Shown: positions 1 to 64,000 of the stretch, in pieces
How positions within the stretch are numbered: position 1 is the stretch's first letter
Layout of the letters: each line of letters opens with the position of its first letter
Source: Synechococcus sp. RSCCF101
GTDB taxonomy: Bacteria > Cyanobacteriota > Cyanobacteriia > PCC-6307 > Cyanobiaceae
NCBI RefSeq assembly: GCF_008807075.1
Contig: NZ_CP035632.1
Span: forward strand, 62,001-126,000
Length of the DNA stretch: 64,000 nucleotides
Reading direction: 5' to 3'
Translations under genes and position numbers: made by a program
Notes under the pieces: model-generated
The model's database searches: none
Told to the model about the DNA's origin: nothing
The model's input: only the letters and a program-made list of their open reading frames with translations

Positions 1-165
1 TTCGAGCTGCGGGAGCCCGCCGGCGGCGGCTGGGTGGCGGTCCCGCCCGGAGAGCTGGATCTGGCCCCGGCGGGGATTCCGGCTCTCGAGGGCAGTGACG
101 CCGTGGCCCTGCTCATGGGCCAGCTGCTCGACAGCCTCCGGCGCGACGCTCCTCAGACCTCCTGA
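1..165 (+). CDS. C-terminal end of an unidentified protein (partial)
   Basis: The window opens inside a reading frame that runs 54 codons to a TGA at 163-165; the start lies upstream of the window. The visible tail is rich in Ala, Gly and Leu, ends with a short Leu-rich helix-like stretch (MGQLLDSLRR), and carries no motif I can assign. Its last 13 nt overlap the 3' end of the response regulator on the opposite strand, so the two genes converge. The high-GC third positions match neighbouring genes, which is why I take it as coding. Confidence 0.55.
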   Translation, partial: FELREPAGGGWVAVPPGELDLAPAGIPALEGSDAVALLMGQLLDSLRRDAPQTS

Positions 166-869
166 CGCTCCCCGATCCAGCAGCGGCCCTCCCGGTCGCG
201 ATGCAGGAGAGCTGGCCCCCCGCGGTCGATCTTCTGCTGCAGGTAGCGCATGTGCAGGTCCAGCAGATTGAGGTCGTTCCTGAGCTCCTCTCCCCAGACG
301 CTGCCGAGCAGCCTCTCCGGCGCGAGGGGCTCACCCGGCGTGCTCATCAGACAGGCGAGCAGCTCCGTTTCGCGGTTCGAGAGATCGATCAGATGGCCTG
401 AGCGCCGCACCTCGCCGCTGCAGGGCCGCAGCACCAGGTCCTCCACCCGCAGCTCCAGCTCAGTCAGATCGCTCCGGGATCCTGCGTCGGGGCCCAGGAG
501 CTCCGCAATCCGCTCCAGCAGCGCGTCCACGTCGATGGGCCTGCTCAGCCGGACGAGACGGTCATCCGCTGCACCACCCCCGGCCGCATCCGGCGGATCG
601 CCGCTGCCGCAGACCAGGACTGCCGGCAGCGGACCGACGCGATCCTGCAGCCTGCGCCAGAGATCCGGCCCGGACCCATCGGCCAGCTTCGAGGCCGTGA
701 TCAGCAGCCGGATCGGCGGAGCGGATTCGGCCGCCAGATCGGCCTGCCGGAAGGAGGTGGCCGTCACAACGGCATGCCCCTCACGCTCCAGTTCGCTGGC
801 GAGGAACACCAGCAGGCGCGGATCCGGGTCCACGATCAGCAGCGGGCCCATGGCGTCGCCGGAGGCCAT
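153..869 (-). CDS. OmpR/PhoB-type response regulator with degenerate receiver
   Basis: The 238-residue protein has a receiver-like domain (about residues 9-127) followed by an OmpR-type winged-helix DNA-binding domain (about 138-234). The receiver keeps an acidic pocket residue (D14, with D16 nearby), but the position that normally holds the phosphorylated Asp is Ala59, in the LLITASKLADGSG segment. The conserved Lys before the cis-Pro is Arg110 (SRPID). By family knowledge this should be an atypical regulator that works without phosphorylation; that is inference. An alternative start is Met7. It is divergent from the PAS protein, with about 55-70 bp between the starts. No histidine kinase lies nearby. 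Confidence 0.85.
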   Translation of the reverse strand: MASGDAMGPLLIVDPDPRLLVFLASELEREGHAVVTATSFRQADLAAESAPPIRLLITASKLADGSGPDLWRRLQDRVGPLPAVLVCGSGDPPDAAGGGAADDRLVRLSRPIDVDALLERIAELLGPDAGSRSDLTELELRVEDLVLRPCSGEVRRSGHLIDLSNRETELLACLMSTPGEPLAPERLLGSVWGEELRNDLNLLDLHMRYLQQKIDRGGPALLHRDREGRCWIGERQEV

Positions 870-924
870 GGAGCACAGGCAGCTGGGGGTGATCGTAGGA
901 AGCGGTGCCTAGGGTGAACTGTGA

Positions 925-1341
925 GTGATCCGGTGCAGCATGGAGAGGCGATGGACCGCCTCCGCGATCGCGGCCCTGCGGGAACGCGAGCGGCTTCCCT
1001 TCGTGCGGGCCGATGCGAACGGCGATGTGGTGGAGATCAGTCCCCGCTTCACCGAGGTCTACGGCTGGACGGAGGAGGAGCTGATCGGGGAATCCCTCGG
1101 CCGGATCATGCCGCCGGAGTTCCGCGAGCTCCATCACGCCGGCTTCGCGCGCTTCCGCATGACCGAAGTGTCCCGCGTGCTGGATCATCCGCTGCGGCTG
1201 GCCACCTTCCGGGTCGACGGCACCAGTGTGATCAGCGAGCACTACATCGTCGCCGAACAGGCGGGTGACACCGGCGTGTGGAGCTTCGCCGCCACGCTGC
1301 GCCCGCTGGAAGGGGAGCATGCGATGCCCGAGGACGTCTGA
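925..1341 (+). CDS. Small stand-alone PAS domain protein
   Basis: A protein of about 138 residues that is essentially one PAS fold. It begins with a helix rich in Arg and Glu, then FVRADANGDVVEISPRF, the GWTEEELIGESL helix and the MPPEFRELHHAGF segment, which are typical PAS core features. There is no kinase, GGDEF or DNA-binding part, so it could only sense or bind partners. The start is uncertain: GTG at 925 or ATG at 940, neither with a strong ribosome site. It is divergent from the Asp-less response regulator and converges with the ABC ATPase 3 bp downstream. Confidence 0.8.
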   Translation: MIRCSMERRWTASAIAALRERERLPFVRADANGDVVEISPRFTEVYGWTEEELIGESLGRIMPPEFRELHHAGFARFRMTEVSRVLDHPLRLATFRVDGTSVISEHYIVAEQAGDTGVWSFAATLRPLEGEHAMPEDV

Positions 1342-1344
1342 GGC

Positions 1345-2058
1345 TCAGCGCTCCAGGGCCCGGCCGTCGCGGAAGTGGATCACGCGCTGGGCCCGTTCGG
1401 CCACATCGTCTTCATGGGTGACGAGCACCAGCGTGATGCCCTGACGATGCAGATCATCGAACAGGGCCAGCACATCGCGGGTGGTGCGGGAATCGAGGGC
1501 CCCGGTCGGCTCGTCGGCCAGGAGCAGGGCCGGCCGGTTGATGATCGCCCGGGCGATCGCCACCCGCTGCTGCTGGCCGCCGGAGAGCTGGTTGGGACGG
1601 TTGCTGTGACGATCGGCCAGCCCGACCCGGTCGAGGGCCTCGGCAGCCCGGCGCCGCCGCTCGGCCGGCGCCACCCCGGCATAGATCATCGGCAGGGCCA
1701 CATTCTCCAGCGCGCTCAGGTGGGGCAGCAGGTGGAACTGCTGGAAGACGAATCCCAGGTTCTGATTGCGCAGATCCGCCAGGGCGTCGTCCTCGAGGTG
1801 CTCCACCGGAACACCGTTGAGCCGATAGCAGCCGGACGTCGGACGGTCCAGGCAGCCGAGGATGTTCATCGCCGTGCTTTTGCCCGAGCCGGAGGCTCCC
1901 ATCACCGCGAGGTAGTCCCCTTGCGCGACCGTCAGATCGAGGTGGTCGAGCGCCCGCACAGTGGCCTCACCGCTGCCGTAGACCTTGCTGACGTCGCTCA
2001 GCTGGGCCACCGGAGCGTCGCCTGTGGCACGGATGAGGGGCTCGGGAGCCGAGAGCAT
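1345..2058 (-). CDS. MacB/LolD-family ABC transporter ATP-binding protein
   Basis: The 237-residue ATPase has all the expected motifs: Walker [11 protein letters not shown]-loop [10 protein letters not shown], signature LSGGQQQR, Walker [10 protein letters not shown] and the H-loop VTHEDD. The sequence resembles the MacB/LolD/DevA group, which drives export or lipoprotein-release systems together with a FtsX-like permease. No permease is adjacent. The gene follows ndhB by 4 bp on the same strand, so it is probably co-transcribed with ndhB, which is not a functional relationship I can explain. A MacA-like adaptor lies about 43 kb away (44455-45582). Confidence 0.9.
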
Positions 2059-2062
2059 CGCT

Positions 2063-3649
2063 TCAGCCGATCGAGAGGGGTGGGGCCTGGGCGATCGCCT
2101 TCTGGAGAATCGGTGTGCCCGCCACGGTGGAATTGGCCCACTGGAACAGCGGGTTGGAGAGAATCCCGCCCACTGCGGTGATGAACACGCAGCTCACCAG
2201 GGCGGTGCGCAGAGGGGCCAGACCCGCGAGGGACCAGGAGATGTCCGGGTAGCTCTGCACCACGTCGGACGCTTCCTGGGGCTCCTTGACCACCATCATC
2301 TTGATCACCGAGATGTAGTAGTAGATCGAGACCACCGAGGTCACCAGGCCCACCACCACCAGCAGGTACTGCTGATCGGCCCAGCCGGCGAAGAAGAGGT
2401 AGATCTTGCCGAAGAAGCCGAGCATCGGCGGAATGCCGCCGAGCGAGAGCAGACAGAGGCTCAGGCCGAGAGTGATGAGAGGGTCCTTCTGATACAGGCC
2501 GGCGTAGTCGGAGATGCGGTCGCTGCCGGTCCGGATCGAGAAGAGAATGATGCAGGCGAAGGCGCCCAGGTTCATGAACAGGTAGGCGGCCATGTACAGG
2601 ACCATGGCCGCGAAGCCGTCCTCGGTGCCGCAGACCAGGCCGATCATCACGAAGCCGGCCTGACCGATGGAGCTGTAGGCCAGCATCCGCTTCATCGAGG
2701 TCTGGGCCAGGGCCACCACGTTGCCCAGGGTCATGCTCAGCAGGGCCAGCACCGTGAACAGCAGCTTCCACTGGGTGTCGTAGGGCTCGAAGCAGCCGAC
2801 GAGCAGGCGCAGGGCCAGGGCGAAGCCCGCGGCCTTGGAGCCGACCGAGAGGAAGGCCACCACCGGCGTCGGCGAGCCCTCGTAGACATCCGGCGTCCAC
2901 TGGTGGAAGGGCACCGCGGCGATCTTGAAGGCCACGGTCGCCAGCACGAAGACCAGGGCCAGGGCGGCGACCGGTGAGGTGCTGGTGCGCAGGGCCAGGC
3001 CCACAGCCTCAAGCGCGGTCGAACCGCCGGTGAGTCCGTAGAGCAGGGAGGCTCCGTAGAGGAAGACCGCAGCTGCCGCCGATCCCACCAGCAGATATTT
3101 GAGGGCGGCTTCCGAACTGCGGGCATCCCGCTTCATGTAGCCGGAGAGCAGGTAGCTGGACACCGAGAGGGTCTCCAGCGACACGAAGATGCTCACCAGA
3201 TCGGTGGCCCCGCAGAGCAGCATCGCTCCCAGGGTGGCCGCGAGCAGGATGGCGGCGTATTCACCCAGGGGAGTACCGCTGCGCTCCACATACCGCCAGC
3301 TGATCAGCAGTGAGAGCAGGGTGGAGAGGGCCACCACGGCCCGGAAGGCCACCGAGAGGTTGTCGGCGATGAAGGCGCCCATGAAGGCCGGCTCCACCGA
3401 ACCGTTCCACTGGAACGCGAGCAGCACGAGCGAGGTGCCCAGGCCGCCGTAGCAGATGGGAGGCACCCAGCGACTGGCCAGGCGCTCGCCGCCCAGGTCC
3501 ACCAGCAGGGCCAGGATCAGCGCCAGAAGCACCGCGCCCTCCGGCGCGATCGCTTCGGCGTGCAGCGGCATCGAGAAGAGGTTGCCGGGGGAGGCCGCAG
3601 GATCGGAAAGGCCGACCCCGCCGCTGCTGATCGTTGCGAACAGGTTCAT
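2063..3649 (-). CDS. ndhB: NAD(P)H-quinone oxidoreductase subunit 2 (NDH-1 NdhB)
   Basis: The 528-residue, strongly hydrophobic protein has about 14 membrane segments and the proton-pump core conserved with other NdhB/NuoN proteins, for example the stretches around [29 protein letters not shown] and [11 protein letters not shown]. NdhB is a membrane-arm subunit of the thylakoid NDH-1 complexes used in respiration, cyclic electron flow and CO2 uptake. I chose ATG at 3649 because the longer frame (from 3700) would add only a low-quality Arg/Ser/Gly-rich leader that runs into the topA promoter region. It is divergent from topA. Confidence 0.97.
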
Positions 3650-3756
3650 GGGGCCTGGACCGCTCCCGCTTCGGAGCGGACTGTAGCGGCGCTCCAGCAA
3701 TGGATCGCGCGAGCGGGCGTCGTGCGATAAAGAGGGGTGTCGGCACGTCTCCGCCT

Positions 3757-6489
3757 GTGGCGAACACCCTGGTCATCGTCGAAAGCCCAACGAAGGCGCG
3801 CACGATCCGGGCCTTTCTGCCGAAGAGCTTCCGGGTGGAAGCCTCCATGGGCCACGTGCGCGATTTACCCAACAACGCCAGCGAGATTCCGGCGGCCTAC
3901 AAAGGTGAGAAGTGGGCCAGCCTGGGCGTCAACACCGCCAGCAACTTCGAGCCCCTGTACGTGGTGCCGAAGGACAAGAAGAAGGTGGTGAAGGAACTGA
4001 GGGCCGCTCTCAAGCAGGCCGATGAGCTGCTGCTGGCCACGGACGAGGACCGGGAGGGCGAGAGCATCAGCTGGCACCTGCTCCAGCTGCTCAGCCCCAA
4101 GGTGCCGGTGAAGCGGATGGTGTTCCACGAGATCACCCGCGATGCCATCCAGCGCGCCCTGAGCCAGACCCGCGATCTGGACATGGAGCTGGTTCACGCG
4201 CAGGAGACCCGGCGGATCCTGGACCGGCTGGTGGGCTACACCCTCTCGCCCCTCCTCTGGAAGAAGGTGGCCTGGGGCCTCTCCGCCGGTCGGGTCCAGT
4301 CGGTCTCGGTGCGTCTGATCGTGCAGCGGGAGCGGGCACGCCGAGCTTTCCGCAGCGGCAGCTACTGGGACCTGAAGGCTCAGCTCGAGCAGGCCGGCAC
4401 CAGGTTCGAGGCGCGCCTCACCCATCTCGAGGGACAGAAGGTGGCCGGGGGCCAGGATTTCGATGAGGCCACCGGTGCGATCAAGGCCGGCAGCAGCGTG
4501 CGGCTGCTGGACGAGACCACCGCCCGCTCGCTGCGCGCCAGCCTGGAGGCCGGGGCCTGGACGGTGTCCACCGTGGAGGAGAAACCCTCCGTGCGCCGGC
4601 CGGTCGCTCCCTTCACCACCAGCACCCTGCAGCAGGAGGCGAACCGCAAGCTGCGCCTCTCGGCCCGCGAGACGATGCGCACCGCCCAGGGCCTCTACGA
4701 ACGGGGGTTCATCACCTACATGCGCACGGATTCCGTGCACCTCTCCGAGCAGGCCATCAGCGCGGCCCGTGCCTGCGTCGAGTCGAATTACGGCGCCTCC
4801 TTCCTGAGCCCCTCACCGCGCCAGTTCAGCACCAAGTCGCGCAACGCCCAGGAGGCCCACGAGGCCATCCGGCCCTCCGGAGACCGCTTCCGGATGCCTG
4901 GCGACACCGGTCTCGATGGACGCGATCTGGCCCTCTACGAGCTGATCTGGAAGCGCACCGTGGCCAGTCAGATGGCCGATGCCCGGCTGACACTGATGGC
5001 GGTGGATCTCGAGGCGGGCCCGGCCCGGTTCCGCTCCAACGGCAAGCGGATCGACTTCCCCGGCTTCTTCCGCGCCTACGTGGAGGGAAGCGATGACCCC
5101 GACGCGGCGCTGGAGGGACGGGAGGTACTGCTGCCCACCCTCGCTGTGGGTGATCAGCCCGATCTGCGCGAGCTCGAGGCCCTCGGCCATGCCACCCAGC
5201 CCCCCGCCCGCTACAGCGAGGCCGCTCTGGTCAAGACCCTGGAGAAGGAGGGCATCGGCAGGCCGTCCACCTACGCCAGCATCATCGGCACCATCGTCGA
5301 TCGGGGTTACGCCACCCTGCAGGGTCACACCCTGATTCCGAGCTTCACCGCCTTCGCCGTCACCGCCCTTCTCGAGGAGCACTTCCCCGACCTCGTCGAC
5401 ACCGGCTTCACGGCCCGGATGGAGGGAACGCTCGATGAGATCTCCCACGGAAAGGTGGCCTGGCTGCCCTACCTGGAGGGCTTCTACAAGGGGTCCGAAG
5501 GGCTCGAGACCCAGGTGCATGAACGGGAGGGGGACATCGATCCCGGCCGCTCCCGCACGGTGTCGCTGGAGGGTCTGCCCTGCGTCGTGCGCATTGGCCG
5601 TTTCGGCGCCTACCTGGAGACCCAGCGGGTCAGCGACGACGGGGAGGAGGAGGTGATCAAGGCCACCCTGCCCCGGGAGATCACCCCGGCGGATCTTGAT
5701 GCCGAGCAGGCGGAGCTGATCCTGCGCCAGAAGGCGGAGGGGCCCGAGAGCATCGGCGTGGATCCGGAGACCGGCGAGGCGGTGTATCTGCTGTTCGGCC
5801 AATACGGTCCCTACGTGCAGCGCGGCCAGGCGAGCGAGGAGACGCCCAAGCCCAAGCGGGCCTCTCTGCCCCGGGGGGTGAAGCCCGAGGACCTCAGCCT
5901 CGAGGACGCCCTCGGACTGCTGCGCCTGCCCAGGCTGCTGGGGGAACACCCCGATGGAGGTCGGATTCAGGCCGGCCTCGGCCGGTTCGGGCCCTACGTG
6001 GTGCACGACAAGGGCAAGGGGGAGAAGGACTACCGCTCCCTCAAGGCCGAGGATGACGTGCTGGCCATCGGCCTCAGCCGCGCCCTCGAGCTGCTGGCCA
6101 TGCCCAAGCGGGGCCGCGGCGGCCGCACCGCCCTCAAGGATCTGGGCACTCCCGAGGGAGCCAGTGAGTCCATTCAGGTCTTCGACGGTCCCTACGGGCT
6201 CTACGTGAAGCAGGGGAAGCTGAATGCCTCGCTGCCGGAGGGACGCACGGCCGATCAGGTGTCGCTGGAGGAAGCCGTCGAACTGCTGGCCGCCAAGGCC
6301 GCCAGCAAGGGAGGCGGCCGTCGCCGGACCGCCGCAGCGGGCTCCACCGGTACAGGGCGGGCCGCCAAGTCGGCGAAGGCGGCCAAGCCGGCCTCCGCGG
6401 CCAAGCCCGCCCGCAAGCCCCCCGCCACCACCAAGACGGGCCGCCTGCGGGCCAGCGCGGTGCGGGTGATCCGACCGGCCGATCGTTGA
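3757..6489 (+). CDS. topA: DNA topoisomerase I (type IA)
   Basis: The 910-residue enzyme relaxes negative supercoils through a 5'-phosphotyrosine intermediate. The Toprim domain begins at residue 1 ([13 protein letters not shown]) and has the metal-binding D96-x-D98-x-E100. The active-site Tyr is at about residue 321 in [10 protein letters not shown]. After the catalytic core come several GxYGPYV-type C-terminal repeats ([38 protein letters not shown]) and an Ala/Lys-rich basic tail, with no Cys4 zinc fingers. I use GTG at 3757 because the conserved N-terminus begins there; an in-frame ATG at 3700 would add 19 unconserved residues. Confidence 0.96.
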
Positions 6490-6983
6490 TGGGCCACCTG
6501 CTGCCCCGGGCCGCGGCTCTGCTGCTGGTGTCCCTGGGCTGCGCCGGATGCAGCGGCACCGGTTTCGGCGATGCCCTCTCCGGCAGCTTCTCCGGCGCCG
6601 GTGGGGAACCTGCGGACACGGCCGAAACCCCCTCCCCCACCGCTGCATCGCCGACCGAGCCCGCTGCTGCATCCCCGGCCGAACCCGCCGAGACGCCAGC
6701 TGAGGAGACCCCCGAGCCCGCCGAGCCCCCTCCCGCTGCCGCCGCGGATCAGGCCGACAACGCGGATCCGCCGGGAACGGATGCTCCCGTTGCCGAGCCG
6801 GAACGGGCGCCGTACCGCATCGTGATCAGTCTTCCCAGCGCCGATCCCACGGCTCCCTCCGAAGCCCTCAGCCGGGCGCTGAAACAGGCCGGGGTCGTGT
6901 TTTCCGTGGAGACCATCCACCGCCTCGATCGTCCCGTGGAGCCATCCGAGGCGCCGCCTGCCGAGGCCGCCCCGCGCCCATGA
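6489..6983 (+). CDS. Putative lipoprotein with Pro/Ala/Glu-rich linker
   Basis: 164 residues. The N-terminus is a lipoprotein signal peptide (hydrophobic AAALLLVSLG followed by Cys in LGCAGC). The middle, about residues 35-100, is low-complexity Pro/Ala/Glu. A compact C-terminal part (PYRIVISLPSADP to VVFSVETIHRLD) looks folded. The ATG overlaps the topA stop by one base (TGATG), and its own stop overlaps the next start (ATGA), so it is translationally coupled in the topA operon. I do not recognise a family; the role is unknown and probably periplasmic. Confidence 0.75.
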   Translation: MGHLLPRAAALLLVSLGCAGCSGTGFGDALSGSFSGAGGEPADTAETPSPTAASPTEPAAASPAEPAETPAEETPEPAEPPPAAAADQADNADPPGTDAPVAEPERAPYRIVISLPSADPTAPSEALSRALKQAGVVFSVETIHRLDRPVEPSEAPPAEAAPRP

Positions 6984-7624
6984 GCGGTCCCCTTTCGCCC
7001 CGCCAGGCCCGCCAGCTGACGGAGACCGCCTATCTGGCGGCCGTGATGGCCCTGATCTGGGTGGCGCTCTACTACCTGCCGGTGGGTGGCGCCCTGTTCC
7101 GCCTCGCCCTGCCGCTGCCCCTGGCCCTGCTTCAGTGCCGCCGCGGCGTTCGCTGCGGCCTCGAGGGTCTCGCCGTGGCCACGCTTCTGCTGGTGGCCCT
7201 GATGGGGCCGATCCGCGGGCCCCTGCTGCTCTTTCCCTACGGTTCCCTCGCCCTCTGGCTCGGCTGGACCTGGACCCGCCGCTGCAGCTGGTGGCTGTCC
7301 TGGTCGCTCGGCAGCCTCATCGGTGCGCTCGGGTTTCTCGTGCGCATCACCGTGATCTCACTGCTGCTGGGGGAGAACCTCTGGGTGGTGGTCACCCGCG
7401 CGGCCTCCTCCCTGCTGGATCGCCTCAGCGCGGCTCTCTCCCTGGGTGCCGGCCCCGATCTGCCCCAGGTTCAGCTGATGGCCATCGCTCTGATCCTGTT
7501 CCAGAACGTTGTGTATGTGCTGGCGCTGCATGCCGTGGCGTACTGGATCTTTCCGCGCCTCGCCGCCCCGATCCCGGAGCCGCCCGATCCGCTGCGCCCC
7601 CTTGTGGCGCTCGATCCGCTCTGA
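6980..7624 (+). CDS. DUF2232-type integral membrane protein
   Basis: 214 residues with about six hydrophobic segments, among them AAVMALIWVALYYLP, ALPLPLALLQ, LLVALMGP, LIGALGFLVRITVISLLL and LMAIALILFQNVVYVLALHAVAYWI. The layout and sequence resemble the DUF2232 (YybS-like) membrane family found next to topA-like genes in picocyanobacteria. The biochemical role is unknown. Its start overlaps the previous stop by 4 nt (ATGA), and the next gene begins about 40 bp downstream, so it is in the middle of the topA operon. Confidence 0.8.
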   Translation: MSGPLSPRQARQLTETAYLAAVMALIWVALYYLPVGGALFRLALPLPLALLQCRRGVRCGLEGLAVATLLLVALMGPIRGPLLLFPYGSLALWLGWTWTRRCSWWLSWSLGSLIGALGFLVRITVISLLLGENLWVVVTRAASSLLDRLSAALSLGAGPDLPQVQLMAIALILFQNVVYVLALHAVAYWIFPRLAAPIPEPPDPLRPLVALDPL

Positions 7625-7662
7625 GCGGGCCGGGGACATCGCTTCCCGCAGGCCCCGGTCAG

Positions 7663-8805
7663 GTGCTGCTGGAGGGCCCGCCGCAGGCCCTGCCCCGCTG
7701 GCGACGGCGCTGGCAGCGGCACTGGCGCCGCAGCTGCCCCCTGCTCCTGCTGGCCGGCACCGGCACGGCGGCGGTGCCGGGGATCTCGGCGGCCGGGCTC
7801 ACGCCGGACTCGCGCCGGTTCACGGCGGCGGCGGACGCGGAGCTGCTGCTGCTCGGTCCCTCGGCGGCCAGGCCCCATGCCCTGCCGCCCCTGCCGGCGG
7901 GCGTGAGCCCGGCCCTGATCAGCTGGGTCGTCTCCCAGCGGCTGGCCCTTGTCCCGCTGGTGATCGATGCCGGTGCGCCCACCCCACCCGGCGTACCCCA
8001 TGTCCGCATGCCGGGCGCCGAGCCGGCCCGATGTCTGAGCACGGGGAACGCCATGGACCCGGCCACCGTGGCTGCGTTGCTGGGCTGGGGACGGCGCTGG
8101 GGTGCCGCGCTGCAGGGGAGGCCCCTGCTGCTGGCGGAGTGCGTGCCGGGCGGCACGAGCACCGCCGCCGCCGTCCTCACCGGTCTCGGACTGGACTGCG
8201 CCGCCTGCATCAGCGGCAGCCTGCGCGAGCCGCCGCGGACCCTGCGCCGAGATCTGGTGCAGCGCGGTCTGGCCCGCGCCGGCCTGAGCGGGCCGGCCGG
8301 TCGGCCCTCCCCGGCGCCCGCTGACGTTCTCGCCGCGGTGGGGGATCCCATGCTCGCCCTCGCCGCGGGACTGGTGATCGGGGCGGGTGGCGGCGATTCG
8401 CCGATCCTTCTGGCGGGGGGGAGCCAGATGGCGGCCGTGTTCGCTGCGGCGCTCGCCCTGTCCCGTGCGCCTGAGCGGGCCCGGCTGGGTGCTGCTGCGG
8501 CCGTGGTGACCACCTCCTGGCTGGCGCAGGAGAACGCCGGAGCCTTCGCTGGGCTGATGGAGCGGCTGGGGGAGCGCTGGGGTGTGGCGCCGATGGCGCT
8601 GGCGAGCCGTCTGAGCTTCCACCGCTGCCGGAACGAGCGCCTGCGCGACTACGAGCGGGGGTACATCAAGGAGGGCGTGGGTGCGGGCGGTTTCGCCCTG
8701 CTCTGGGAACTGAGCGGCCGGGTCGCCTCCGATCTGGCCGGGGCCTGTGACAGCGAGGCCCCCCGCATGCTCCTCACCGATTCCGGCCAGCCTGCTGACG
8801 CGTAG
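7663..8805 (+). CDS. CobT-like nicotinate-nucleotide phosphoribosyltransferase family (TIGR00303-type)
   Basis: About 380 residues. Conserved blocks include GISAAGLTPDSRRFTAAADAE, STGNAMD, ECVPGGTSTAAAVLTGLG and GDPMLALAAGLVIGA, which match the cyanobacterial/archaeal branch related to nicotinate-nucleotide:dimethylbenzimidazole phosphoribosyltransferase (lower ligand of B12). Activity in cyanobacteria, which make pseudocobalamin, is not settled, so I give no symbol. The reading frame is open far upstream, but conservation starts near here; GTG at 7663 is the only plausible start close to the conserved N-terminus. cobM at 32.6-33.4 kb belongs to the same general pathway. Confidence 0.75.
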   Translation: MLLEGPPQALPRWRRRWQRHWRRSCPLLLLAGTGTAAVPGISAAGLTPDSRRFTAAADAELLLLGPSAARPHALPPLPAGVSPALISWVVSQRLALVPLVIDAGAPTPPGVPHVRMPGAEPARCLSTGNAMDPATVAALLGWGRRWGAALQGRPLLLAECVPGGTSTAAAVLTGLGLDCAACISGSLREPPRTLRRDLVQRGLARAGLSGPAGRPSPAPADVLAAVGDPMLALAAGLVIGAGGGDSPILLAGGSQMAAVFAAALALSRAPERARLGAAAAVVTTSWLAQENAGAFAGLMERLGERWGVAPMALASRLSFHRCRNERLRDYERGYIKEGVGAGGFALLWELSGRVASDLAGACDSEAPRMLLTDSGQPADA

Positions 8806-8814
8806 GGTCCCCCG

Positions 8815-9864
8815 ATGGGTTCCGCCATCTCCCGCCGCCGTCTGCTGCAGCTGATGGCCCTTTCCGGCGCGGCGTCCCTGTTGGGCTGTGGCCGGGCCGG
8901 CGAGGCTGCGGCTCCTCCGCGCCTCGGCAGTGTGCGCGGCCAGCTCCCCCGGACCTGGCTGCAGCGTCTGCCGGACCCCTGGATCTCGACCAGCGTTGAC
9001 ACCGTCGGGGCGCTCACACCGGACCCGCCCGCCCCGTTCGATCTGCTCGCTCTGAGCGATGGCTGGGCTCTCGAGGACGCCGCCCGGCGCTGGCAGCCTC
9101 CCGCGGCCCCGGCGCTGCGAGCCCGACTCGCTCCCTGGGTGAGCGACATGGCTGGCCCGGCTCTGCCCGAGGTGCTTCTGGAGCGGGCCCTGCCGGTGGG
9201 CGTCTCACCCTGGGTGATCGTGCATCGTCTGCCGCGCCGCAGCGCCCCTCCCCCCTCTGAGGGCTGGGGGATGCTGCTGGACCCGGAGCTGCAGGGATCG
9301 CTGGTGCTCCCCTCCAGCCCGCGGGTGGTGATGGCGCTGGCCGAGCGATTGCCCAACGGTCTGGAGGATCTGCCCCGGCTGCGCCGCCAGGCCTTCAGTC
9401 ACGACGAGCGACACGCGCTGAATCTGCTGCTGGCCGGCGAGGTCCTGGCGGCGGTCTGCCAGCTGCGCTGGCTGGTGCCCCTGCTGCGCAGCGACCATCG
9501 CCTGCAGGTGCTCCTGCCCGAGCAGGGCACGGTGCTGGGCTGGACCGTGCTCGTGCGGCCGACCGGCAGTCCGGAGCCCCTGCCGCAGCCCTGGGTGGAC
9601 GCGGCCTGGGAGCCGCCTCTGCTGGCCCGGCTGGCGCGAGGCGGCTGGCTGCCCCCCCTGCCACCCGGTGACCTCCGTCCCGCCCTGGCCACCCTGCCGG
9701 AGGAGCTGGCGGCGTGGATGGCTCCATCCCCCGCGCTGCTGCGGCGCTGCGTCAGCCTCGGGCCGCTCGATCCGGAGGAGCGGCAGCGGCTGCAGCGGAT
9801 CTGGGACGCGGCTGCCCCCCCGGCCGGTCTCAGCCCCAGAGGCGGCGCCTGGGGGCGGCCTTGA
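8815..9864 (+). CDS. Tat/lipobox periplasmic solute-binding-like protein
   Basis: 349 residues. The N-terminus has a twin-arginine-like stretch (SRRRLLQLMALSG) leading into a lipobox (SLLGC), suggesting an exported lipoprotein. The rest resembles a two-lobed periplasmic binding protein of the polyamine/ferric-iron class (DLLALSDGWALEDAA, SPWVIVHR, LLDPELQGSLVLPSSPRVV, LAGEVLAAVCQ), though I cannot name a substrate. No transporter subunits are adjacent. It is the last gene of the topA cluster, 9 bp after the CobT-like gene, and overlaps the 3' end of the aldo/keto reductase by 35 nt on the other strand. Confidence 0.7.
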   Translation: MGSAISRRRLLQLMALSGAASLLGCGRAGEAAAPPRLGSVRGQLPRTWLQRLPDPWISTSVDTVGALTPDPPAPFDLLALSDGWALEDAARRWQPPAAPALRARLAPWVSDMAGPALPEVLLERALPVGVSPWVIVHRLPRRSAPPPSEGWGMLLDPELQGSLVLPSSPRVVMALAERLPNGLEDLPRLRRQAFSHDERHALNLLLAGEVLAAVCQLRWLVPLLRSDHRLQVLLPEQGTVLGWTVLVRPTGSPEPLPQPWVDAAWEPPLLARLARGGWLPPLPPGDLRPALATLPEELAAWMAPSPALLRRCVSLGPLDPEERQRLQRIWDAAAPPAGLSPRGGAWGRP

Positions 9865-10969
9865 GACGGCGGTGTGTGTCCGCCAGAAGCTCGGGAATGG
9901 GCAGCTCGTGCGGGCAGCGCGGCAGGCAGTCGCCGCAGCTGTGGCAGGCGCTGGCATCGCGCTCCTCCCACCAGTGGCCTGCGCGTCCGATCAGGTTGTA
10001 GCGCTCGCTCGCGAAGCTCTCCATGCCGTGACCGACCGTCAGGTTGCGGAGCCTGAGCAGCGCAGGGATCGGCACCTCGTGGGGACAGGGCAGGCAGAGG
10101 CGGCACTGGCCGCAGCGCTCGGCCCCGAGGCGGTCGCGGCCAGCGGCCTCCAGTCGGGCGAGAGCCTGTGCCTCGTCCGGCCGCAGCGGCCCGGAGTCGG
10201 TGGCGAGGCTCCGGGCCAGGCTCAGGTCCGAGGGCCGGGAGGCCCCGACCGTGAGGGTGCTGATGCCGCGGGCGAGCAGGAAGCGATAGGCCAGGTGCAG
10301 GGGGGTGAAGGGACGGCAGTCTTCCAGCAGCGTTGCCCCGGGATGGGCGAGATGGCCGCCCTTGTCGGCCGGGGAGATGGCCATCACGCCGATGCCGCGC
10401 GCCAGGGCCTCGGCCGCCAGGGGCAGACGCTCCCGGTCGAAGAGGTGCAGATGCAGGCTGCAGAAGCTGAACCGGCCTGAGGTCAGGGCGGCGCGGATCA
10501 ATGGGCTGCTGCCATGACTGCTGAAGCCCACCTGCTCCACCAGACCCTGATCGAGGGCCTCGCGCAGCAGCACCGCACCATCGCCTTTCAGGGCCCAGTC
10601 CAGGTGGTGCGGCAGGTTGAGGCCGTGCACCGCCCAGTGGCTGAGTCGCCGCTGCCCAAGGTGCGCGAGGCTCCGCTCGAGCTGCGCCAGGCCCTGGCTG
10701 ACGCTGCAGCCCGGCAGGATCTTGCTGGTGATGCGCCAGCCACCGGACGGTTCCAGACCGTCGCTCTCCAGTCGGGCCAGAGCACGGCCCAGATCCTCCT
10801 CCGCCGAGCCGTAGGCCGGCGCTGTTTCCAGATGGTTGATGCCTGCCTCCAGGGCCGCGCGCAGCACGGCATCCATCTGCTCCGGGCCCTCCAGGCAGCG
10901 CATCGTGCCCAGAGTGAAGAGCGAGACGGTTGTGCCGCCGCCGAAGCCGCGGCGTCCAGAGGAGGCCAC
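9830..10969 (-). CDS. Aldo/keto reductase with C-terminal 4Fe-4S cysteine clusters
   Basis: 379 residues. The first 280 or so form an aldo/keto reductase barrel (LFTLGTMR, ETAPAYGSAEEDLG with the catalytic Tyr, ITSKI with the Lys, WAVHGLN with the His, GIGVMAISPADKGG). The C-terminus holds two Cys motifs, CGQCRLCLPCP and CHSCGDCLPRCP, as in iron-sulfur AKR proteins. I use GTG at 10969: the open frame continues upstream to 11551, but that part is only the antisense-frame shadow of the nuclease gene and no ATG lies near the conserved start. It begins 8 bp after the nuclease stop. The substrate is unknown. Confidence 0.88.
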   Translation of the reverse strand: MASSGRRGFGGGTTVSLFTLGTMRCLEGPEQMDAVLRAALEAGINHLETAPAYGSAEEDLGRALARLESDGLEPSGGWRITSKILPGCSVSQGLAQLERSLAHLGQRRLSHWAVHGLNLPHHLDWALKGDGAVLLREALDQGLVEQVGFSSHGSSPLIRAALTSGRFSFCSLHLHLFDRERLPLAAEALARGIGVMAISPADKGGHLAHPGATLLEDCRPFTPLHLAYRFLLARGISTLTVGASRPSDLSLARSLATDSGPLRPDEAQALARLEAAGRDRLGAERCGQCRLCLPCPHEVPIPALLRLRNLTVGHGMESFASERYNLIGRAGHWWEERDASACHSCGDCLPRCPHELPIPELLADTHRRLKAAPRRRLWG

Positions 10970-10977
10970 CGGGCCCG

Positions 10978-11544
10978 TCAGGCCTGTTCCCCGCCGGGTT
11001 CGCCACCGGCGCCGGAGTCCTCCGCACCGGGCTCCGGCTCCGGTTCCGAATGGGCCCGCTTCAGATTCCGCACCAGCTCCGCCGGGCTGACCCGATCCAG
11101 GAAGCGCTTGAAGTCGGTCCGATCCTGAGCATCGGCCTCCGCATCCACCGGGATCGATGCATCGGCCACCACCTCCTCCAGCATCCAGATGGAGGTTCCC
11201 GTCCTCAGGGCCAGGGCGATCGCATCGCTCGGTCGGGCATCGATTTCGATCTCCGCCTCCTCGGCATCGATCAGCTTGAGGACGGCGCGGAAGGTGTTGT
11301 CCTCGATGGTGTGAATGATCACCCGCTCCAGGGTCAGGCCGCCGGCGGCCAGCAGGGAGGCCATCAGGTCGTGGCTCAGGGGCCTCGGCGGCGGCTCCTG
11401 ATTCAGCCCGACCAGGATGTTCTGGGCCTGGGCCTGATCGATCCAGATCGGAACCTGACGCCGCCCGGCCGGATCCCTGAGCAGCACGATCGGGGCACGA
11501 CTGGCGGCATCCAGGGCGATCCCCGTCACCGACATCTCGACCAT
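10978..11544 (-). CDS. Bifunctional nuclease family protein (DUF151/BFN)
   Basis: 188 residues. The first 135 or so match the bifunctional nuclease domain: VEMSVTGIALD, APIVLLRD, VPIWIDQAQAQNI, LERVIIHTIEDNTFRAVL and the signature EIDARPSDAIALALR. This is followed by an acidic Glu/Pro/Gly-rich tail of about 25 residues. Family members have been reported with DNase/RNase activity in plants and bacteria; the cyanobacterial role is not known. It lies upstream of, and is likely co-transcribed with, the aldo/keto reductase, and is divergent from ribE (about 72 bp between starts). Confidence 0.92.
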   Translation of the reverse strand: MVEMSVTGIALDAASRAPIVLLRDPAGRRQVPIWIDQAQAQNILVGLNQEPPPRPLSHDLMASLLAAGGLTLERVIIHTIEDNTFRAVLKLIDAEEAEIEIDARPSDAIALALRTGTSIWMLEEVVADASIPVDAEADAQDRTDFKRFLDRVSPAELVRNLKRAHSEPEPEPGAEDSGAGGEPGGEQA

Positions 11545-11616
11545 CGCTCACCGGAGCAGGCTGCTGGGTCCTGCGTCGCTCTCCAGACTGATTATGGCCA
11601 GCATCGCCTCAGCTGC

Positions 11617-12264
11617 ATGTTCACCGGACTCGTACGCACCGTGGGCTGGATCCGACGCCAGCCGCAGGGGGTGCGCATCGAGGCCGATGACCGTCTCGGC
11701 CCTCTCCAGCTGGGGGACAGCGTCGCTGTGGACGGACTCTGCCTGACGGTGGCCAGGGTGCTGCCCGACGGCTTCACCGCCGACGTGAGCGAGGAGACCC
11801 TCAGCCGAAGCACCCTCGCCGCCAAGGCGGCCGGTGGCGGGGCGGTGAATCTCGAGCCGGCCCTCCGGCTGTCGGACCGTCTGGGGGGACATCTGGTCAG
11901 TGGCCATGTGGACGCGACCGGTGAGGTGATCGACGTGCGCTCCCTGGCCCGCTCATGGCGTCTGGAGATCGCATGGAACGCCCCGGGCTACGGGCGCTAC
12001 ATCTGCGAGAAGGGCAGCATCGCCGTGGACGGCGTCAGCCTCACGGTGGCCGGAGCCGGCCACGGCGGCCAGAGCTTCTGGGTGGCCGTGATCCCCCACA
12101 CCTGGGAGTCCACCACCCTGCGGCAGCTCACCAGTGGGGCCGCCGTGAACCTGGAGGTCGATCTGCTCGCCCGCTACGCCGAGCGGCTTCTGCAGGCGCG
12201 CATCAGCGACGAAGCGGATCACAACCTCAACCGCGACTGGCTGCTGGAGCACGGCTGGGGTTGA
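11617..12264 (+). CDS. ribE: Riboflavin synthase, alpha chain
   Basis: 215 residues with the two tandem lumazine-binding repeats expected for riboflavin synthase. Repeat 1 starts at MFTGLV and contains VAVDGLCLTVA and GGHLVSGHVDATGEV; repeat 2 contains IAVDGVSLTVAGAG and NLEVDLLARYAERLL. The enzyme dismutates two 6,7-dimethyl-8-ribityllumazine molecules to riboflavin in the cytosol. The ATG at 11617 gives the invariant MFTG start; the longer open frame upstream is a shadow. It converges on cyAbrB over a palindrome. Confidence 0.96.
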   Translation: MFTGLVRTVGWIRRQPQGVRIEADDRLGPLQLGDSVAVDGLCLTVARVLPDGFTADVSEETLSRSTLAAKAAGGGAVNLEPALRLSDRLGGHLVSGHVDATGEVIDVRSLARSWRLEIAWNAPGYGRYICEKGSIAVDGVSLTVAGAGHGGQSFWVAVIPHTWESTTLRQLTSGAAVNLEVDLLARYAERLLQARISDEADHNLNRDWLLEHGWG

Positions 12265-12270
12265 GACGGC

Positions 12271-12293
12271 CGGATGCGTCCCCGGATGCGTCC
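12271..12293 (+). repeat. Tandem 11-bp direct repeat in the ribE/abrB junction
   Basis: The 11-mer cggatgcgtcc occurs at 12271-12281 and again at 12283-12293, with one base between copies, just after the ribE stop. The second copy runs into the 22-bp palindrome. It is short and could be chance. Confidence 0.5.
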
Positions 12294-12310
12294 TCAGACG
12301 TCTGAGGACG
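12289..12310. terminator. 22-bp perfect palindrome, possible bidirectional terminator
   Basis: The sequence around tcctcagacgtctgagga is self-complementary over 22 bp with no spacer. It sits between the ends of two convergent genes (ribE ends at 12264, abrB stop at 12294-12296, so it includes the last abrB codons). In RNA it could fold on either strand, which fits a shared terminator, although neither side has a strong U run. A protein-binding site is the alternative. Confidence 0.45.
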
Positions 12311-12698
12311 TCTCTTCGGCAGAGGGTGTCCCGTCGGGCGGGGCCGGTTCGTTCCCGTCCACCGGAACGAGTGCGATGGAGCCGGATTCGCGCTCCAGCT
12401 CAATGCGGCATTCCTGCCCGGGCTCCAGGCCCAGGAGCCGGGTGTAGGCCTGACCTACGAGCAGATTGCCGTTTCCGTGCACGCGGGTGCGGAATTCGGC
12501 CTGTCTGCCGCGGCTGCCGGCTGACACCGGGGCCGCGCCGGGAATGCGGTACCCCTTGGCTTCGACGAGAGCGCGATAGAAACTCTTTCTCATCACGCGA
12601 CCACTGGGACCGACATAGCCGCAGGCTCGGGCGATGTCGTCTTCGGAGCGATCACTCAGGGCCCTGGATCTGTTCAGCAGGGCTTCACCGACAAGCAT
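12294..12698 (-). CDS. Cyanobacterial AbrB-type transcriptional regulator
   Basis: 134 residues. The N-terminal part (LVGEALLNRSRALSDRSEDDIARACGY, then FYRALVEAKGY) and the C-terminal swapped-hairpin DNA-binding part (RTRVHGNGNLLVGQAYTRLLGLEPGQECRIEL) match the cyAbrB family, which in cyanobacteria tunes carbon/nitrogen and other metabolic genes. Unlike most cyAbrBs it carries an extra acidic C-terminal tail of about 25 residues. ATG at 12698 is used. It is upstream of, and on the same strand as, nothing closely linked; the ctaE stop lies 88 bp away. Confidence 0.88.
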   Translation of the reverse strand: MLVGEALLNRSRALSDRSEDDIARACGYVGPSGRVMRKSFYRALVEAKGYRIPGAAPVSAGSRGRQAEFRTRVHGNGNLLVGQAYTRLLGLEPGQECRIELERESGSIALVPVDGNEPAPPDGTPSAEETSSDV

Positions 12699-12786
12699 CC
12701 CATCCGATCGCGAAAGTCCATTCTGCCCATCCGGACTGATGAAAGGGACAGCCGACGACTGGCGTGTTGTGATTTCCTGGCTGGGT

Positions 12787-13401
12787 TCAGAGCAGATAGA
12801 GAATCAGGAACAGCACAACCCAGATGCCGTCAACAAAGTGCCAGTACAGCTCCGCTGCCTCGATCGCGAAGGGGTTGGACGCGTCCACACGTCCGGCGGG
12901 CTGACGCACCTGCCACCATACGATCAGGATCATGATGGCACCCAGCGTCACGTGCAGGCCGTGAAAGCCGGTGAGCAGATAGAAGGTGCTGGCGAGCAGG
13001 TTGTCGGTCAGTCCGAAGGGCAGGGAGAAGTACTCAACCATCTGGCTGACCAGGAAGGCCAGCCCGAGCCCCGCCGTGACGGCCAGCCAGGTCCTGCACA
13101 GCTCGCTGCGTCCCTGCCTCAGGGCTGCGTTGGCCCGATGGAAGGTGGCGCTGCTCACCAGCAGCAGCACGGTGTTGATCGTGGGCAGGGCCAGTTCAAG
13201 CTCGTAGGTGGCGCCTTCGGGCAGCGGATTCACGGCCCGGAAGGTGAGATACGCGGCGAAGAAGCCTGCGAAGGTCATGGCATCGGCCACCAGGAAGGCC
13301 GCCAGACCGAACAGGCGCACATCGGGGTGGCCATGCGCCTCGGCCTCGCCGCTGCCCCCGTGCAGGGCCTGGGATTCGGAATCGGAGAGGGTGAGGGTCA
13401 T
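12787..13401 (-). CDS. ctaE: Cytochrome c oxidase subunit III
   Basis: 204 residues, five membrane segments. Recognisable family blocks: RLFGLAAFLVADAMTFAGFF, NTVLLLVSSATFHRANAAL, SQMVEYFSLPFG, FYLLTGFHGLHVTLGAIM and ELYWHFVDGIWVVLFLILYLL. It belongs to the aa3-type terminal oxidase. ATG at 13401 (MTLTLSDSES) is chosen; the longer frame upstream is shadow of ctaD. It is the last gene of ctaC-ctaD-ctaE, 59 bp after ctaD. Confidence 0.97.
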   Translation of the reverse strand: MTLTLSDSESQALHGGSGEAEAHGHPDVRLFGLAAFLVADAMTFAGFFAAYLTFRAVNPLPEGATYELELALPTINTVLLLVSSATFHRANAALRQGRSELCRTWLAVTAGLGLAFLVSQMVEYFSLPFGLTDNLLASTFYLLTGFHGLHVTLGAIMILIVWWQVRQPAGRVDASNPFAIEAAELYWHFVDGIWVVLFLILYLL

Positions 13402-13460
13402 GGTGTCGTGGGCGGGAGGTCCGGGACAGAGCCGGATGCGGAGGTCATCGGAGCGGCGTC

Positions 13461-15128
13461 TCAGCGGCCGCCGCTCCAGAGGTCGCGGCCCGAAGCCGTC
13501 GACAGATCCAGTTGGTCGATCGGGACCCCGTAGCCGTAGGGCTCGAGCACCAGGGGCGCCTCCCCGTGCCAGTTCTCCACGGGCGGCGGGGAACTGGTCA
13601 GCCATTCCGGCGTCCGGGCATTCCAGGGGTTGTCGCCGGCACGGGCTCCCTGCCAGAGGCTGGCGATCACGTTCCAGAGGAAGGGGAGTGTGCTCAGGGC
13701 CATCAGCAGCGCCCCCACGCTGCTCAGCTGATTCACGAGGGTGAACTGAGGGTCATACTCCGCCACCCGCCGGGGCATGCCGTTGAGCCCGAGCCAGTGC
13801 TGCGGGGCAAAGCAGAGGTTGAAGCCGAGGAACGTGAGCAGGAAATGCAGGCGCCCGAGGGGTTCGTTCAGCAGGCGGCCGGTGAACTTGGGATACCAGT
13901 GGTAGATGGCGGAGAAGATCACGAACACCGATCCTCCGTAGACGATGTAATGGAAGTGGCCGACAACGAAATAGGTGTCATGCACGTGCACATCAAATGG
14001 CACCTGCGCCAGGGCCACTCCGGTGATGCCGCCGAAGACGAAATGCACGATGAAGGCGCAGGAGAACAGCATGGCGCTGTTGAGTGCGATCTTCCCTCCC
14101 CAGAGGGTGGCCAGCCAGTTGAAGAACTTGATTCCCGTCGGGACGGCAATGAAGGCGGTGGCAATCGTGAAGAACAGCCGCATCCAGGGAGGCGTGCCGC
14201 TGGTGAACATGTGGTGCGCCCAGACGATCAGACCGAGGAAGACGATGGCCATGATCGAGTACACCATCGTGGAGTAGCCGAACAGGGGCTTGCGGCTGTG
14301 CACCGGCAGAATCTCGCTCACCAGTCCGAACACCGGCAGCACCATGATGTAGACGGCAGGGTGTGAATAGAACCAGAACAGGTGCTGGTACACCACCACG
14401 TTGCCTCCTTCACCGGGGTTGAAGAAACCCGTGTGGGCGACGATGTCAAAGCTGAGCATGATCAGCGTTCCCGCCAGAACCGGCGTTGACAGCAACACCA
14501 GCAGGCTGGTTCCGAGCATGGCCCAGCAGTACATCGGCAGCTGCATCATCCCCAGGCCGGGGCGGCGCAGTTTGAGGATGGTGGCGATGAAGTTGATCGC
14601 CCCGAAAATGGAGCTCCCGCCCAGAAGCAGAACGCTCACGATCCAGAGCACCTGGCCGGCTGCCGGGGTGGTGATGCTCAGCGGCGGATAGGCGGTCCAG
14701 CCCGACTGGGCGGCGCCGGTGAGGAAATAGCTGCTGATCAGCAGCAGACCTCCCGGCGGAATCAGCCAGAAGGCCACCGCGTTCAGGCGCGGGAAGGCCA
14801 TGTCACGCGCGCCCACGTAGAAGGGGATCAGATAGTTGCCGAAGGCCCCGTTCACGACGGGAACGATCCAGAGAAAGATCATGATCGTTCCGTGCAGCGT
14901 CAGCACCTCGTTGTAGGTGTCGCGCGGCACCAGATCGGCCATCGGGCTGATCAGTTCCGTGCGGATCACCCCGGCCAGCGCTCCGCCGACGAAATAGAAG
15001 AGGAATCCCGCCACCAGGTACTGCAGCCCGATCACTTTGTGATCGAGGCTGAAACTCAGGTACCGCAGCCAGCCCACCGGCTGGAGGCTGGGGCCCTGGG
15101 GTTGACTGCTGGGAACGGCGATGGTCAT
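13461..15128 (-). CDS. ctaD: Cytochrome c oxidase subunit I
   Basis: 555 residues with about 12 membrane segments. The heme and CuB ligand blocks are visible: LHGTIMIFLW (low-spin heme His), WFYSHPAVYIMVLPVFG (CuB His with the cross-linked Tyr region), VWAHHMFTSG (two CuB His) and VGHFHYIVYGG (heme a3/heme a His pair). It reduces O2 to water and pumps protons in the cytoplasmic/thylakoid membrane. ATG at 15128 is chosen because the frame upstream to 15311 is low-complexity shadow. It lies 56 bp after ctaC. Confidence 0.98.
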   Translation of the reverse strand: MTIAVPSSQPQGPSLQPVGWLRYLSFSLDHKVIGLQYLVAGFLFYFVGGALAGVIRTELISPMADLVPRDTYNEVLTLHGTIMIFLWIVPVVNGAFGNYLIPFYVGARDMAFPRLNAVAFWLIPPGGLLLISSYFLTGAAQSGWTAYPPLSITTPAAGQVLWIVSVLLLGGSSIFGAINFIATILKLRRPGLGMMQLPMYCWAMLGTSLLVLLSTPVLAGTLIMLSFDIVAHTGFFNPGEGGNVVVYQHLFWFYSHPAVYIMVLPVFGLVSEILPVHSRKPLFGYSTMVYSIMAIVFLGLIVWAHHMFTSGTPPWMRLFFTIATAFIAVPTGIKFFNWLATLWGGKIALNSAMLFSCAFIVHFVFGGITGVALAQVPFDVHVHDTYFVVGHFHYIVYGGSVFVIFSAIYHWYPKFTGRLLNEPLGRLHFLLTFLGFNLCFAPQHWLGLNGMPRRVAEYDPQFTLVNQLSSVGALLMALSTLPFLWNVIASLWQGARAGDNPWNARTPEWLTSSPPPVENWHGEAPLVLEPYGYGVPIDQLDLSTASGRDLWSGGR

Positions 15129-15184
15129 GAATCGACTGGAGGACGGCGGAGGGGAGGGGCAGGGATCGGAGCGAGGGTCAGACG

Positions 15185-16081
15185 TCAGCCCTCCAGCGCC
15201 GGTGCGGCCTGGGCGAGGGTCGCCGGTGCATTGGCCGCCAGCCAGGCGTCGTAGGCCTCGGGTTCCTCCACCACGACCGTGGAGCGCATACCGCCGTGAT
15301 ACGGGCCGCACAGCTCGGCGCAGACGATCGGGTAGCGACCGGGCCGTGTGGCCGTGAAGCTCACCACCGTGGGCTGGCCTGGAATCACGTCCTGCTTGAT
15401 GCGGAACTCAGGCACCCAGAAGGCGTGGATCACGTCCTTGGAGTTCATCAGGAGCGAGACGGGTCGATTGGCGGGAACGTGCAGTTCGCCGCTCACGAAG
15501 CCGGGGCCCGGATAGTTGAAGATGAAGGCGAACTGCATCGCGGTCACCTCCACCGCCACAGGACCGTCCGCAGCCGATGGGGTCTCGCTCGAGACGAACG
15601 CTCCGGACGGACCGCTGGATGATTCCGACCCCTCGCTCGGTGGCCAGCCGCCACCGATGCCCCCCCAGATCTTCTCGCTGTGGCCGGAGGCGTCATGGGC
15701 GGCACCATGGTCATGACCCAGCGGCGCCATCCCGCCCATGCGGTCGTAGATGTCGTAGCTGTAGAGGCCCACGAACAGCACGACAATCGCGGGAACGGCG
15801 GTCCAGAAGACCTCGAGCTGCAGATTGCCCTCAATCGCGACACCATCACCGTGGTCGCCCTCGCGACGGCGGAAACGGATCAGGCTGAACAGCAGCAGAC
15901 CCAGAACGCCGAGAAACAGAACGGCCCCAATTGTGAACAGAACCTGAAAAAGCTCGTCGTAGATCGGAGCGTTCGTGCTCGCATCGATCGGCAGGAGCTG
16001 AACGTTGTCGCCCAGCCAGAGGGCCGCCAGCACCAGCGCCATCCCGAGGACGAGCGAGAGAATCGGGCCTGGGATCGGCAT
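15185..16081 (-). CDS. ctaC: Cytochrome c oxidase subunit II with an unusual loop insert
   Basis: 298 residues. There are two N-terminal membrane helices (about 5-22 and 43-62), then a cupredoxin domain with the CuA ligands HAFWVPEF (His) and CAELCGPYHGGM (Cys, Cys, His, Met). Between the second helix region and the CuA domain lies an insert of about 50 residues rich in His, Gly, Ser and Pro (starting near GHDHGAAHDASGHSEK). ATG at 16081 (MPIPGPILSL) fits the family; the open frame extends to 16237. First gene of ctaCDE, divergent from ctaA. Confidence 0.96.
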   Translation of the reverse strand: MPIPGPILSLVLGMALVLAALWLGDNVQLLPIDASTNAPIYDELFQVLFTIGAVLFLGVLGLLLFSLIRFRRREGDHGDGVAIEGNLQLEVFWTAVPAIVVLFVGLYSYDIYDRMGGMAPLGHDHGAAHDASGHSEKIWGGIGGGWPPSEGSESSSGPSGAFVSSETPSAADGPVAVEVTAMQFAFIFNYPGPGFVSGELHVPANRPVSLLMNSKDVIHAFWVPEFRIKQDVIPGQPTVVSFTATRPGRYPIVCAELCGPYHGGMRSTVVVEEPEAYDAWLAANAPATLAQAAPALEG

Positions 16082-16373
16082 GGCAGCGGCGGGCGCTGAA
16101 AGGACTGCGTTCACTGTATGGAGCGCCACAGAGTCCGCGGGCTGGCATGAAGCGGCTGTTGGAAAACGCGATGTGACTGTGTCGTTGCGATGACAGGCGG
16201 CACCGCCCAGCTGCGATCGAGGTGATGCCGCTGTCACCCACGTTGTCGCGATCCGACACGATCCGGTGTTCCACTGATGACGGAAGGCGGTGTTTCAACT
16301 CCCATCAGTGCAGGAATCTTCTGCAACTCATGGCTAGTTTGTGACCCCCAACCCGGTGCCTGACGCTGCGCAC
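16082..16373. promoter_or_regulatory. Divergent ctaC/ctaA intergenic region
   Basis: About 290 bp separate the ctaC and ctaA starts, one of the longest non-coding stretches of the window and less G+C-rich than the genes around it. It must carry the promoters for the ctaCDE and ctaA-ctaB operons. I see no convincing -35/-10 pair, operator repeat or small gene in it. Confidence 0.5.
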
Positions 16374-17344
16374 ATGTCCATCGCTTCCGATCACGACGAA
16401 CTGGGGCGCTTTGTCCGCGTCAGCGGCCATCTTGTGCCTGCCCTTGTGGCGCTCGTTGTCATCGGCGGCGCCACGCGGGTGATGGAAGCCGGGCTCGCCT
16501 GCCCTGACTGGCCGCTCTGTTACGGCAGCCTGCTGCCCGGCCGGCAGATGAATCTCCAGGTGTTCCTGGAGTGGTTTCACCGCCTCGATGCCTTCGTCAT
16601 CGGTGTGTCCTTCGTCGTGATGCAGGTGGTGGCCGTGGTCAGGCGCCGCCAGCTGCCCGTATGGGTGCCGTACTGGATGACTGCTCTGCTCAGCCTCGTG
16701 CTGATCCAGGGCGGACTCGGAGCGCTCACGGTGCTGGCCCTTCTTCCCGCCGCGGTGGTGACGGGGCATCTCGTCACCGCCCTGCTGCTGGTGGCCGTGC
16801 TCAGCGCCGGTCACCAGGCCCTGCGGCGGGACTGGCTCCCCGGCCAGGCCTCCGATCCAGCCCCATCCACCCTCTGGTGGGCAGCGACCCTCCCCGTTCT
16901 TCTGCTGGTCACCGCCCAGTGCCTGATCGGGGGCTGATGGCGAGTCAGTGGGCCGCGCACCTCTGCCTGTCCCAGGGCTCCGGCTGCCAGTGGCTCGGTC
17001 TGCACCGGCGTCTGGCCACCCCGGCCGCGCTCTCGGTGCTGATGCTTGTGGCCTCGGGCTGGCTGTTCAGTCCGTGGTGCCGCCGGCACTGGGGACTGCC
17101 CGCGGCCTCGGGTGTGCTGGTGCTCAGCCAGATGGCGCTCGGCGTGGCAACGCTGCGCCATGCCCTGACCGTTCCCGCCCTCACCATCGCCCATCAGCTG
17201 GTGGCGTGCCTGCTCGTGGCGGTGCTGGCCGCCCTGGCGGCGCGGGCACGTCCCTCGGTCCGCCCTGAGGCCCCGCTCACGGCAGCAGAGCCAGCTGCTG
17301 CCGCCGCCGAATCGCTTCCACCCGCTCTGATCCCCCATGGTTAG
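16374..17344 (+). pseudogene. ctaA: Heme A synthase (CtaA/COX15), frame broken at a G run
   Basis: The protein oxidises heme O to heme A for cytochrome oxidase. The N-terminal part (16374-16937) has the family blocks GGATRVMEAGLACPDWPLCYG, EWFHRLDA and VTGHLVTALL, then stops at TGA 16935-16937 just after membrane segment 5. The rest of the family sequence continues in another frame (MASQWAAHLCLSQG, LHRRLATPAALSV, LTIAHQLVACLL) to TAG 17344. One extra G in the 5-G run at 16929-16933 restores one frame of about 323 residues. The stop overlaps an ATG (TGATG), so coupled re-initiation is formally possible. The end overlaps the ctaB start by 8 nt. ATG at 16374 is used; GTG at 16341 is an alternative. 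Confidence 0.88.
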
Positions 17345-18305
17345 TGCCTCATCCGTCCGCGCCGACGTGGTCCCGTCCCGCCGGCTGGTGCGACTGCCGG
17401 CCTGGCTCGAGGTGGCCAAGCCCCGGCTGATCCCCCTCCTGCTGGCCACCACGCTCGGTGGCATGGCTCTGACCGAGTCCTGGCCCCTGCCGTCACCCCG
17501 GCTCGCCTGCACCCTCGGGGGCGGTGCCCTGGCCGCCGCAGCCGCCGGCGTCCTCAACTGCGTCTGGGAGCAGGACCTCGACGGCCGCATGGGCCGAACC
17601 CAGCAGCGGGCCCTTCCTTCGGGCCGGCTGTCGGCCCGCTCCGCCGTCATCGGAGCGATCGCCTGCACCCTGGCGGCCTCCACCCTTCTGGTGGCCGGGG
17701 TCAACTGCCTGGCGGCGGGTCTCTCGCTCCTGGGGCTCTGCAGCTACGTGTTGCTGTACACCGTCCTGCTCAAGCCCCGCACCACCCAGAACATCGTCAT
17801 CGGCGGTGTGGCCGGCGCGATCCCGCCCCTGGTCGGCGCGGCGGCGGCCACCGGCCACATCGGCCTGGGTGGCTGGTGGCTCTTCGCCCTGGTGATGGTC
17901 TGGACCCCGGCCCATTTCTGGGCCCTGGCCCTGCTGCTGCGCGAGGACTACCGCTCCGTCGGCATTCCGATGCTGCCGGTGGTCCATGGCGCCGCCGTCA
18001 CCGCACGGGCCATCGGCCGTTACGGCTGGGCCACGGTCTGCCTGAGCGGCCTGGGGGCACTCGTGCTTCCTGAAGGCGGTGCCCTCTATGCCGTGCTGGT
18101 GGTTCCCTTCAACGGCAGGTTGCTGCAGATGATCCGTCGCCTCGGCGATGCCCCGGACGACCGCAGCGTTGCCGGCGGTCTCTTCCGCTGGTCGATCCTC
18201 TATCTCTTCGGCATCTGTCTGCTGCTGCTGCTCAGCCGCGATCCCCATGCGGCCCAGCTCACGAGCCAGTCCCTGCAGCTGCTGGGCCTTGGATCCGCTG
18301 CCTAG
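17337..18305 (+). CDS. ctaB: Protoheme IX farnesyltransferase (heme O synthase)
   Basis: 322 residues, about nine membrane segments. As a UbiA-superfamily prenyltransferase it has the two Asp-rich motifs: [23 protein letters not shown] and the later [15 protein letters not shown]. It attaches a farnesyl group to heme b to make heme O, the substrate of CtaA. Its ATG overlaps the last 8 nt of ctaA, consistent with translational coupling and with the second frame of ctaA being real coding sequence. Confidence 0.97.
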
Positions 18306-18334
18306 AGTCCGCTCCGGCGCCGCCGGCGCGGCCC

Positions 18335-19378
18335 ATGCAACGCAACGGGATCATCAGCCGCTCTGCCTCTGTGATTGAGCTTCAGCACCTCAGCAAGCAC
18401 TACGGCTCTGTCGAGGCCCTTTCCGATCTCAGCCTCACCGTTCCCCAGGGCAGCCTCTACGGCCTGCTCGGGCCCAACGGAGCCGGCAAGACCACCACAC
18501 TGCGGATCCTGGCCACCCTCCTGGCTCCCGAGTCCGGAGCGGTGGTGGTGGCCGGCATCGATGCGCTGAGCGATCCCCGCTCCGTCCGCGAACGACTGGG
18601 CTATGTGGCCCAGGAGGTGGCGCTCGACAAGATCCTCACCGGCCGGGAGTTGCTCCGCTTCCAGGGGGATCTGCACCACCTGCCCCGCCTGGAGCGGGAA
18701 CGGCGCATCAGCGATCTGATCGCGCTGCTCGGCATGGAGGAGTGGATCGACAGGCGCTGCGGCGGCTATTCAGGTGGCATGCGCCGGCGTCTCGATCTGG
18801 CCACGGGTCTCCTGCACAGGCCGTCGGTGCTGGTGCTGGATGAGCCCACCGTCGGGCTCGATATCGACAGCCGCACCGCCATCTGGCAGGTGCTGCGCCA
18901 GCTCAGCCGCGAGGGAACCACCGTGCTGCTCAGCAGCCATTACCTCGAGGAGGTTGACCTGCTCGCCGATCGCCTCGCCATCATCGACAGCGGCCGTGTG
19001 ATCGCGGAGGGCAGCCCTGAGGCTCTCAAGCAGGAGCTGGGCGGTGACCGGATCACCCTGCGCATCCGCGAGTTCGCCGAACCGGAGGAGGCCTCGCAGG
19101 TGGCCTCCCGCCTGCGTTCCAGCGCCGGTGTTCAGCAGGTGGTGATCAACCGTGCCCAGGGCTGCTCACTCAACCTGGTGATCGATTCCGAGCTCCGCCT
19201 CGAGGGGCTTCGCGCCGAGCTGGACCGCTGGGGCGTGGACGTCTTCTCCCTCACCCAGAGCCGGCCCAGCCTGGATGACGTCTATCTGCAGGCCACCGGC
19301 CGCACCCTGATGGATGCCGAGCTGGCCCTGGCCAGCCAGCGCGACCCGAAGGCGGAACGCAAGCGCGCCATGCGCTGA
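18335..19378 (+). CDS. DrrA/CcmA-type ABC transporter ATP-binding protein
   Basis: 347 residues. Walker A GPNGAGKTTT, Q-loop YVAQE, signature YSGGMRRRLDLA, Walker B VLVLDEPTVGLD and H-loop LLSSHYLEE are all present. The C-terminal extension (about residues 240-330) is the DUF4162-like accessory region common in drug/polysaccharide exporters. It starts 29 bp after ctaB and precedes its own permease by about 37 bp; this ctaA-ctaB-ABC-ABC order is familiar in cyanobacteria. The substrate is unknown. Confidence 0.93.
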   Translation: MQRNGIISRSASVIELQHLSKHYGSVEALSDLSLTVPQGSLYGLLGPNGAGKTTTLRILATLLAPESGAVVVAGIDALSDPRSVRERLGYVAQEVALDKILTGRELLRFQGDLHHLPRLERERRISDLIALLGMEEWIDRRCGGYSGGMRRRLDLATGLLHRPSVLVLDEPTVGLDIDSRTAIWQVLRQLSREGTTVLLSSHYLEEVDLLADRLAIIDSGRVIAEGSPEALKQELGGDRITLRIREFAEPEEASQVASRLRSSAGVQQVVINRAQGCSLNLVIDSELRLEGLRAELDRWGVDVFSLTQSRPSLDDVYLQATGRTLMDAELALASQRDPKAERKRAMR

Positions 19379-19415
19379 TCCATCCGTGCCCACCTCTGTC
19401 CCCGCTCCGCCCACC

Positions 19416-20282
19416 ATGACCAGTGCCGTTTCCGGCCCAGCTGATTCCACCGCTTCCCGGCCCGTCCCGGCCCCTGCTGCCGCCGATCTGCTGCAGGAGA
19501 CGGGTGCCCTCACCGGACGGCTGTTCCTGCAGCTCATCCGCCGCCCGTCAACCCTGGTCGCCGGCGTGCTGCAGCCGCTGATCTGGCTGGTGCTGTTCGG
19601 GGCCCTCTTCGCCCGGGCGCCCGAGGGGCTTCTTCCCGGCGGCATGGCCTACGGCCGTTTCCTTGGGGCCGGGGTCATTGTCTTCACGGCCTTCAGCGCC
19701 GCTCTCAACGCCGGACTGCCGGTGATGTTCGATCGCGAGTTCGGCTTCCTCAACCGGCTGCTGGTGGCTCCGCTGCGTTCCCGGGCCTCGATCGTGCTCG
19801 CTTCGGTGCTCTACATCACGAGTCTGAGCCTGGTGCAGAGCCTGGCGATCATGCTCACCGCCTCGGCACTCGGCTACGGCTGGCCTGGGCTGGGCGGGCT
19901 GCTCCTGGTGGTGCTCACCCTGGGCCTGCTGATCCTCGCCGTGACCGGCATCAGCCTCGGGCTGGCCTTCGCCCTGCCGGGCCACATCGAACTGATCGCC
20001 GTGATCTTCGTGGCCAATCTGCCTCTGCTGTTCGCCAGCACGGCCCTGGCTCCCCTCAGCTTCATGCCCCCCTGGCTGGGCTGGCTCGCGGCCCTGAATC
20101 CCCTTACCTTCGCGATAGAGCCGATCCGGGCTGCCTATGCCGCTCCCTTCTCGCTCAGCCAGGTGGTTCTCGAGGCTCCCTACGGCTCACTCACAAGCCT
20201 CTCCTGTCTCCTGGTCCTGGCGGCACTGGCGACCGTCTCCTTTCTCCTGATCCGCCCGCTGCTCAATCGCAAGTTGTCCTGA
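19416..20282 (+). CDS. ABC-2 type transporter permease
   Basis: 288 residues with six membrane segments typical of the ABC-2/DrrB family, including PLIWLVLFGALFA, GAGVIVFTAFSAALNAG, VLYITSLSLVQSLAIML, GLLLVVLTLGLLILAVTGISLGLAF and the terminal LVLAALATVSFLLI. It pairs with the ATPase just upstream to form an exporter. ATG at 19416 is used; an in-frame GTG at 19386 would bring the start to 7 bp from the previous stop and is a fair alternative. Confidence 0.92.
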   Translation: MTSAVSGPADSTASRPVPAPAAADLLQETGALTGRLFLQLIRRPSTLVAGVLQPLIWLVLFGALFARAPEGLLPGGMAYGRFLGAGVIVFTAFSAALNAGLPVMFDREFGFLNRLLVAPLRSRASIVLASVLYITSLSLVQSLAIMLTASALGYGWPGLGGLLLVVLTLGLLILAVTGISLGLAFALPGHIELIAVIFVANLPLLFASTALAPLSFMPPWLGWLAALNPLTFAIEPIRAAYAAPFSLSQVVLEAPYGSLTSLSCLLVLAALATVSFLLIRPLLNRKLS

Positions 20283-20298
20283 TCGCTCCGCTGCCGTG

Positions 20299-21060
20299 AT
20301 GTCCCCCGCTCCAGCCCCCTTTGGCCTCACGGCATCCGAGCGCACCGCGCTCCAGCGAGACGCTCTTGTGGCTGGCCTTGAGCTCGCCGGCGATCAGACC
20401 GTGAGCCTGATGCTCACCCGCTGGGTGCACCGCTTCTCCACCGAGTCCCTGGGCGATCTGCTCGAGACCTGTTCCGAGCCGGCCCGCCAGCGTGCCCTCT
20501 CGATCCTGGAGGCACCCCTCGCCGCTGCTTCCTTGGCCGCCCCCGCCGCTACCTCTGTCTCCGAGGCCGACGAGCAGGTGCAGCCGGACGCCCCCGAGCC
20601 GGAGCCCGAGAGCGTGGCCAGCGCACAACAGGAGGTCACCGCTGCCGCTGTAGAGCCTCAGGTCACCGCCGAAGCCGACCTGGAGACGGATCTCACCGCT
20701 GCCGATTTCGAGGCGGAGATCACCGAAGCCGCCCCGGAGAAGGCCGTCACAGACGCGGACCTGAAGACGGAAATCACAGCCGCCGCCGAGCCTGAGGCGG
20801 AAGACTCATGGCTCTCCGACCCGCCCGCTTCCGAGGCGGTTGCTCCGGACCCAGGACCCGCCCGGTTGCTGGAGGACGTGGCGCTTCAGCTGCTGGCCGA
20901 AGGCGCGCCGGTGGCCACGGCTGGCGGTGAGACCGCCGGTGAGGACGCTGTGGACCCGGCCGAGCCGCAGCCGCCCGAGCGTCGGCACGACCCACAGCAG
21001 CCGCGTCCCTCCCTGGCCCAGTTGCGGTCCTGGCTTCCCGACGCCTCCCTGGCCAGCTGA
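20299..21060 (+). CDS. Acidic protein with internal repeats, unknown function
   Basis: 253 residues. The first 65 or so look folded and conserved (LTASERTALQRDALVAGLEL, SLMLTRWVHRFSTESLGDLL). The middle is very acidic, with three imperfect units of the type DLETDLTAA, DFEAEITEA and DLKTEITAA, and the C-terminus has a short helix-like LARLLEDVALQLLAEG-type segment and a basic end. It has no membrane segment and no family I recognise. It lies 16 bp after the permease and 3 bp before the nanE-like gene. A GTG at 20296 is an alternative start. Confidence 0.75.
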   Translation: MSPAPAPFGLTASERTALQRDALVAGLELAGDQTVSLMLTRWVHRFSTESLGDLLETCSEPARQRALSILEAPLAAASLAAPAATSVSEADEQVQPDAPEPEPESVASAQQEVTAAAVEPQVTAEADLETDLTAADFEAEITEAAPEKAVTDADLKTEITAAAEPEAEDSWLSDPPASEAVAPDPGPARLLEDVALQLLAEGAPVATAGGETAGEDAVDPAEPQPPERRHDPQQPRPSLAQLRSWLPDASLAS

Positions 21061-21063
21061 GTC

Positions 21064-21759
21064 GTGGGTGACACCCGCTCCACCACGCCGTCCGGGCGCC
21101 TGATCGTCTCGGTCCAGGCGCCCGAGGGATCGCCTCTGCGTCAGCCCGATGTGATCGCAGCGCTGTCCGAGGCCTGCCTCGGTGCCGGCGCCGCCGGGGT
21201 CAGGCTCGACGGACCGGAGGCGATCGCGGCTGTGCGGCGACGCTGCCCGCAGGCGCTGATCGTGGGCCTGTGGAAGCGGATGCTGCCCGATAGCTCCGTG
21301 TACATCACGCCCCGATGGCAGGACCTCAGGCAGGTCTGGGCTGCCGGAGCGGACGTGATCGCCCTGGATGCCACATCAAGGCCGAGGCCGGGCGGCGAGG
21401 GGCTTGCCGAGCTGGTGGTCCGGGCGCGGGAGGAGCTGCAGGCGGTGCTGATGGCCGATGTGGATGGCATCGACAGTGGGCTGCAGGCCGCCGAGCTGGG
21501 CTGTCAGTGGGTGGGCACGACGCTCTATGGCTACACCGAGGCCACGCGATCCTGCGCTCCACCGGCCCTGCAGCTCCTGCCGGAGCTGAGGCGGCGGCTG
21601 CCGGAGGGCATCCGGCTGATCTGCGAAGGGGGACTGTCCTCCCCGGCACAGGCGACGGAGGCCTGCCGCCTCGGTGCGGATGCGGTGGTGGTGGGCACCG
21701 CCCTCACCGGTCTGGAGCATCAGGTGAGCACCTACCGCCGCCAGCTGGATCCGACCTGA
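21064..21759 (+). CDS. nanE: NanE-like N-acylglucosamine-6-phosphate 2-epimerase
   Basis: 231 residues with a TIM-barrel pattern matching NanE: LIVSVQAPEGSPL, SVYITPRWQD, AGADVIALDATSRPRPGG, LMADVDGIDSGLQAAELG, GTTLYGYT and ICEGGLSSPAQA. NanE converts N-acetylmannosamine-6-P to N-acetylglucosamine-6-P. No other sialic-acid genes are nearby, so in this organism it may serve amino-sugar or envelope metabolism; that is inference. The GTG start lies 3 bp after the acidic protein gene. Confidence 0.88.
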   Translation: MGDTRSTTPSGRLIVSVQAPEGSPLRQPDVIAALSEACLGAGAAGVRLDGPEAIAAVRRRCPQALIVGLWKRMLPDSSVYITPRWQDLRQVWAAGADVIALDATSRPRPGGEGLAELVVRAREELQAVLMADVDGIDSGLQAAELGCQWVGTTLYGYTEATRSCAPPALQLLPELRRRLPEGIRLICEGGLSSPAQATEACRLGADAVVVGTALTGLEHQVSTYRRQLDPT

Positions 21760-21847
21760 CAGGTCCGCCCACCCCGATCGGCGTGGGCCCTGCAGCGGAT
21801 GCCGGAGCGCGGAACGTAACAATGGCCTGAGTCGCGATGGACCGGCG

Positions 21848-22036
21848 ATGCGATTTCTTGGGGTGGGGGCGGTGATGGCCGGCTCCTGGCTGATGACGCT
21901 CCCGTTCCCGTTCTCCACCCTGCCGATGGGTGAGCTTCAGGCCCTGAACCGGGAACTTGGGCACCTCTGCAGTGCGCCGCCTCCGGAGGCCCGGAGGGTC
22001 TGCCGGATTCATGCCCGTCTGGTCCGCTCCCTCTGA
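21848..22036 (+). CDS. Small putative secreted protein
   Basis: 62 residues with a hydrophobic N-terminus (MRFLGVGAVMAGSWLMTLPF) that could be a signal peptide, followed by a short segment with two Cys (LNRELGHLCSAPPPEARRVCRIHARLV). That Cys-spaced pattern and high-GC third positions suggest a real gene, but it has no known function. It lies alone, converging on groEL. Confidence 0.5.
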   Translation: MRFLGVGAVMAGSWLMTLPFPFSTLPMGELQALNRELGHLCSAPPPEARRVCRIHARLVRSL

Positions 22037-22070
22037 AGCGGACCCGTGCCGCATGCTGCGCTCCGGGCGC

Positions 22071-24051
<1,981 letters not shown>

Positions 24052-24077
24052 ACTCATCGAGCTCGCCTGCGCCGGCC

Positions 24078-24872
<795 letters not shown>

Positions 24873-24999
24873 TCATGGAGATGGACAGGCCCGTCGTCAG
24901 GGCATGTGGCAGCGGCTGCCCGGGAGGGCGCCCGCCGCAGGGGGGCGGCGGTGCAGGATGCCCATGACACGCCGCGCCACCGCTTAGCTGGACCGGCCG

Positions 25000-25278
25000 G
25001 TGCGAGAGGCGCGTCATCACCCGTCCCTGCTCATGCTGGAGGCCACGGCGCGTCGGGTCTCGGGCGGCAGCGCCTCCGGACCGGGGTTCCGGGCGCTGGT
25101 CTGGGATCTGAGCCGGTCCGGCTCCTGCCTGATCTGCCACCGCTGGAGCCCTGCCTCCGATGGCTCCGCCTTCGAGCTGACCATGGTCACCGGTGCGGAT
25201 GTGCTCTGCGACGCCCTGCCCGCCACGTTCCGCTTCCAGCAGCCCATGGATCTCTCCCTGCTGGGCTTCTGCGGCTGA
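25000..25278 (+). CDS. Hypothetical small Cys-containing protein
   Basis: 92 residues from GTG 25000, or 81 from ATG 25033. The sequence (FRALVWDLSRSGSCLICHRW, TGADVLCDALPATFRFQQ) has three or four Cys but no clear metal site and no membrane segment. Third-position G+C and lack of a better overlapping frame support coding, but I recognise no family. It converges on the potassium channel gene. Confidence 0.5.
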   Translation: MREARHHPSLLMLEATARRVSGGSASGPGFRALVWDLSRSGSCLICHRWSPASDGSAFELTMVTGADVLCDALPATFRFQQPMDLSLLGFCG

Positions 25279-25311
25279 GCGCCGGGGAGGTTGCTCCTGG
25301 GGGCGCGGGCA

Positions 25312-26421
25312 TCAGCCCGACATCGAATCGATGCCCTGCACGGCCCGCCCCAGCAGCTCGGTCAGCCGCCTGAGCTGGTCCTTGGTCCCCAGCACCACCA
25401 GCAGCTGGCCCGCCTCCAGGGTCACATCCCCGCTGGGGTTGGCGATCAGCTCACTCTGGCTGGTGCCGTAGCTCGCTCCGCGATAGGAGAAGGGAGTGGG
25501 GATGCTGGGAGCGGGAGTGCGGATCGCCAGCACCAACGCACCCGAGCGACGCCCCAGCTGCAGCTCCGCCAGGCTCCGCCCCTGCAGCTCGCCCATGTCG
25601 CGGGGATCGCCGCTGAGCTGGAACTCATCCACCTCGCATTCGGAGCCGGAGAGCAGGTCCATGAAGTCCACCGCCAGCGGTCTCAGGGCGGTGGCCGCCA
25701 TCGTTCGGCCGCCGGCCACGTAGGGGCTCACCACCTGATTGGCGCCGGCCAGGCGCAGCTTGCGTTCCGCCTCCTCGCTGTCGGACCGGGCAATCAGGCG
25801 ACAGCGGGGAGCCAGTCCCCTGGCGCTGAGGATCACGTAGAGATTGGCCGCATTGCTCGGCAGCGCCGCCACCAGGGAGCGGCAGCGGTGGATGCCCGCT
25901 TCCAGCAGAGTCTCGTCGAGGGTGGCGTCGGCCTGGAGCACGAGCAGGCCGCTGTCCTCGGCTGCCCGCTTGCGGGCCTCGTCGAGTTCCACCACCAGCA
26001 GCGGTGCACCGTCCTGCCGGATCTGCTCGGCGATCTCCCGGCCGATCCGGCCGTAGCCGCAGAGAATCACGTGGTTCTGCATGCGCCGAAGGGTTCTGCT
26101 GAAGCGCAGATACCTCATGCTGCGGAAGTAGCCCGACTCTGTCAGCTGCAGGAACCGCTGCAACGTGAACTGCACCACCACCAGACCACCGGCGATGATC
26201 AGCACCGTCACCAGCCGTCCGGCCTGGGACAGGATCTCCACCTCCCCGTAACCGATGGTGGTGATGGTGATCAGCACCATCCACAGGCAGTCGCCCCAGT
26301 CCCAGCCCTCGGTGATCCGGTAGCCGAGTGCCCCGCCGAAGACCACCAGCACCAGGGCGGAGAGCGGTCGCAGCCAGGGACCGAGCAGGCGCTGCCAATC
26401 CCCGCGAGCCGCGCGGCTCAT
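25312..26421 (-). CDS. Two-TM potassium channel with RCK (TrkA-N/TrkA-C) domains
   Basis: 369 residues. Helix 1 (LSALVLVVFGGALGY), pore loop with selectivity filter T55-I-G-Y-G59, and helix 2 (LVTVLIIAGGLVVVQFTL) form an MthK-like pore. The cytosolic RCK domain follows (HVILCGYGRIGREIAE nucleotide-binding motif, VVELDEARKRA), then a TrkA-C-like end (LVVLGTKDQLRRL). It likely gates K+ in response to ligand or ion binding. Its start overlaps the glycosyltransferase stop by 4 nt (ATGA on the minus strand), so the two are coupled. Confidence 0.93.
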   Translation of the reverse strand: MSRAARGDWQRLLGPWLRPLSALVLVVFGGALGYRITEGWDWGDCLWMVLITITTIGYGEVEILSQAGRLVTVLIIAGGLVVVQFTLQRFLQLTESGYFRSMRYLRFSRTLRRMQNHVILCGYGRIGREIAEQIRQDGAPLLVVELDEARKRAAEDSGLLVLQADATLDETLLEAGIHRCRSLVAALPSNAANLYVILSARGLAPRCRLIARSDSEEAERKLRLAGANQVVSPYVAGGRTMAATALRPLAVDFMDLLSGSECEVDEFQLSGDPRDMGELQGRSLAELQLGRRSGALVLAIRTPAPSIPTPFSYRGASYGTSQSELIANPSGDVTLEAGQLLVVLGTKDQLRRLTELLGRAVQGIDSMSG

Positions 26422-27244
26422 CCCATGCCGAGCGCCTGAAGCACCTCCTGGACGGACACCTGGGCGCCGGTGAGCCCCTTCACCTGCTCCCGCTGCGGCA
26501 GGGACACGGCGCCGGCACCCAGGGCGACGGTGGGGATGCCGTTGTAGAGGGCCAGGCGCGTGGCGGCGGGGTTCTCGCTCAGCAGCAGGTCAGCGCCGGC
26601 GATGAGCGCCGCGCGCTCGACGGGGTTGCCGGTGGGGTTGAGCCCGTGCACCCGCAGGTCGGGAAGCCTCACGCGCAGCTGCTCGAGCAGTTCCTCACGG
26701 TGGGCATGGAGCCAGTCGCCGGAATCGCCGGAGCCGGCCAGCAGCAGGAGCGGGCCTGTCCCCGCCGGGAGCTCGGTGCTGGCACGGTCGAGTGCCGTGC
26801 GGGGCAGCCTGAGGCGGAAGGCATCCGCATCAAGGCTCATGCCGAGCGGTTGCAGATGGGCGGCCAGCTGCTGCGGTGGCCAGAGCCCGTCATCCGGCTG
26901 CACCACGCTGGTGCTGGCGAAGCCGCCGCTGGCGACGCGATTGGGAATGTGGCTGAGCGAGAGCAGCAGGTTCACCGGCCAGCCGGCGGCCAGGTTCACG
27001 CAGGCCTGAAAGTCGGGCTCCCGCACGGCCCCCAGCAGATTGGCCCAGTCCGCCAGGCTGGCGCTGCTCTCGAAGCTGAAGGGAATCGCCTTCTCCACCT
27101 CCGGCAGCAGCTTCCAGATCGGAGCCATCGCCATCGGGCAGGCCACCTGCACCTGGGCATTCAGCTGGGCCGCAGCCGCAGCCACCGCCGGGAGGGCATC
27201 GAGCTGATCGGCCTCCCCCCCGGGATCAGAAACAACACGCGCAT
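26418..27244 (-). pseudogene. Glycosyltransferase family 9-like protein, frame broken near the N-terminus
   Basis: The main frame encodes about 255 residues resembling heptosyltransferase-type (GT9) proteins (NLAAGWPVNLLLSLSHIPNRVASGGF, LLLAGSGDSGDW, GADLLLSENPAATRLALYNGIPTVALG). Its natural beginning, [10 protein letters not shown], is in another frame, starting with ATG at 27244. One extra base in the 7-C run at 27215-27221 joins them as [23 protein letters not shown], a typical GT9 N-terminus, giving about 275 residues. The acceptor is unknown; lipopolysaccharide or other surface glycan is a guess. It is divergent from ispD and upstream of the K+ channel. Confidence 0.75.
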
Positions 27245-27313
27245 CGGTGCCAGGTGGTCGGCCGGTGGCCTGATTGTATGGAGCAACAACGGATCTGCCG
27301 CCGGGAGGTTGGG

Positions 27314-28042
27314 GTGCACGTGCTGATCGCCGCCGCCGGCAGCGGCCGCCGCATGGGGGCGGACCGGAACAAGGTGCTGCTGCCCCTGGCGGGACGGCCG
27401 GTGCTCGGCTGGACCCTGCGGGCCGTGGCCTCGGCGGGGGGGCTCCGCTGGCTGGGGGTGGTGGGCCAGCCCTCGGACCGGGACGCGATCGAGCGCTGCC
27501 TCGGCGAGGCGGACCTGCCCTGCCCGGCGGTTGTCGTGACCGGCGGCGACACCCGGCAGGAGTCGGTGCGCCGCGGCCTGGAGGCCCTGCCGGCTGAGGC
27601 CCGCTCCGTGCTCATTCACGACGCCGCGCGCTGTCTGGTGGAACCGGGACTGCTCGAGCGCTGTCAGGTGGAGGTGGATGCCGGCCGGGCGGTCGTGGCG
27701 GCCACTCCCGTCACCGACACGATCAAGCAGGTGGATGGTGACGGCACGGTGGTGCAGACCCCGGATCGCGAGCGCCTCTGGGCGGCTCAGACCCCGCAGG
27801 GCTTCCCGCTGGACCGGCTGCGGGAAGCCCACGCCATCGCCTCCCGCGAGGGCTGGAGCGTCACCGATGACGCCGCCCTGTTCGAGCGGCTCGGCTGGCC
27901 CGTGCGGGTGATGGCGTCGCCCCGCTCCAACATCAAACTCACCACGCCGGATGACCTCTGCATCGCCGAAGCCCTGCTCCGGCGGCGCGATGACGCGGGT
28001 GACCCTCCGGAGACCGGCGCTCCGCTCACTCCAGCAGGCTGA
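27314..28042 (+). CDS. ispD: 2-C-methyl-D-erythritol 4-phosphate cytidylyltransferase
   Basis: 242 residues. Motifs of IspD are clear: [29 protein letters not shown] (CTP-binding loop), [32 protein letters not shown] and [11 protein letters not shown]. It performs the third step of the non-mevalonate isoprenoid pathway, which supplies carotenoids, chlorophyll tails and quinones. GTG at 27314 gives the conserved [11 protein letters not shown] start; ATG at 27278 is an alternative. Its end overlaps the S66 peptidase end by 17 nt, convergently. Confidence 0.95.
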
Positions 28043-28913
28043 GTCGGCCGCTGCCGCCATCCAGACGGGCAAGGGCCCCCAGGGGCAGCACGGCATTGCC
28101 CGGCTGATGCCCCACGGCCAGCCCTGCCACCACCGGCAGCCCGAGATTGCAGCTGCGCTCCCGCAGCACCGCGGCGACCGCATCGGGCTCACCGCAGTCG
28201 CTGAAGCTGCCGAATCCCAGCCCGGCCAGGCCCGAGAGGGCCCCGTTCAGGCGCCAGTGGCTGAGCAGTCGGTCGAGACGGTAGGGCTGCTCCCCCACGT
28301 CCTCCAGCACCAGAATCGCCCCCTGCAGCGGCGGCAGCCAGGTGGTGCCGAGCAGGTGGGTGGCCACCGTCAGGTTGGCCGCCAGCAGAGGCCCCTCCGC
28401 GCTCCCGCCGGCCCAGGCCTCTCCCTCCAGAGGGTCCAGTGCTGCGGGCTCGCCTGAGAAGAGCAGGCTGCGGAGCCGCTCACGGCTCCAGTCCGGTTCG
28501 GCGGCCAGGGTCGTGAGCAGGGGGCCGTGCAGGTTCCCCGCCAGCCCATGGGCCTGGCGGGCCCAGAGCAGGCTGGTGACATCGGAGAAGCCCAGCAGCC
28601 AGCCCTCCTGCCAGTGGGGCGGGTGCTCCAGCAGGCGCGCCGCGCCCCAGCCGCCGCGCACGCCCACCCGCAGGGGCATGGGCCCGCCGGCTTCGAGATC
28701 GGCCCGGCGCTGTGGGTCCTCACCGGCCAGGCCCCGCCAGCGGCGGCGGGCCCTCTCCATGCCGCAGGGCTGCAGGCCCCAGCCGCGCAGGATCTCCAGG
28801 CCGGCCTCCAGGCGTTCGAACTGCTCGAGTTCCGAGCTGGCCGCCACAAGCTGGGCGGGGTCTCCCGGCTTCAGGGCGGGCGGCCAGCTCGGGCGGGCGG
28901 AGGGCATCGCCAT
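28026..28913 (-). CDS. Peptidase S66 (LD-carboxypeptidase) family protein
   Basis: 295 residues. Recognisable LD-carboxypeptidase features are the N-terminal [13 protein letters not shown], the [12 protein letters not shown] block, [11 protein letters not shown] (likely nucleophile Ser) and the C-terminal [17 protein letters not shown] with [16 protein letters not shown] (Glu and His region). It is expected to trim L,D-bonds of murein tetrapeptides in the cytosol or be a related amide hydrolase. Its ATG overlaps the ubiA-family stop by one base (TGATG). Confidence 0.88.
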
Positions 28914-29815
28914 CAGAACCGCCCCACCACCAGCGCCAGCAGCAGCAGCGACCCCAGCCGCACCTGGTTGCGGAAATGCTGGCCGTAGGGCTCCCCGGAC
29001 GAGGCCTGAAGGGGCAGCCGTCGCACCTCACGCTGCATGCCCAAGGCTGCGAGGAACCAGAGCGGCCAGAACCAGGCCGAGAGCCCCGCGGCGGCAGCCG
29101 CGACGGCCAGGGCGACCGCAGCGCCTCCGTAGCAGAGGCTCACCGCCGCTGGTGCCCGGTGCCCCAGTGTGCGGGCGCTGCTGCGCACCCCGATGCGTCT
29201 GTCATCCGCCCGGTCGGGCATGGCGTAGACGGTGTCGAATCCGAAGGTCCAGAGCACCGTGGCCAGCCAGCAGCCGATCAGAGGTGCCTGCAACGGCAGA
29301 TCCCCCACCGCGGCAGCCCAGGGAATGAGCACGGCGAATCCCCAGCAGAGGGCCAGCACCAGCTGGGGCAGGCCCGTCCAGCGCTTGGCCGAGGGGTAGA
29401 GGAGCACCAGGGGCAGACACCCGATCGCCAGAGCCAGCACCAGAGCCCGGTGGGGCAGGGCCAGCGTCACCGCCAGGGCCAGCAGCAGCAGCAGCACCAT
29501 CACCACCGCAGCGGCGGCGGGACGCACACGGCCACTGGCGAGGGGGCGGCTGCGGGTCCGGCTGACCTGCGCGTCGATCCTGCGGTCCCAGAGGTCATTG
29601 GCGATGCAGCCGGCGCCGCTGACCGCCAGCCCTCCCGCAACGATCAGCAGCAGGAGGGCCGGTGCGGGTGGGGCGAGCGGGGAGAGCCAGAGGGCCCATC
29701 CCGCCGGAATCAGCAGGATCAGCCGGCCGGTGGGCTTGTTCCAGCGCAGCAGGGCCAGCCAGGCGGCCAGTCCCGAGGGCGGCCCGACCGGCGCGCTGAC
29801 CTCCGTTCTGCTCAT
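28913..29815 (-). CDS. UbiA-type 4-hydroxybenzoate polyprenyltransferase
   Basis: 300 residues with about eight membrane segments. The two Mg/diphosphate sites are visible: NDLWDRRIDAQVSRTRSRPLASG and DTVYAMPDRADDRRIGVRS. In cyanobacteria this enzyme prenylates 4-hydroxybenzoate for plastoquinone; that role is from family knowledge. ATG at 29815 (MSRTEVSAP) is chosen, the longer frame being shadow of ppx. It is divergent from ppx (66 bp) and followed directly by the S66 peptidase. Confidence 0.92.
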   Translation of the reverse strand: MSRTEVSAPVGPPSGLAAWLALLRWNKPTGRLILLIPAGWALWLSPLAPPAPALLLLIVAGGLAVSGAGCIANDLWDRRIDAQVSRTRSRPLASGRVRPAAAAVVMVLLLLLALAVTLALPHRALVLALAIGCLPLVLLYPSAKRWTGLPQLVLALCWGFAVLIPWAAAVGDLPLQAPLIGCWLATVLWTFGFDTVYAMPDRADDRRIGVRSSARTLGHRAPAAVSLCYGGAAVALAVAAAAAGLSAWFWPLWFLAALGMQREVRRLPLQASSGEPYGQHFRNQVRLGSLLLLALVVGRF

Positions 29816-29881
29816 CGGCTGGCGACTCCGGTGCTCCCTGGGACTGGATGGCAGAGTGGCGCAGCGCCGGCAGCCGCTGCG

Positions 29882-31476
29882 ATGGCCCCCTCCGAACGCG
29901 CTGAGGCGGCGCGCCACGTGGCGGCCATCGACATCGGAACCAACTCCACCCACCTCCTGATCGCCACGGTCGATCCGGGGCTGGGCACCTTCAGCGTGGA
30001 ACTGGCTGAAAAGGTGACCACGCGCCTCGGGGAGCGCGATCCGGACAGTGGCGACCTGAGCGAGGCGGCCATGGGCCGCGCCCTGGAGACCCTGCACCGC
30101 TACCGCGATCTGGCCACGAGCCATCGCGTGGAACAGGTGGTCACCGCCGCCACGAGTGCGGTGCGCGAGGCGCCCAACGGCCGGGATTTTCTCCAGCGGG
30201 TGCAGCAGGAGGTCGGTCTCGAGGTCGATCTGGTCAGCGGACCCGAAGAAGCGCGCCTGATCTACCTGGGGGTGCTCTCCGGCATGCCTTTCGGTGAACG
30301 CCCCCACATCATTCTCGACATCGGGGGTGGGTCCAGCGAACTGATCCTGGCCGACGGTCACGAGGCCCGTGCCCTCACCAGCACCCGTGTCGGGGCGGTG
30401 CGGCTCCAGCGCGACTTCATCCATCAGGACCCCATCCCCCCCAGCGCGGGGCCTTTCTCGAAGCGTTCATCCAGGGTTCGCTCGAACCGGCGGTTCTCAA
30501 GGTGCTGACGCGCATCGACCGCTCCGAGCGGCCCGTGATGGTGGCCACAAGCGGCACCGCCCTGGCCGTCGGGGCGCTGCTGGCCTCCGAGGACCCGCGC
30601 CCACCGCTGAAGCTGCACGGCTACCGGGTGCAGCGCGCCCGGCTGGCGCGTCTGGTCCAGCACCTGCTGACCCTGACACCGGCCCAGCGCCGTCAGCTGC
30701 CCGCCATCAACGACCGGCGGGCCGAAATCATCGTTCCCGGGGCGCTGATCCTGCTCACCGCCATGCGCATGCTCGACATGGAGGAGCTGGTGCTCAGCGA
30801 GCGGGCGTTGCGGGAGGGCCTGATCGTCGACTGGATGCTGCGCCGCGGTCTGCTGATGGACCGCTTCGCGCTGCAGGGCAGCATCCGCCGCCGCACCGTG
30901 GCCCATCAGGCCCGTCGCTACGGCGTCGATCTGCATCGGGCCGAGCGGGTGGCCGAGCATGCCCTGCTTCTGTACGACGGCTGCCGCGGCGTGCTGCATC
31001 AGGACCCCGGCGAGGGCCGGGATCTGCTCTGGGCCGCCGCCATGCTCTACGCCTGTGGACAGCACATCAACATCAGCGCTTATCACAAGCACTCCTGGTA
31101 TCTGATCCGGCACGGCGAACTGCTCGGCTACTCGGAAGCCGAGCATCTGATGGTCGCCGCCATCGCCCGCTACCACCGCCGCAGCCTGCCGAAGAAGCGC
31201 CACGACGCCTGGCAGAGCCTCAGCAGCCGTGATCAGCGTCGTTGTGTGGGTGAGATGGCCCTGCTGCTGCGGCTTGCGGTGTCGCTCGATCGCCGCCCCG
31301 ATCCGGTGGTCGCCTCGCTCAGCACCCACTCGGCCGGAGGGCAGCTGGTGGTGACGCTGGTCCCGGAGCAGGACGCGCAGGATCTGAGCCTGGAGCGCTG
31401 GAGCATGGAGTCGTGCGCATCTCAGGTGAAGGAGGCCGCCCAGGTGGAGCTCCTGGTCAGGGCGCAGGACGGCTGA
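29882..31476 (+). pseudogene. ppx: Exopolyphosphatase (Ppx/GppA), frame broken at a C run
   Basis: Ppx releases Pi from polyphosphate. The N-terminal part (AAIDIGTNSTHLLIATV, TAATSAVREAPNG, LDIGGGSSELILADG) is in one frame and ends at 30508. The rest (VMVATSGTALAVGALL, INDRRAEIIVPGALILL, EGLIVDWMLRRG, then an HD-like region with YACGQHINISAYHKHSWYLI) is in another frame up to 31476. Adding one C to the 7-C run at 30436-30442 reads HQDPIPPQRGAFLEAFIQ and gives an intact protein of about 531 residues, the family's usual length. The 3' end overlaps the RodZ-like gene by 20 nt. Confidence 0.88.
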
Positions 31477-32344
31477 TCAGCTCGTCGAGGCTGAGCCAAC
31501 GCACGCTCTCGATGCTGCCGAGTGGTTGCATCGGGCCGCTGCCCCGGCCCACCGCGACGAGATCGGGCCGACCGGCGTAGACCTCCACTCCCGCATCGGC
31601 GGGAAGCTCCCGCTCCTCCGAGAAGGTCCCCTCGAAGAGCAGGGTTCCATCGCCACTGCGGATGGCCAGCCAGCTTGGCTGTCCGTCGATGGGCTGAATC
31701 CGGATCGTCGCGGCCGTCGGCTCCGCTTCCGGTGGCGCCGCTGGGCTGGGAGCCGCTTCCGGGGCGACCTCCTCGATCTCGGGTGCATCCGGCGATTCCG
31801 GAGCCGCCGGGGTGCCGGCAGCGGGGCCGCCGGCGGGGAACAGCTCGGACCGGCTGTTCCAGAGCCAGGCCCCACCGGCCAGGACCGCCAGCACCAGCAC
31901 CAGCCAGGCCAGGGCGGTGGTGCGGCCGCTGGGTCGATCCCCCGACCCCGGCGACGGCTTGGGGCCCGGTGGGGAGTCCGCGGCGGCCCGGCGGCCCGTC
32001 GGTCGGGGAGGGGCCGCCGGGGCCGGAGCACTCACCGGCGCTGCCGGGGGCTTCACGGCACCGGGACCCTGGCGCTTGAGAGCCGGCGGCAGGGAGTCCA
32101 GCAGGGTGTCGCCGTCGAGGCCCACCGCCCGCGCGACCGCCCGGATCCTCGCGCGGATGTAGACGGGTTCCGGCCAGTCGGTTGTGTCGGCCTCCTCCAG
32201 GGCCCGCACCTGCTCCTCGCCCAGATGGAGCAGGTCGGCCAGTTCACCGATGCTCAGGCCCCGCTGCTCCCGCGCCGAGCGGAGCGTCTCACCGAGTGCA
32301 CGCAGGGAGGGATGTCCGTCGTCGGATTGGCCTGGCCCGCTCAC
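31457..32344 (-). CDS. RodZ-like helix-turn-helix membrane protein
   Basis: 295 residues. An N-terminal Xre/RodZ helix-turn-helix (LGETLRSAREQRGLSIGELADLL to YIRARIRAVARAVGLD) is followed by a Pro/Ala-rich linker, a single membrane helix (ALAWLVLVLAVLAGGAWLW), another Pro/Glu/Ala linker and a C-terminal beta domain (IRIQPIDGQPSWLAIRSGDG, DUF4115-like). This architecture is that of RodZ, which links MreB to the membrane. The start is GTG at 32344. It converges with ppx. Confidence 0.85.
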   Translation of the reverse strand: MSGPGQSDDGHPSLRALGETLRSAREQRGLSIGELADLLHLGEEQVRALEEADTTDWPEPVYIRARIRAVARAVGLDGDTLLDSLPPALKRQGPGAVKPPAAPVSAPAPAAPPRPTGRRAAADSPPGPKPSPGSGDRPSGRTTALAWLVLVLAVLAGGAWLWNSRSELFPAGGPAAGTPAAPESPDAPEIEEVAPEAAPSPAAPPEAEPTAATIRIQPIDGQPSWLAIRSGDGTLLFEGTFSEERELPADAGVEVYAGRPDLVAVGRGSGPMQPLGSIESVRWLSLDELISRPAP

Positions 32345-32420
32345 CCTGTCAGCGCAACATCAGGACGAGGATGACCGGTTTGCTGGTGTTCTGCCACCCG
32401 GGATGGGCAGATCATGAGAT

Positions 32421-32491
<71 letters not shown>

Positions 32492-32574
32492 GATTCTGAC
32501 CTGGTGAACGATCACGGACGCCGCGCGTCGTTGTGATCAGCGGATCGAGAAATTCGCTTCACCAGGTAGGAATA

Positions 32575-33423
32575 TTACCCCAGGGCCTGCTCCGCCTTGT
32601 CCTGCGCCACCAGCCGCTCGCCGGCCCCTGCGCCAGAGGCGGGACGGAAGAGATGGCCATGACTGGCGCTGTAGAGCCTGGATCGATGCGGACTGGGAGC
32701 GGCCAGAGCGGGACTCACCAGATACAGGGTCGTTCGCGTCAGGCCCTGCTCCCGGCTGCAGGCGGCCATCTCGCGCAGCTCCACCAGCCGGAGCCACTGG
32801 TCCGGCCAGCTCACCCGGTAGCCGATGGCCACCGGCGTGTCCGCCGGGTAATGCTCCAGCAGGCTGTCCTGCACGTCCTGCACGTGCCGGGCGCTCAGGT
32901 ACAGGCATAGGGACGCCCTCAGGCCTGCGAGCCGGCTCAGGGTTTCCCGTTCGGGGGTGCCCGTCCGGCCGCTGGCCCGGCTCAGGACGATGGTCTGCAC
33001 GAGGCCGGGAACGGTCAGCTCACTCGGGAGGGCCGCCGCCACCGCCTGGTAGGCGCTCACCCCCGGCACGACCTCAATGCCCAGACCGGCTTCCGCCAGA
33101 CGGCGCCGCTGCTCGTTCAGGGCGCTGTAGAGGCAGGGATCACCGTCGTGCAGGCGGACCACCCGCCTGCCGCTGCGGGCGCGCTGGATCATCAGTTCGC
33201 AGATCTCCTCGAGTGTGAGCCCGGAGGTGGCGATCCGCTCACAGCTCTCATCGGTGAGGGAGGCGATCTCCGGCGCCACGAGTGAATCGGTCCAGAGCAG
33301 CACCTCCGCCGCTCGCAGGCGATCGGCGGCTCTGAGGGTGATCAGGTCCACGGCTCCCGGGCCGGCACCGACGATGCTGACGATCGGGCCGGGCTGGGGA
33401 TCTGCTGGTGTCTGTGCGCTCAA
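32575..33423 (-). CDS. cobM: Precorrin-4 C11-methyltransferase
   Basis: 282 residues. SAM-dependent tetrapyrrole methylase features: [64 protein letters not shown] and [12 protein letters not shown], which fit CobM/CbiF. It methylates C-11 of the corrin ring precursor in B12 synthesis. The start is uncertain: TTG at 33423 overlaps the lgt stop by 4 nt (TTGA); an in-frame ATG at 33480 would overlap lgt by 61 nt. It is the last gene of petC-petA-lgt-cobM. Confidence 0.9.
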
Positions 33424-34289
33424 CGGCTTGTTTCGGGGGGGGGCGCGCTGCTTCGGGGGGCCTGCCTGAGGAGCCACCACAGGCCCAGACCGCCGACCAG
33501 CATCAACAGGATGCTCATCAGCTGGGCCATGCGCAGCCCTCCCTCACAGGAGGGAGGCAATCCGATCAGGCAGAGCGGATCGATGCGCAGACCCTCGATC
33601 CAGAGCCGGCCGAGGCTGTAGCTGATCAGGTAGGTGCAGGTCAGCGCGCCATCCGGCAGACGGATCCGACCCTGACGGCCCTGCTGGAACAGGACCAGCA
33701 GCAGGCCGAAGACCAGCAGGTTCCAGAGCGACTCGTAGAGAAAGGTGGGATGGAAATGGCGTTCACCCGGGAAGCCGGCGGCGATGGCCTGGTTGGCGGG
33801 GATGGTGAGCCTCCAGGGCAGGTCGGTGGGAAGCCCGAAGGCCTCGGAATTGAAGAAGTTGCCCCAGCGGCCGATGGCCTGCCCGAGGGCGACGGATGGG
33901 ACCAGCACATCCATCACCGAGATGAAGGACAGCCGGTTCCAGCGGCAGAACAGCCAGACGGAGAGGGTTCCGGCGATCAGGGCGCCATGGATTGCGATGC
34001 CGCCTTTCCAGATGGCGAGGGCCTCCAGCCACTGCCCCTGGTAGCTGCGCCATTCGAAGGCCACGTAGTAGAGCCGGGCCCCCACCACGGCCGAGAGAAC
34101 CAGGATCGGCAGCAGATCGGTGATCAGGCCCGGATCGATCCCGCGCCGCCTGGCCAGACGGGTGGAGACGACGAGCCCCAGCAGCACGGCCAGGGCGATG
34201 AGCAGGCCGTACCAGCGGACCGCGATGGGACCGATCTGGAACAGCAGGGGTCCGGGAGAGGTGAACTCGGCGACAACAGCAGGCAGCAC
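33420..34289 (-). CDS. lgt: Prolipoprotein diacylglyceryl transferase
   Basis: 289 residues, about seven membrane segments. Lgt signatures: [46 protein letters not shown] and [15 protein letters not shown]. The enzyme transfers diacylglycerol to the lipobox Cys of prolipoproteins such as those predicted here at 6.5, 8.8 and 53.1 kb. The start is GTG at 34289. A 9-G run (33435-33443) crosses its last codons, so the exact C-terminus is the part I trust least. It sits 29 bp after petA. Confidence 0.94.
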
Positions 34290-34318
34290 TCGTCGGCTGA
34301 AGGGAAGGGGGGATGGGC

Positions 34319-35251
34319 TCAGACGCCTTCGGCGGCCTGCACCTTCTCGACCTGCTTCTTCTTCAGCACCAGCATGATCTGGGCCAGGGCGACAGCGGCG
34401 AAGAAGGCCAGCAGACCGTAGATGCGGACAGGGTTCTGGAGGACGATCTCGGTGTCGAGCTGCCCGAAGCCACCCACGTTGGGATCGTCGGTGAGCGGTG
34501 CACCGGCCTCCACCGCATCACCGCTGGCCACGATCAGAGCCGGACCGGCGGGAATCGATTCGCTCACCGTGCTCCCATCGGCGGCCTCGATCTTGACCTC
34601 GTGGGAACCGGAGGCGTCGTCATCGATGGAGAGGATGGTGCCGGCCACGCTGGCGGTGTAGACGGAGTTGTTGCTGCGCTCACCGGTGGGATAGAGCTGG
34701 CCGCGACCACGGTTGCCGCCCACGTGGATGGAGTACTTGCCGAAGTGGATCGAGGGATCGGCGGCCGGATCGGGTGAGAGCAGGGGGAAGACGATCTCCT
34801 GGTGCTGATCACCGGGCAGGGGGCCCACCAGAAGGATGTTCGGGTCCTCCTCGCTGTAGGTGGTGTAGTAGACGCCCTCGGTCTCCTCGCGGATCTCGTC
34901 CGTCCAGCGATCCTGGGGAGCCAGGCTGAAGCCGTCGGGGAGCATCACCACGGCGCCCACGTTCAGCGGTGAGCGGGTGCCGTCGGCTCCCACCTGCTGG
35001 ACGGAGGTGTCGTAGGGGATCTTCACCGCTGCGGTGAAGACCGTGTCCGGCATCACGGCCTGGGGCGCTTCCACCTGGGTGAGCTTCTTGGCCAGGTGGC
35101 AGTTGGCGCAGACGATCTTGCCTGTGGCCTCACGCGGTGAGTCGTAGTTCTGCTGGGCCCAGAAGGGGTAGGCGAAGCTGGCCTGAGGCCCCAGGAGCAG
35201 CAGGGCGGCTGTGATCAGGCTGCCGAGGAGAAGGTTGAGACGGGGACGCAT
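34319..35251 (-). CDS. petA: Apocytochrome f
   Basis: 310 residues. A signal peptide ([21 protein letters not shown]) precedes the mature N-terminus [17 protein letters not shown], in which the Tyr provides an axial heme ligand. The heme is attached at CANCH, and the protein ends in one membrane anchor ([20 protein letters not shown]). It is the c-type cytochrome of the b6f complex on the thylakoid lumen side. ATG at 35251 is used. It lies 53 bp after petC, the usual petC-petA order. Confidence 0.98.
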
Positions 35252-35304
35252 GGGACGGTGCAGCGGGACGGGGAACGGAAGCGGGGCGGGGTGAGGGAGG
35301 CGTG

Positions 35305-35841
35305 TCAGACCCACCAGGGCTTGTCGCCGTCCCTGAAGTCCGTGTCGGTCCACTGGCCGAGGAACACGGTGTCGTTCTCGATCGCCACCGTGGTGAGCGC
35401 GAGGGACAGGGGCGCCGGACCGCGGACCACCTTTCCGGCGGCGTCGTACTGGCTGCCGTGACACGGGCAGATGAACTTGTTCGCGCCGCTGTTCCAGGGC
35501 ACCACGCAGCCCAGGTGGGTGCAGATCGCGTTGATGCCGTAGGAGCCGATGGCGTCGTCGCCCTCGACCAGCAGGTAGGTGGGATCCCCCTTGAGACCCT
35601 GCACGAGGCTGCGGTCGCCGGCGGGGTGATCGGTCAGCCAGCCACTGGCGCTGACGGGATTACCCAGCTCGTCCTTGGCGACGGTGCCGCCACCGGAGCC
35701 GCCGGCACGGGGGGGGATGAAGTAGTTCACCACCGGGTAGAGCGCTCCGAGGGCGACGCCCGTCACGGAACCGAACGTCAGCAGGTTCATGAACTGCCGA
35801 CGACCCATCCCTGGGACATCGCTCGAGGAGAGTTGGGTCAT
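35305..35841 (-). CDS. petC: Cytochrome b6f Rieske iron-sulfur subunit
   Basis: 178 residues. The N-terminus has a Tat-like motif ([12 protein letters not shown]) and membrane anchor ([18 protein letters not shown]), a Gly-rich hinge (RAGGSGGG), then the Rieske domain with CTHLGC and CPCHGSQ that ligate the 2Fe-2S cluster. It passes electrons from plastoquinol to cytochrome f. First gene of the petC-petA-lgt-cobM group. Confidence 0.98.
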
Positions 35842-35874
35842 GGCTGGCAGGGGGACGGCCGTGTCAGATGGCGG

Positions 35875-35901
35875 CCATTATGGACGTTAAAGGGGTGTCA
35901 A
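35875..35901 (-). promoter_or_regulatory. Candidate petC promoter
   Basis: On the minus strand upstream of petC, TTGACA (complement of 35896-35901) is followed by a 14-15-nt gap and ATAATG/TAATGG near 35875-35881, about 35 nt before the petC ATG. The spacing is shorter than the ideal 17 nt, so this is only a candidate sigma-70-type promoter, in the one AT-richer patch between petC and the DUF3067 gene. Confidence 0.3.
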
Positions 35902-36004
35902 AAAGTGCAACAAAAGCTTGCGCTGACTGGCTTTCGGGCTGCCTGCCTGCTCTTCGTTGGCAGCGTCCCTGGTTCGGTCCATCCCGCGTCCCTGCCCACC
36001 TGTC

Positions 36005-36352
36005 ATGACTCGAACCGCCGCTGATCCGCCCCTGGATGGCGATGAGCTGATCGGCACGCTCCGGCGCCGCTGGAAGGCCTCCTATGACCTGCAGCTGGTG
36101 CGGCGACGGCGACGGCTGTATCTGCAGGTGATGTGGGGCTACCTCGAGCAGCAGTCGTTCCCCTTGAGTGAATCCGAGTACCGCGTCCACATCCAGCAGG
36201 TGGCCGAGGCGCTCAACCGGATGGGTGTGGCCGGCTCCGTGCGCCGCTGGCTCGAGACCAGTCCCGATCGGCCCCGCCTCGGCAAGGCCATGAGCCTGGC
36301 GCTCGATGGTGACGGGGCGGGGGATGCCCGCCTCGATGAGTTCCTCGTCTGA
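36005..36352 (+). CDS. DUF3067 family protein
   Basis: 115 residues, soluble and basic. The block GDELIGTLRRRWKASYDLQLVRRRRRLYLQVMWGYLEQQSFPLSESEY is characteristic of the DUF3067 family found in cyanobacteria and plastids. Function unknown. It is divergent from petC and converges on tatC; its position between petC and tatC is common in picocyanobacteria and may relate to membrane-complex biogenesis, which is inference. Confidence 0.88.
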   Translation: MTRTAADPPLDGDELIGTLRRRWKASYDLQLVRRRRRLYLQVMWGYLEQQSFPLSESEYRVHIQQVAEALNRMGVAGSVRRWLETSPDRPRLGKAMSLALDGDGAGDARLDEFLV

Positions 36353-36382
36353 ACCGTTCGCCGTGCCCGGCCCCTGCGGCGA

Positions 36383-37189
36383 TCAGGAGGCCGGGCGCAG
36401 CCGTTCGGTCAGGGCCACCAGCCCGACGCCGGAGAAGAAGAGGGCGGCGATCGCCCCGGTGAGCAGCAGCATCGTCACCGGGTCGGTGGAGGGGGTGAGC
36501 ACGGCGCCGGCGACGGCGGCCAGCAGCACCACCCAGCGCCAGCTCCGCAGCATGGTGACGGACCCGACCAGGCCGAGCATGCCCAGCAGCCACTGCAGCA
36601 CCGGCAGCTGGAAGGCCAGTCCCGTGGCCACCATCAGCAGCAGGACGAAATCCATGTACCGCTCGATCGACCAGAGCGGCTCCACCACATCGGCTCCGTA
36701 ACTCACCAGGAAGCGGAGGGCGGCAGGGATGAGGGCCCACCAGGCGAAGGCCAGACCCGTGAGAAACAGCAGGGCCGATGCGGCCACGGCGGGTGCGACC
36801 AGGCGGCGTTCGCTGCGGCTGAGTCCTGGCATCACGAATCCCAGGCCTTCATGGATCACCACGGGCAGCGCCAGGATCAGACCGCTGTAGGCGGCAACCT
36901 TGAAGGACACGAACAGGAACTCGCCTGGAGCCAGCTGAAGGAAGTGAATCCCCTGAGCGGGCACTTCCAGGAGTCGCACCAGGGGGCGCACCAGGGCCAG
37001 GCAGGCTGCGGCCGCCACGGCCACGGCCAGGAGACTGCGCAACAGCCGTCGCCGCAGTTCCTCCAGATGGTCGAGCAGAGGCATCTCCACTTCGGCCGGG
37101 AACTCCTCGCGCTCGTCTGGCGCCGGCTCCGGTGGCTTGCGAGCGGCGATCCGGAGGGGAGGCGGAGGTGTGAGTGGCCGCTCGCTCAT
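36383..37189 (-). CDS. tatC: Twin-arginine translocase subunit TatC
   Basis: 268 residues with six membrane segments. Family features include the cytosolic MPLLDHLEELRRRLLRSL with conserved Glu residues, the FVSFKVAAYSGLILALPVVIHEGLGFVMPGL region and the conserved EPLWSIERYMDFVLLL. TatC is the receptor of the Tat pathway that exports folded proteins such as the Rieske subunit (petC). A Pro-rich N-terminal tail of about 25 residues precedes the core. It follows rqcH by 22 bp. Confidence 0.95.
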   Translation of the reverse strand: MSERPLTPPPPLRIAARKPPEPAPDEREEFPAEVEMPLLDHLEELRRRLLRSLLAVAVAAAACLALVRPLVRLLEVPAQGIHFLQLAPGEFLFVSFKVAAYSGLILALPVVIHEGLGFVMPGLSRSERRLVAPAVAASALLFLTGLAFAWWALIPAALRFLVSYGADVVEPLWSIERYMDFVLLLMVATGLAFQLPVLQWLLGMLGLVGSVTMLRSWRWVVLLAAVAGAVLTPSTDPVTMLLLTGAIAALFFSGVGLVALTERLRPAS

Positions 37190-37211
37190 GACTCAGTGCG
37201 GTTCCCAGACC

Positions 37212-38962
37212 CTAAGGACTCCCGCTGGCTTCGGAAGAGGCCTCCTGCACCACCCCGCACGCCCGTGCCGGATCGGCCCAGATCACCTCGGCGCCCCGGT
37301 GCCGCACGGTGCCCGGAGCCGTGCCGGGGATGCGCTGCAGCTGATCGGCGGGCACCATCTGCACCGAGACATGCCGGCTGCCACGGGCGCGACTGCAGAA
37401 CGCCGCCACGTCCGCGGCCAGCTGGATGTCAGCGGGCTGGGCGGCCGATTCCGAACTCTTCAGCACCACATGGCTGCCGGGGCATTCCTGGGCATGAAAC
37501 CAGAGGTCCCCGCGCCTGGCCTGACGCAGGCTGATCCAGTCGTTCTGTCGGTGATTCCGGCCCACCAGCAGCCTGAGACCGGAGGGGCTCCGCAGCTCGA
37601 GCGGCCTGGGCACAGCGCTCGCCGCAGGGCGGGACCGGCGTCGTGAGGCGCGGCCTGCGGCGGCGTCCACCCAGTCGGAGCAGTCCAGGCGCAGTTCCTC
37701 CAGCTGCTGGAGGGCCGCCTCCGGCGCGGACGGATCCGTTTCGATGGCCTCGAGATAGGTCTGGCTCGCCTGGATCGACTCCAGCCTCAGGCGGTGGTGC
37801 TCGATCCGCGCCGGCACGCTCTCCAGGGAGCGCCGCAGTCTGCGGCTGCGGTGATAAAAAGCCTGCGCCTGATCGAGTTCCTCCCGGCTCGGGTTGGCAC
37901 GGCAGAGGATTCGATCGGCCTCCTCCCGCAGCGACTGGGCCTCGGTCGCGGCCTCCAGCCGCCGGCGCTGGTCGTTCAGGGCGGCCTGCTCGCGCTCCTC
38001 GGCCCTGCTGAGCCATTGGCTGAGCTGCCGTGTGCGCTCCAGCAGGCGGCGCTCCCCCAGCCGGCTGCGGTAGTAGGTCGCCAGGGCGTCATTGATCGGT
38101 GCGGACCGGCGTTCTCCCCCGCTCGGTCCGTCCGGTGGGCACCGCCCCCAGCAGCGGTAGCCCCCATCCTCGGTGCCCCGGAACTGGAAGTGCCCGTTCT
38201 CCAGGGCGCCCAGCCAGCGCTGCCAGGCCTGCCAGAGCCCGGCCCATTCCGCTTCGGCGACCTCACCGGTCAGCCGCAGCGGCAGGGGTGTGTCCGCCGC
38301 GGCATCGCTGCCCGGTGCGCCGGGGTCGCCCGAGGCCTCCTCGGCCAGCTGACGGGCCAGGGCCGGGCTGATGCCGCGATAGGTGTTCCGTAGGGCCTTC
38401 CCCAGAGGCTCCGGCACCAGGGTCAGCAGATCGCGCCAGTGCTCGAAGGTCTCATTCGCCATCGGGGGCCGCCCCCGGGGGCGGGCGGCGGTTGGTACGG
38501 GTCTCCGGTGGCCAGGGGCCGCAGGCGGGACTGGCGGACGCTCACCTGTCGGGCGAGGGTGATCACACGGCCTCCTTCATCGAGCAGGAGCACGTTGCTG
38601 TGGCGCCCCATGAGCTCCACCACGAGGCGGCGCTCGATCACGGCGCCGGGGCGCTGGGCCATGGGCAGCTCCACAACCCGCTCGAAGCCCCGCTGCACCA
38701 CATCGCAGAGAGCCATGTGGTGGAGGCTGTGCTGAAGCTGGCGGGCCAGGGTGCTGCCGTCGCCGCAACGGGGTGGAGGAGGAATCAGCAGCAGGCGCGG
38801 GGCCTCCGCCAGCCAGGAGATCTCCAGCCAGCGCAGCCCGCTGAGGGTGCGCAGGGCCAGCTGCAGGGTGTGGGGGTCGGGCTGCTGCGCCTTCTCGAAG
38901 CGACTGGGCACCAGCGCAGGCCGCAATTCACTCAGAACGGCCCTGAGGCTGGTGAGGTCCAT
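37212..38962 (-). pseudogene. rqcH: NFACT/RqcH ribosome quality-control protein, frame broken at a C/G-rich run
   Basis: Two frames together make one NFACT protein of about 583 residues. The N-terminal part ([44 protein letters not shown]) ends in an unconserved tail at 38423. The second part (ANETFEHWRDLLTLVPEPLG, coiled-coil, then the NFACT-R domain LLVGRNHRQNDWISLRQARRGDLWFHAQECPGSHVVL) starts at 38462. Adding one base in the region 38464-38481, for example in the 5-G run at 38464-38468 (forward strand), joins them. RqcH recruits tRNA-Ala to stalled 50S subunits for alanine tailing. It is divergent from gmk and followed by tatC. Confidence 0.85.
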
Positions 38963-39050
38963 GGCCTGCAGTGGGCGAACCGCGGCAGCGCCGCGGGGGT
39001 CCCGGCCGGCACCCTGCCTACGCTGCGGGCCGTCCGTGCCTTCAGCGCCC

Positions 39051-39674
39051 ATGCCCAGCCGGTCCCGGCCTGTTTCCCCCGCCCGGCTCACGGTGCTGGC
39101 GGGGCCCAGTGGTGTGGGCAAGGGCACGCTGATCGGCAGGCTGCTCAGGCGCCATCCTGAACTGTGGCTCTCTGTCTCAGCCACCACGCGCCCTCCCCGC
39201 GCCGGTGAGGAGGAGGGGGTCCACTACCGCTTCATGACCCGGGAGCAGTTCATGGAGCAGGCCGGTGGCGACGGTCTGCTCGAGTGGGCTGAGTTCGCCG
39301 GCAACTGCTACGGCACCCCGAGGGCTCCGGTTGAGCAGCACCTCCGCGATGGGCATCCGGTGCTGCTCGAGATCGAACTGGAGGGGGCACGACAGGTGCG
39401 CCGCAGTTTTCCAGCGGCCCGGCAGATCTTCATCGCACCCCCATCCCTGGAGGAGCTGGAGCGCCGGATCCGCCTGCGGGGCACCGAAGCGGAGGACGCC
39501 ATTCAGCGCCGCCTCAGGCGGGCGGCGGTGGAGCTGGAGGCCACCGCGGAATTCGACGCGGTGGTGATCAACGACGATCTTGACGCCGCGCTGGATGTGC
39601 TGGAGCGCCATCTGCAGCTCAACACCCAAACCAATGACCCCACGGAGGATTCCGCGGGGTCGATGAGGGGGTGA
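39051..39674 (+). CDS. gmk: Guanylate kinase
   Basis: 207 residues. P-loop [11 protein letters not shown], the GMP-binding [34 protein letters not shown] and [17 protein letters not shown] are standard Gmk features. It phosphorylates GMP to GDP. ATG at 39051 ([10 protein letters not shown]) is chosen; the longer frame upstream is shadow of rqcH. A hairpin overlaps the 3' end of the gene. Confidence 0.95.
39636..39661 (+). terminator. Stem-loop at the gmk 3' end
   Basis: gaccccacgg (39636-39645) pairs with ccgcggggtc (39652-39661), nine of ten positions, with a 6-nt loop. It lies within the last gmk codons and has no U run after it, so it could be a weak terminator or a 3' stability element facing the convergent psaFJ operon. 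Confidence 0.35.
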
Positions 39675-39729
39675 ATGGTCCTCAGAGACGATCCAGAACC
39701 TCAGATGGCGATGGCCCTCAAGATGGACC

Positions 39730-39846
39730 TCAAAGGGGATGGAACAGGAGGTCGGGAACGAAGCGGTTGAACTCGATCATGATTCCTGCCGTGAGCGTGA
39801 ACCAGATGGCAGCAAAGACCGGAGCCGTGGTGAGAAACTTCTTCAT
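39730..39846 (-). CDS. psaJ: Photosystem I reaction centre subunit IX
   Basis: 38 residues, one membrane helix: [20 protein letters not shown] then [18 protein letters not shown], which is a textbook PsaJ sequence. PsaJ lies at the PSI edge next to PsaF. The gene is 77 bp downstream of psaF in the conserved psaF-psaJ order. Confidence 0.97.
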
Positions 39847-39888
39847 CGAATGGATCGATAGGGAGTGGATGGAAAACGGAATAGCGCG

Positions 39889-39908
39889 TCACGGCGTCAA
39901 CGCCGTGA
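39889..39908 (-). terminator. Stem-loop between psaF and psaJ
   Basis: A perfect 8-bp stem (tcacggcg and cgccgtga) encloses a 4-nt loop in the 77-bp psaF-psaJ spacer. On the transcribed strand it is followed about 12 nt later by a short T run (ttttcc). It may partly terminate after psaF or protect the psaF message, letting psaF and psaJ be expressed at different levels; that role is inference. Confidence 0.5.
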
Positions 39909-39923
39909 ATGAGTCATTTCGTC

Positions 39924-40403
39924 TCAGCGCGGCGAAACGGTGATTTTGTTGTCGGCTTCCAGAAGCTTGCCGCTGGTGAATTCGCTGAATGCGGCGATCG
40001 GCCAGGTGGCGGAGGCCAGGACGCTCTTGAAGGCGATCCCCAGGTCGATCTGAATCTCCTGCATGGCGGCGTTCTTGGAGCCACGCACCGCCATCACGTA
40101 GGCGCGTCCCGCCCAGCCGATGCATCCGGCGATGTAGAGGAACATGATGCCGGGAATCACGAAGTCGCCGGCGTGGCTCCAGCGGCCATCGACGATCAGG
40201 CGCGGCAGGCCGTCATCACCGCAGACGGCCTGGCTGTACAGCTCGAAGCGTGCCTTCGCCTGTGGCGTGGAGGCCTCACTGGCCCGGGCCTGGAAACGGG
40301 GGCTTTCGGAGCAGGGAGTGAGGCCGGCCACATCCGCTCTGGCCATCGGGGCGATGCCGAGAATCAGGAAGGCGGACAGGACAAGGGCGAAGAGACGTCG
40401 CAT
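39924..40403 (-). CDS. psaF: Photosystem I reaction centre subunit III
   Basis: 159 residues. A signal peptide (LFALVLSAFLILGIAPMARA) targets the N-terminal domain to the lumen; mature PsaF begins at DVAGLTPCSESPRFQARAS. Further family sequence is CGDDGLPRLIVDGRWSHAGDFVIPGIMFLYIAGCIGWAGRAY, including the membrane helix. It helps dock plastocyanin or cytochrome c6 to PSI. ATG at 40403 is used; it is divergent from tsaD. Confidence 0.97.
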   Translation of the reverse strand: MRRLFALVLSAFLILGIAPMARADVAGLTPCSESPRFQARASEASTPQAKARFELYSQAVCGDDGLPRLIVDGRWSHAGDFVIPGIMFLYIAGCIGWAGRAYVMAVRGSKNAAMQEIQIDLGIAFKSVLASATWPIAAFSEFTSGKLLEADNKITVSPR

Positions 40404-40506
40404 CGGGTCCGAATGTCTGGTGGGACTGTTGGGAAGGGTGTGACGCAGTTGGCGTGCAGCCGGGCAGGATGTCACCCGCGAACAGTAGGGGTGAGCTGGT
40501 GAACGG

Positions 40507-41595
40507 ATGACCACAGTTCTGGCCCTCGAAACAAGTTGTGACGAGTCCGCTGCCGCCCTTGTCGAGCGCGATCCACAGGGACGCATCGCGGTGCTGGCCC
40601 ATGCCGTGGCCAGCCAGGTGGAGGAACACGCGCGCTGGGGTGGTGTGGTGCCGGAACTGGCCTCACGCCGCCATGTGGAGGCCCTGCCGGTTCTGCTGGA
40701 GCGGATCGATGCGGCCGCTGCACTGAGGGCCGGCCGGGTGCAGGCCGTTGCCGCCACGGTGGCGCCGGGGCTGTCCGGAGCACTGCTGGTGGGGTCGGTC
40801 ACCGGCCGCACCCTGGCACGCCTGTATGGACTCCCCTTCCTGGGCATGCACCACCTGGAGGGGCACCTGTGCAGCGTCCGGCTCGGCGAGCGAACCCCGT
40901 CCCTGCCGCACCTGGTGCTTCTGGTCAGTGGTGGCCACACCGAGCTGATCCGGGTCGACGGGCCGGGGCGCTTCGAGCGACTCGGCCGGAGCCACGACGA
41001 TGCCGCCGGCGAGGCCTTCGACAAGGTCGCCCGGCTCCTGGGTCTCGGCTATCCCGGTGGCCCCGCGATTCAGGCCGCCGCGGAACTCGGCGATCCCGCT
41101 CGCTTTCGTCTGCCGCGCGGCCGCGTGTCGCGGCCGGAGGGCGGCCACTATCCCTACGACTTCAGCTTCAGCGGACTGAAGACCGCCATGGTCCGCCTGG
41201 TGCAACAGCTGCGTGAAGAGAGCGCCGCCGCCGGTGAGGCCGCCCTGCCGGTGGCCGATCTGGCGGCCAGCTTCGAGCAGGTGGTGGCGGACGTGCTCGT
41301 CGAGCGCGCCTGCCGCTGTGCCCGCGACCACAACCTGTACTCCCTGGTGCTGGTGGGCGGGGTGGCCGCCAATCGCCGGCTGCGGGCGCTTCTGCAGAGC
41401 CGCGCGGCCGCCCAGGACCTCGATGTGCACGCTGCCCCCCTGGCCTACTGCACCGACAACGCGGCCATGATCGGTGTCGCTGCACTGGATCGGCTGAGCG
41501 GACACCCGTCCGGCTCGGCGCTCGAGCTCGGGGTTTCGGCCCGCCTGCCCCTGGATCGGGCCGAATCGCTCTACGCGGAGCCGCCTCCCTTCTGA
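40507..41595 (+). CDS. tsaD: tRNA N6-adenosine threonylcarbamoyltransferase
   Basis: 362 residues. ASKHA-fold protein with [14 protein letters not shown], the metal-binding HHLEGHL (residues 115-121), [10 protein letters not shown] and [10 protein letters not shown], then [11 protein letters not shown] and TDNAAMIG. It transfers threonylcarbamoyl to A37 of ANN-decoding tRNAs. The divergent 103-bp spacer to psaF holds both promoters. No anomaly seen. Confidence 0.97.
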
Positions 41596-41707
41596 CGCCG
41601 AGGCTGCGTCACCCCTGGCGATCGGTTCCATGTGACAGGCCGGGGGACGGCTGCCGTCGGGCCGCGCATTCTGACTATGGTCGTGAGGCTCTTTGGTCCA
41701 ACCCCCG

Positions 41708-41929
41708 ATGTCAGGACCGACCACCACCGATCAGACCGTCGCCGGGCAGTCATCCGTTCAGGATGACGTGGAGCTCATCCCGGTGGAGCGCGAGGAACTC
41801 AACGCCTGGCGACGCGGCTTCACCCCTCAGGCCGAGATCTGGAACGGGCGCATGGCCATGCTCGGCCTCACCGCAGGCCTGCTGATGGTGGTGCTGATCA
41901 ATGTGATCCGCTCACTGCCGTCCGCGTAG
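41708..41929 (+). CDS. High-light-inducible / one-helix Lhc-like protein
   Basis: 73 residues. A hydrophilic N-terminus is followed by the chlorophyll-binding signature AEIWNGRMAMLGLTAGLLMVVLINVI, in which E..N/R..A.L matches the ExxxxRxAM motif of Hlips. Such proteins bind chlorophyll/carotenoid and protect PSII assembly intermediates in high light. ATG at 41708 is used. Its end overlaps pilT by 18 nt, convergently. Confidence 0.9.
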   Translation: MSGPTTTDQTVAGQSSVQDDVELIPVEREELNAWRRGFTPQAEIWNGRMAMLGLTAGLLMVVLINVIRSLPSA

Positions 41930-43146
41930 GGCCTGAGCCAGTTCATTCGGCTTGAGGCTCGCCTCCAGGGCCTTCTCAGGCTCGACTTTGCCGGTCTCCA
42001 CCAGTTCAGCGAGCACCTGGTTCGCCGTGCACATCCCTTCGAAGCGGCTGCGCTGCATGATCTCCTCGACGGAGTCCAGTTCACCCCGCTGGATGTAATC
42101 TTTGCAGGCATCACTGTTCACCAGGATGTCGTGATAAGCAGCACGTTTCCCATCCGTGGTGCGGATCAGTCCCTGGGCGATCACACCGAGCAGTGATTCC
42201 GAGAGAGAGCGGCGCACGCTGTCCTGTTGCTCCGGCTCATACATGCCCAGAACCCGCTCCACCGTCTTGACGGCGGAATTGGTGTGAAGGGTGCCGAAGA
42301 CGAGGTGACCGGTCTGGGAGGCTTCCAGGGCTGTGCCCAGGGTTTCCTGATCCCTGATTTCACCGATCAGAATCACATCCGGGTCCTCCCTCAGGGAGGC
42401 CTTGAGCGCGTTGTGGAATTTGTGCGTGTGCATCCCGACCTCGCGGTGTCGCACGAGTGAGCGACGGCTGGAATGCACGAATTCCACCGGATCCTCGATC
42501 GTGAGAATGTGCCGGGATTGATTGCGATTGATCCAGTCGATCATCGCCGCCAATGTTGTGCTTTTGCCGCTGCCGGTGGGACCGGTGATCAGCACCAGCC
42601 CCTTGGGCCGGGAGGCCAGTTCGCGAAGCACCTCGGGAAGATTGAGCTGCTCCATCGTCAGGATCTCCTTCGGGATCAGACGCAGCACCATCGCCGGCCC
42701 GAGCAGGGAGTCCATCAGATTGATCCTGACCCGCACGAAGGGAAAGGCATAGGACCCGTCGAAGTCCTTGTTTCTCAGGAAGCTGTCGATCTTCTCCGGT
42801 GGCAGGACCTCCTTCATCCAGTCCACGAAGGTGGCGTCGTCCGTGACCGGCCAGTCGGTCGGAATGATCTCACCCCGCTCGCGGTAGCGCGGCACCTCAC
42901 CCACGCCCAGGTGCACATCGGAGTAGCCCTTCTCGTCGGCGATACGCACCAGATCCTGCAGGCTGGGACCGTCGTCCCTCCGGGCGGTCTGCGGGGCGGC
43001 ACCCGGAGCGGCCGGTCGGGGCGCTGCGTCGGTTGCCGGGGGGGGACCGGAGGTCTGGGCAGCCCCTGCGGCGGCGCCTGGGCTGGAGGCTGGCCGGGTC
43101 TTGCTCCACCGGGGAAGAAGGTTGGGGGGAAGACCGGCTTCGTCAT
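41912..43146 (-). CDS. pilT: PilT-type twitching motility ATPase (probable N-terminal frameshift)
   Basis: The core (SLQDLVRIADEKGYSDVHLGVGEVPRYR, Walker A GPTGSGKSTTLAAMI, DPVEFVHSSRRSLVRHREVG, REDPDVILIGEIRDQETL, TGHLVFGTLHTNSA) is PilT, the retraction motor of type IV pili. The core frame has no ATG or GTG start near conservation, only TTG at 43216, while a convincing N-terminus, MTKPVFPPTFFPGG, starts at ATG 43146 in another frame. One extra base in the 8-G run at 43038-43045 joins them (RPPVPPPATDAAPRP). Length would be about 412 residues. Confidence 0.85.
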
Positions 43147-43329
43147 GGGCAGGTGGCGCGCAGAGGGGCCATCGCGATGTTTCAGTATGGTGCCGGCCTC
43201 CTGCCGGCGCCGCCAATTCCCTCAGCTCGCAACCTTCCTGCGGGCGCGGCTGAGCACCGCTGCGGCACGCGGGGAGTCACTCCAGGCGCTGCTTAGGATC
43301 GCGCTCGACATCACGGAGCAGGCCAGAAG

Positions 43330-44454
43330 GTGAGCAGGGTCTCCATCGTTCTGGGCACGCGGCCGGAGGCGATCAAGCTCGCACCGGTGATCCTGGCCTT
43401 CCGGGGATGCGATGCCCTTGAGACCCGTGTGGTGCTCACCGGCCAGCACCGCGAAATGGTCAGTCAGGTCATGACGCTCTTCGGGCTGGAGGCCGATCAC
43501 GATCTGGCGCTGATGGCACCGCGCCAGACCCTCACCCATGTCACCTGCGCCGCACTGCAGGGCCTGCGGGAGGAGTTCCAGGCCCACCCGCCCGATCTGG
43601 TCCTCGTCCAGGGGGACACCACCACCGCCTTCGCTGCCGCTCTGGCCGCCTTCTACGAGCAGATCCCCGTCGGACACGTGGAGGCGGGGCTGCGGACCGA
43701 TGACCTGCTCGACCCCTTCCCGGAGGAGGCCAATCGCCGGCTGATCTCCCAGATCAGTCGGCTCCACTTCGCTCCGACCCCCCGTGCCGCGCAGAACCTG
43801 GGTGCCTCGGGCGTGGTGGGGCGCATCCTGACCACCGGTAACACGGTGATCGATGCCCTGCTGCTGATGGCGCGCCAGGCGCCCCGGTGCGATGTTCCCG
43901 GTCTCGACTGGGAGCGCCAGCGGGTGCTGCTGGTCACGGTGCACCGGCGTGAGAACTGGGGCGAACGGCTCCGCACCATTGCGGCCGGCCTCCTCAGGGT
44001 GCTGGACAGTCATCCCGACACCGCGCTGCTGTTGCCGCTGCATCGCAATCCAGTCGTGCGCGAGCCGCTCACGGACCTGCTGGGCTCCCATCCACGCGCC
44101 TTCCTCTGCGAACCGCTGGACTACGACCGCCTGGTGGCGGCCATGCGCGGCTGCTGCCTGCTGCTCACCGATTCCGGTGGGCTGCAGGAGGAGGCCCCCG
44201 CGCTGGGCAAACCCGTTCTGGTGCTCCGCCGGACCACCGAACGACCGGAGGCGATCGATGCGGGAACCGCGCGTCTGGTGGGTACCGACGCCGAGGCCAT
44301 CGCCGCCGAGGCCGCCCGCCTGCTGGATGATCCGCAGGCCTATGCCGAGATGGCACAGGCCCGCAATCCGTTCGGTGATGGGACGGCGAGCAGCCGCATC
44401 CTCACCGCCGCCCTGGAGCATCTGGAGCGGCAGGAGCCCGCACAGCCCGGCTGA
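43330..44454 (+). CDS. wecB: UDP-N-acetylglucosamine 2-epimerase (non-hydrolysing)
   Basis: 374 residues. It has LGTRPEAIKLAPVI, VLTGQHREMV, VQGDTTTAFAAALAAFYEQIPVGHVEAGLRT, HRRENWG and TDSGGLQEEAPALGKPVLVLR. The enzyme makes UDP-ManNAc for surface polysaccharide. The start is GTG at 43330. It is divergent from pilT and convergent with the MacA-like adaptor; no other glycan genes are adjacent. NanE-like at 21 kb could share the ManNAc pool, which is inference. Confidence 0.95.
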   Translation: MSRVSIVLGTRPEAIKLAPVILAFRGCDALETRVVLTGQHREMVSQVMTLFGLEADHDLALMAPRQTLTHVTCAALQGLREEFQAHPPDLVLVQGDTTTAFAAALAAFYEQIPVGHVEAGLRTDDLLDPFPEEANRRLISQISRLHFAPTPRAAQNLGASGVVGRILTTGNTVIDALLLMARQAPRCDVPGLDWERQRVLLVTVHRRENWGERLRTIAAGLLRVLDSHPDTALLLPLHRNPVVREPLTDLLGSHPRAFLCEPLDYDRLVAAMRGCCLLLTDSGGLQEEAPALGKPVLVLRRTTERPEAIDAGTARLVGTDAEAIAAEAARLLDDPQAYAEMAQARNPFGDGTASSRILTAALEHLERQEPAQPG

Positions 44455-45582
44455 TCAGTCGTCCCCGTCCCGCACCCAGGGCGGGCGATCGATGAAGATC
44501 CGGCTGCCGGGCTCCAGGCCGGAGAGGATCGAGGTCATGGCGCCGCTGCTTGGCCCCAGATCCACCGGCTGGAAGCGCGGCTCGTCGTTCCCGTCCACCA
44601 CGAGGACGCCGGGGGTGCCCTCCTCGGTGACCACGGCGACGGTGGGCACCAGGGTGCGGGCTGGCAGGTCACCGGTGCTGAAGTCGATGTCGGCTGTCAT
44701 GCCGATGCGCAGGTCGGGAGCCGGGCCGACCAGCCGCAGGGTCACCTCGAAGGATGTGACGTTGTTGGTTTTGATCGCCCGTGGAGCGATCCGATGGACC
44801 CGTGCCGGGAACCGCTGATCCGGGAAGGAATCCACCCGAACCGAGGCGTCCTGGCCGACGGCGAGCCGACCGATGTCGCTCTCGGGAACCTGGGCCACCA
44901 CCTCGAGGCCCTGCGCCAGCTCCACGATCGAGGAGCTGGTGGCTCCGGCGGTGGCCGAGGCGGTGGTGGTGGGCGTCACGAAGGCGCCCGGGTCGGCGTA
45001 GCGGGCGGTGACCACGCCGTCGAACGGCGCCCGGATCACCAGTTCGCCTGCCTCGATCCGGCGTTGGTCGAGTCGCTCCTGCGCGGCTCTGTAGGCGTCC
45101 TCGCTGGTGAGGGAGCGGGTGCGGAAGGCGCTGAAGCTGTCGACGCTGATGGCCCCCTGGTCCAGCAGCCGCCGCCGACGGGCCAGTTCGCTGGCGCTGC
45201 TGTCGGCCTCGGCGCGGGCCTGACGAACCAGGGCCTGGGCCTCCTGGATGCGATCGCGCAGATCGCCGTCGTCCATGCGTCCGATCACCTGGCCGCGCCG
45301 GACCGTGTCCCCTTCCTCCACCGTCACCGAATCGAGCCGGCCGGCCCGTTTCGGGCTCACGTTCACCCGCCGGATCGCCTCCAGTTCGCCACTGGCCGTG
45401 ACCACACCCGGCAACACGCCGCGCTCGGCCGTGGTGACGTATGGGGTGAGATCGCGGTCCCGACCGCGCTGGCGGAAGCGCCAGAGCCCGCCAGCGAGGA
45501 TGGCGAGGACCAGCACCCCGGCCAGGAGAAGGCGCCAGGGCCGCTTTGGCCGGCCGCTCGGCAGTGGCGGCAGGCGTGTCAT
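44455..45582 (-). CDS. MacA-like efflux periplasmic adaptor (HlyD/RND-MFP family)
   Basis: 375 residues. There is a cytosolic basic start, one membrane helix (LLLAGVLVLAILAGGLW), a lipoyl-like half (TASGELEAIRRVNVSPKRAGRL), a coiled-coil hairpin (about residues 110-180), the second lipoyl half (GELVIRAPFDGVVTARY), a beta-barrel and a membrane-proximal domain. It would link an inner-membrane ABC or RND pump to an outer-membrane channel. No pump is adjacent. ATG at 45582 is used; GTG at 45624 is possible. It is divergent from ychF. Confidence 0.88.
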   Translation of the reverse strand: MTRLPPLPSGRPKRPWRLLLAGVLVLAILAGGLWRFRQRGRDRDLTPYVTTAERGVLPGVVTASGELEAIRRVNVSPKRAGRLDSVTVEEGDTVRRGQVIGRMDDGDLRDRIQEAQALVRQARAEADSSASELARRRRLLDQGAISVDSFSAFRTRSLTSEDAYRAAQERLDQRRIEAGELVIRAPFDGVVTARYADPGAFVTPTTTASATAGATSSSIVELAQGLEVVAQVPESDIGRLAVGQDASVRVDSFPDQRFPARVHRIAPRAIKTNNVTSFEVTLRLVGPAPDLRIGMTADIDFSTGDLPARTLVPTVAVVTEEGTPGVLVVDGNDEPRFQPVDLGPSSGAMTSILSGLEPGSRIFIDRPPWVRDGDD

Positions 45583-45708
45583 GTCGGGCTCACTCACAGG
45601 CCGGATCGGGTGTGGCGGGCTCACGGGGGAGGAAATGGCGGGCGCGTCGACGCCACACCAGTCTTTCGTGCGCCGGTGCAGACTGCGCGGGCCCTAGTCG
45701 ATCGTCGC

Positions 45709-46800
45709 GTGCTGAGTGCAGGAATTGTGGGTCTGCCCAATGTGGGCAAGTCGACCCTTTTCAACGCACTGGTCGCCAATGCCCAGGCCCAGGCGGCCAA
45801 CTTTCCCTTCTGCACGATCGAACCCAACACCGGTGTGGTTGCCGTGCCGGATGAGCGTCTCGAGCCGCTGGCCGGTCTGAGTCAGTCGCGCGAGATCATC
45901 CCGACGCGCATGGAATTCGTCGACATCGCCGGTCTGGTGAAAGGCGCGAGCCAGGGTGAGGGTCTCGGCAATCAGTTCCTGGCCAACATCCGTCAGGTGG
46001 ATGCCATCGTTCACGTTGTGCGCTGCTTCGAGGACGACGACGTCATCCACGTCTCCGGCAGCGTCGATCCGCTCCGGGATGTGGAGGTGATTCATCTCGA
46101 GCTGGCCCTGGCCGATCTGGCGCAGGTGGAACGCCGGCGCGAGCGGTTGCGCAAGCAGCTGCGCACCAGTGCGGCCGCCCGTCAGGAGGACGAGGCTCTG
46201 GCCCGTGTGCAGGAGGCTCTCACCCGGGGGGACGGTGCCCGCACGGTGACGCTGGCCGACGAGGAGGCCGAGATGCTGCGGCCACTGGGGCTGCTCACCG
46301 CCAAGCCGATCATCTACGCCGCCAATGTGAGCGAGACCGACCTGGCGGAGGGCAACGCCCTCGTGGCGGCTCTCGCGGTTCAGGCCGCTGCCGACGGCGC
46401 TGAGGTGGTGCGCGTCTCCGCCCAGGTGGAGGCGGAACTGGTCGACCTCGGAGAGGATGAACGCAGCGCCTATCTGGAGGATCTGGGTGTGAGTGAAGGA
46501 GGCCTCAGAACCCTGATCCGAGCCAGCTACCGCCTGCTCGGCCTGCGCACCTATTTCACAACCGGCGAGAAGGAGACCCGGGCCTGGACCTTCCACGCCG
46601 GGATGACGGCCCCCCAGGCGGCCGGTGTGATTCACACCGACTTCGAACGGGGATTCATCCGCGCCCAGACCATCGCCTGGGACCGGCTGCTGGAGGCGGG
46701 GTCCCTTGCCGAGGCCCGTCAGCGGGGCTGGCTCCGCAGTGAGGGAAAGGAGTACGAGGTGATGGAGGGAGACGTGATGGAGTTCCTCTTCAACGTCTGA
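45709..46800 (+). CDS. ychF: Redox-regulated ATPase YchF (OLA1 family)
   Basis: 363 residues, the family's exact usual length. The P-loop is GIVGLPNVGKSTLFNAL; the FPFCTIEPNTGVVAVPD and FVDIAGLVKGASQGEGLGNQFL switch regions and the C-terminal TGS-like TYFTTGEKETRAWTFHAGMTAPQAAGVIH are all present. YchF binds ribosomes and prefers ATP. The GTG start at 45709 is fixed by the conserved N-terminus; the longer open frame to 44794 is antisense shadow of the adaptor gene. Confidence 0.96.
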   Translation: MLSAGIVGLPNVGKSTLFNALVANAQAQAANFPFCTIEPNTGVVAVPDERLEPLAGLSQSREIIPTRMEFVDIAGLVKGASQGEGLGNQFLANIRQVDAIVHVVRCFEDDDVIHVSGSVDPLRDVEVIHLELALADLAQVERRRERLRKQLRTSAAARQEDEALARVQEALTRGDGARTVTLADEEAEMLRPLGLLTAKPIIYAANVSETDLAEGNALVAALAVQAAADGAEVVRVSAQVEAELVDLGEDERSAYLEDLGVSEGGLRTLIRASYRLLGLRTYFTTGEKETRAWTFHAGMTAPQAAGVIHTDFERGFIRAQTIAWDRLLEAGSLAEARQRGWLRSEGKEYEVMEGDVMEFLFNV

Positions 46801-46881
46801 TCCGGCGCTGGGTACCGGTGGGGTGCACGCGCTGGGAGCCGTGCTTAGGTTTGAAATGAGGCTGTGCGGGGCTCCCGACCG

Positions 46882-47589
46882 ATGACGTCTGATCCCACAG
46901 GCTCCTCCGCTGGCGGCGCCGGGTCGTCACGACCGGCCACCCCCCGAAGCGGGTCCTCCCTCTTCCCGAGGAGCGTTCCCCCCTCCCCTCCCGCCACTCC
47001 GGCGGCGCCACGCGGACCGGCCGGCCCACTGCCGGGGTCCCCGTTCGGCCTGGGCGGGCTGCCGGAGCGTCGCGGCGACCGCCGGCAGGATCGCCGCAGT
47101 GACCGCCGTGAGGACCGGCGCGGCGACCGCCGCTCGGATCGCCGCGGCGACCGGCGCAGCGACCGCCGCGAGGCGGAACGGCGCGACCCGGATGGATCCG
47201 GGCCGCAGGATCCGTCGCTGGAGCGGCGGCTCGAGGAACGGCGCAGCCGTCAGCGCCGCCGCTGGAAGCGCCTTCAGGTGCCGCACATGATGGCGGAGGC
47301 CTGGCTGGAGATCGAGGGACACAAGCTCTTCGGCGAGCTGTGGGACATCAGTTCCGGCGGCTGCAGCATCCTGTCGGACAAGGCGGTCCCGATCGAACGT
47401 GGCGCCACGGGCTGCATCACCATCTGCGACACCACCACCGCCGCCACCTTCAGCGTGGGGGTCACCCTGCGATGGAAAGCCGTGGTGGAGGAGGTGTCCT
47501 TCGTTTACGGCTTCATGTTCGATGCGCCCCAGAACCTGTCCCAGACCCCCCTGGCGGTGTTGACCCGGGAGCACTGGGCGGACGACTGA
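46882..47589 (+). CDS. PilZ domain protein with Arg/Asp tandem repeats
   Basis: 235 residues. The N-terminal 60 are Pro/Ser/Gly-rich and likely disordered. Residues of about 63-100 are Arg/Asp-rich tandem units (GDRRSDRR, QDRRSDRREDRR). The C-terminal domain, about 125-235, looks like PilZ: basic RSRQRRRWKRLQV as the RxxxR region, then DISSGGCSIL (DxSxxG) and a beta barrel. It would bind cyclic di-GMP. Start ATG 46882, GTG 46864 is an alternative. It converges with, and overlaps by 77 nt, the MFS gene. Confidence 0.82.
   Translation: MTSDPTGSSAGGAGSSRPATPRSGSSLFPRSVPPSPPATPAAPRGPAGPLPGSPFGLGGLPERRGDRRQDRRSDRREDRRGDRRSDRRGDRRSDRREAERRDPDGSGPQDPSLERRLEERRSRQRRRWKRLQVPHMMAEAWLEIEGHKLFGELWDISSGGCSILSDKAVPIERGATGCITICDTTTAATFSVGVTLRWKAVVEEVSFVYGFMFDAPQNLSQTPLAVLTREHWADD
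47056..47184 (+). repeat. Tandem GC-rich repeats encoding Arg/Asp units of the PilZ protein
   Basis: Units related to gcgaccgccgc and ggatcgccgc recur across about 130 bp (for example at 47090-47180), producing runs of Asp-Arg-Arg. Units are imperfect but regular at 12 and 24 bp. Such arrays can vary in copy number by slippage. Confidence 0.75.
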
Positions 47590-48856
47590 CGCTTTGAGCC
47601 TCCAGGCGGTACAGCACCCGCTCCCGTGATTCCTCGCCCTCCTTCTCCGTGAGGGCGGCAATCAGGAGCGTCCTCTGGCGTCGGTCCAGCAGGCCCACCA
47701 ATGGCAGGCAGCCGGTGCAGGCCAGAGCCATGAGCGACCAGACCGCCACACCATGGCCCTGGCTGTCGAGCAGCCAGCCGGCCAGCAGCGGCGCGGTGAG
47801 GGCGCTGAGGGCGAAGCACTGGGAGAACAGGGCCATGGCCAGGCCCTGGTGCCGCGGCGGCGTGAGCTGAACCACCGCTTCGGTGGCCACCGGCAGGAAG
47901 CTGGCCTGGCCAAGGGCGATGGGCAGCTGGGCGGCCAGCACGAGAGCCGCACCGGAGCGCCACAGCGGTGAAAGGGCCAACAGGGCGGACCCGACGCAGA
48001 AGCTGAGCTGGCTGATGGCGAGGCCCCGGGCCACCGATCGTCTGGCCAGCCACCGCCCAACCGGCCACTGCAGCACCACCAGCAGGCTGAGCTGAACCCC
48101 GATGAGAAGGGCGCCGATCTGCTGAGGCAGGGCAGGCCGCTGCAGGCCCCCCCTCACCAGATCCAGCGGCAGTGCACTCTGCATCAGGGTCGGCATGGCG
48201 GTGGCCACGACGCTGATCAGCAGCAGAGGGATCAGGTCGGGCAGCCAGCTCCACTCCCGTCGCTGCGAGCGTTGGCGGCCCGGGCTGCCGCCGGCCGGCA
48301 GGGGCCGGCGGACCAGCAGAACCACCATCAGGGTCAGGCAGAGCAGATCCACGCCGTAGATCCCACGCAGCTGCTCCCCCCGCGCCAGCAGAGCTCCGGT
48401 GAGCGTGCCCGCGGCGATACCGAGGGCGTCGGCGCTGCGCACCAGCGCGAAGGCGCGGCTGGAGCCGGAGGGCCCGCTGCAGAGTGGTACCGCCAGTTCG
48501 ATTGCCGGCCAGTACAGGCCCATGGCCAGCCCGAGCAGGAGCTGTCCCAGCAGGAACGGCCCGAGGCTGTGCGCCCCCCAGAGCAGTGCGTCGGCAGCCA
48601 TGGCGAGCCCGGCGGCGGCGATCACCGGACGACTGCAGGGCACCCCGCGATCCAGCACCACGCCGCTGGCGAACCGTCCCAGAGTTCCCGCCAGGGCGGC
48701 GGCGGCCAGGCCGCCGCCCACTTCCGTGGCCTGGAAGGCGGCCTGGTGGAACACCAGGGGTGTGAGATAGACCACGCCACCGGCCCCGAAGGAGCCCACC
48801 AGGCGCACCAGCGCCAGCTCGCGCAGAGCTGCGGGAAACTGGAGCAGCCATCGCAC
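47513..48856 (-). CDS. MFS transporter
   Basis: About 447 residues, 12 membrane segments, with the MFS loop motifs GRFASGVVLDRGV and GRWLARRSVARGL. Its substrate is unknown. The C-terminus carries a 40-residue hydrophilic Ser/Pro/Gly tail that overlaps the PilZ gene by 77 nt antisense. I choose GTG at 48856; a GTG at 48889 gives 11 more residues but overlaps the hydrolase start head-to-head by 19 nt. Confidence 0.85.
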   Translation of the reverse strand: MRWLLQFPAALRELALVRLVGSFGAGGVVYLTPLVFHQAAFQATEVGGGLAAAALAGTLGRFASGVVLDRGVPCSRPVIAAAGLAMAADALLWGAHSLGPFLLGQLLLGLAMGLYWPAIELAVPLCSGPSGSSRAFALVRSADALGIAAGTLTGALLARGEQLRGIYGVDLLCLTLMVVLLVRRPLPAGGSPGRQRSQRREWSWLPDLIPLLLISVVATAMPTLMQSALPLDLVRGGLQRPALPQQIGALLIGVQLSLLVVLQWPVGRWLARRSVARGLAISQLSFCVGSALLALSPLWRSGAALVLAAQLPIALGQASFLPVATEAVVQLTPPRHQGLAMALFSQCFALSALTAPLLAGWLLDSQGHGVAVWSLMALACTGCLPLVGLLDRRQRTLLIAALTEKEGEESRERVLYRLEAQSVSRPPSAPGSTPPGGSGTGSGAHRT

Positions 48857-48870
48857 TGCTGCGGATCCCG

Positions 48871-50532
48871 GTGAGACGTGGGCGATCACGACGACGCCTG
48901 AGCGGGATCAGCGCCACGGCCGCGCTGATCCTGGCCCTGCCCCATGCGTGCGCTCCGCCGGTGTGGGGCGCGGAGGAGGTGCTCGTGGAGCTCGACGGGA
49001 TGGTGCTCCCCCTGCCGCTGGCGGAGCTGGAGCGTCTCGCTCCCGAGGCTCCGGGGGCAGCCCTCAGTGCACCGATGGCGCCCCGGTCCGAGATGGAGGC
49101 CTGGCTGGCCCTGCTCGATGGCCGGAGCCGGGCGGACGTGCTGCATCTGCTGAGGGCGCCGTTGCTGAAGGATCGCAGCCTGGCGCAGCAGATGCTGCGC
49201 AGTTGGGCCGGGCAGCAGGTGATCGAGCAGCTGGGGGACATGATCGAGGTCGATGACCGCCCCGGCGGCGCCGCGGTGGTCCAGACCCTGCAGGATCTGC
49301 TGGAGCGCCAGCCCCAGGTCACCGCCCTCGACCTGCTGCGGGAGCTTCCCTCGGACCGGGTGCGGATCGATGTGGACGCGATCCTCTCCCTCGCCCGCCG
49401 CTGGCGTCGGGAGCTGAAGCGGCAGGAGGCCCTCATCACCCAGCTGCGGAGGCTTCCCCTGGCCGGTGCCCCGCCACGGTCCGATCGCCCGGAACCGACG
49501 GGACCGGCCGGCTCGCCCTCTGCCGGTCCTCGTGCGGTTGAGCTGGCCGTCTCCCATCGCCGCCAGCCCCTGCCCCTGGAGATCTGGCCGGCCAGTGGGG
49601 GGGCGCCCCGGCGGCAGTGGGTGCTCCTGATGCCGGGACTCGGCAGCCGGCCCGACCACTTCCGCTGGCTCAGCGGCTCCCTGGCTTCCAGGGGCTGGCC
49701 GGTGGTGGTGCTGCAGCACCCCGGCAGCGACGACCTGGCGGTTCGGCAGATGCTGCTGGGTGAGCGACCGCCCCCCGGCGCCGAGGTGCTCCCCACCCGG
49801 CTGGCGGACCTGCAGGCGGTCCTGGCGGCCGGTACCGATGGCCGGCTCGCCCTGCCCGAGGGGGATCTGGTGCTGATGGGTCATTCCCTCGGGGCCCTCA
49901 CCGCGTTCCTTGCCGCCGGCCTCGAGCCGGAGCCGGGCCTGCCCCGGCGCTGCGAGCGCGCCCTGGAGGATCTGCCCCTCACCAATCTGTCGAGCCTGCT
50001 TCAGTGCGAGCTGGATCAGGTGGATCTGCCGCTGGTCCAGCCGCCGCCCCGCCTGGCGGCCATTGTGGCCTTCAACAGCTTCGGCAGCCTGCTCTGGCCG
50101 CGCGGCGGGCTGGCCCCACTGCCGGTTCCGGTGCTGCTCTCCGGCGGAACCCTCGACCTGATCACCCCTCCCCTGCGCGAGCAGCTGGCGCTGCTGGCCC
50201 CGATGCACAGCCGCCGCAGCCGGGCGGTGCTGGTGGAGGGCGGCAGTCATTTCTCGGTGATCCGGGTGGAGGGCGACGGGGACGGTGCCGACCTGTTCCA
50301 GCTGGGCGAGGAGCTGGTGGGGGTGGCGCCGCTGGCGGTGCAGCGTGCCCTGCTCAGCTTCACCGTCGACTTCCTCGAGGTGCTGCCGGCCGCCCCGTCA
50401 CCCGGGGGCGGCGCCTCGGGGCCGGCCCCGGAAGGCCGTGGCCTGAGGCCCCAGCGGTACCGGGATCCCACCGTGCTGGCCCATGTCCTCGGTCCCGCGG
50501 AGGCCCGGCGCGTGCGCCGATCGCTGCGCTGA
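48871..50532 (+). CDS. Secreted alpha/beta hydrolase with DUF1400 N-terminal domain
   Basis: 553 residues. A signal peptide (SATAALILALPHACAPPVWG) is followed by a DUF1400-like helical region (VELDGMVLPLPLAELERL to LDLLRELPSDRVRIDV), a Pro-rich linker and an alpha/beta hydrolase domain. It has the nucleophile elbow GHSLGA, the acid in GTLDLITPP and the His in GGSHFSVI, with an ABG-fold oxyanion LMPGLGSRPDHF. Expected to act in the periplasm on an ester or lipid; the substrate is unknown. Start is GTG. It converges on the ABC permease. Confidence 0.87.
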   Translation: MRRGRSRRRLSGISATAALILALPHACAPPVWGAEEVLVELDGMVLPLPLAELERLAPEAPGAALSAPMAPRSEMEAWLALLDGRSRADVLHLLRAPLLKDRSLAQQMLRSWAGQQVIEQLGDMIEVDDRPGGAAVVQTLQDLLERQPQVTALDLLRELPSDRVRIDVDAILSLARRWRRELKRQEALITQLRRLPLAGAPPRSDRPEPTGPAGSPSAGPRAVELAVSHRRQPLPLEIWPASGGAPRRQWVLLMPGLGSRPDHFRWLSGSLASRGWPVVVLQHPGSDDLAVRQMLLGERPPPGAEVLPTRLADLQAVLAAGTDGRLALPEGDLVLMGHSLGALTAFLAAGLEPEPGLPRRCERALEDLPLTNLSSLLQCELDQVDLPLVQPPPRLAAIVAFNSFGSLLWPRGGLAPLPVPVLLSGGTLDLITPPLREQLALLAPMHSRRSRAVLVEGGSHFSVIRVEGDGDGADLFQLGEELVGVAPLAVQRALLSFTVDFLEVLPAAPSPGGGASGPAPEGRGLRPQRYRDPTVLAHVLGPAEARRVRRSLR

Positions 50533-50558
50533 CCCCCCGCCGGCGCGAGCCGGGCCCC

Positions 50559-51578
50559 TCAGAAGCGGATGCGTGGATCGAGCAGGGCCACCAGGATGTC
50601 GACGAGCACGCCCACCAGCACCACCAGGGCCGCCACCGTCACGACGATCCCCTGCACCACGGGATAGTCCCGCTGGGCGATCGCCTCCTGCAGCCGGAAG
50701 GCCAGGCCAGGCCAGGAGAAGGTCACCTCGATCAGCAGGGCACCCCCGATCAGAGAGGCCACCGTGATCCCGGTGATGGTCAGCACGGGCAGCAGCGCAT
50801 TGGGGAGGGCATGGCGCAGCACCACACGGCGCTCCGGAAGGCCGCGGCTGCGGGCCGCTTCCACGTAGTCGGACTGGAGGGCACGCCGCAGGTTGAGCCG
50901 CAGGGCGTTGGTGAACACGCCGCTCAGCAGCAGACCCAGGGTGCAGGCCGGCAGCGCCAGATGCCGCAGGCTGGCGACCAGCAGGGGTCGATCAGCGCTG
51001 ACCAGGGCATCGAGCACGTAGAAGCCGCTGCCATCCGGTGGTGGCAGCGATGGCGGCAGGCGGCCGCCCACCGGCAACCAGCGCAGCCAGACCGCGAAGA
51101 CCAGTTGAATCACCATCGCCGCCCAGAAGGGGGGCAGGGCGTAGGTGCCGATGCCGTAGAGGCGTCCGGCCAGATCGAGGCGCCCTTCCGGTCGCGCGAT
51201 GCCGCTGAAGCCCACCGCCAGACCCAGCAGGGCGGCCAGCACCAGGGCGGTCAGCCCCAGTTCCAGGCTCGCGGGCAGGCTGCGACGAATCACCTCGATC
51301 ACCTCCTCGCCGCTCGTGAGCGAGGTGCCCAGCTGGCCGCGCAGCAACTGCAGCAGAAAGCCGGTGTACTGGGCCGGCAGCGGTCGGTCGAGCCCGAGCT
51401 GGCCCCGCAGGGCCGCACGGGCCTCCTCGGTGGCGCGAGTGCCGAGCAGGGCATCGATCGGATCGCCCGGGGCCACCCGCAGCAGCAGGAACACCAGGGT
51501 GGCGATCAGCCACAGCATCACCGGCACCAGCAGCACACGCCCGGCCAGGTAGCGCCCCAGTTCCGCGTGGCGACTCAT
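50559..51578 (-). CDS. DppB/OppB-type ABC transporter permease
   Basis: 339 residues, six membrane segments. Typical features: GRVLLVPVMLWLIATLVFLLLRVAPGDP, GLDRPLPAQYTGFLLQLLRGQLGTSL, and the EAA loop DYVEAARSRGLPERRVVLRHALPNALLP. The start overlaps the substrate-binding protein stop (ATGA). No DppC-like second permease or ATPases follow, unlike standard oligopeptide operons; they may be elsewhere. Substrate could be peptides, nickel or other. Confidence 0.93.
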   Translation of the reverse strand: MSRHAELGRYLAGRVLLVPVMLWLIATLVFLLLRVAPGDPIDALLGTRATEEARAALRGQLGLDRPLPAQYTGFLLQLLRGQLGTSLTSGEEVIEVIRRSLPASLELGLTALVLAALLGLAVGFSGIARPEGRLDLAGRLYGIGTYALPPFWAAMVIQLVFAVWLRWLPVGGRLPPSLPPPDGSGFYVLDALVSADRPLLVASLRHLALPACTLGLLLSGVFTNALRLNLRRALQSDYVEAARSRGLPERRVVLRHALPNALLPVLTITGITVASLIGGALLIEVTFSWPGLAFRLQEAIAQRDYPVVQGIVVTVAALVVLVGVLVDILVALLDPRIRF

Positions 51579-53170
51579 CGGCCCTCGGTGCTGAGCCTGG
51601 CCAGGCGGAGCAGGCCGGTGCCGTCGAACTGGAGCCCGCCGACGCGGGGCTGTCCCCAGACCCGGATCGCTTCCAGCCAGATCGGGATCACCGGCACGCC
51701 GCCGGCGGCCTCCCGCTGGATGTCCTCGAGCACTCGCGTGCGTGCCTCACCCCGGATCTCCTGGCTGCGCACCAGTTGCTCCTGAAGCCCCGGACGGGTC
51801 CAGAAGCTGCCGCCCGAGGCGCTCTCACCGGCCAGGCAGCGCTCGCCCTCCGACTCCCGGCAGCTGAGCAGTGGGCTGAGGTAGCTGTCCGCGTCGGGAA
51901 AATCGGGTTTCCAGTCGAGCATGATCATCGGAAAGGCCCCGTCCCCCAGCTGGCGGTAGGCGGTGGTGGATTCCACGCCGCTGGTTTCGAGGTTGATGCA
52001 GTCGCCCAGGTCGCGCGCGATCTGGGCCTGCCAGGTGAGGGCGAACAGGCGGTCGTTGGCGCTGTTGGAGCGGAAGGTGAGGGGCAACTGCAGGCGCTCC
52101 CCTTGGCAGTAGCCGCTCTGCCGGAGCAGCCGGCGCGCCTGCTCCGGGTCGTAGGCCGGCCAGGCACCGGCCAGTGAGCCGCCGATCGATGGCGGCACCA
52201 CGCTGCGCCAGGGTCGGTTCAGCCCGTGGCTGACGCGGGCGTTCACCGGCCTGCGGGCAACGCTGAGCGCCAGGGCACGGCGCAGCTCCGGCCGGTCGAG
52301 GGGGGGCTGGTCCGTGCGCAGAGCCAGATAGGTGATGCCCAGGGCCGGACCCACCGCCTCCTTCAGTCCTCCCTGTCCGGCCCGTTGATGGAGGGCCCGC
52401 TGCTGGTCGCTTTCCAGGGAGGAGGAGAGCAGCACGTCCACCTCGTCGCTGAGGAGGGCGCCGAAGAGAGCCGTGGAGTTGCTGAAGCTGATCAGGTCCA
52501 GGCCGCGGTTCGCCGGTGGCGGTCCGGGATAGTCCTGCCAGGGCTCCAACCGCTGACGCTGGGGGTCGAAGGCGGCCAGTCGGTAGGGGCCGGTGCCCAC
52601 GAAGCGGGTGTTCAGGGGGCGATCGGCATGATCGCGGTAGGCCGTGGGCGAGACCGGCGTGAGCAGGGTGCTGCTCAGCAGCTCCGGCAGTGGGGAATAG
52701 GGGGCCTTGAGCGTGAGCCGCATCTCCAGCGGTGCGATGACCTCCAGTGCCGCCACCCGATCGCGCAGCAGGTAGCTCAGGCGTCCGATCGCCATGAACC
52801 GCTCGAGGCTGAACACGAGCGCGGCCGCATCCAGTGGAGTGCCGTCGTGGAAGCGCAGCCCCTCACGCAGCCGCACGGTCGCCTGCAGGCCATCGGCGCT
52901 CAGCCGTGGCGCCGCCGCTGCGAGCACCGGAGTGAGGGTGCCGTCCGGCCCGAGCCGGTAGAGGGGATCGCCGAGAGCGGCCAGCAGCTGGATCGCACCG
53001 AGGCTCACGGCCTGCACCGGATCCACCGAATCGACCCGGGCCTTGCGGGCCACCACGATCCGGTTGAGATCACGAGGGGTGGCGCATCCGAGCAGGCTGC
53101 CGGACAGAGCGAGGGCCAGCGTCAGCCCCAGGGCCGGGCAGCGCTGGCGGGGTGCCGCGGCTCCGATCAC
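51575..53170 (-). CDS. Family 5 extracellular solute-binding lipoprotein
   Basis: 531 residues. A lipoprotein signal (LTLALALSGSLLGC) is followed by the SBP-5 fold (LGAIQLLAALGDPLYRLGPDGTLTPVLA, RLREGLRFHDGTPLDAAALVFSLERF, FVGTGPYRLAAFD, PEQARRLLRQSGY). Members bind peptides, nickel or opines; I cannot choose among them. GTG 53170 overlaps the hom stop (GTGA), and the gene is coupled to the permease behind it. Confidence 0.92.
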   Translation of the reverse strand: MIGAAAPRQRCPALGLTLALALSGSLLGCATPRDLNRIVVARKARVDSVDPVQAVSLGAIQLLAALGDPLYRLGPDGTLTPVLAAAAPRLSADGLQATVRLREGLRFHDGTPLDAAALVFSLERFMAIGRLSYLLRDRVAALEVIAPLEMRLTLKAPYSPLPELLSSTLLTPVSPTAYRDHADRPLNTRFVGTGPYRLAAFDPQRQRLEPWQDYPGPPPANRGLDLISFSNSTALFGALLSDEVDVLLSSSLESDQQRALHQRAGQGGLKEAVGPALGITYLALRTDQPPLDRPELRRALALSVARRPVNARVSHGLNRPWRSVVPPSIGGSLAGAWPAYDPEQARRLLRQSGYCQGERLQLPLTFRSNSANDRLFALTWQAQIARDLGDCINLETSGVESTTAYRQLGDGAFPMIMLDWKPDFPDADSYLSPLLSCRESEGERCLAGESASGGSFWTRPGLQEQLVRSQEIRGEARTRVLEDIQREAAGGVPVIPIWLEAIRVWGQPRVGGLQFDGTGLLRLARLSTEGR

Positions 53171-54480
53171 AGGGTGCGCAGACAGGCAGCGACGGCGTCG
53201 ATGGCGCCGTGGGAGCGGATCGCCGCCATCGCCTCCTGGAAGCGCGCTTCGCTCACCTCGTGGGTGATCACCACGATTTCGGCGGCCGCGCCCTGGGCCT
53301 CCAGCTGCACGATCGACTGGATCGAGACGCCGCGATCACCGAAACAGCGGCCGATCGTGCCGATCACGCCGGGCTCATCCCGCGTCTTCAGGCGCACGTA
53401 GTTGCGATGGCGGCTGCGGCTGGGGTCGGCCAGCACGCAGCGACGCCAGCTGCCGGCGGCCAGCAGGGGATCGAGGCTGCGGCCCTCGCTCTGCACCTGG
53501 CGAATCCCGGCGATGTTGAGGATGTCGGCCACCACGGCCGATGCCGTGGGCCCGGCCCCGGCGCCGGGGCCATAGAACATGACCTGACCGATGGGATCCC
53601 CCTCCACCAGGATCGCGTTGTTCACCCCGTTCACACCCGCCAGCGGGTGATCCAGCGGCACCAGGGTGGGGTGCACCTGGATGTCGAGCGGCCGGGCTCC
53701 CTGCGGATCGTCCTCGGCCTCCTCCAGGGCCTGGGCGGTGGCCAGCAGCTTCACCGCGTATCCCAGCCGTCGGGCGTAACCGACATCGCGCCCGTCCAGG
53801 CGGCTGATGCCTTCGGTGGGGATCGCCAGGCGATCCACCGGGCCGCCGAAGGCCAGCCCGGCCAGGATCGCGATCTTGTCGGCGGCGTCATGGCCGTCCA
53901 CATCCGCCGCCGGGTCCGCCTCCGCATAGCCCAGCTCCTGGGCCTGGGCCAGCACCTCGGCGTAGCCGGCACCCTCGCCGGCCATGCGGGTGAGGATGTA
54001 GTTGGTGGTGCCGTTGATGATGCCGCTCACCCGGCGGATGCGGTTGCCTCCCAGGGACTGCTTGAGCGGCTCGATGATCGGGATGCCGCCACCCACGGCG
54101 GCTTCGATCAGCACGTAGACCCCGGCCTCGGCGGCGGCGGCGGCGATCTCCTCACCATGGCGCGCGATCACGGCCTTGTTGGCGGTGACCACCGATTTGC
54201 CGGCGGCGATCGCCCGCAGGATCAGGGTGCGGGCCGGCTCCAGACCGCCGATCAGTTCCACCACGATCTCCACTCCGGGATCGTCCACCACCTGTTCCGG
54301 CGAGGTGGTGAGCACCCCGGCCGGCACAGCCACCGAGCGGGGGCGGGAGGGATCCCGCACCGCCACCCGTTTCAGGCTGAGGGCCTGCACCAGTGGATGC
54401 CGCCCGCTCGCCTCCTGAATGATCTCGGCGACGCCGCCCCCGACGGTTCCCAGCCCCAGCAGGCCGATGCCGATCCCCAT
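53167..54480 (-). CDS. hom: Homoserine dehydrogenase
   Basis: 437 residues. NAD(P)-binding GLLGLGTVGGGV, catalytic-domain GGGIPIIEPLKQSL, GIINGTTNYILTRM and DVDGHDAADKIAILAGLAFG, then a C-terminal ACT domain (LKTRDEPGVIGTIGRCFGDRGVSIQSIVQLE) for feedback by threonine. It reduces aspartate semialdehyde to homoserine for Thr and Met. It sits 24 bp after sufE in the long minus-strand series. Confidence 0.97.
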   Translation of the reverse strand: MGIGIGLLGLGTVGGGVAEIIQEASGRHPLVQALSLKRVAVRDPSRPRSVAVPAGVLTTSPEQVVDDPGVEIVVELIGGLEPARTLILRAIAAGKSVVTANKAVIARHGEEIAAAAAEAGVYVLIEAAVGGGIPIIEPLKQSLGGNRIRRVSGIINGTTNYILTRMAGEGAGYAEVLAQAQELGYAEADPAADVDGHDAADKIAILAGLAFGGPVDRLAIPTEGISRLDGRDVGYARRLGYAVKLLATAQALEEAEDDPQGARPLDIQVHPTLVPLDHPLAGVNGVNNAILVEGDPIGQVMFYGPGAGAGPTASAVVADILNIAGIRQVQSEGRSLDPLLAAGSWRRCVLADPSRSRHRNYVRLKTRDEPGVIGTIGRCFGDRGVSIQSIVQLEAQGAAAEIVVITHEVSEARFQEAMAAIRSHGAIDAVAACLRTL

Positions 54481-54504
54481 GGTGGAAGCGCGTGACGCCC
54501 GATC

Positions 54505-54948
54505 CTAGAAATCCGCTGGGCTGGGGTCTGCGGCGGCGAGGGCACCGGCCTGGGACTGCATCATCCGGAAGATGTTGAGGAAGCCGTTGGCCCGCGATGG
54601 GGTCAGGCTGGCCTGCAGCCCGGTTTCGGCGATGAAGCCGGGGTCCATCTCCGCCACCTGATCCGGCCTGAGCCCGCTGAGACCCTCGATCAGCAGGGCC
54701 AGCAATCCCTTGGTGATCTGGGCATCGGACTCGCCCTGCCAGCGGAGCAGGCCCTCCTCCAGATGGCCCACCACATAGACCTGGGACACACAGCCGCGCA
54801 CCTTGAACACCTCCTGCTTCAGCTCCTCCGGCAGGGGTTCGAGGCGCCGTGCCAGCCAGAGCACGTACTCGTACCGGCGCCTCGGATCACTGGTGTCCCG
54901 GAGCCTGGACACCATGCGGTCCAGAGTCGGGCTGGCGGTGCTGGGCAT
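54505..54948 (-). CDS. sufE: Cysteine desulfuration protein SufE
   Basis: 147 residues. The active-site Cys lies in VRGCVSQVYV, preceded by RYEYVLWLARRLEPLPEELK and followed by the Arg/Asn-rich SRANGFLNIFRMM, all typical of SufE. It accepts persulfide sulfur from SufS for Fe-S assembly. ATG at 54948 is chosen; the upstream frame is shadow of the next gene. Confidence 0.93.
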   Translation of the reverse strand: MPSTASPTLDRMVSRLRDTSDPRRRYEYVLWLARRLEPLPEELKQEVFKVRGCVSQVYVVGHLEEGLLRWQGESDAQITKGLLALLIEGLSGLRPDQVAEMDPGFIAETGLQASLTPSRANGFLNIFRMMQSQAGALAAADPSPADF

Positions 54949-54979
54949 GGGGGTGCGGCGCTGGACCGCTGGTCGGATC

Positions 54980-55486
54980 TCAGCGGCGCCTGAGGCTAAC
55001 GACCGCGCCGCTGAGGACGCCACCCAGCAGCAGGGCCAGGCCCGTCGGGGCCGGGGCGGGGCGCCAGGGGGACGGAGCCTGCAGCACGACCTCGTCGGGC
55101 CGCGGCCGGGCTTCCCGCACCGGCATCTCCAGGTAGTCGCGATGGCCGGGGCCCCCATCCACCTGGATCTCCCAGGTTCCATCGAGCTGGCTGGGCAGGG
55201 TGAAACTGAGGCTGCCGCTGGCATCGGTGCGGCCCACCTCCACCGGCTCGGAGCCATCGGGCGGAAGCAGGCGCACCACGGCATCAGTGGCGGGTTCGCC
55301 GGTGGAGAAGCGACTGCTGATCGTCAGGCCATTCTCCTGCTCCGGCCAGTCGTCCTGCAGATCGGCGAGGTGCATCAGCGTCGACTCGATCGCGTGGGAT
55401 CGGACCGCCGGAGGCGTGACCACAACGCTCAGGGCGACGGCGGCCGCAAGGCCATGCCAGGGGGTGAAACGACCTCCGGGAACCAT
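54980..55486 (-). CDS. Exported single-anchor protein with a beta-domain, unknown
   Basis: 168 residues. A signal peptide (LAAAVALSVVVTPPAVRSHA) is followed by a beta-sandwich-like region (GLTISSRFSTGEPATDAVVRLLPPDG, VGRTDASGSLSFTLP, GTWEIQVDGGPGHRDYLEMPV) resembling carboxypeptidase-regulatory/Ni-Co transport-associated domains, and a C-terminal anchor (PTGLALLLGGVLSGAVVSL) with RRR end. I make no firm function call. Start ATG 55486. It lies between the 73-residue small protein and sufE. Confidence 0.7.
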   Translation of the reverse strand: MVPGGRFTPWHGLAAAVALSVVVTPPAVRSHAIESTLMHLADLQDDWPEQENGLTISSRFSTGEPATDAVVRLLPPDGSEPVEVGRTDASGSLSFTLPSQLDGTWEIQVDGGPGHRDYLEMPVREARPRPDEVVLQAPSPWRPAPAPTGLALLLGGVLSGAVVSLRRR

Positions 55487-55563
55487 GGTGTCGAAGACGG
55501 AATGGGAAGCATTGAGGCCGATGTCGGGCGGCCGGTCAAGGGCCGCCGGTCGGCGCTCGACCG

Positions 55564-55785
55564 TCAGGCCCCGGCCGACCAACGGCTCGGCGATGCGGCG
55601 CCGGCGTTGACCATGCGGCCGACGGAGGCCACCATCATCGCCAGGGCCGGACTGGAGGCGCCGCGCTGGCTCAGCTCGGAGGCGATCACCTGCTCCGCGG
55701 CCGAGCCCCCCATGCTGCGGGCCGAATCGGAGAGGCGCTCCGCCGGGCTGGCGTGATGACCCCAGGACGGGCAGGGCTGAAGCAT
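55564..55785 (-). CDS. Small hypothetical protein between 5-FCL and the exported protein
   Basis: 73 residues from ATG 55785. The sequence (SPAERLSDSARSMGGSAAEQVIASELSQRG, ASSPALAMMVASVGRMVNAG) looks alpha-helical with Ala/Ser/Met-rich amphipathic stretches, and codon use matches its neighbours. No domain is recognised. It sits in a run of same-strand genes, with 65 bp before it and 77 bp after it. Confidence 0.55.
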   Translation of the reverse strand: MLQPCPSWGHHASPAERLSDSARSMGGSAAEQVIASELSQRGASSPALAMMVASVGRMVNAGAASPSRWSAGA

Positions 55786-55850
55786 GCGGGACACAGGCCT
55801 GAGGCTCTGGCTGGTTGATCTTTGCAGAGCCCGGTGATCCCGTAACCGAA

Positions 55851-56477
55851 TCAGCAATCCAGCTCAACAGCTTGCAACCATTCCAGTCCGTCCTCACTCA
55901 GCCAGCCGTGGAAGGGCACATCCCAGCTCTCCCTGGGCAGCCGCCGGCGGCGGCAGCAGGACGGCAGCACCACCAGGGCGGGAACTCCGCGCCAGGCGGC
56001 CCGGGCCCGCAGCCGGTCGTAGTAGCCGCCGCCGTAGCCCAGTCGGTAGCCGCCCTCGTCCACGGCCAGGCCCGGCACCAGCAGCAGGGCCAGTGCATCC
56101 GGTGCCAGCGCGGGTTCCGTGCCGGGCGGCGCCGGGATGCCGCAGGCATCCGGAACCAGCGGTCCGCCGGCCCTCCAGGCCCGGTAGCCCAGCTCCCCGG
56201 ATGCGGTCACGGCCGGCAGGGCGACGCCGCTCAGCCCGCACCGCTCGGTCAGCTGCTCCGGCAGAGCCAGCAGATCCGGCTCCCCCCGCAGAGGCCAGTA
56301 GAGCCCGAGGGCACCGCTCCGGCCGAGTCGGGCCAGCAGCGGTGGCAGATGCCGGATCGCGCTGGCCAGGATCGCCCCGGGTTCCGTCTCGAGTGCCTCG
56401 CGGCGGGCGGCTTTCAGTTGCCGCCGCAGATCCTCCTTGACCGCGCCCTCGGCCCCGCCGCTCCCGGTCCCGCTCAC
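55851..56477 (-). CDS. 5-formyltetrahydrofolate cyclo-ligase
   Basis: 208 residues. The signature [27 protein letters not shown] and the Lys/Arg-rich N-terminal helix ([16 protein letters not shown]) identify the MTHFS family. It converts 5-formyl-THF to 5,10-methenyl-THF using ATP. GTG at 56477 overlaps the ruvC stop (GTGA). The [14 protein letters not shown] end is slightly longer than average. Confidence 0.9.
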
Positions 56478-56941
56478 CGCCGCAGCAGACCGGTGAGGGC
56501 CACGGCCAGAGCATCGGCCGCGTCGTCGGGCCGGGGCGGATCCTCCAGCTCCAGATCACGCATCACCGCGGTGAGCACCTGCTGCTTGTCGGCATGGCCA
56601 TCCCCGGTCAGGGCCTGCTTGATCTGCATGGGGGGGTACTCCAGCGCCGGGATGTGGAACCGGGCCAGGGTCATCATCACGACCCCCCGCGCCTGAACCA
56701 CGCTGATGGTGGTGCTGGAGCGATAGAAGAAGAACTTCTCGACCGAGGCCTGATCGGGCCGCCAGGCCCGGATCAGGCGGCGCAGGTCGCCGGCGATCTC
56801 CACCAGCCGCTCGGCTTCCGGACGTCCCGGATCGGTGCGGAGGATGCCGCAGTCGAGCATCCGGTGCCGGCGGCCGCGCTCCGTTTCGATCAGGCCGTAG
56901 CCCACCCGGGCCAGTCCGGGATCGATGCCGAGCATGCGCAT
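56474..56941 (-). CDS. ruvC: Holliday junction endonuclease RuvC
   Basis: 155 residues. Catalytic Asp in [14 protein letters not shown], Glu in [23 protein letters not shown], and the C-terminal acidic pair in [15 protein letters not shown] are all in place. It resolves four-way junctions with RuvAB. It follows chlI by 21 bp and is coupled to the cyclo-ligase gene. Confidence 0.95.
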
Positions 56942-56962
56942 GGTGCGGTTGCCCGGCCCGCC

Positions 56963-58057
56963 TCAGCTCGCCAGGGCCAGCTGGAAGGCCTCCATGTCCT
57001 CCGGTTCCGCCTGCTCGAAGACCTTGCAGAAGACCTTCACCACGCGATCGCCCGAATCGATCTGCTCCAGTGGATCCTTGCGCAGACGGTGGCGCAGGCA
57101 GCAGGCCACCACACGGGCCACATCGCTCTCCTGCACCTCACTGCGGCCCTCGAGGGCCGCCAGTGCCCGGGCGGCCCGGTTGGTCACGATGTCGCCGCGC
57201 AGACCATCCACATCCAGCTCGCCGCACACCGCGGAGATGCGGATCCGCAGGTCGGGATCCAGCTGGACCGATCCCAGCCGCTCGCGGGCCTCCACCACCC
57301 GGGCGGCGATGGTGGCCTGCTGCTCCGCCACCTCGCTTGCGAAGCCATCCGGATCGGCATCGAAGCGGGTGCGCTGATCTACCACCTGCACCCGCAGCTC
57401 GGGATCGCGCACGGTGCGCACCTCCACGCTCATCCCGAAGCGGTCAAGCAGCTGCGGCCGCAGTTCCCCCTCCTCCGGGTTGCCGGAACCGATCAGCACG
57501 AAGCGTGCCGGGTGCCGCACCGACACACCCTCCCGCTCGACCGTGTTCCAGCCGGAGGCGGCTGAATCCAGCAGCACATCGACGAGGTGGTCATCGAGCA
57601 GGTTGACCTCGTCCACGTAGAGGAGGCCCCGGTTCGCCTTGGCCAGCAGGCCGGGTTCGAAGGCCCGCACCCCTTCGCTCAGGGCCTTCTCGATGTCGAT
57701 CGTGCCGCAGAGGCGGTCTTCGGTGGCGCCGAGCGGCAGGTCCACCATCGGCACCTGACGCTGCTCGACGGGCAGGGTCTCGCCGTGGTCGAGGCGCTGG
57801 CGCACCTCACTGCTCTGCAGGTCCGGGTCGTCCGGGGCGCTGTTGTAGGGGTCGCCGGCGACCACCTCGATGCCCGGCAGCAGATCGGCCAGGGCTCGGA
57901 TCGTGGTGGATTTGCCCGTGCCGCGATCGCCCATGATCATCACGCCGCCGATGCGGGGGTCGATCACGTTGAGCAGCAGGGCCAGCTTCATCTCCTCCTG
58001 CCCCACGATCGCGGCGAACGGGAAGACCCGGCTCTGACTGCGCTGGCTCACGGGCAT
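56963..58057 (-). CDS. chlI: Magnesium chelatase ATPase subunit I
   Basis: 364 residues. AAA+ features: FPFAAIVGQEEMKLALLLN, Walker A MGDRGTGKST, PLGATEDRLCGTIDIEKAL, Walker B GLLYVDEVNLL, sensor FVLIGSGNPEEGELRPQLLDRF. With ChlD and ChlH it inserts Mg into protoporphyrin IX, the first committed step to chlorophyll. It overlaps the DUF3370 gene by 10 nt, an odd partner for a chlorophyll gene. Confidence 0.97.
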   Translation of the reverse strand: MPVSQRSQSRVFPFAAIVGQEEMKLALLLNVIDPRIGGVMIMGDRGTGKSTTIRALADLLPGIEVVAGDPYNSAPDDPDLQSSEVRQRLDHGETLPVEQRQVPMVDLPLGATEDRLCGTIDIEKALSEGVRAFEPGLLAKANRGLLYVDEVNLLDDHLVDVLLDSAASGWNTVEREGVSVRHPARFVLIGSGNPEEGELRPQLLDRFGMSVEVRTVRDPELRVQVVDQRTRFDADPDGFASEVAEQQATIAARVVEARERLGSVQLDPDLRIRISAVCGELDVDGLRGDIVTNRAARALAALEGRSEVQESDVARVVACCLRHRLRKDPLEQIDSGDRVVKVFCKVFEQAEPEDMEAFQLALAS

Positions 58058-59511
58058 GGGCTGGAGATCGCTGGGGATTGTTTCACAGGCAGCAGGCTGA
58101 GCACCTGCGGCGGCGTGGCGTCGGCCGGGTAGATCAGCCGCACCCGCACCCGGCGCTCCTCCCCGGGCGCGAGGGTGATCCGGCCCAGGGCAGGGCCCGC
58201 CTGACCCTGGCGGGCCACCAGGTGGAAGCGGCGGGCGCCGGCGGGACGACCCGAGGCGCCATCAAGGCCACTCACCTCGACCGGGCCGCGGAACATCACG
58301 GCCTTGCCGGGGGGGCTGCGGAAGCGAAGACCACCGATCGGCTCATCGGTCTTCACAGGCGATTCCAGAGCCAGATCGAGGGCGACGGGGGCATCGCCGT
58401 CGTTGTGGAGGGGCAGGGTGAGGTCGTATTCGACGCCGTAGTTGCCGTGGGCGGCCCAGGCCGTGTCCGGCACGAAGCGTTCCAGCTCGGCGGTCTGCAC
58501 CTGGCCCGTGCCGAGCCGGCCCCGTTCCAGGCTGCTGATCGGCCAGGACACCGGCGCGTCGGCTGCACGGAGGCTGCTGCTCTCCGGTGAGGTCAGGGTT
58601 GCCTGCCAGCGCTGCCCGAGCTGAACGCCGTTGACGCGGGAGTACACGATCCCGCCCGGCGCCCCGCGGGGTGTGGGGCTGTGCTCCCGGGGGCTGAAGC
58701 GACCCGAGGCCAGCAGATCGCGCCAGACGTCGGCGGACGGGGGGGCATCCGGCGGGCCGTAGGTGGCCAGGGTGGCGACGCTCAACGGGCCATCGCTTTC
58801 CAGACGCAGCTGCAGGTTGCGGCCGTTGAGAAGGGGGTCGAGTCCCTCCACCGGCAGGGGCAGGGTCAGCAGCACCGTGGCGGGACCGTCGTCGATGGTC
58901 CATTGCTGAGGCAGCTGCGCTGTGCTCTCGCCCCGCAGCAACTCGCCGGCCACCCGGCTGCCCGGCCCGGAGAACACCGGCTCGGTGGTCTCCGCGATCA
59001 CCGGAGGTAGCGGCAGGAAGGGAGCCGCCACCTGTCCCTGCCGCGTCGCCTGGGAGAGGGATGTGGCCCCCTCCAGCAGTCGCAGGGCAATCGGCCCGGT
59101 GCCGCTGGTGGCGGGCGCCGCCACCACCGCCAGCCAGAGGGTCGAATCGAGTCGATCGGGCCGGCCGGCGTACACGTGGTGACTGAACAGATCGAACCGC
59201 CCGGAGAGGGGGAGGTTCAGGTGGGCATCGCTGCCCTCGCTGCCGAAGCGCTCGGCATCGAAGGTGGAGAGAAGGATGCCGGGCTCCCGGATCAGTTCCG
59301 GGTTGTTGTCGTTGAGCATCGGCACGTCATCCAGCGCACCGCTCAGGGGGCGCACCCGCTGACAGCGGAGCTGCTCGCCATCCGCCTGCGGCGTTCGGGC
59401 CGATGCGGCGTCGGAGGCCAGGGCCAGGCCGAGGGTTCCCGCCAGCAGCAGCGGCATCGCCAGCAGCGGTAGCCGCCCGCGGCGTGTCGAGAGGAGATCC
59501 GGGCGCCTCAT
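58048..59511 (-). CDS. DUF3370 family secreted protein
   Basis: 487 residues. An N-terminal signal (LPLLAMPLLLAGTLGLALASDAASA) precedes a long beta-rich protein with family blocks RPLSGALDDVPMLNDNNPELIREPGILLSTF, FDLFSHHVYAG and AAHGNYGVEYDLTLPLHNDGD. DUF3370 is a cyanobacterial outer-surface or periplasmic family without known function. Its start and the preceding stop overlap (ATGA), so it is coupled to the beta-lactamase-like gene. Confidence 0.88.
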   Translation of the reverse strand: MRRPDLLSTRRGRLPLLAMPLLLAGTLGLALASDAASARTPQADGEQLRCQRVRPLSGALDDVPMLNDNNPELIREPGILLSTFDAERFGSEGSDAHLNLPLSGRFDLFSHHVYAGRPDRLDSTLWLAVVAAPATSGTGPIALRLLEGATSLSQATRQGQVAAPFLPLPPVIAETTEPVFSGPGSRVAGELLRGESTAQLPQQWTIDDGPATVLLTLPLPVEGLDPLLNGRNLQLRLESDGPLSVATLATYGPPDAPPSADVWRDLLASGRFSPREHSPTPRGAPGGIVYSRVNGVQLGQRWQATLTSPESSSLRAADAPVSWPISSLERGRLGTGQVQTAELERFVPDTAWAAHGNYGVEYDLTLPLHNDGDAPVALDLALESPVKTDEPIGGLRFRSPPGKAVMFRGPVEVSGLDGASGRPAGARRFHLVARQGQAGPALGRITLAPGEERRVRVRLIYPADATPPQVLSLLPVKQSPAISSPCP

Positions 59512-60632
59512 TGCGGAGCCTGCATCAGGGTGGGCGCCATCGCGGCCGCCATGGCGCGGATCAGGTCGGTGGAGCGGGGGTCGTTGAAGGGGCCCTCCAC
59601 CATGAAGGCCGCCACGGCGCGTCGGCCGTCCGGCAGGTGGATCAGCCCGGCATCGGCGTAGGCGATGCCGATGTCACCGGTCTTGTTGTAGACGGACACC
59701 CCCTTGGCCATCAGGGCGTCGTCAACGTTGCCCCCGCCCCCGCCGAGCCCCTTGAGCAGGCCCGCCGGCAGCAGGGTGTTGGTGCGGGAGGTGGCCATCA
59801 CCTCCTTGAACAGATCCCGCGCCCTGGGCGAGAGCCGCTCGCCGGTGTCGACCAGGGCCAGGGTGCGGGCCAGGTCACGGGTGCTCGTGGTGTTGGTGCC
59901 CTCGAGATCCGGCAGCCAGTTGTTGACCACCGTGGCGGTCAGCCCGAGATCCTGGAAGCGACGGTTGACCGCCTCCTGCCCACCGGCGGCCCGGATCACC
60001 AGGTTCGTGGCGGTGTTGTCGCTGACCCGGATCATCTCGGTGGCCGCCTCATGCAGCGGGAAGCGCGTTCCCACGGGCTTGGAGGCCATCCAGCCGGCAC
60101 CGCCTCCGATCACCTCCTGGTCCATGGTGAGCGGGGCATCCCAGCGTTGGCTGCCGGCGTCGATCCCCTCGAGGGCGGCAAGCAGGATCGGCGTCTTGAT
60201 CGAACTGGCGGCTGATCGGGGTTCACCGGCCGCCAGCTGGGCGTATCGGCCGTCGTCGAGGATCAGCAGGAATCCGCTGGCCTTGAGATCGGGCTGGGCC
60301 GCGGCCAGAGTCCGCCAGCGCTCACTGATGGCGCTGAGCTCGCTGCTGGTCTCGAACCGCCCACTGGGGAGGCCCTCCGGCAGTGCGCGGACCGTCTGCG
60401 GTTCGTTGCCCTGACCGGCGTCGGTGCTCCCGGCGTCTGCCCCCGAGCGGGCCTGCCAGTGGGGTGCCATCAGCTTGAGGCCGGAGCCGGTGAGAACCCC
60501 CAGGCCCACACCGAGTACGGCAAGCCTCAGCACCAGACGGAACGGCCGGCCCCAGCCTGCGGCGGCACGAGGAGAGGAGGACCGGGACACGGGGGCCTGC
60601 ATGGATGGAAGCTGGACCGGAACGCTAGGCAT
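59508..60632 (-). CDS. Membrane-anchored class A beta-lactamase-fold serine hydrolase
   Basis: 374 residues. One N-terminal helix (LVLRLAVLGVGLGVLTGSGL, about 33-53) anchors a penicillin-interactive domain with S143-S-I-K146, S204-D-N206 and K317-T-G319. The omega-loop Glu region typical of true class A lactamases (ExxLN) is not clear (LPDLEGTNTTSTRDLA). So it may be a peptidoglycan enzyme or beta-lactam-insensitive hydrolase rather than a resistance enzyme. Start at 60632 overlaps the TrmJ-like stop by 8 nt; Met11 is an alternative. Confidence 0.88.
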   Translation of the reverse strand: MPSVPVQLPSMQAPVSRSSSPRAAAGWGRPFRLVLRLAVLGVGLGVLTGSGLKLMAPHWQARSGADAGSTDAGQGNEPQTVRALPEGLPSGRFETSSELSAISERWRTLAAAQPDLKASGFLLILDDGRYAQLAAGEPRSAASSIKTPILLAALEGIDAGSQRWDAPLTMDQEVIGGGAGWMASKPVGTRFPLHEAATEMIRVSDNTATNLVIRAAGGQEAVNRRFQDLGLTATVVNNWLPDLEGTNTTSTRDLARTLALVDTGERLSPRARDLFKEVMATSRTNTLLPAGLLKGLGGGGGNVDDALMAKGVSVYNKTGDIGIAYADAGLIHLPDGRRAVAAFMVEGPFNDPRSTDLIRAMAAAMAPTLMQAPQ

Positions 60633-61395
60633 GGGGATGGCGCGAGGCCCAGCGGAGCTGGCGCACCATGCCTCGCAGCAGTGCCACCTCGCTGTCTGTG
60701 ATGTCGGCGCGGTTCAGGAGAGCGCGCAACTTGGCCATGCGGGCACGGGCGGTGTGAGGCAGGAGAAAGCCCGCATTCAGCAGCAGCTGCTCGGCATCCT
60801 CCAGGCAGGCATCCAGAACACCGTTGGGCGGGAGGTCCTCCCTTGTAGCGGCCGCTCCGTCGGCCGCAAGGGCGCCATGGCCAGGTCCCGATCCGCTCGC
60901 GCCCGGCCGGCGCTGCCGTTCCATCCAGCTGTGCAGCACCACGGCCACCGCATGGGAGAGGTTGAGCGAGCCGTAGGGCGAGCCTGTGTCGATGCGCAGC
61001 AGGCGGTTGGCCTGCAGGAGCTCCTCGTTGCTCAGCCCCCGCGACTCCCGGCCGAACACCACGGCAGCCCGCTCACCCTCGGCAGCGGACTGCAGCCAGT
61101 CGAGCGCCTCGGGAACCGAGAGCGCGGGAACCGGTTCCGGCTCGAGCCGGGCGCTGCAGGCCACCACCCTGTGGCAGTCCGCCAGGGCCTGCCGGAGGCC
61201 GGGATCGATGCGGGCCTGCCGGAGCACCTCTTGACCGTGCACGGCCATGCGCCGGGCCTCGGGACCATCCGGATCGCAGCGAGGGGCCACCAGCCGCAAC
61301 TGCTCAACGGGGAAGTTGGCACAGAGCCGGGCCACGCTGCCCACGTTCAGGGCCCCCTCCGGCTCGACCAGCACCACCACCAGGGGGGCGATCAC
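60625..61395 (-). CDS. SpoU/TrmJ-type RNA methyltransferase
   Basis: 256 residues. The trefoil-knot SPOUT motifs are VVVLVEPEGALNVGSVARLCANF, VFGRESRGLSNEELLQANRLLRI and GSLNLSHAVAVVLHSW, as in TrmJ, which 2'-O-methylates position 32 of tRNA. The C-terminal helical extension (GFLLPHTARARMAKLRALLNRADITDSEVALLRGMV) is also TrmJ-like. The GTG start overlaps the cytM stop (GTGA). Confidence 0.9.
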   Translation of the reverse strand: MIAPLVVVLVEPEGALNVGSVARLCANFPVEQLRLVAPRCDPDGPEARRMAVHGQEVLRQARIDPGLRQALADCHRVVACSARLEPEPVPALSVPEALDWLQSAAEGERAAVVFGRESRGLSNEELLQANRLLRIDTGSPYGSLNLSHAVAVVLHSWMERQRRPGASGSGPGHGALAADGAAATREDLPPNGVLDACLEDAEQLLLNAGFLLPHTARARMAKLRALLNRADITDSEVALLRGMVRQLRWASRHPHA

Positions 61396-61805
61396 TCCAG
61401 GCTGTGCAGGTAGGCGAGCAGGTCAGCCATGGCCTGCGGGTTGGGTTCGAAGCTGGGCATGGGCGGGGTCTCACCGCTCACCACCTGGTGGATCAGGGCG
61501 CTGTCGCTGCGGCGGCGGCTGACGCCATGAAGGTTGGGACCCACGAGCCCGCGGGCCTCCGCGCCGTGGCAGCTGGCGCAGTTCATGCGGAACAACTGGT
61601 CGCCGCTGCCGGCCGATCCCTCGAGGGCGAGGGTGGCCCGAACGTAGGGGTCGCGCCGTGACGCCGGCAGCACCACCAGCAGCAGAGCGATGCAGGCCAC
61701 GGCCGCGGCCAGCAGCAGGCCGCTGATCAGGCTGCGGGCGTCGCCGCTGCGGGCTTCCGTCGTGGCGGCATCCGCAGCTGTTGAGGTGGATGGCGAACCG
61801 GTCAC
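61392..61805 (-). CDS. cytM: Membrane-anchored c-type cytochrome, CytM-like
   Basis: 137 residues. One N-terminal anchor (LISGLLLAAAVACIALLLVVLP) and a monoheme domain with C76-A-S-C79-H80 and a distal Met in PPMPSFEPNPQAM. This fits cyanobacterial cytochrome M, which is implicated in regulating respiratory or photosynthetic electron flow. I use GTG at 61805; the open frame runs further upstream but with no conserved sequence. It is divergent from petG (54 bp). Confidence 0.88.
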   Translation of the reverse strand: MTGSPSTSTAADAATTEARSGDARSLISGLLLAAAVACIALLLVVLPASRRDPYVRATLALEGSAGSGDQLFRMNCASCHGAEARGLVGPNLHGVSRRRSDSALIHQVVSGETPPMPSFEPNPQAMADLLAYLHSLE

Positions 61806-61857
61806 AAAAGCCGAAGGACCATGGAACAATTGTGGCCGACACCCTGACCGGAACGCG

Positions 61858-62556
61858 TCATGATCGAGCCCCTCCTCTGCGGAATCGTCCTGGGGCTGAT
61901 TCCTGTGACCCTTCTGGGTCTGTTCGTGGCGGCGTGGAACCAGTACCGCCGGGGCAGTGCGCTGGGTGGCTGAGAAAGAGAACGCGGCTGCCGCCGTAGG
62001 AGCGCGCACTCTCCAGCTCCCAGCCCAGCGCCGACCAGTCCTCCTCTGAGCAGGCCTGCCGGCCGCATTCGAGCATCAGCAGGCCGCCGGGCCTCAGCCA
62101 GCGCCTCTCGCTCACCAGGGCCCCCACCCTGGGCAGCAGGTCTGCCCCATAGGGCGGATCGGCGTAGATCAGGTCAAAGCCCCGGACCGGTTCATCGCTG
62201 CTGAGCCACTGGAGAACGTCCATCCGGATCGCCTCCAGTGCCGGGGGTGGACCCTCGGATGGGGATCCGGCGCCAGCCGCCACGGCCTCCAGATTCGCCC
62301 GGGCCACGGCCAGCACGCGGGCATTGCGGTCCACGGCCACCACCCGTTCCGCGCCGCGCTGGAGGGCTTCACAGCCCATCACGCCGCTGCCGCAGAACAG
62401 ATCCAGCCAGTGGCACTGCCGCAGTCCCCGCTGCCCCTGGGATCCGTCCCGGTGGACCAGGCGGTTGAACACCGCCTCCCGCACCCTGGATGCGGTGGGC
62501 CTGGCCACGTCACCCGGAGGACTGAGCAGGCGCCGGCCGCTGCTCAGGCGGAGCAT
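61858..62556 (-). CDS. rsmD: 16S rRNA (guanine-N2) methyltransferase RsmD
   Basis: 232 residues. SAM fold: [46 protein letters not shown] (NPPY-like catalytic motif) and LMLECGR. It methylates G966 of 16S rRNA. The conserved part ends near [12 protein letters not shown]; about 38 further residues (Pro/Gly/Arg-rich) run across petG antisense to TGA 61858-61860, probably a lost-stop extension. Start ATG 62556 overlaps the hisH end by 13 nt. Confidence 0.92.
61860..61973 (+). CDS. petG: Cytochrome b6f complex subunit 5
   Basis: 37 residues with one helix: [20 protein letters not shown] followed by [17 protein letters not shown], the usual PetG sequence. PetG is a small structural b6f subunit. 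It lies entirely inside the antisense of the rsmD frame: the rsmD stop TGA and the petG ATG share the palindrome tcatga (61858-61863). Confidence 0.97.
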
Positions 62557-63167
62557 GCGCTCTCTAGCCAGCGCCGCAGAAGGCGCTGGCCATGCAGTCC
62601 CGATTTTTCGGGGTGGAACTGGCAGGCCGCCACATTCCGGTGCCACACGGCTGCCGTGATCGGTTCCCCGGCGAAGCGGACGGAGGCGGCCACGTCCTCC
62701 TGTCGTTCCGGAACCGCGGCGTAGGAATGCACGAAATAGACCCAGGTGGCCGGTTCATCCGCCCTGAGCAGGGGAGTGCCGGCTTCAGCCTGCAGCGGCG
62801 ACCAGCCCATGTGGGGCACCATCTCGCCCCGATCTCTCGGCAGGGCGCGCACATGGCCGGGGATCAGGCCCAGGCCGCGGGCCGATCCTTCGTCGCTGCC
62901 CTCGAACAGCAGCTGCAGCCCGAGGCAGATGCCGAGCAGGGGCCGGCCGTCGTTGCACCATTGCGTCAGGCCCGACGCCAATCCGGAGCGGTGCAGCTGC
63001 TCCATGGCCGGATCGAAGGCTCCCACACCCGGCAGCACCAGGGCGTCGCATGCCGCCATCGCCTCGCTGCGCTGCACGGTGCAGACCCGGCATGAGAGCC
63101 GCTCGAAGGCCCGCTGCACCGAGTGCAGGTTGCCCATGCCGTAATCGAGAAGTCCGATGCTGCTCAT
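62544..63167 (-). CDS. hisH: Imidazole glycerol phosphate synthase subunit HisH
   Basis: 207 residues, a class I glutamine amidotransferase. Nucleophile Cys in PLLGICLGLQLLFEGS, His/Glu dyad in FHPEKSG, N-terminal IGLLDYGMGNLHSVQRAFERL. It supplies ammonia to HisF in histidine synthesis. The ATG overlaps the LOG-family stop (ATGA). Confidence 0.97.
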   Translation of the reverse strand: MSSIGLLDYGMGNLHSVQRAFERLSCRVCTVQRSEAMAACDALVLPGVGAFDPAMEQLHRSGLASGLTQWCNDGRPLLGICLGLQLLFEGSDEGSARGLGLIPGHVRALPRDRGEMVPHMGWSPLQAEAGTPLLRADEPATWVYFVHSYAAVPERQEDVAASVRFAGEPITAAVWHRNVAACQFHPEKSGLHGQRLLRRWLESACSA

Positions 63168-64000
63168 GATCCGATGGTTCCGGGGCGGGTCGGGTCCGAT
63201 TGGCAGGCGGCGTCCGGGGCGTCGGCCAGCTCCAGATCGTTCAGCCAGTCGATGGCCCGGACCAGCAGGCCGATGCGGCGCTCATCGAATCGGAACCGCA
63301 GGCGGAACAGGGGCGTCGCCTCAGGATCGGAGTGCAACCAGCCGTGCTCCAGCCGCTCTGGGCTGCTGCAGCGGAACAGCTCATCGAACTCACGGCTGAA
63401 GCGGTGAATGGCGGTCTGCGGCAACGCTGCGTGCAGATGCAACGCCATGGTGTCGCCACTGCGGTGGATGCTGTGCAACAGGCGATAAAAGTGCCGGATG
63501 CGTTCGATCACCTGCTCCGGGTCGGTGCAGAAGCGCAGCAGGGCCTCATCCTCCGCTGCGATATGACCGTTGCCACGCAGCTGTTCAAGGATGCGCCGCT
63601 GCAGCCTAAGCCAGGAGCCATCGGCCTCCGGCGCCATCAGCACCACGGGGATCGGTGGCGTTCGCCCGGTCTGAATCAGGGTGAGGCTCTCGAACATTTC
63701 GTCGAGGGTGCCGAAGCCGCCGGGGCAGATCACCAGGGCATCGCTCTCACGCAGGAAGAAGAGTTTCCGGGTGAAGAAATAGTGGCAGGTGAGCAGGCGT
63801 TGGTTCGTCGCATCCAGGTAGCGATTGGCCACCTGCTCCTCCGGCAGCCGCACATTGACGCCGAAGCTATGGTCCTGGCCGGCCCCTCTGTTGGCCGCTT
63901 CCATGATGCCCGGACCCGCACCGGTGATCACGTCGAAACCGTTGGCGGCAGCCAGTTGTCCCAGGTGGCAGGCCTGCCGGTAGGCTGATCCATAGGCCGG
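63164..64000 (-). CDS. LOG-family protein (lysine-decarboxylase-like fold), 5' end cut off by the window
   Basis: About 278 residues are visible; the start lies beyond 64000. The LOG signature PGGFGTLDEMFE is clear, preceded by DVITGAGPGIMEAANRGAG. Small LOG proteins are cytokinin riboside 5'-monophosphate phosphoribohydrolases; this one has an extra C-terminal domain of about 110 residues, as in other cyanobacterial 'TIGR00730-like' or PpnN-like long proteins, so nucleotide 5'-monophosphate hydrolysis is plausible. It is coupled to hisH. Confidence 0.9.
   Translation of the reverse strand, partial: PAYGSAYRQACHLGQLAAANGFDVITGAGPGIMEAANRGAGQDHSFGVNVRLPEEQVANRYLDATNQRLLTCHYFFTRKLFFLRESDALVICPGGFGTLDEMFESLTLIQTGRTPPIPVVLMAPEADGSWLRLQRRILEQLRGNGHIAAEDEALLRFCTDPEQVIERIRHFYRLLHSIHRSGDTMALHLHAALPQTAIHRFSREFDELFRCSSPERLEHGWLHSDPEATPLFRLRFRFDERRIGLLVRAIDWLNDLELADAPDAACQSDPTRPGTIGS

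Follow-up and report, generated by a model that had tools for sequence, protein, structure and literature searches.

The ctaA locus of Synechococcus sp. RSCCF101 has its closest counterparts in the CtaA/Cox15 proteins of Cyanobiaceae-type relatives (PF02628), with which it shares the order of conserved residues over both parts of the gene, as well as the adjoining genes for a UbiA-type protein and a cytochrome oxidase. Compared with these relatives, RSCCF101 ctaA is deposited as two frames and is one base short at a run of five G residues (G5). CtaA proteins are laid out as two four-helix halves. Some archaea are reported to possess a half-length CtaA that forms a homodimer (PMC9145763). The RSCCF101 chains are likewise shorter than the usual heme A synthase, but the archaeal enzyme is a homodimer of one half-length chain, whereas RSCCF101 has unequal parts of five and three helices and a break inside a half. 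The archaeal case thus makes separate CtaA chains conceivable, although the RSCCF101 break does not fall between the halves.

Errors in long-read assemblies are described as being mostly homopolymer indels, with deletions most frequent after runs of 4–5 in the nanopore assembly of the same report (PMC12007338). The RSCCF101 genome is given as 2.98 Mb with 68% GC (PMC10669429). Its sequencing platform was not found in the literature searched, which contained only mentions of the strain. The RSCCF101 protein EVJ50_06065, of 11,376 aa (PMC9387257), equals in length an uninterrupted open frame on the − strand of the genome examined here (G000, C1:1222360-1256490; 11,376 aa).

In the window, which is the whole 64-kb stretch of RSCCF101 DNA analyzed, the deposited ctaA comprises two frames of one CtaA, joined at TGATG just 3' of the G5 run. 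The features of the locus are as follows.

16374..16937, + strand: first ctaA frame, residues 1–187, membrane segments 1–5, with a conserved Cys pair, a Glu and two His; ends in TGA
16929..16933, + strand: G5 run, beside which one base is missing from the deposit when compared with the reading frame in relatives
16935..16939, + strand: TGATG, an apparent stop/start overlap; a CTG-ATG (Leu-Met) pair read out of frame
16937..17344, + strand: second ctaA frame, 135 aa, membrane segments 6–8, with a second Cys pair and two His
17337..18305, + strand: putative ctaB (heme O synthase, UbiA-type prenyltransferase); PF01040 UbiA, 189.9 bits
12787..16237, − strand: divergent cytochrome oxidase genes for subunits I, II and III; the oxidase is presumed to need heme A
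15185-16237, − strand: oxidase subunit II, PF00116/PF02790 (open-frame limits)
13461-15311, − strand: oxidase subunit I, PF00115 (open-frame limits)
12787-13605, − strand: oxidase subunit III, PF00510 (open-frame limits)

The first ctaA frame has an alternative start at GTG 16341 and its stop TGA at 16935-16937; the second has a possible start at ATG 16937 and its stop TGA at 17342-17344. The name ctaB is assigned from position and sequence. The sequence GGGGGCTGATG has a single exact occurrence in the window, with 0.15 expected by chance. An earlier note on this DNA (16374-17344) had described ctaA as split by a TGA/ATG overlap, and the second frame as overlapping ctaB by 8 nt; our coordinates agree in each respect, with frames at 16374-16937 and 16937-17344 meeting at TGATG 16935-16939 and an 8-nt overlap with ctaB (17344 versus 17337). 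The first part scores 85.7 bits against the Pfam COX15-CtaA profile (PF02628; cut-off 29.9). The second part reaches 20.2 bits, below the cut-off when taken alone, yet is collinear with the first and aligns to the end of the profile, as expected (positions 248-321), and the deposited parts together therefore match the family profile. The deposited ctaA is nevertheless two frames rather than one polypeptide with eight membrane segments, and no second CtaA copy was found in the RSCCF101 genome (G000). The split does exist in the deposited sequence, but most likely it is not a real feature of the organism.

Of 300 family genomes, 280 have a CtaA match. Among those of good quality (completeness of 90% or more, contamination of 5% or less) the figure is 197 of 197; RSCCF101 is included in both counts. 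With the second ctaA part as the query, matches were obtained in 366 of 400 genomes, including 247 of 251 good-quality ones. The open frame around the second-part match was at least 301 aa among the matches listed, with three exceptions: RSCCF101 itself (278 aa), G103 (174 aa, near a contig end) and G159 (126 aa, in a genome 64% complete). In the search for a near relative, the genus yielded only the RSCCF101 assembly itself, and a scan of genome contigs gave four more distant loci.

The relatives read through the position at which RSCCF101 ctaA is broken. A first set comprised 34 relative loci, all of which continue in one frame through the junction. The gap between the two matched parts is exactly 3 nt in 28 of them and 6 nt in four; in the other two the first-part match ends earlier. 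Both parts lay in one frame in 62 of the 63 relative loci fetched (62 of 65 when the RSCCF101 copies L001 and L036 are counted), a set in which two pairs, L032/L045 and L033/L051, resemble the same records. The exception is L034, a Prochlorococcus record, where the frame changes earlier in the gene and not at the RSCCF101 break. In that record the change falls within the first part of ctaA (2489-2994) and represents either an error or a separate mutation. The split is therefore not conserved in any of the 63 fetched relative loci, none of which has a break at the junction. Identity to the fetched relatives is 51–64% for the first part (L034 aside) and 36–59% for the second. A frameshift-aware alignment of 62 of the 65 loci to the window (L001, L036 and L034 left out; open frames cut at 450 residues, which affects L028) required one −1 step for each relative, located at 16936 for 58 of them, at 16933 for three and at 16825 for one.

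The same alignments account for the TGATG itself. At the putative start ATG, 52 of the 65 loci have Met, 10 have Leu and three have Val; together with the residue before it, this position forms a Leu-Met pair in 21 of 65 (19 of 63 without the RSCCF101 copies). As 50 of the 63 relatives have Met here, the ATG is an internal codon that was inherited, and a one-base shift in register turns the Leu-Met codons CTG ATG into the TGATG junction. The TGA/ATG overlap thus needs no selection for re-initiation.

The earlier note had offered two readings of the break, a one-base indel in the G run and a heme A synthase split into two polypeptides through re-initiation. Under the second of these, the deposited base count would be right and two chains, of five and three membrane segments, would be produced by coupled termination and re-initiation at TGATG and assemble in the membrane. 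The TGA/ATG overlap and the conservation of both parts speak for such an enzyme; the overlapping ATG and the G-rich stretch preceding it would permit re-initiation in principle, and the half-length archaeal homodimer (PMC9145763) indicates that the fold tolerates separate chains. The evidence from the relatives is at odds with it, given 63 loci without a break at this place and a putative start that is a conserved internal Met codon. Membrane topology is also unfavorable. Hydropathy analysis with overlapping peaks merged assigns five segments to the first part and three to the second, in line with the earlier placement of the break just after segment 5, so that the break lies inside the second four-helix half and off the boundary between the halves. 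Eight other breaks at G/C runs in the same assembly, described below, affect other genes in the same manner. Thus, we regard a two-chain enzyme as very unlikely; if it existed, a conserved enzyme of respiratory assembly would occur here in an unusual form with two chains. The exact phrase "split heme A synthase" is absent from the literature searched, a result that concerns that wording only.

Apart from the break, the gene is well preserved. The His, Cys and Glu columns that are near-invariant (identical in at least 97% of 60 relatives) are kept at nine of nine positions across both ctaA parts; we take the conserved histidines to be heme ligands, and the roles of the His, Glu and Cys residues are assumed from the B. 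subtilis enzyme. Among all near-invariant positions, two of 60 are changed in the first part and none of 19 in the second. Leave-one-out means for the relatives are 0.32 and 0.18 changes, with maxima of 5 and 3, respectively, so the two changes in the first part exceed the relatives' mean but are below their maximum. This test used 60 of the 65 loci, after removal of L001 and L036 (the RSCCF101 locus), L034 (shifted), and L021 and L028 (very long open frames). The GC fraction of third codon positions amounts to 0.834 for the first part and 0.815 for the second. Neither part shows a clear sign of decay, and the earlier statement that the second frame has not decayed further is borne out.

To place the ctaA break in the context of the assembly, we compared 1.264 Mb of the RSCCF101 genome (G000; 67.6% GC in the part compared) with 1.2 Mb of a relative, G034. 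Strict frameshift calling was applied to 298 orthologous genes, with 307,617 nt aligned in G000; ctaA is outside this set because the G034 ctaA lies beyond the stretch compared. The survey of G000 returned 11 confident frameshift calls. Eight of these are −1 calls with a G/C run of at least four in a 51-nt window, spread over seven conserved genes, and the run is at least six at six of the eight breaks. Random 51-nt windows of G000 contain a run of at least four in 36.5% of cases and of at least six in 2.2%. As G5 is short and runs of four or more are this frequent in random windows, the G run beside the ctaA break is, alone, weak evidence. According to Pfam assignments made through the G034 proteins, the broken genes encode an iron-containing alcohol dehydrogenase, triosephosphate isomerase, a DisA/CdaA-type DAC protein, CdsA (CTP_transf_1), an FKBP, an OmpR-type response regulator with Trans_reg_C, and an AAA/UvrD-type helicase with two breaks. 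They are located outside the window, at the following positions of G000.

C1:186918-188286: broken gene
C1:314360-315198: broken gene, CdsA
C1:316826-317919: broken gene
C1:322621-323441: broken gene
C1:1205323-1206038: broken gene
C1:1259631-1260349: broken gene, triosephosphate isomerase
near C1:1324163: broken gene

BLAST shows seven of the eight breaks to be clean, with two pieces of 47–81% identity that lie in different frames, abut or overlap in the query, and are one base short. The FKBP break is weaker by this measure: a further low-identity piece is found in a third frame, and the one-base-short sign is unclear there. Triosephosphate isomerase is present in G000 only as two abutting pieces (C1:1259643-1259765 and 1259756-1260346), and CdsA only as two overlapping ones (C1:314360-314956 and 314920-315183); no other copy of either gene was found in G000. 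A photoautotroph needs both proteins, and these two breaks are most simply explained as assembly errors. The break in ctaA belongs to the same type: a single base is missing next to a G run, and the gene is conserved in other respects.

The remaining three of the 11 strict calls were set aside, and none has a G/C run. The first is a +1 call against a 50%-identical protein, of which BLAST shows one piece only. The second is a +1 call in a transposase, for which the G034 query appears to be a shifted copy. The third is a −1 call at the start of the query, whose first 25 residues were taken as spurious, presumably a tRNA-derived reading.

The reverse comparison, of G000 proteins on G034 DNA, served as a control. 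It covered 283 genes and 297,414 nt and returned 11 calls, nine of them −1. As the call totals are equal and the control calls are also mostly −1, neither the total nor the sign discriminates between the genomes by the strict method. Because this method leans towards −1, the one-base-short sign in G000 was rechecked on BLAST coordinates, where it holds for seven of eight breaks. What differs from the control is the presence of G/C runs at the breaks and of clean BLAST pieces. A G/C run of at least four accompanies eight of 11 calls in G000 and none of 11 in the control, a comparison that is imperfectly matched since G034 has fewer G/C runs than G000. Homopolymer breaks are thus more numerous in RSCCF101 than in the control genome. 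By BLAST, two of the 11 control calls correspond to one transposase, the sole clean break, while each of the other nine has at least one piece at 28–49% identity or pieces that lie apart; these nine weak calls look like gene boundaries, fusions or shadow frames. The control transposase (L095 near 15854, C1 about 195,854 in G034) is shifted by one base relative to several G000 copies, and may represent a programmed shift or a dead copy. Two preliminary scans had been less selective. A first BLAST scan gave nine candidates among 451 ORFs in G000 and 19 among 536 ORFs in the reverse direction, with antisense shadow frames unfiltered, and a lax frameshift scan gave 22 calls in G000 and 47 in reverse, many at alignment ends, and was superseded by the strict scan.

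The lack of decay in ctaA would also be compatible with a real deletion of one base that arose recently in the sequenced culture and made the gene a young pseudogene, as homopolymer slippage occurs in cells too and a recent event leaves no decay. The strain would then be without heme A, or have traces only. Such a loss is distinctly improbable, considering that the same type of break is found in seven other conserved genes among 298, including the single-copy triosephosphate isomerase and cdsA, whose loss would not be expected in a photoautotroph, and that CtaA is matched in every one of the 197 good-quality family genomes. A third possibility, programmed frameshifting or transcriptional slippage at the G run, would yield a full-length protein from the deposited sequence, and the G run does directly precede the break. 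A run of five G is short for slippage, the relatives examined have no shift here and thus no conserved signal was seen, and the same process would be required to restore seven further, unrelated genes, each at a different run. We therefore consider it extremely unlikely.

It is very probable that the ctaA break stems from a homopolymer error of one base left in the deposited assembly and that the cell carries an intact gene. The deciding evidence is the genome-wide pattern of one-base-short breaks at G/C runs, and the examination of the control calls leaves this assessment unchanged. Thus, the one-base indel proposed in the earlier note gains support from eight other such breaks, in seven of the 298 genes compared. 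They resemble the long-read indel errors described in PMC12007338 in being one-base homopolymer deletions in unrelated conserved genes, and the flanks of ctaA are undecayed. Based on these other breaks, the single-copy state of triosephosphate isomerase and cdsA, and the BLAST check, we judge the two-frame state of ctaA to be an artefact, and we infer that the organism has the base lacking from the deposit.

In the living cell, ctaA would then be one open frame that encodes an ordinary eight-helix heme A synthase. This CtaA would be made beside CtaB and provide the cytochrome oxidase, which is encoded divergently, with heme A. The RSCCF101 assembly was the only one found in the genus search, and apparent gene losses, pseudogenes and split proteins in it need to be checked against the reads first.
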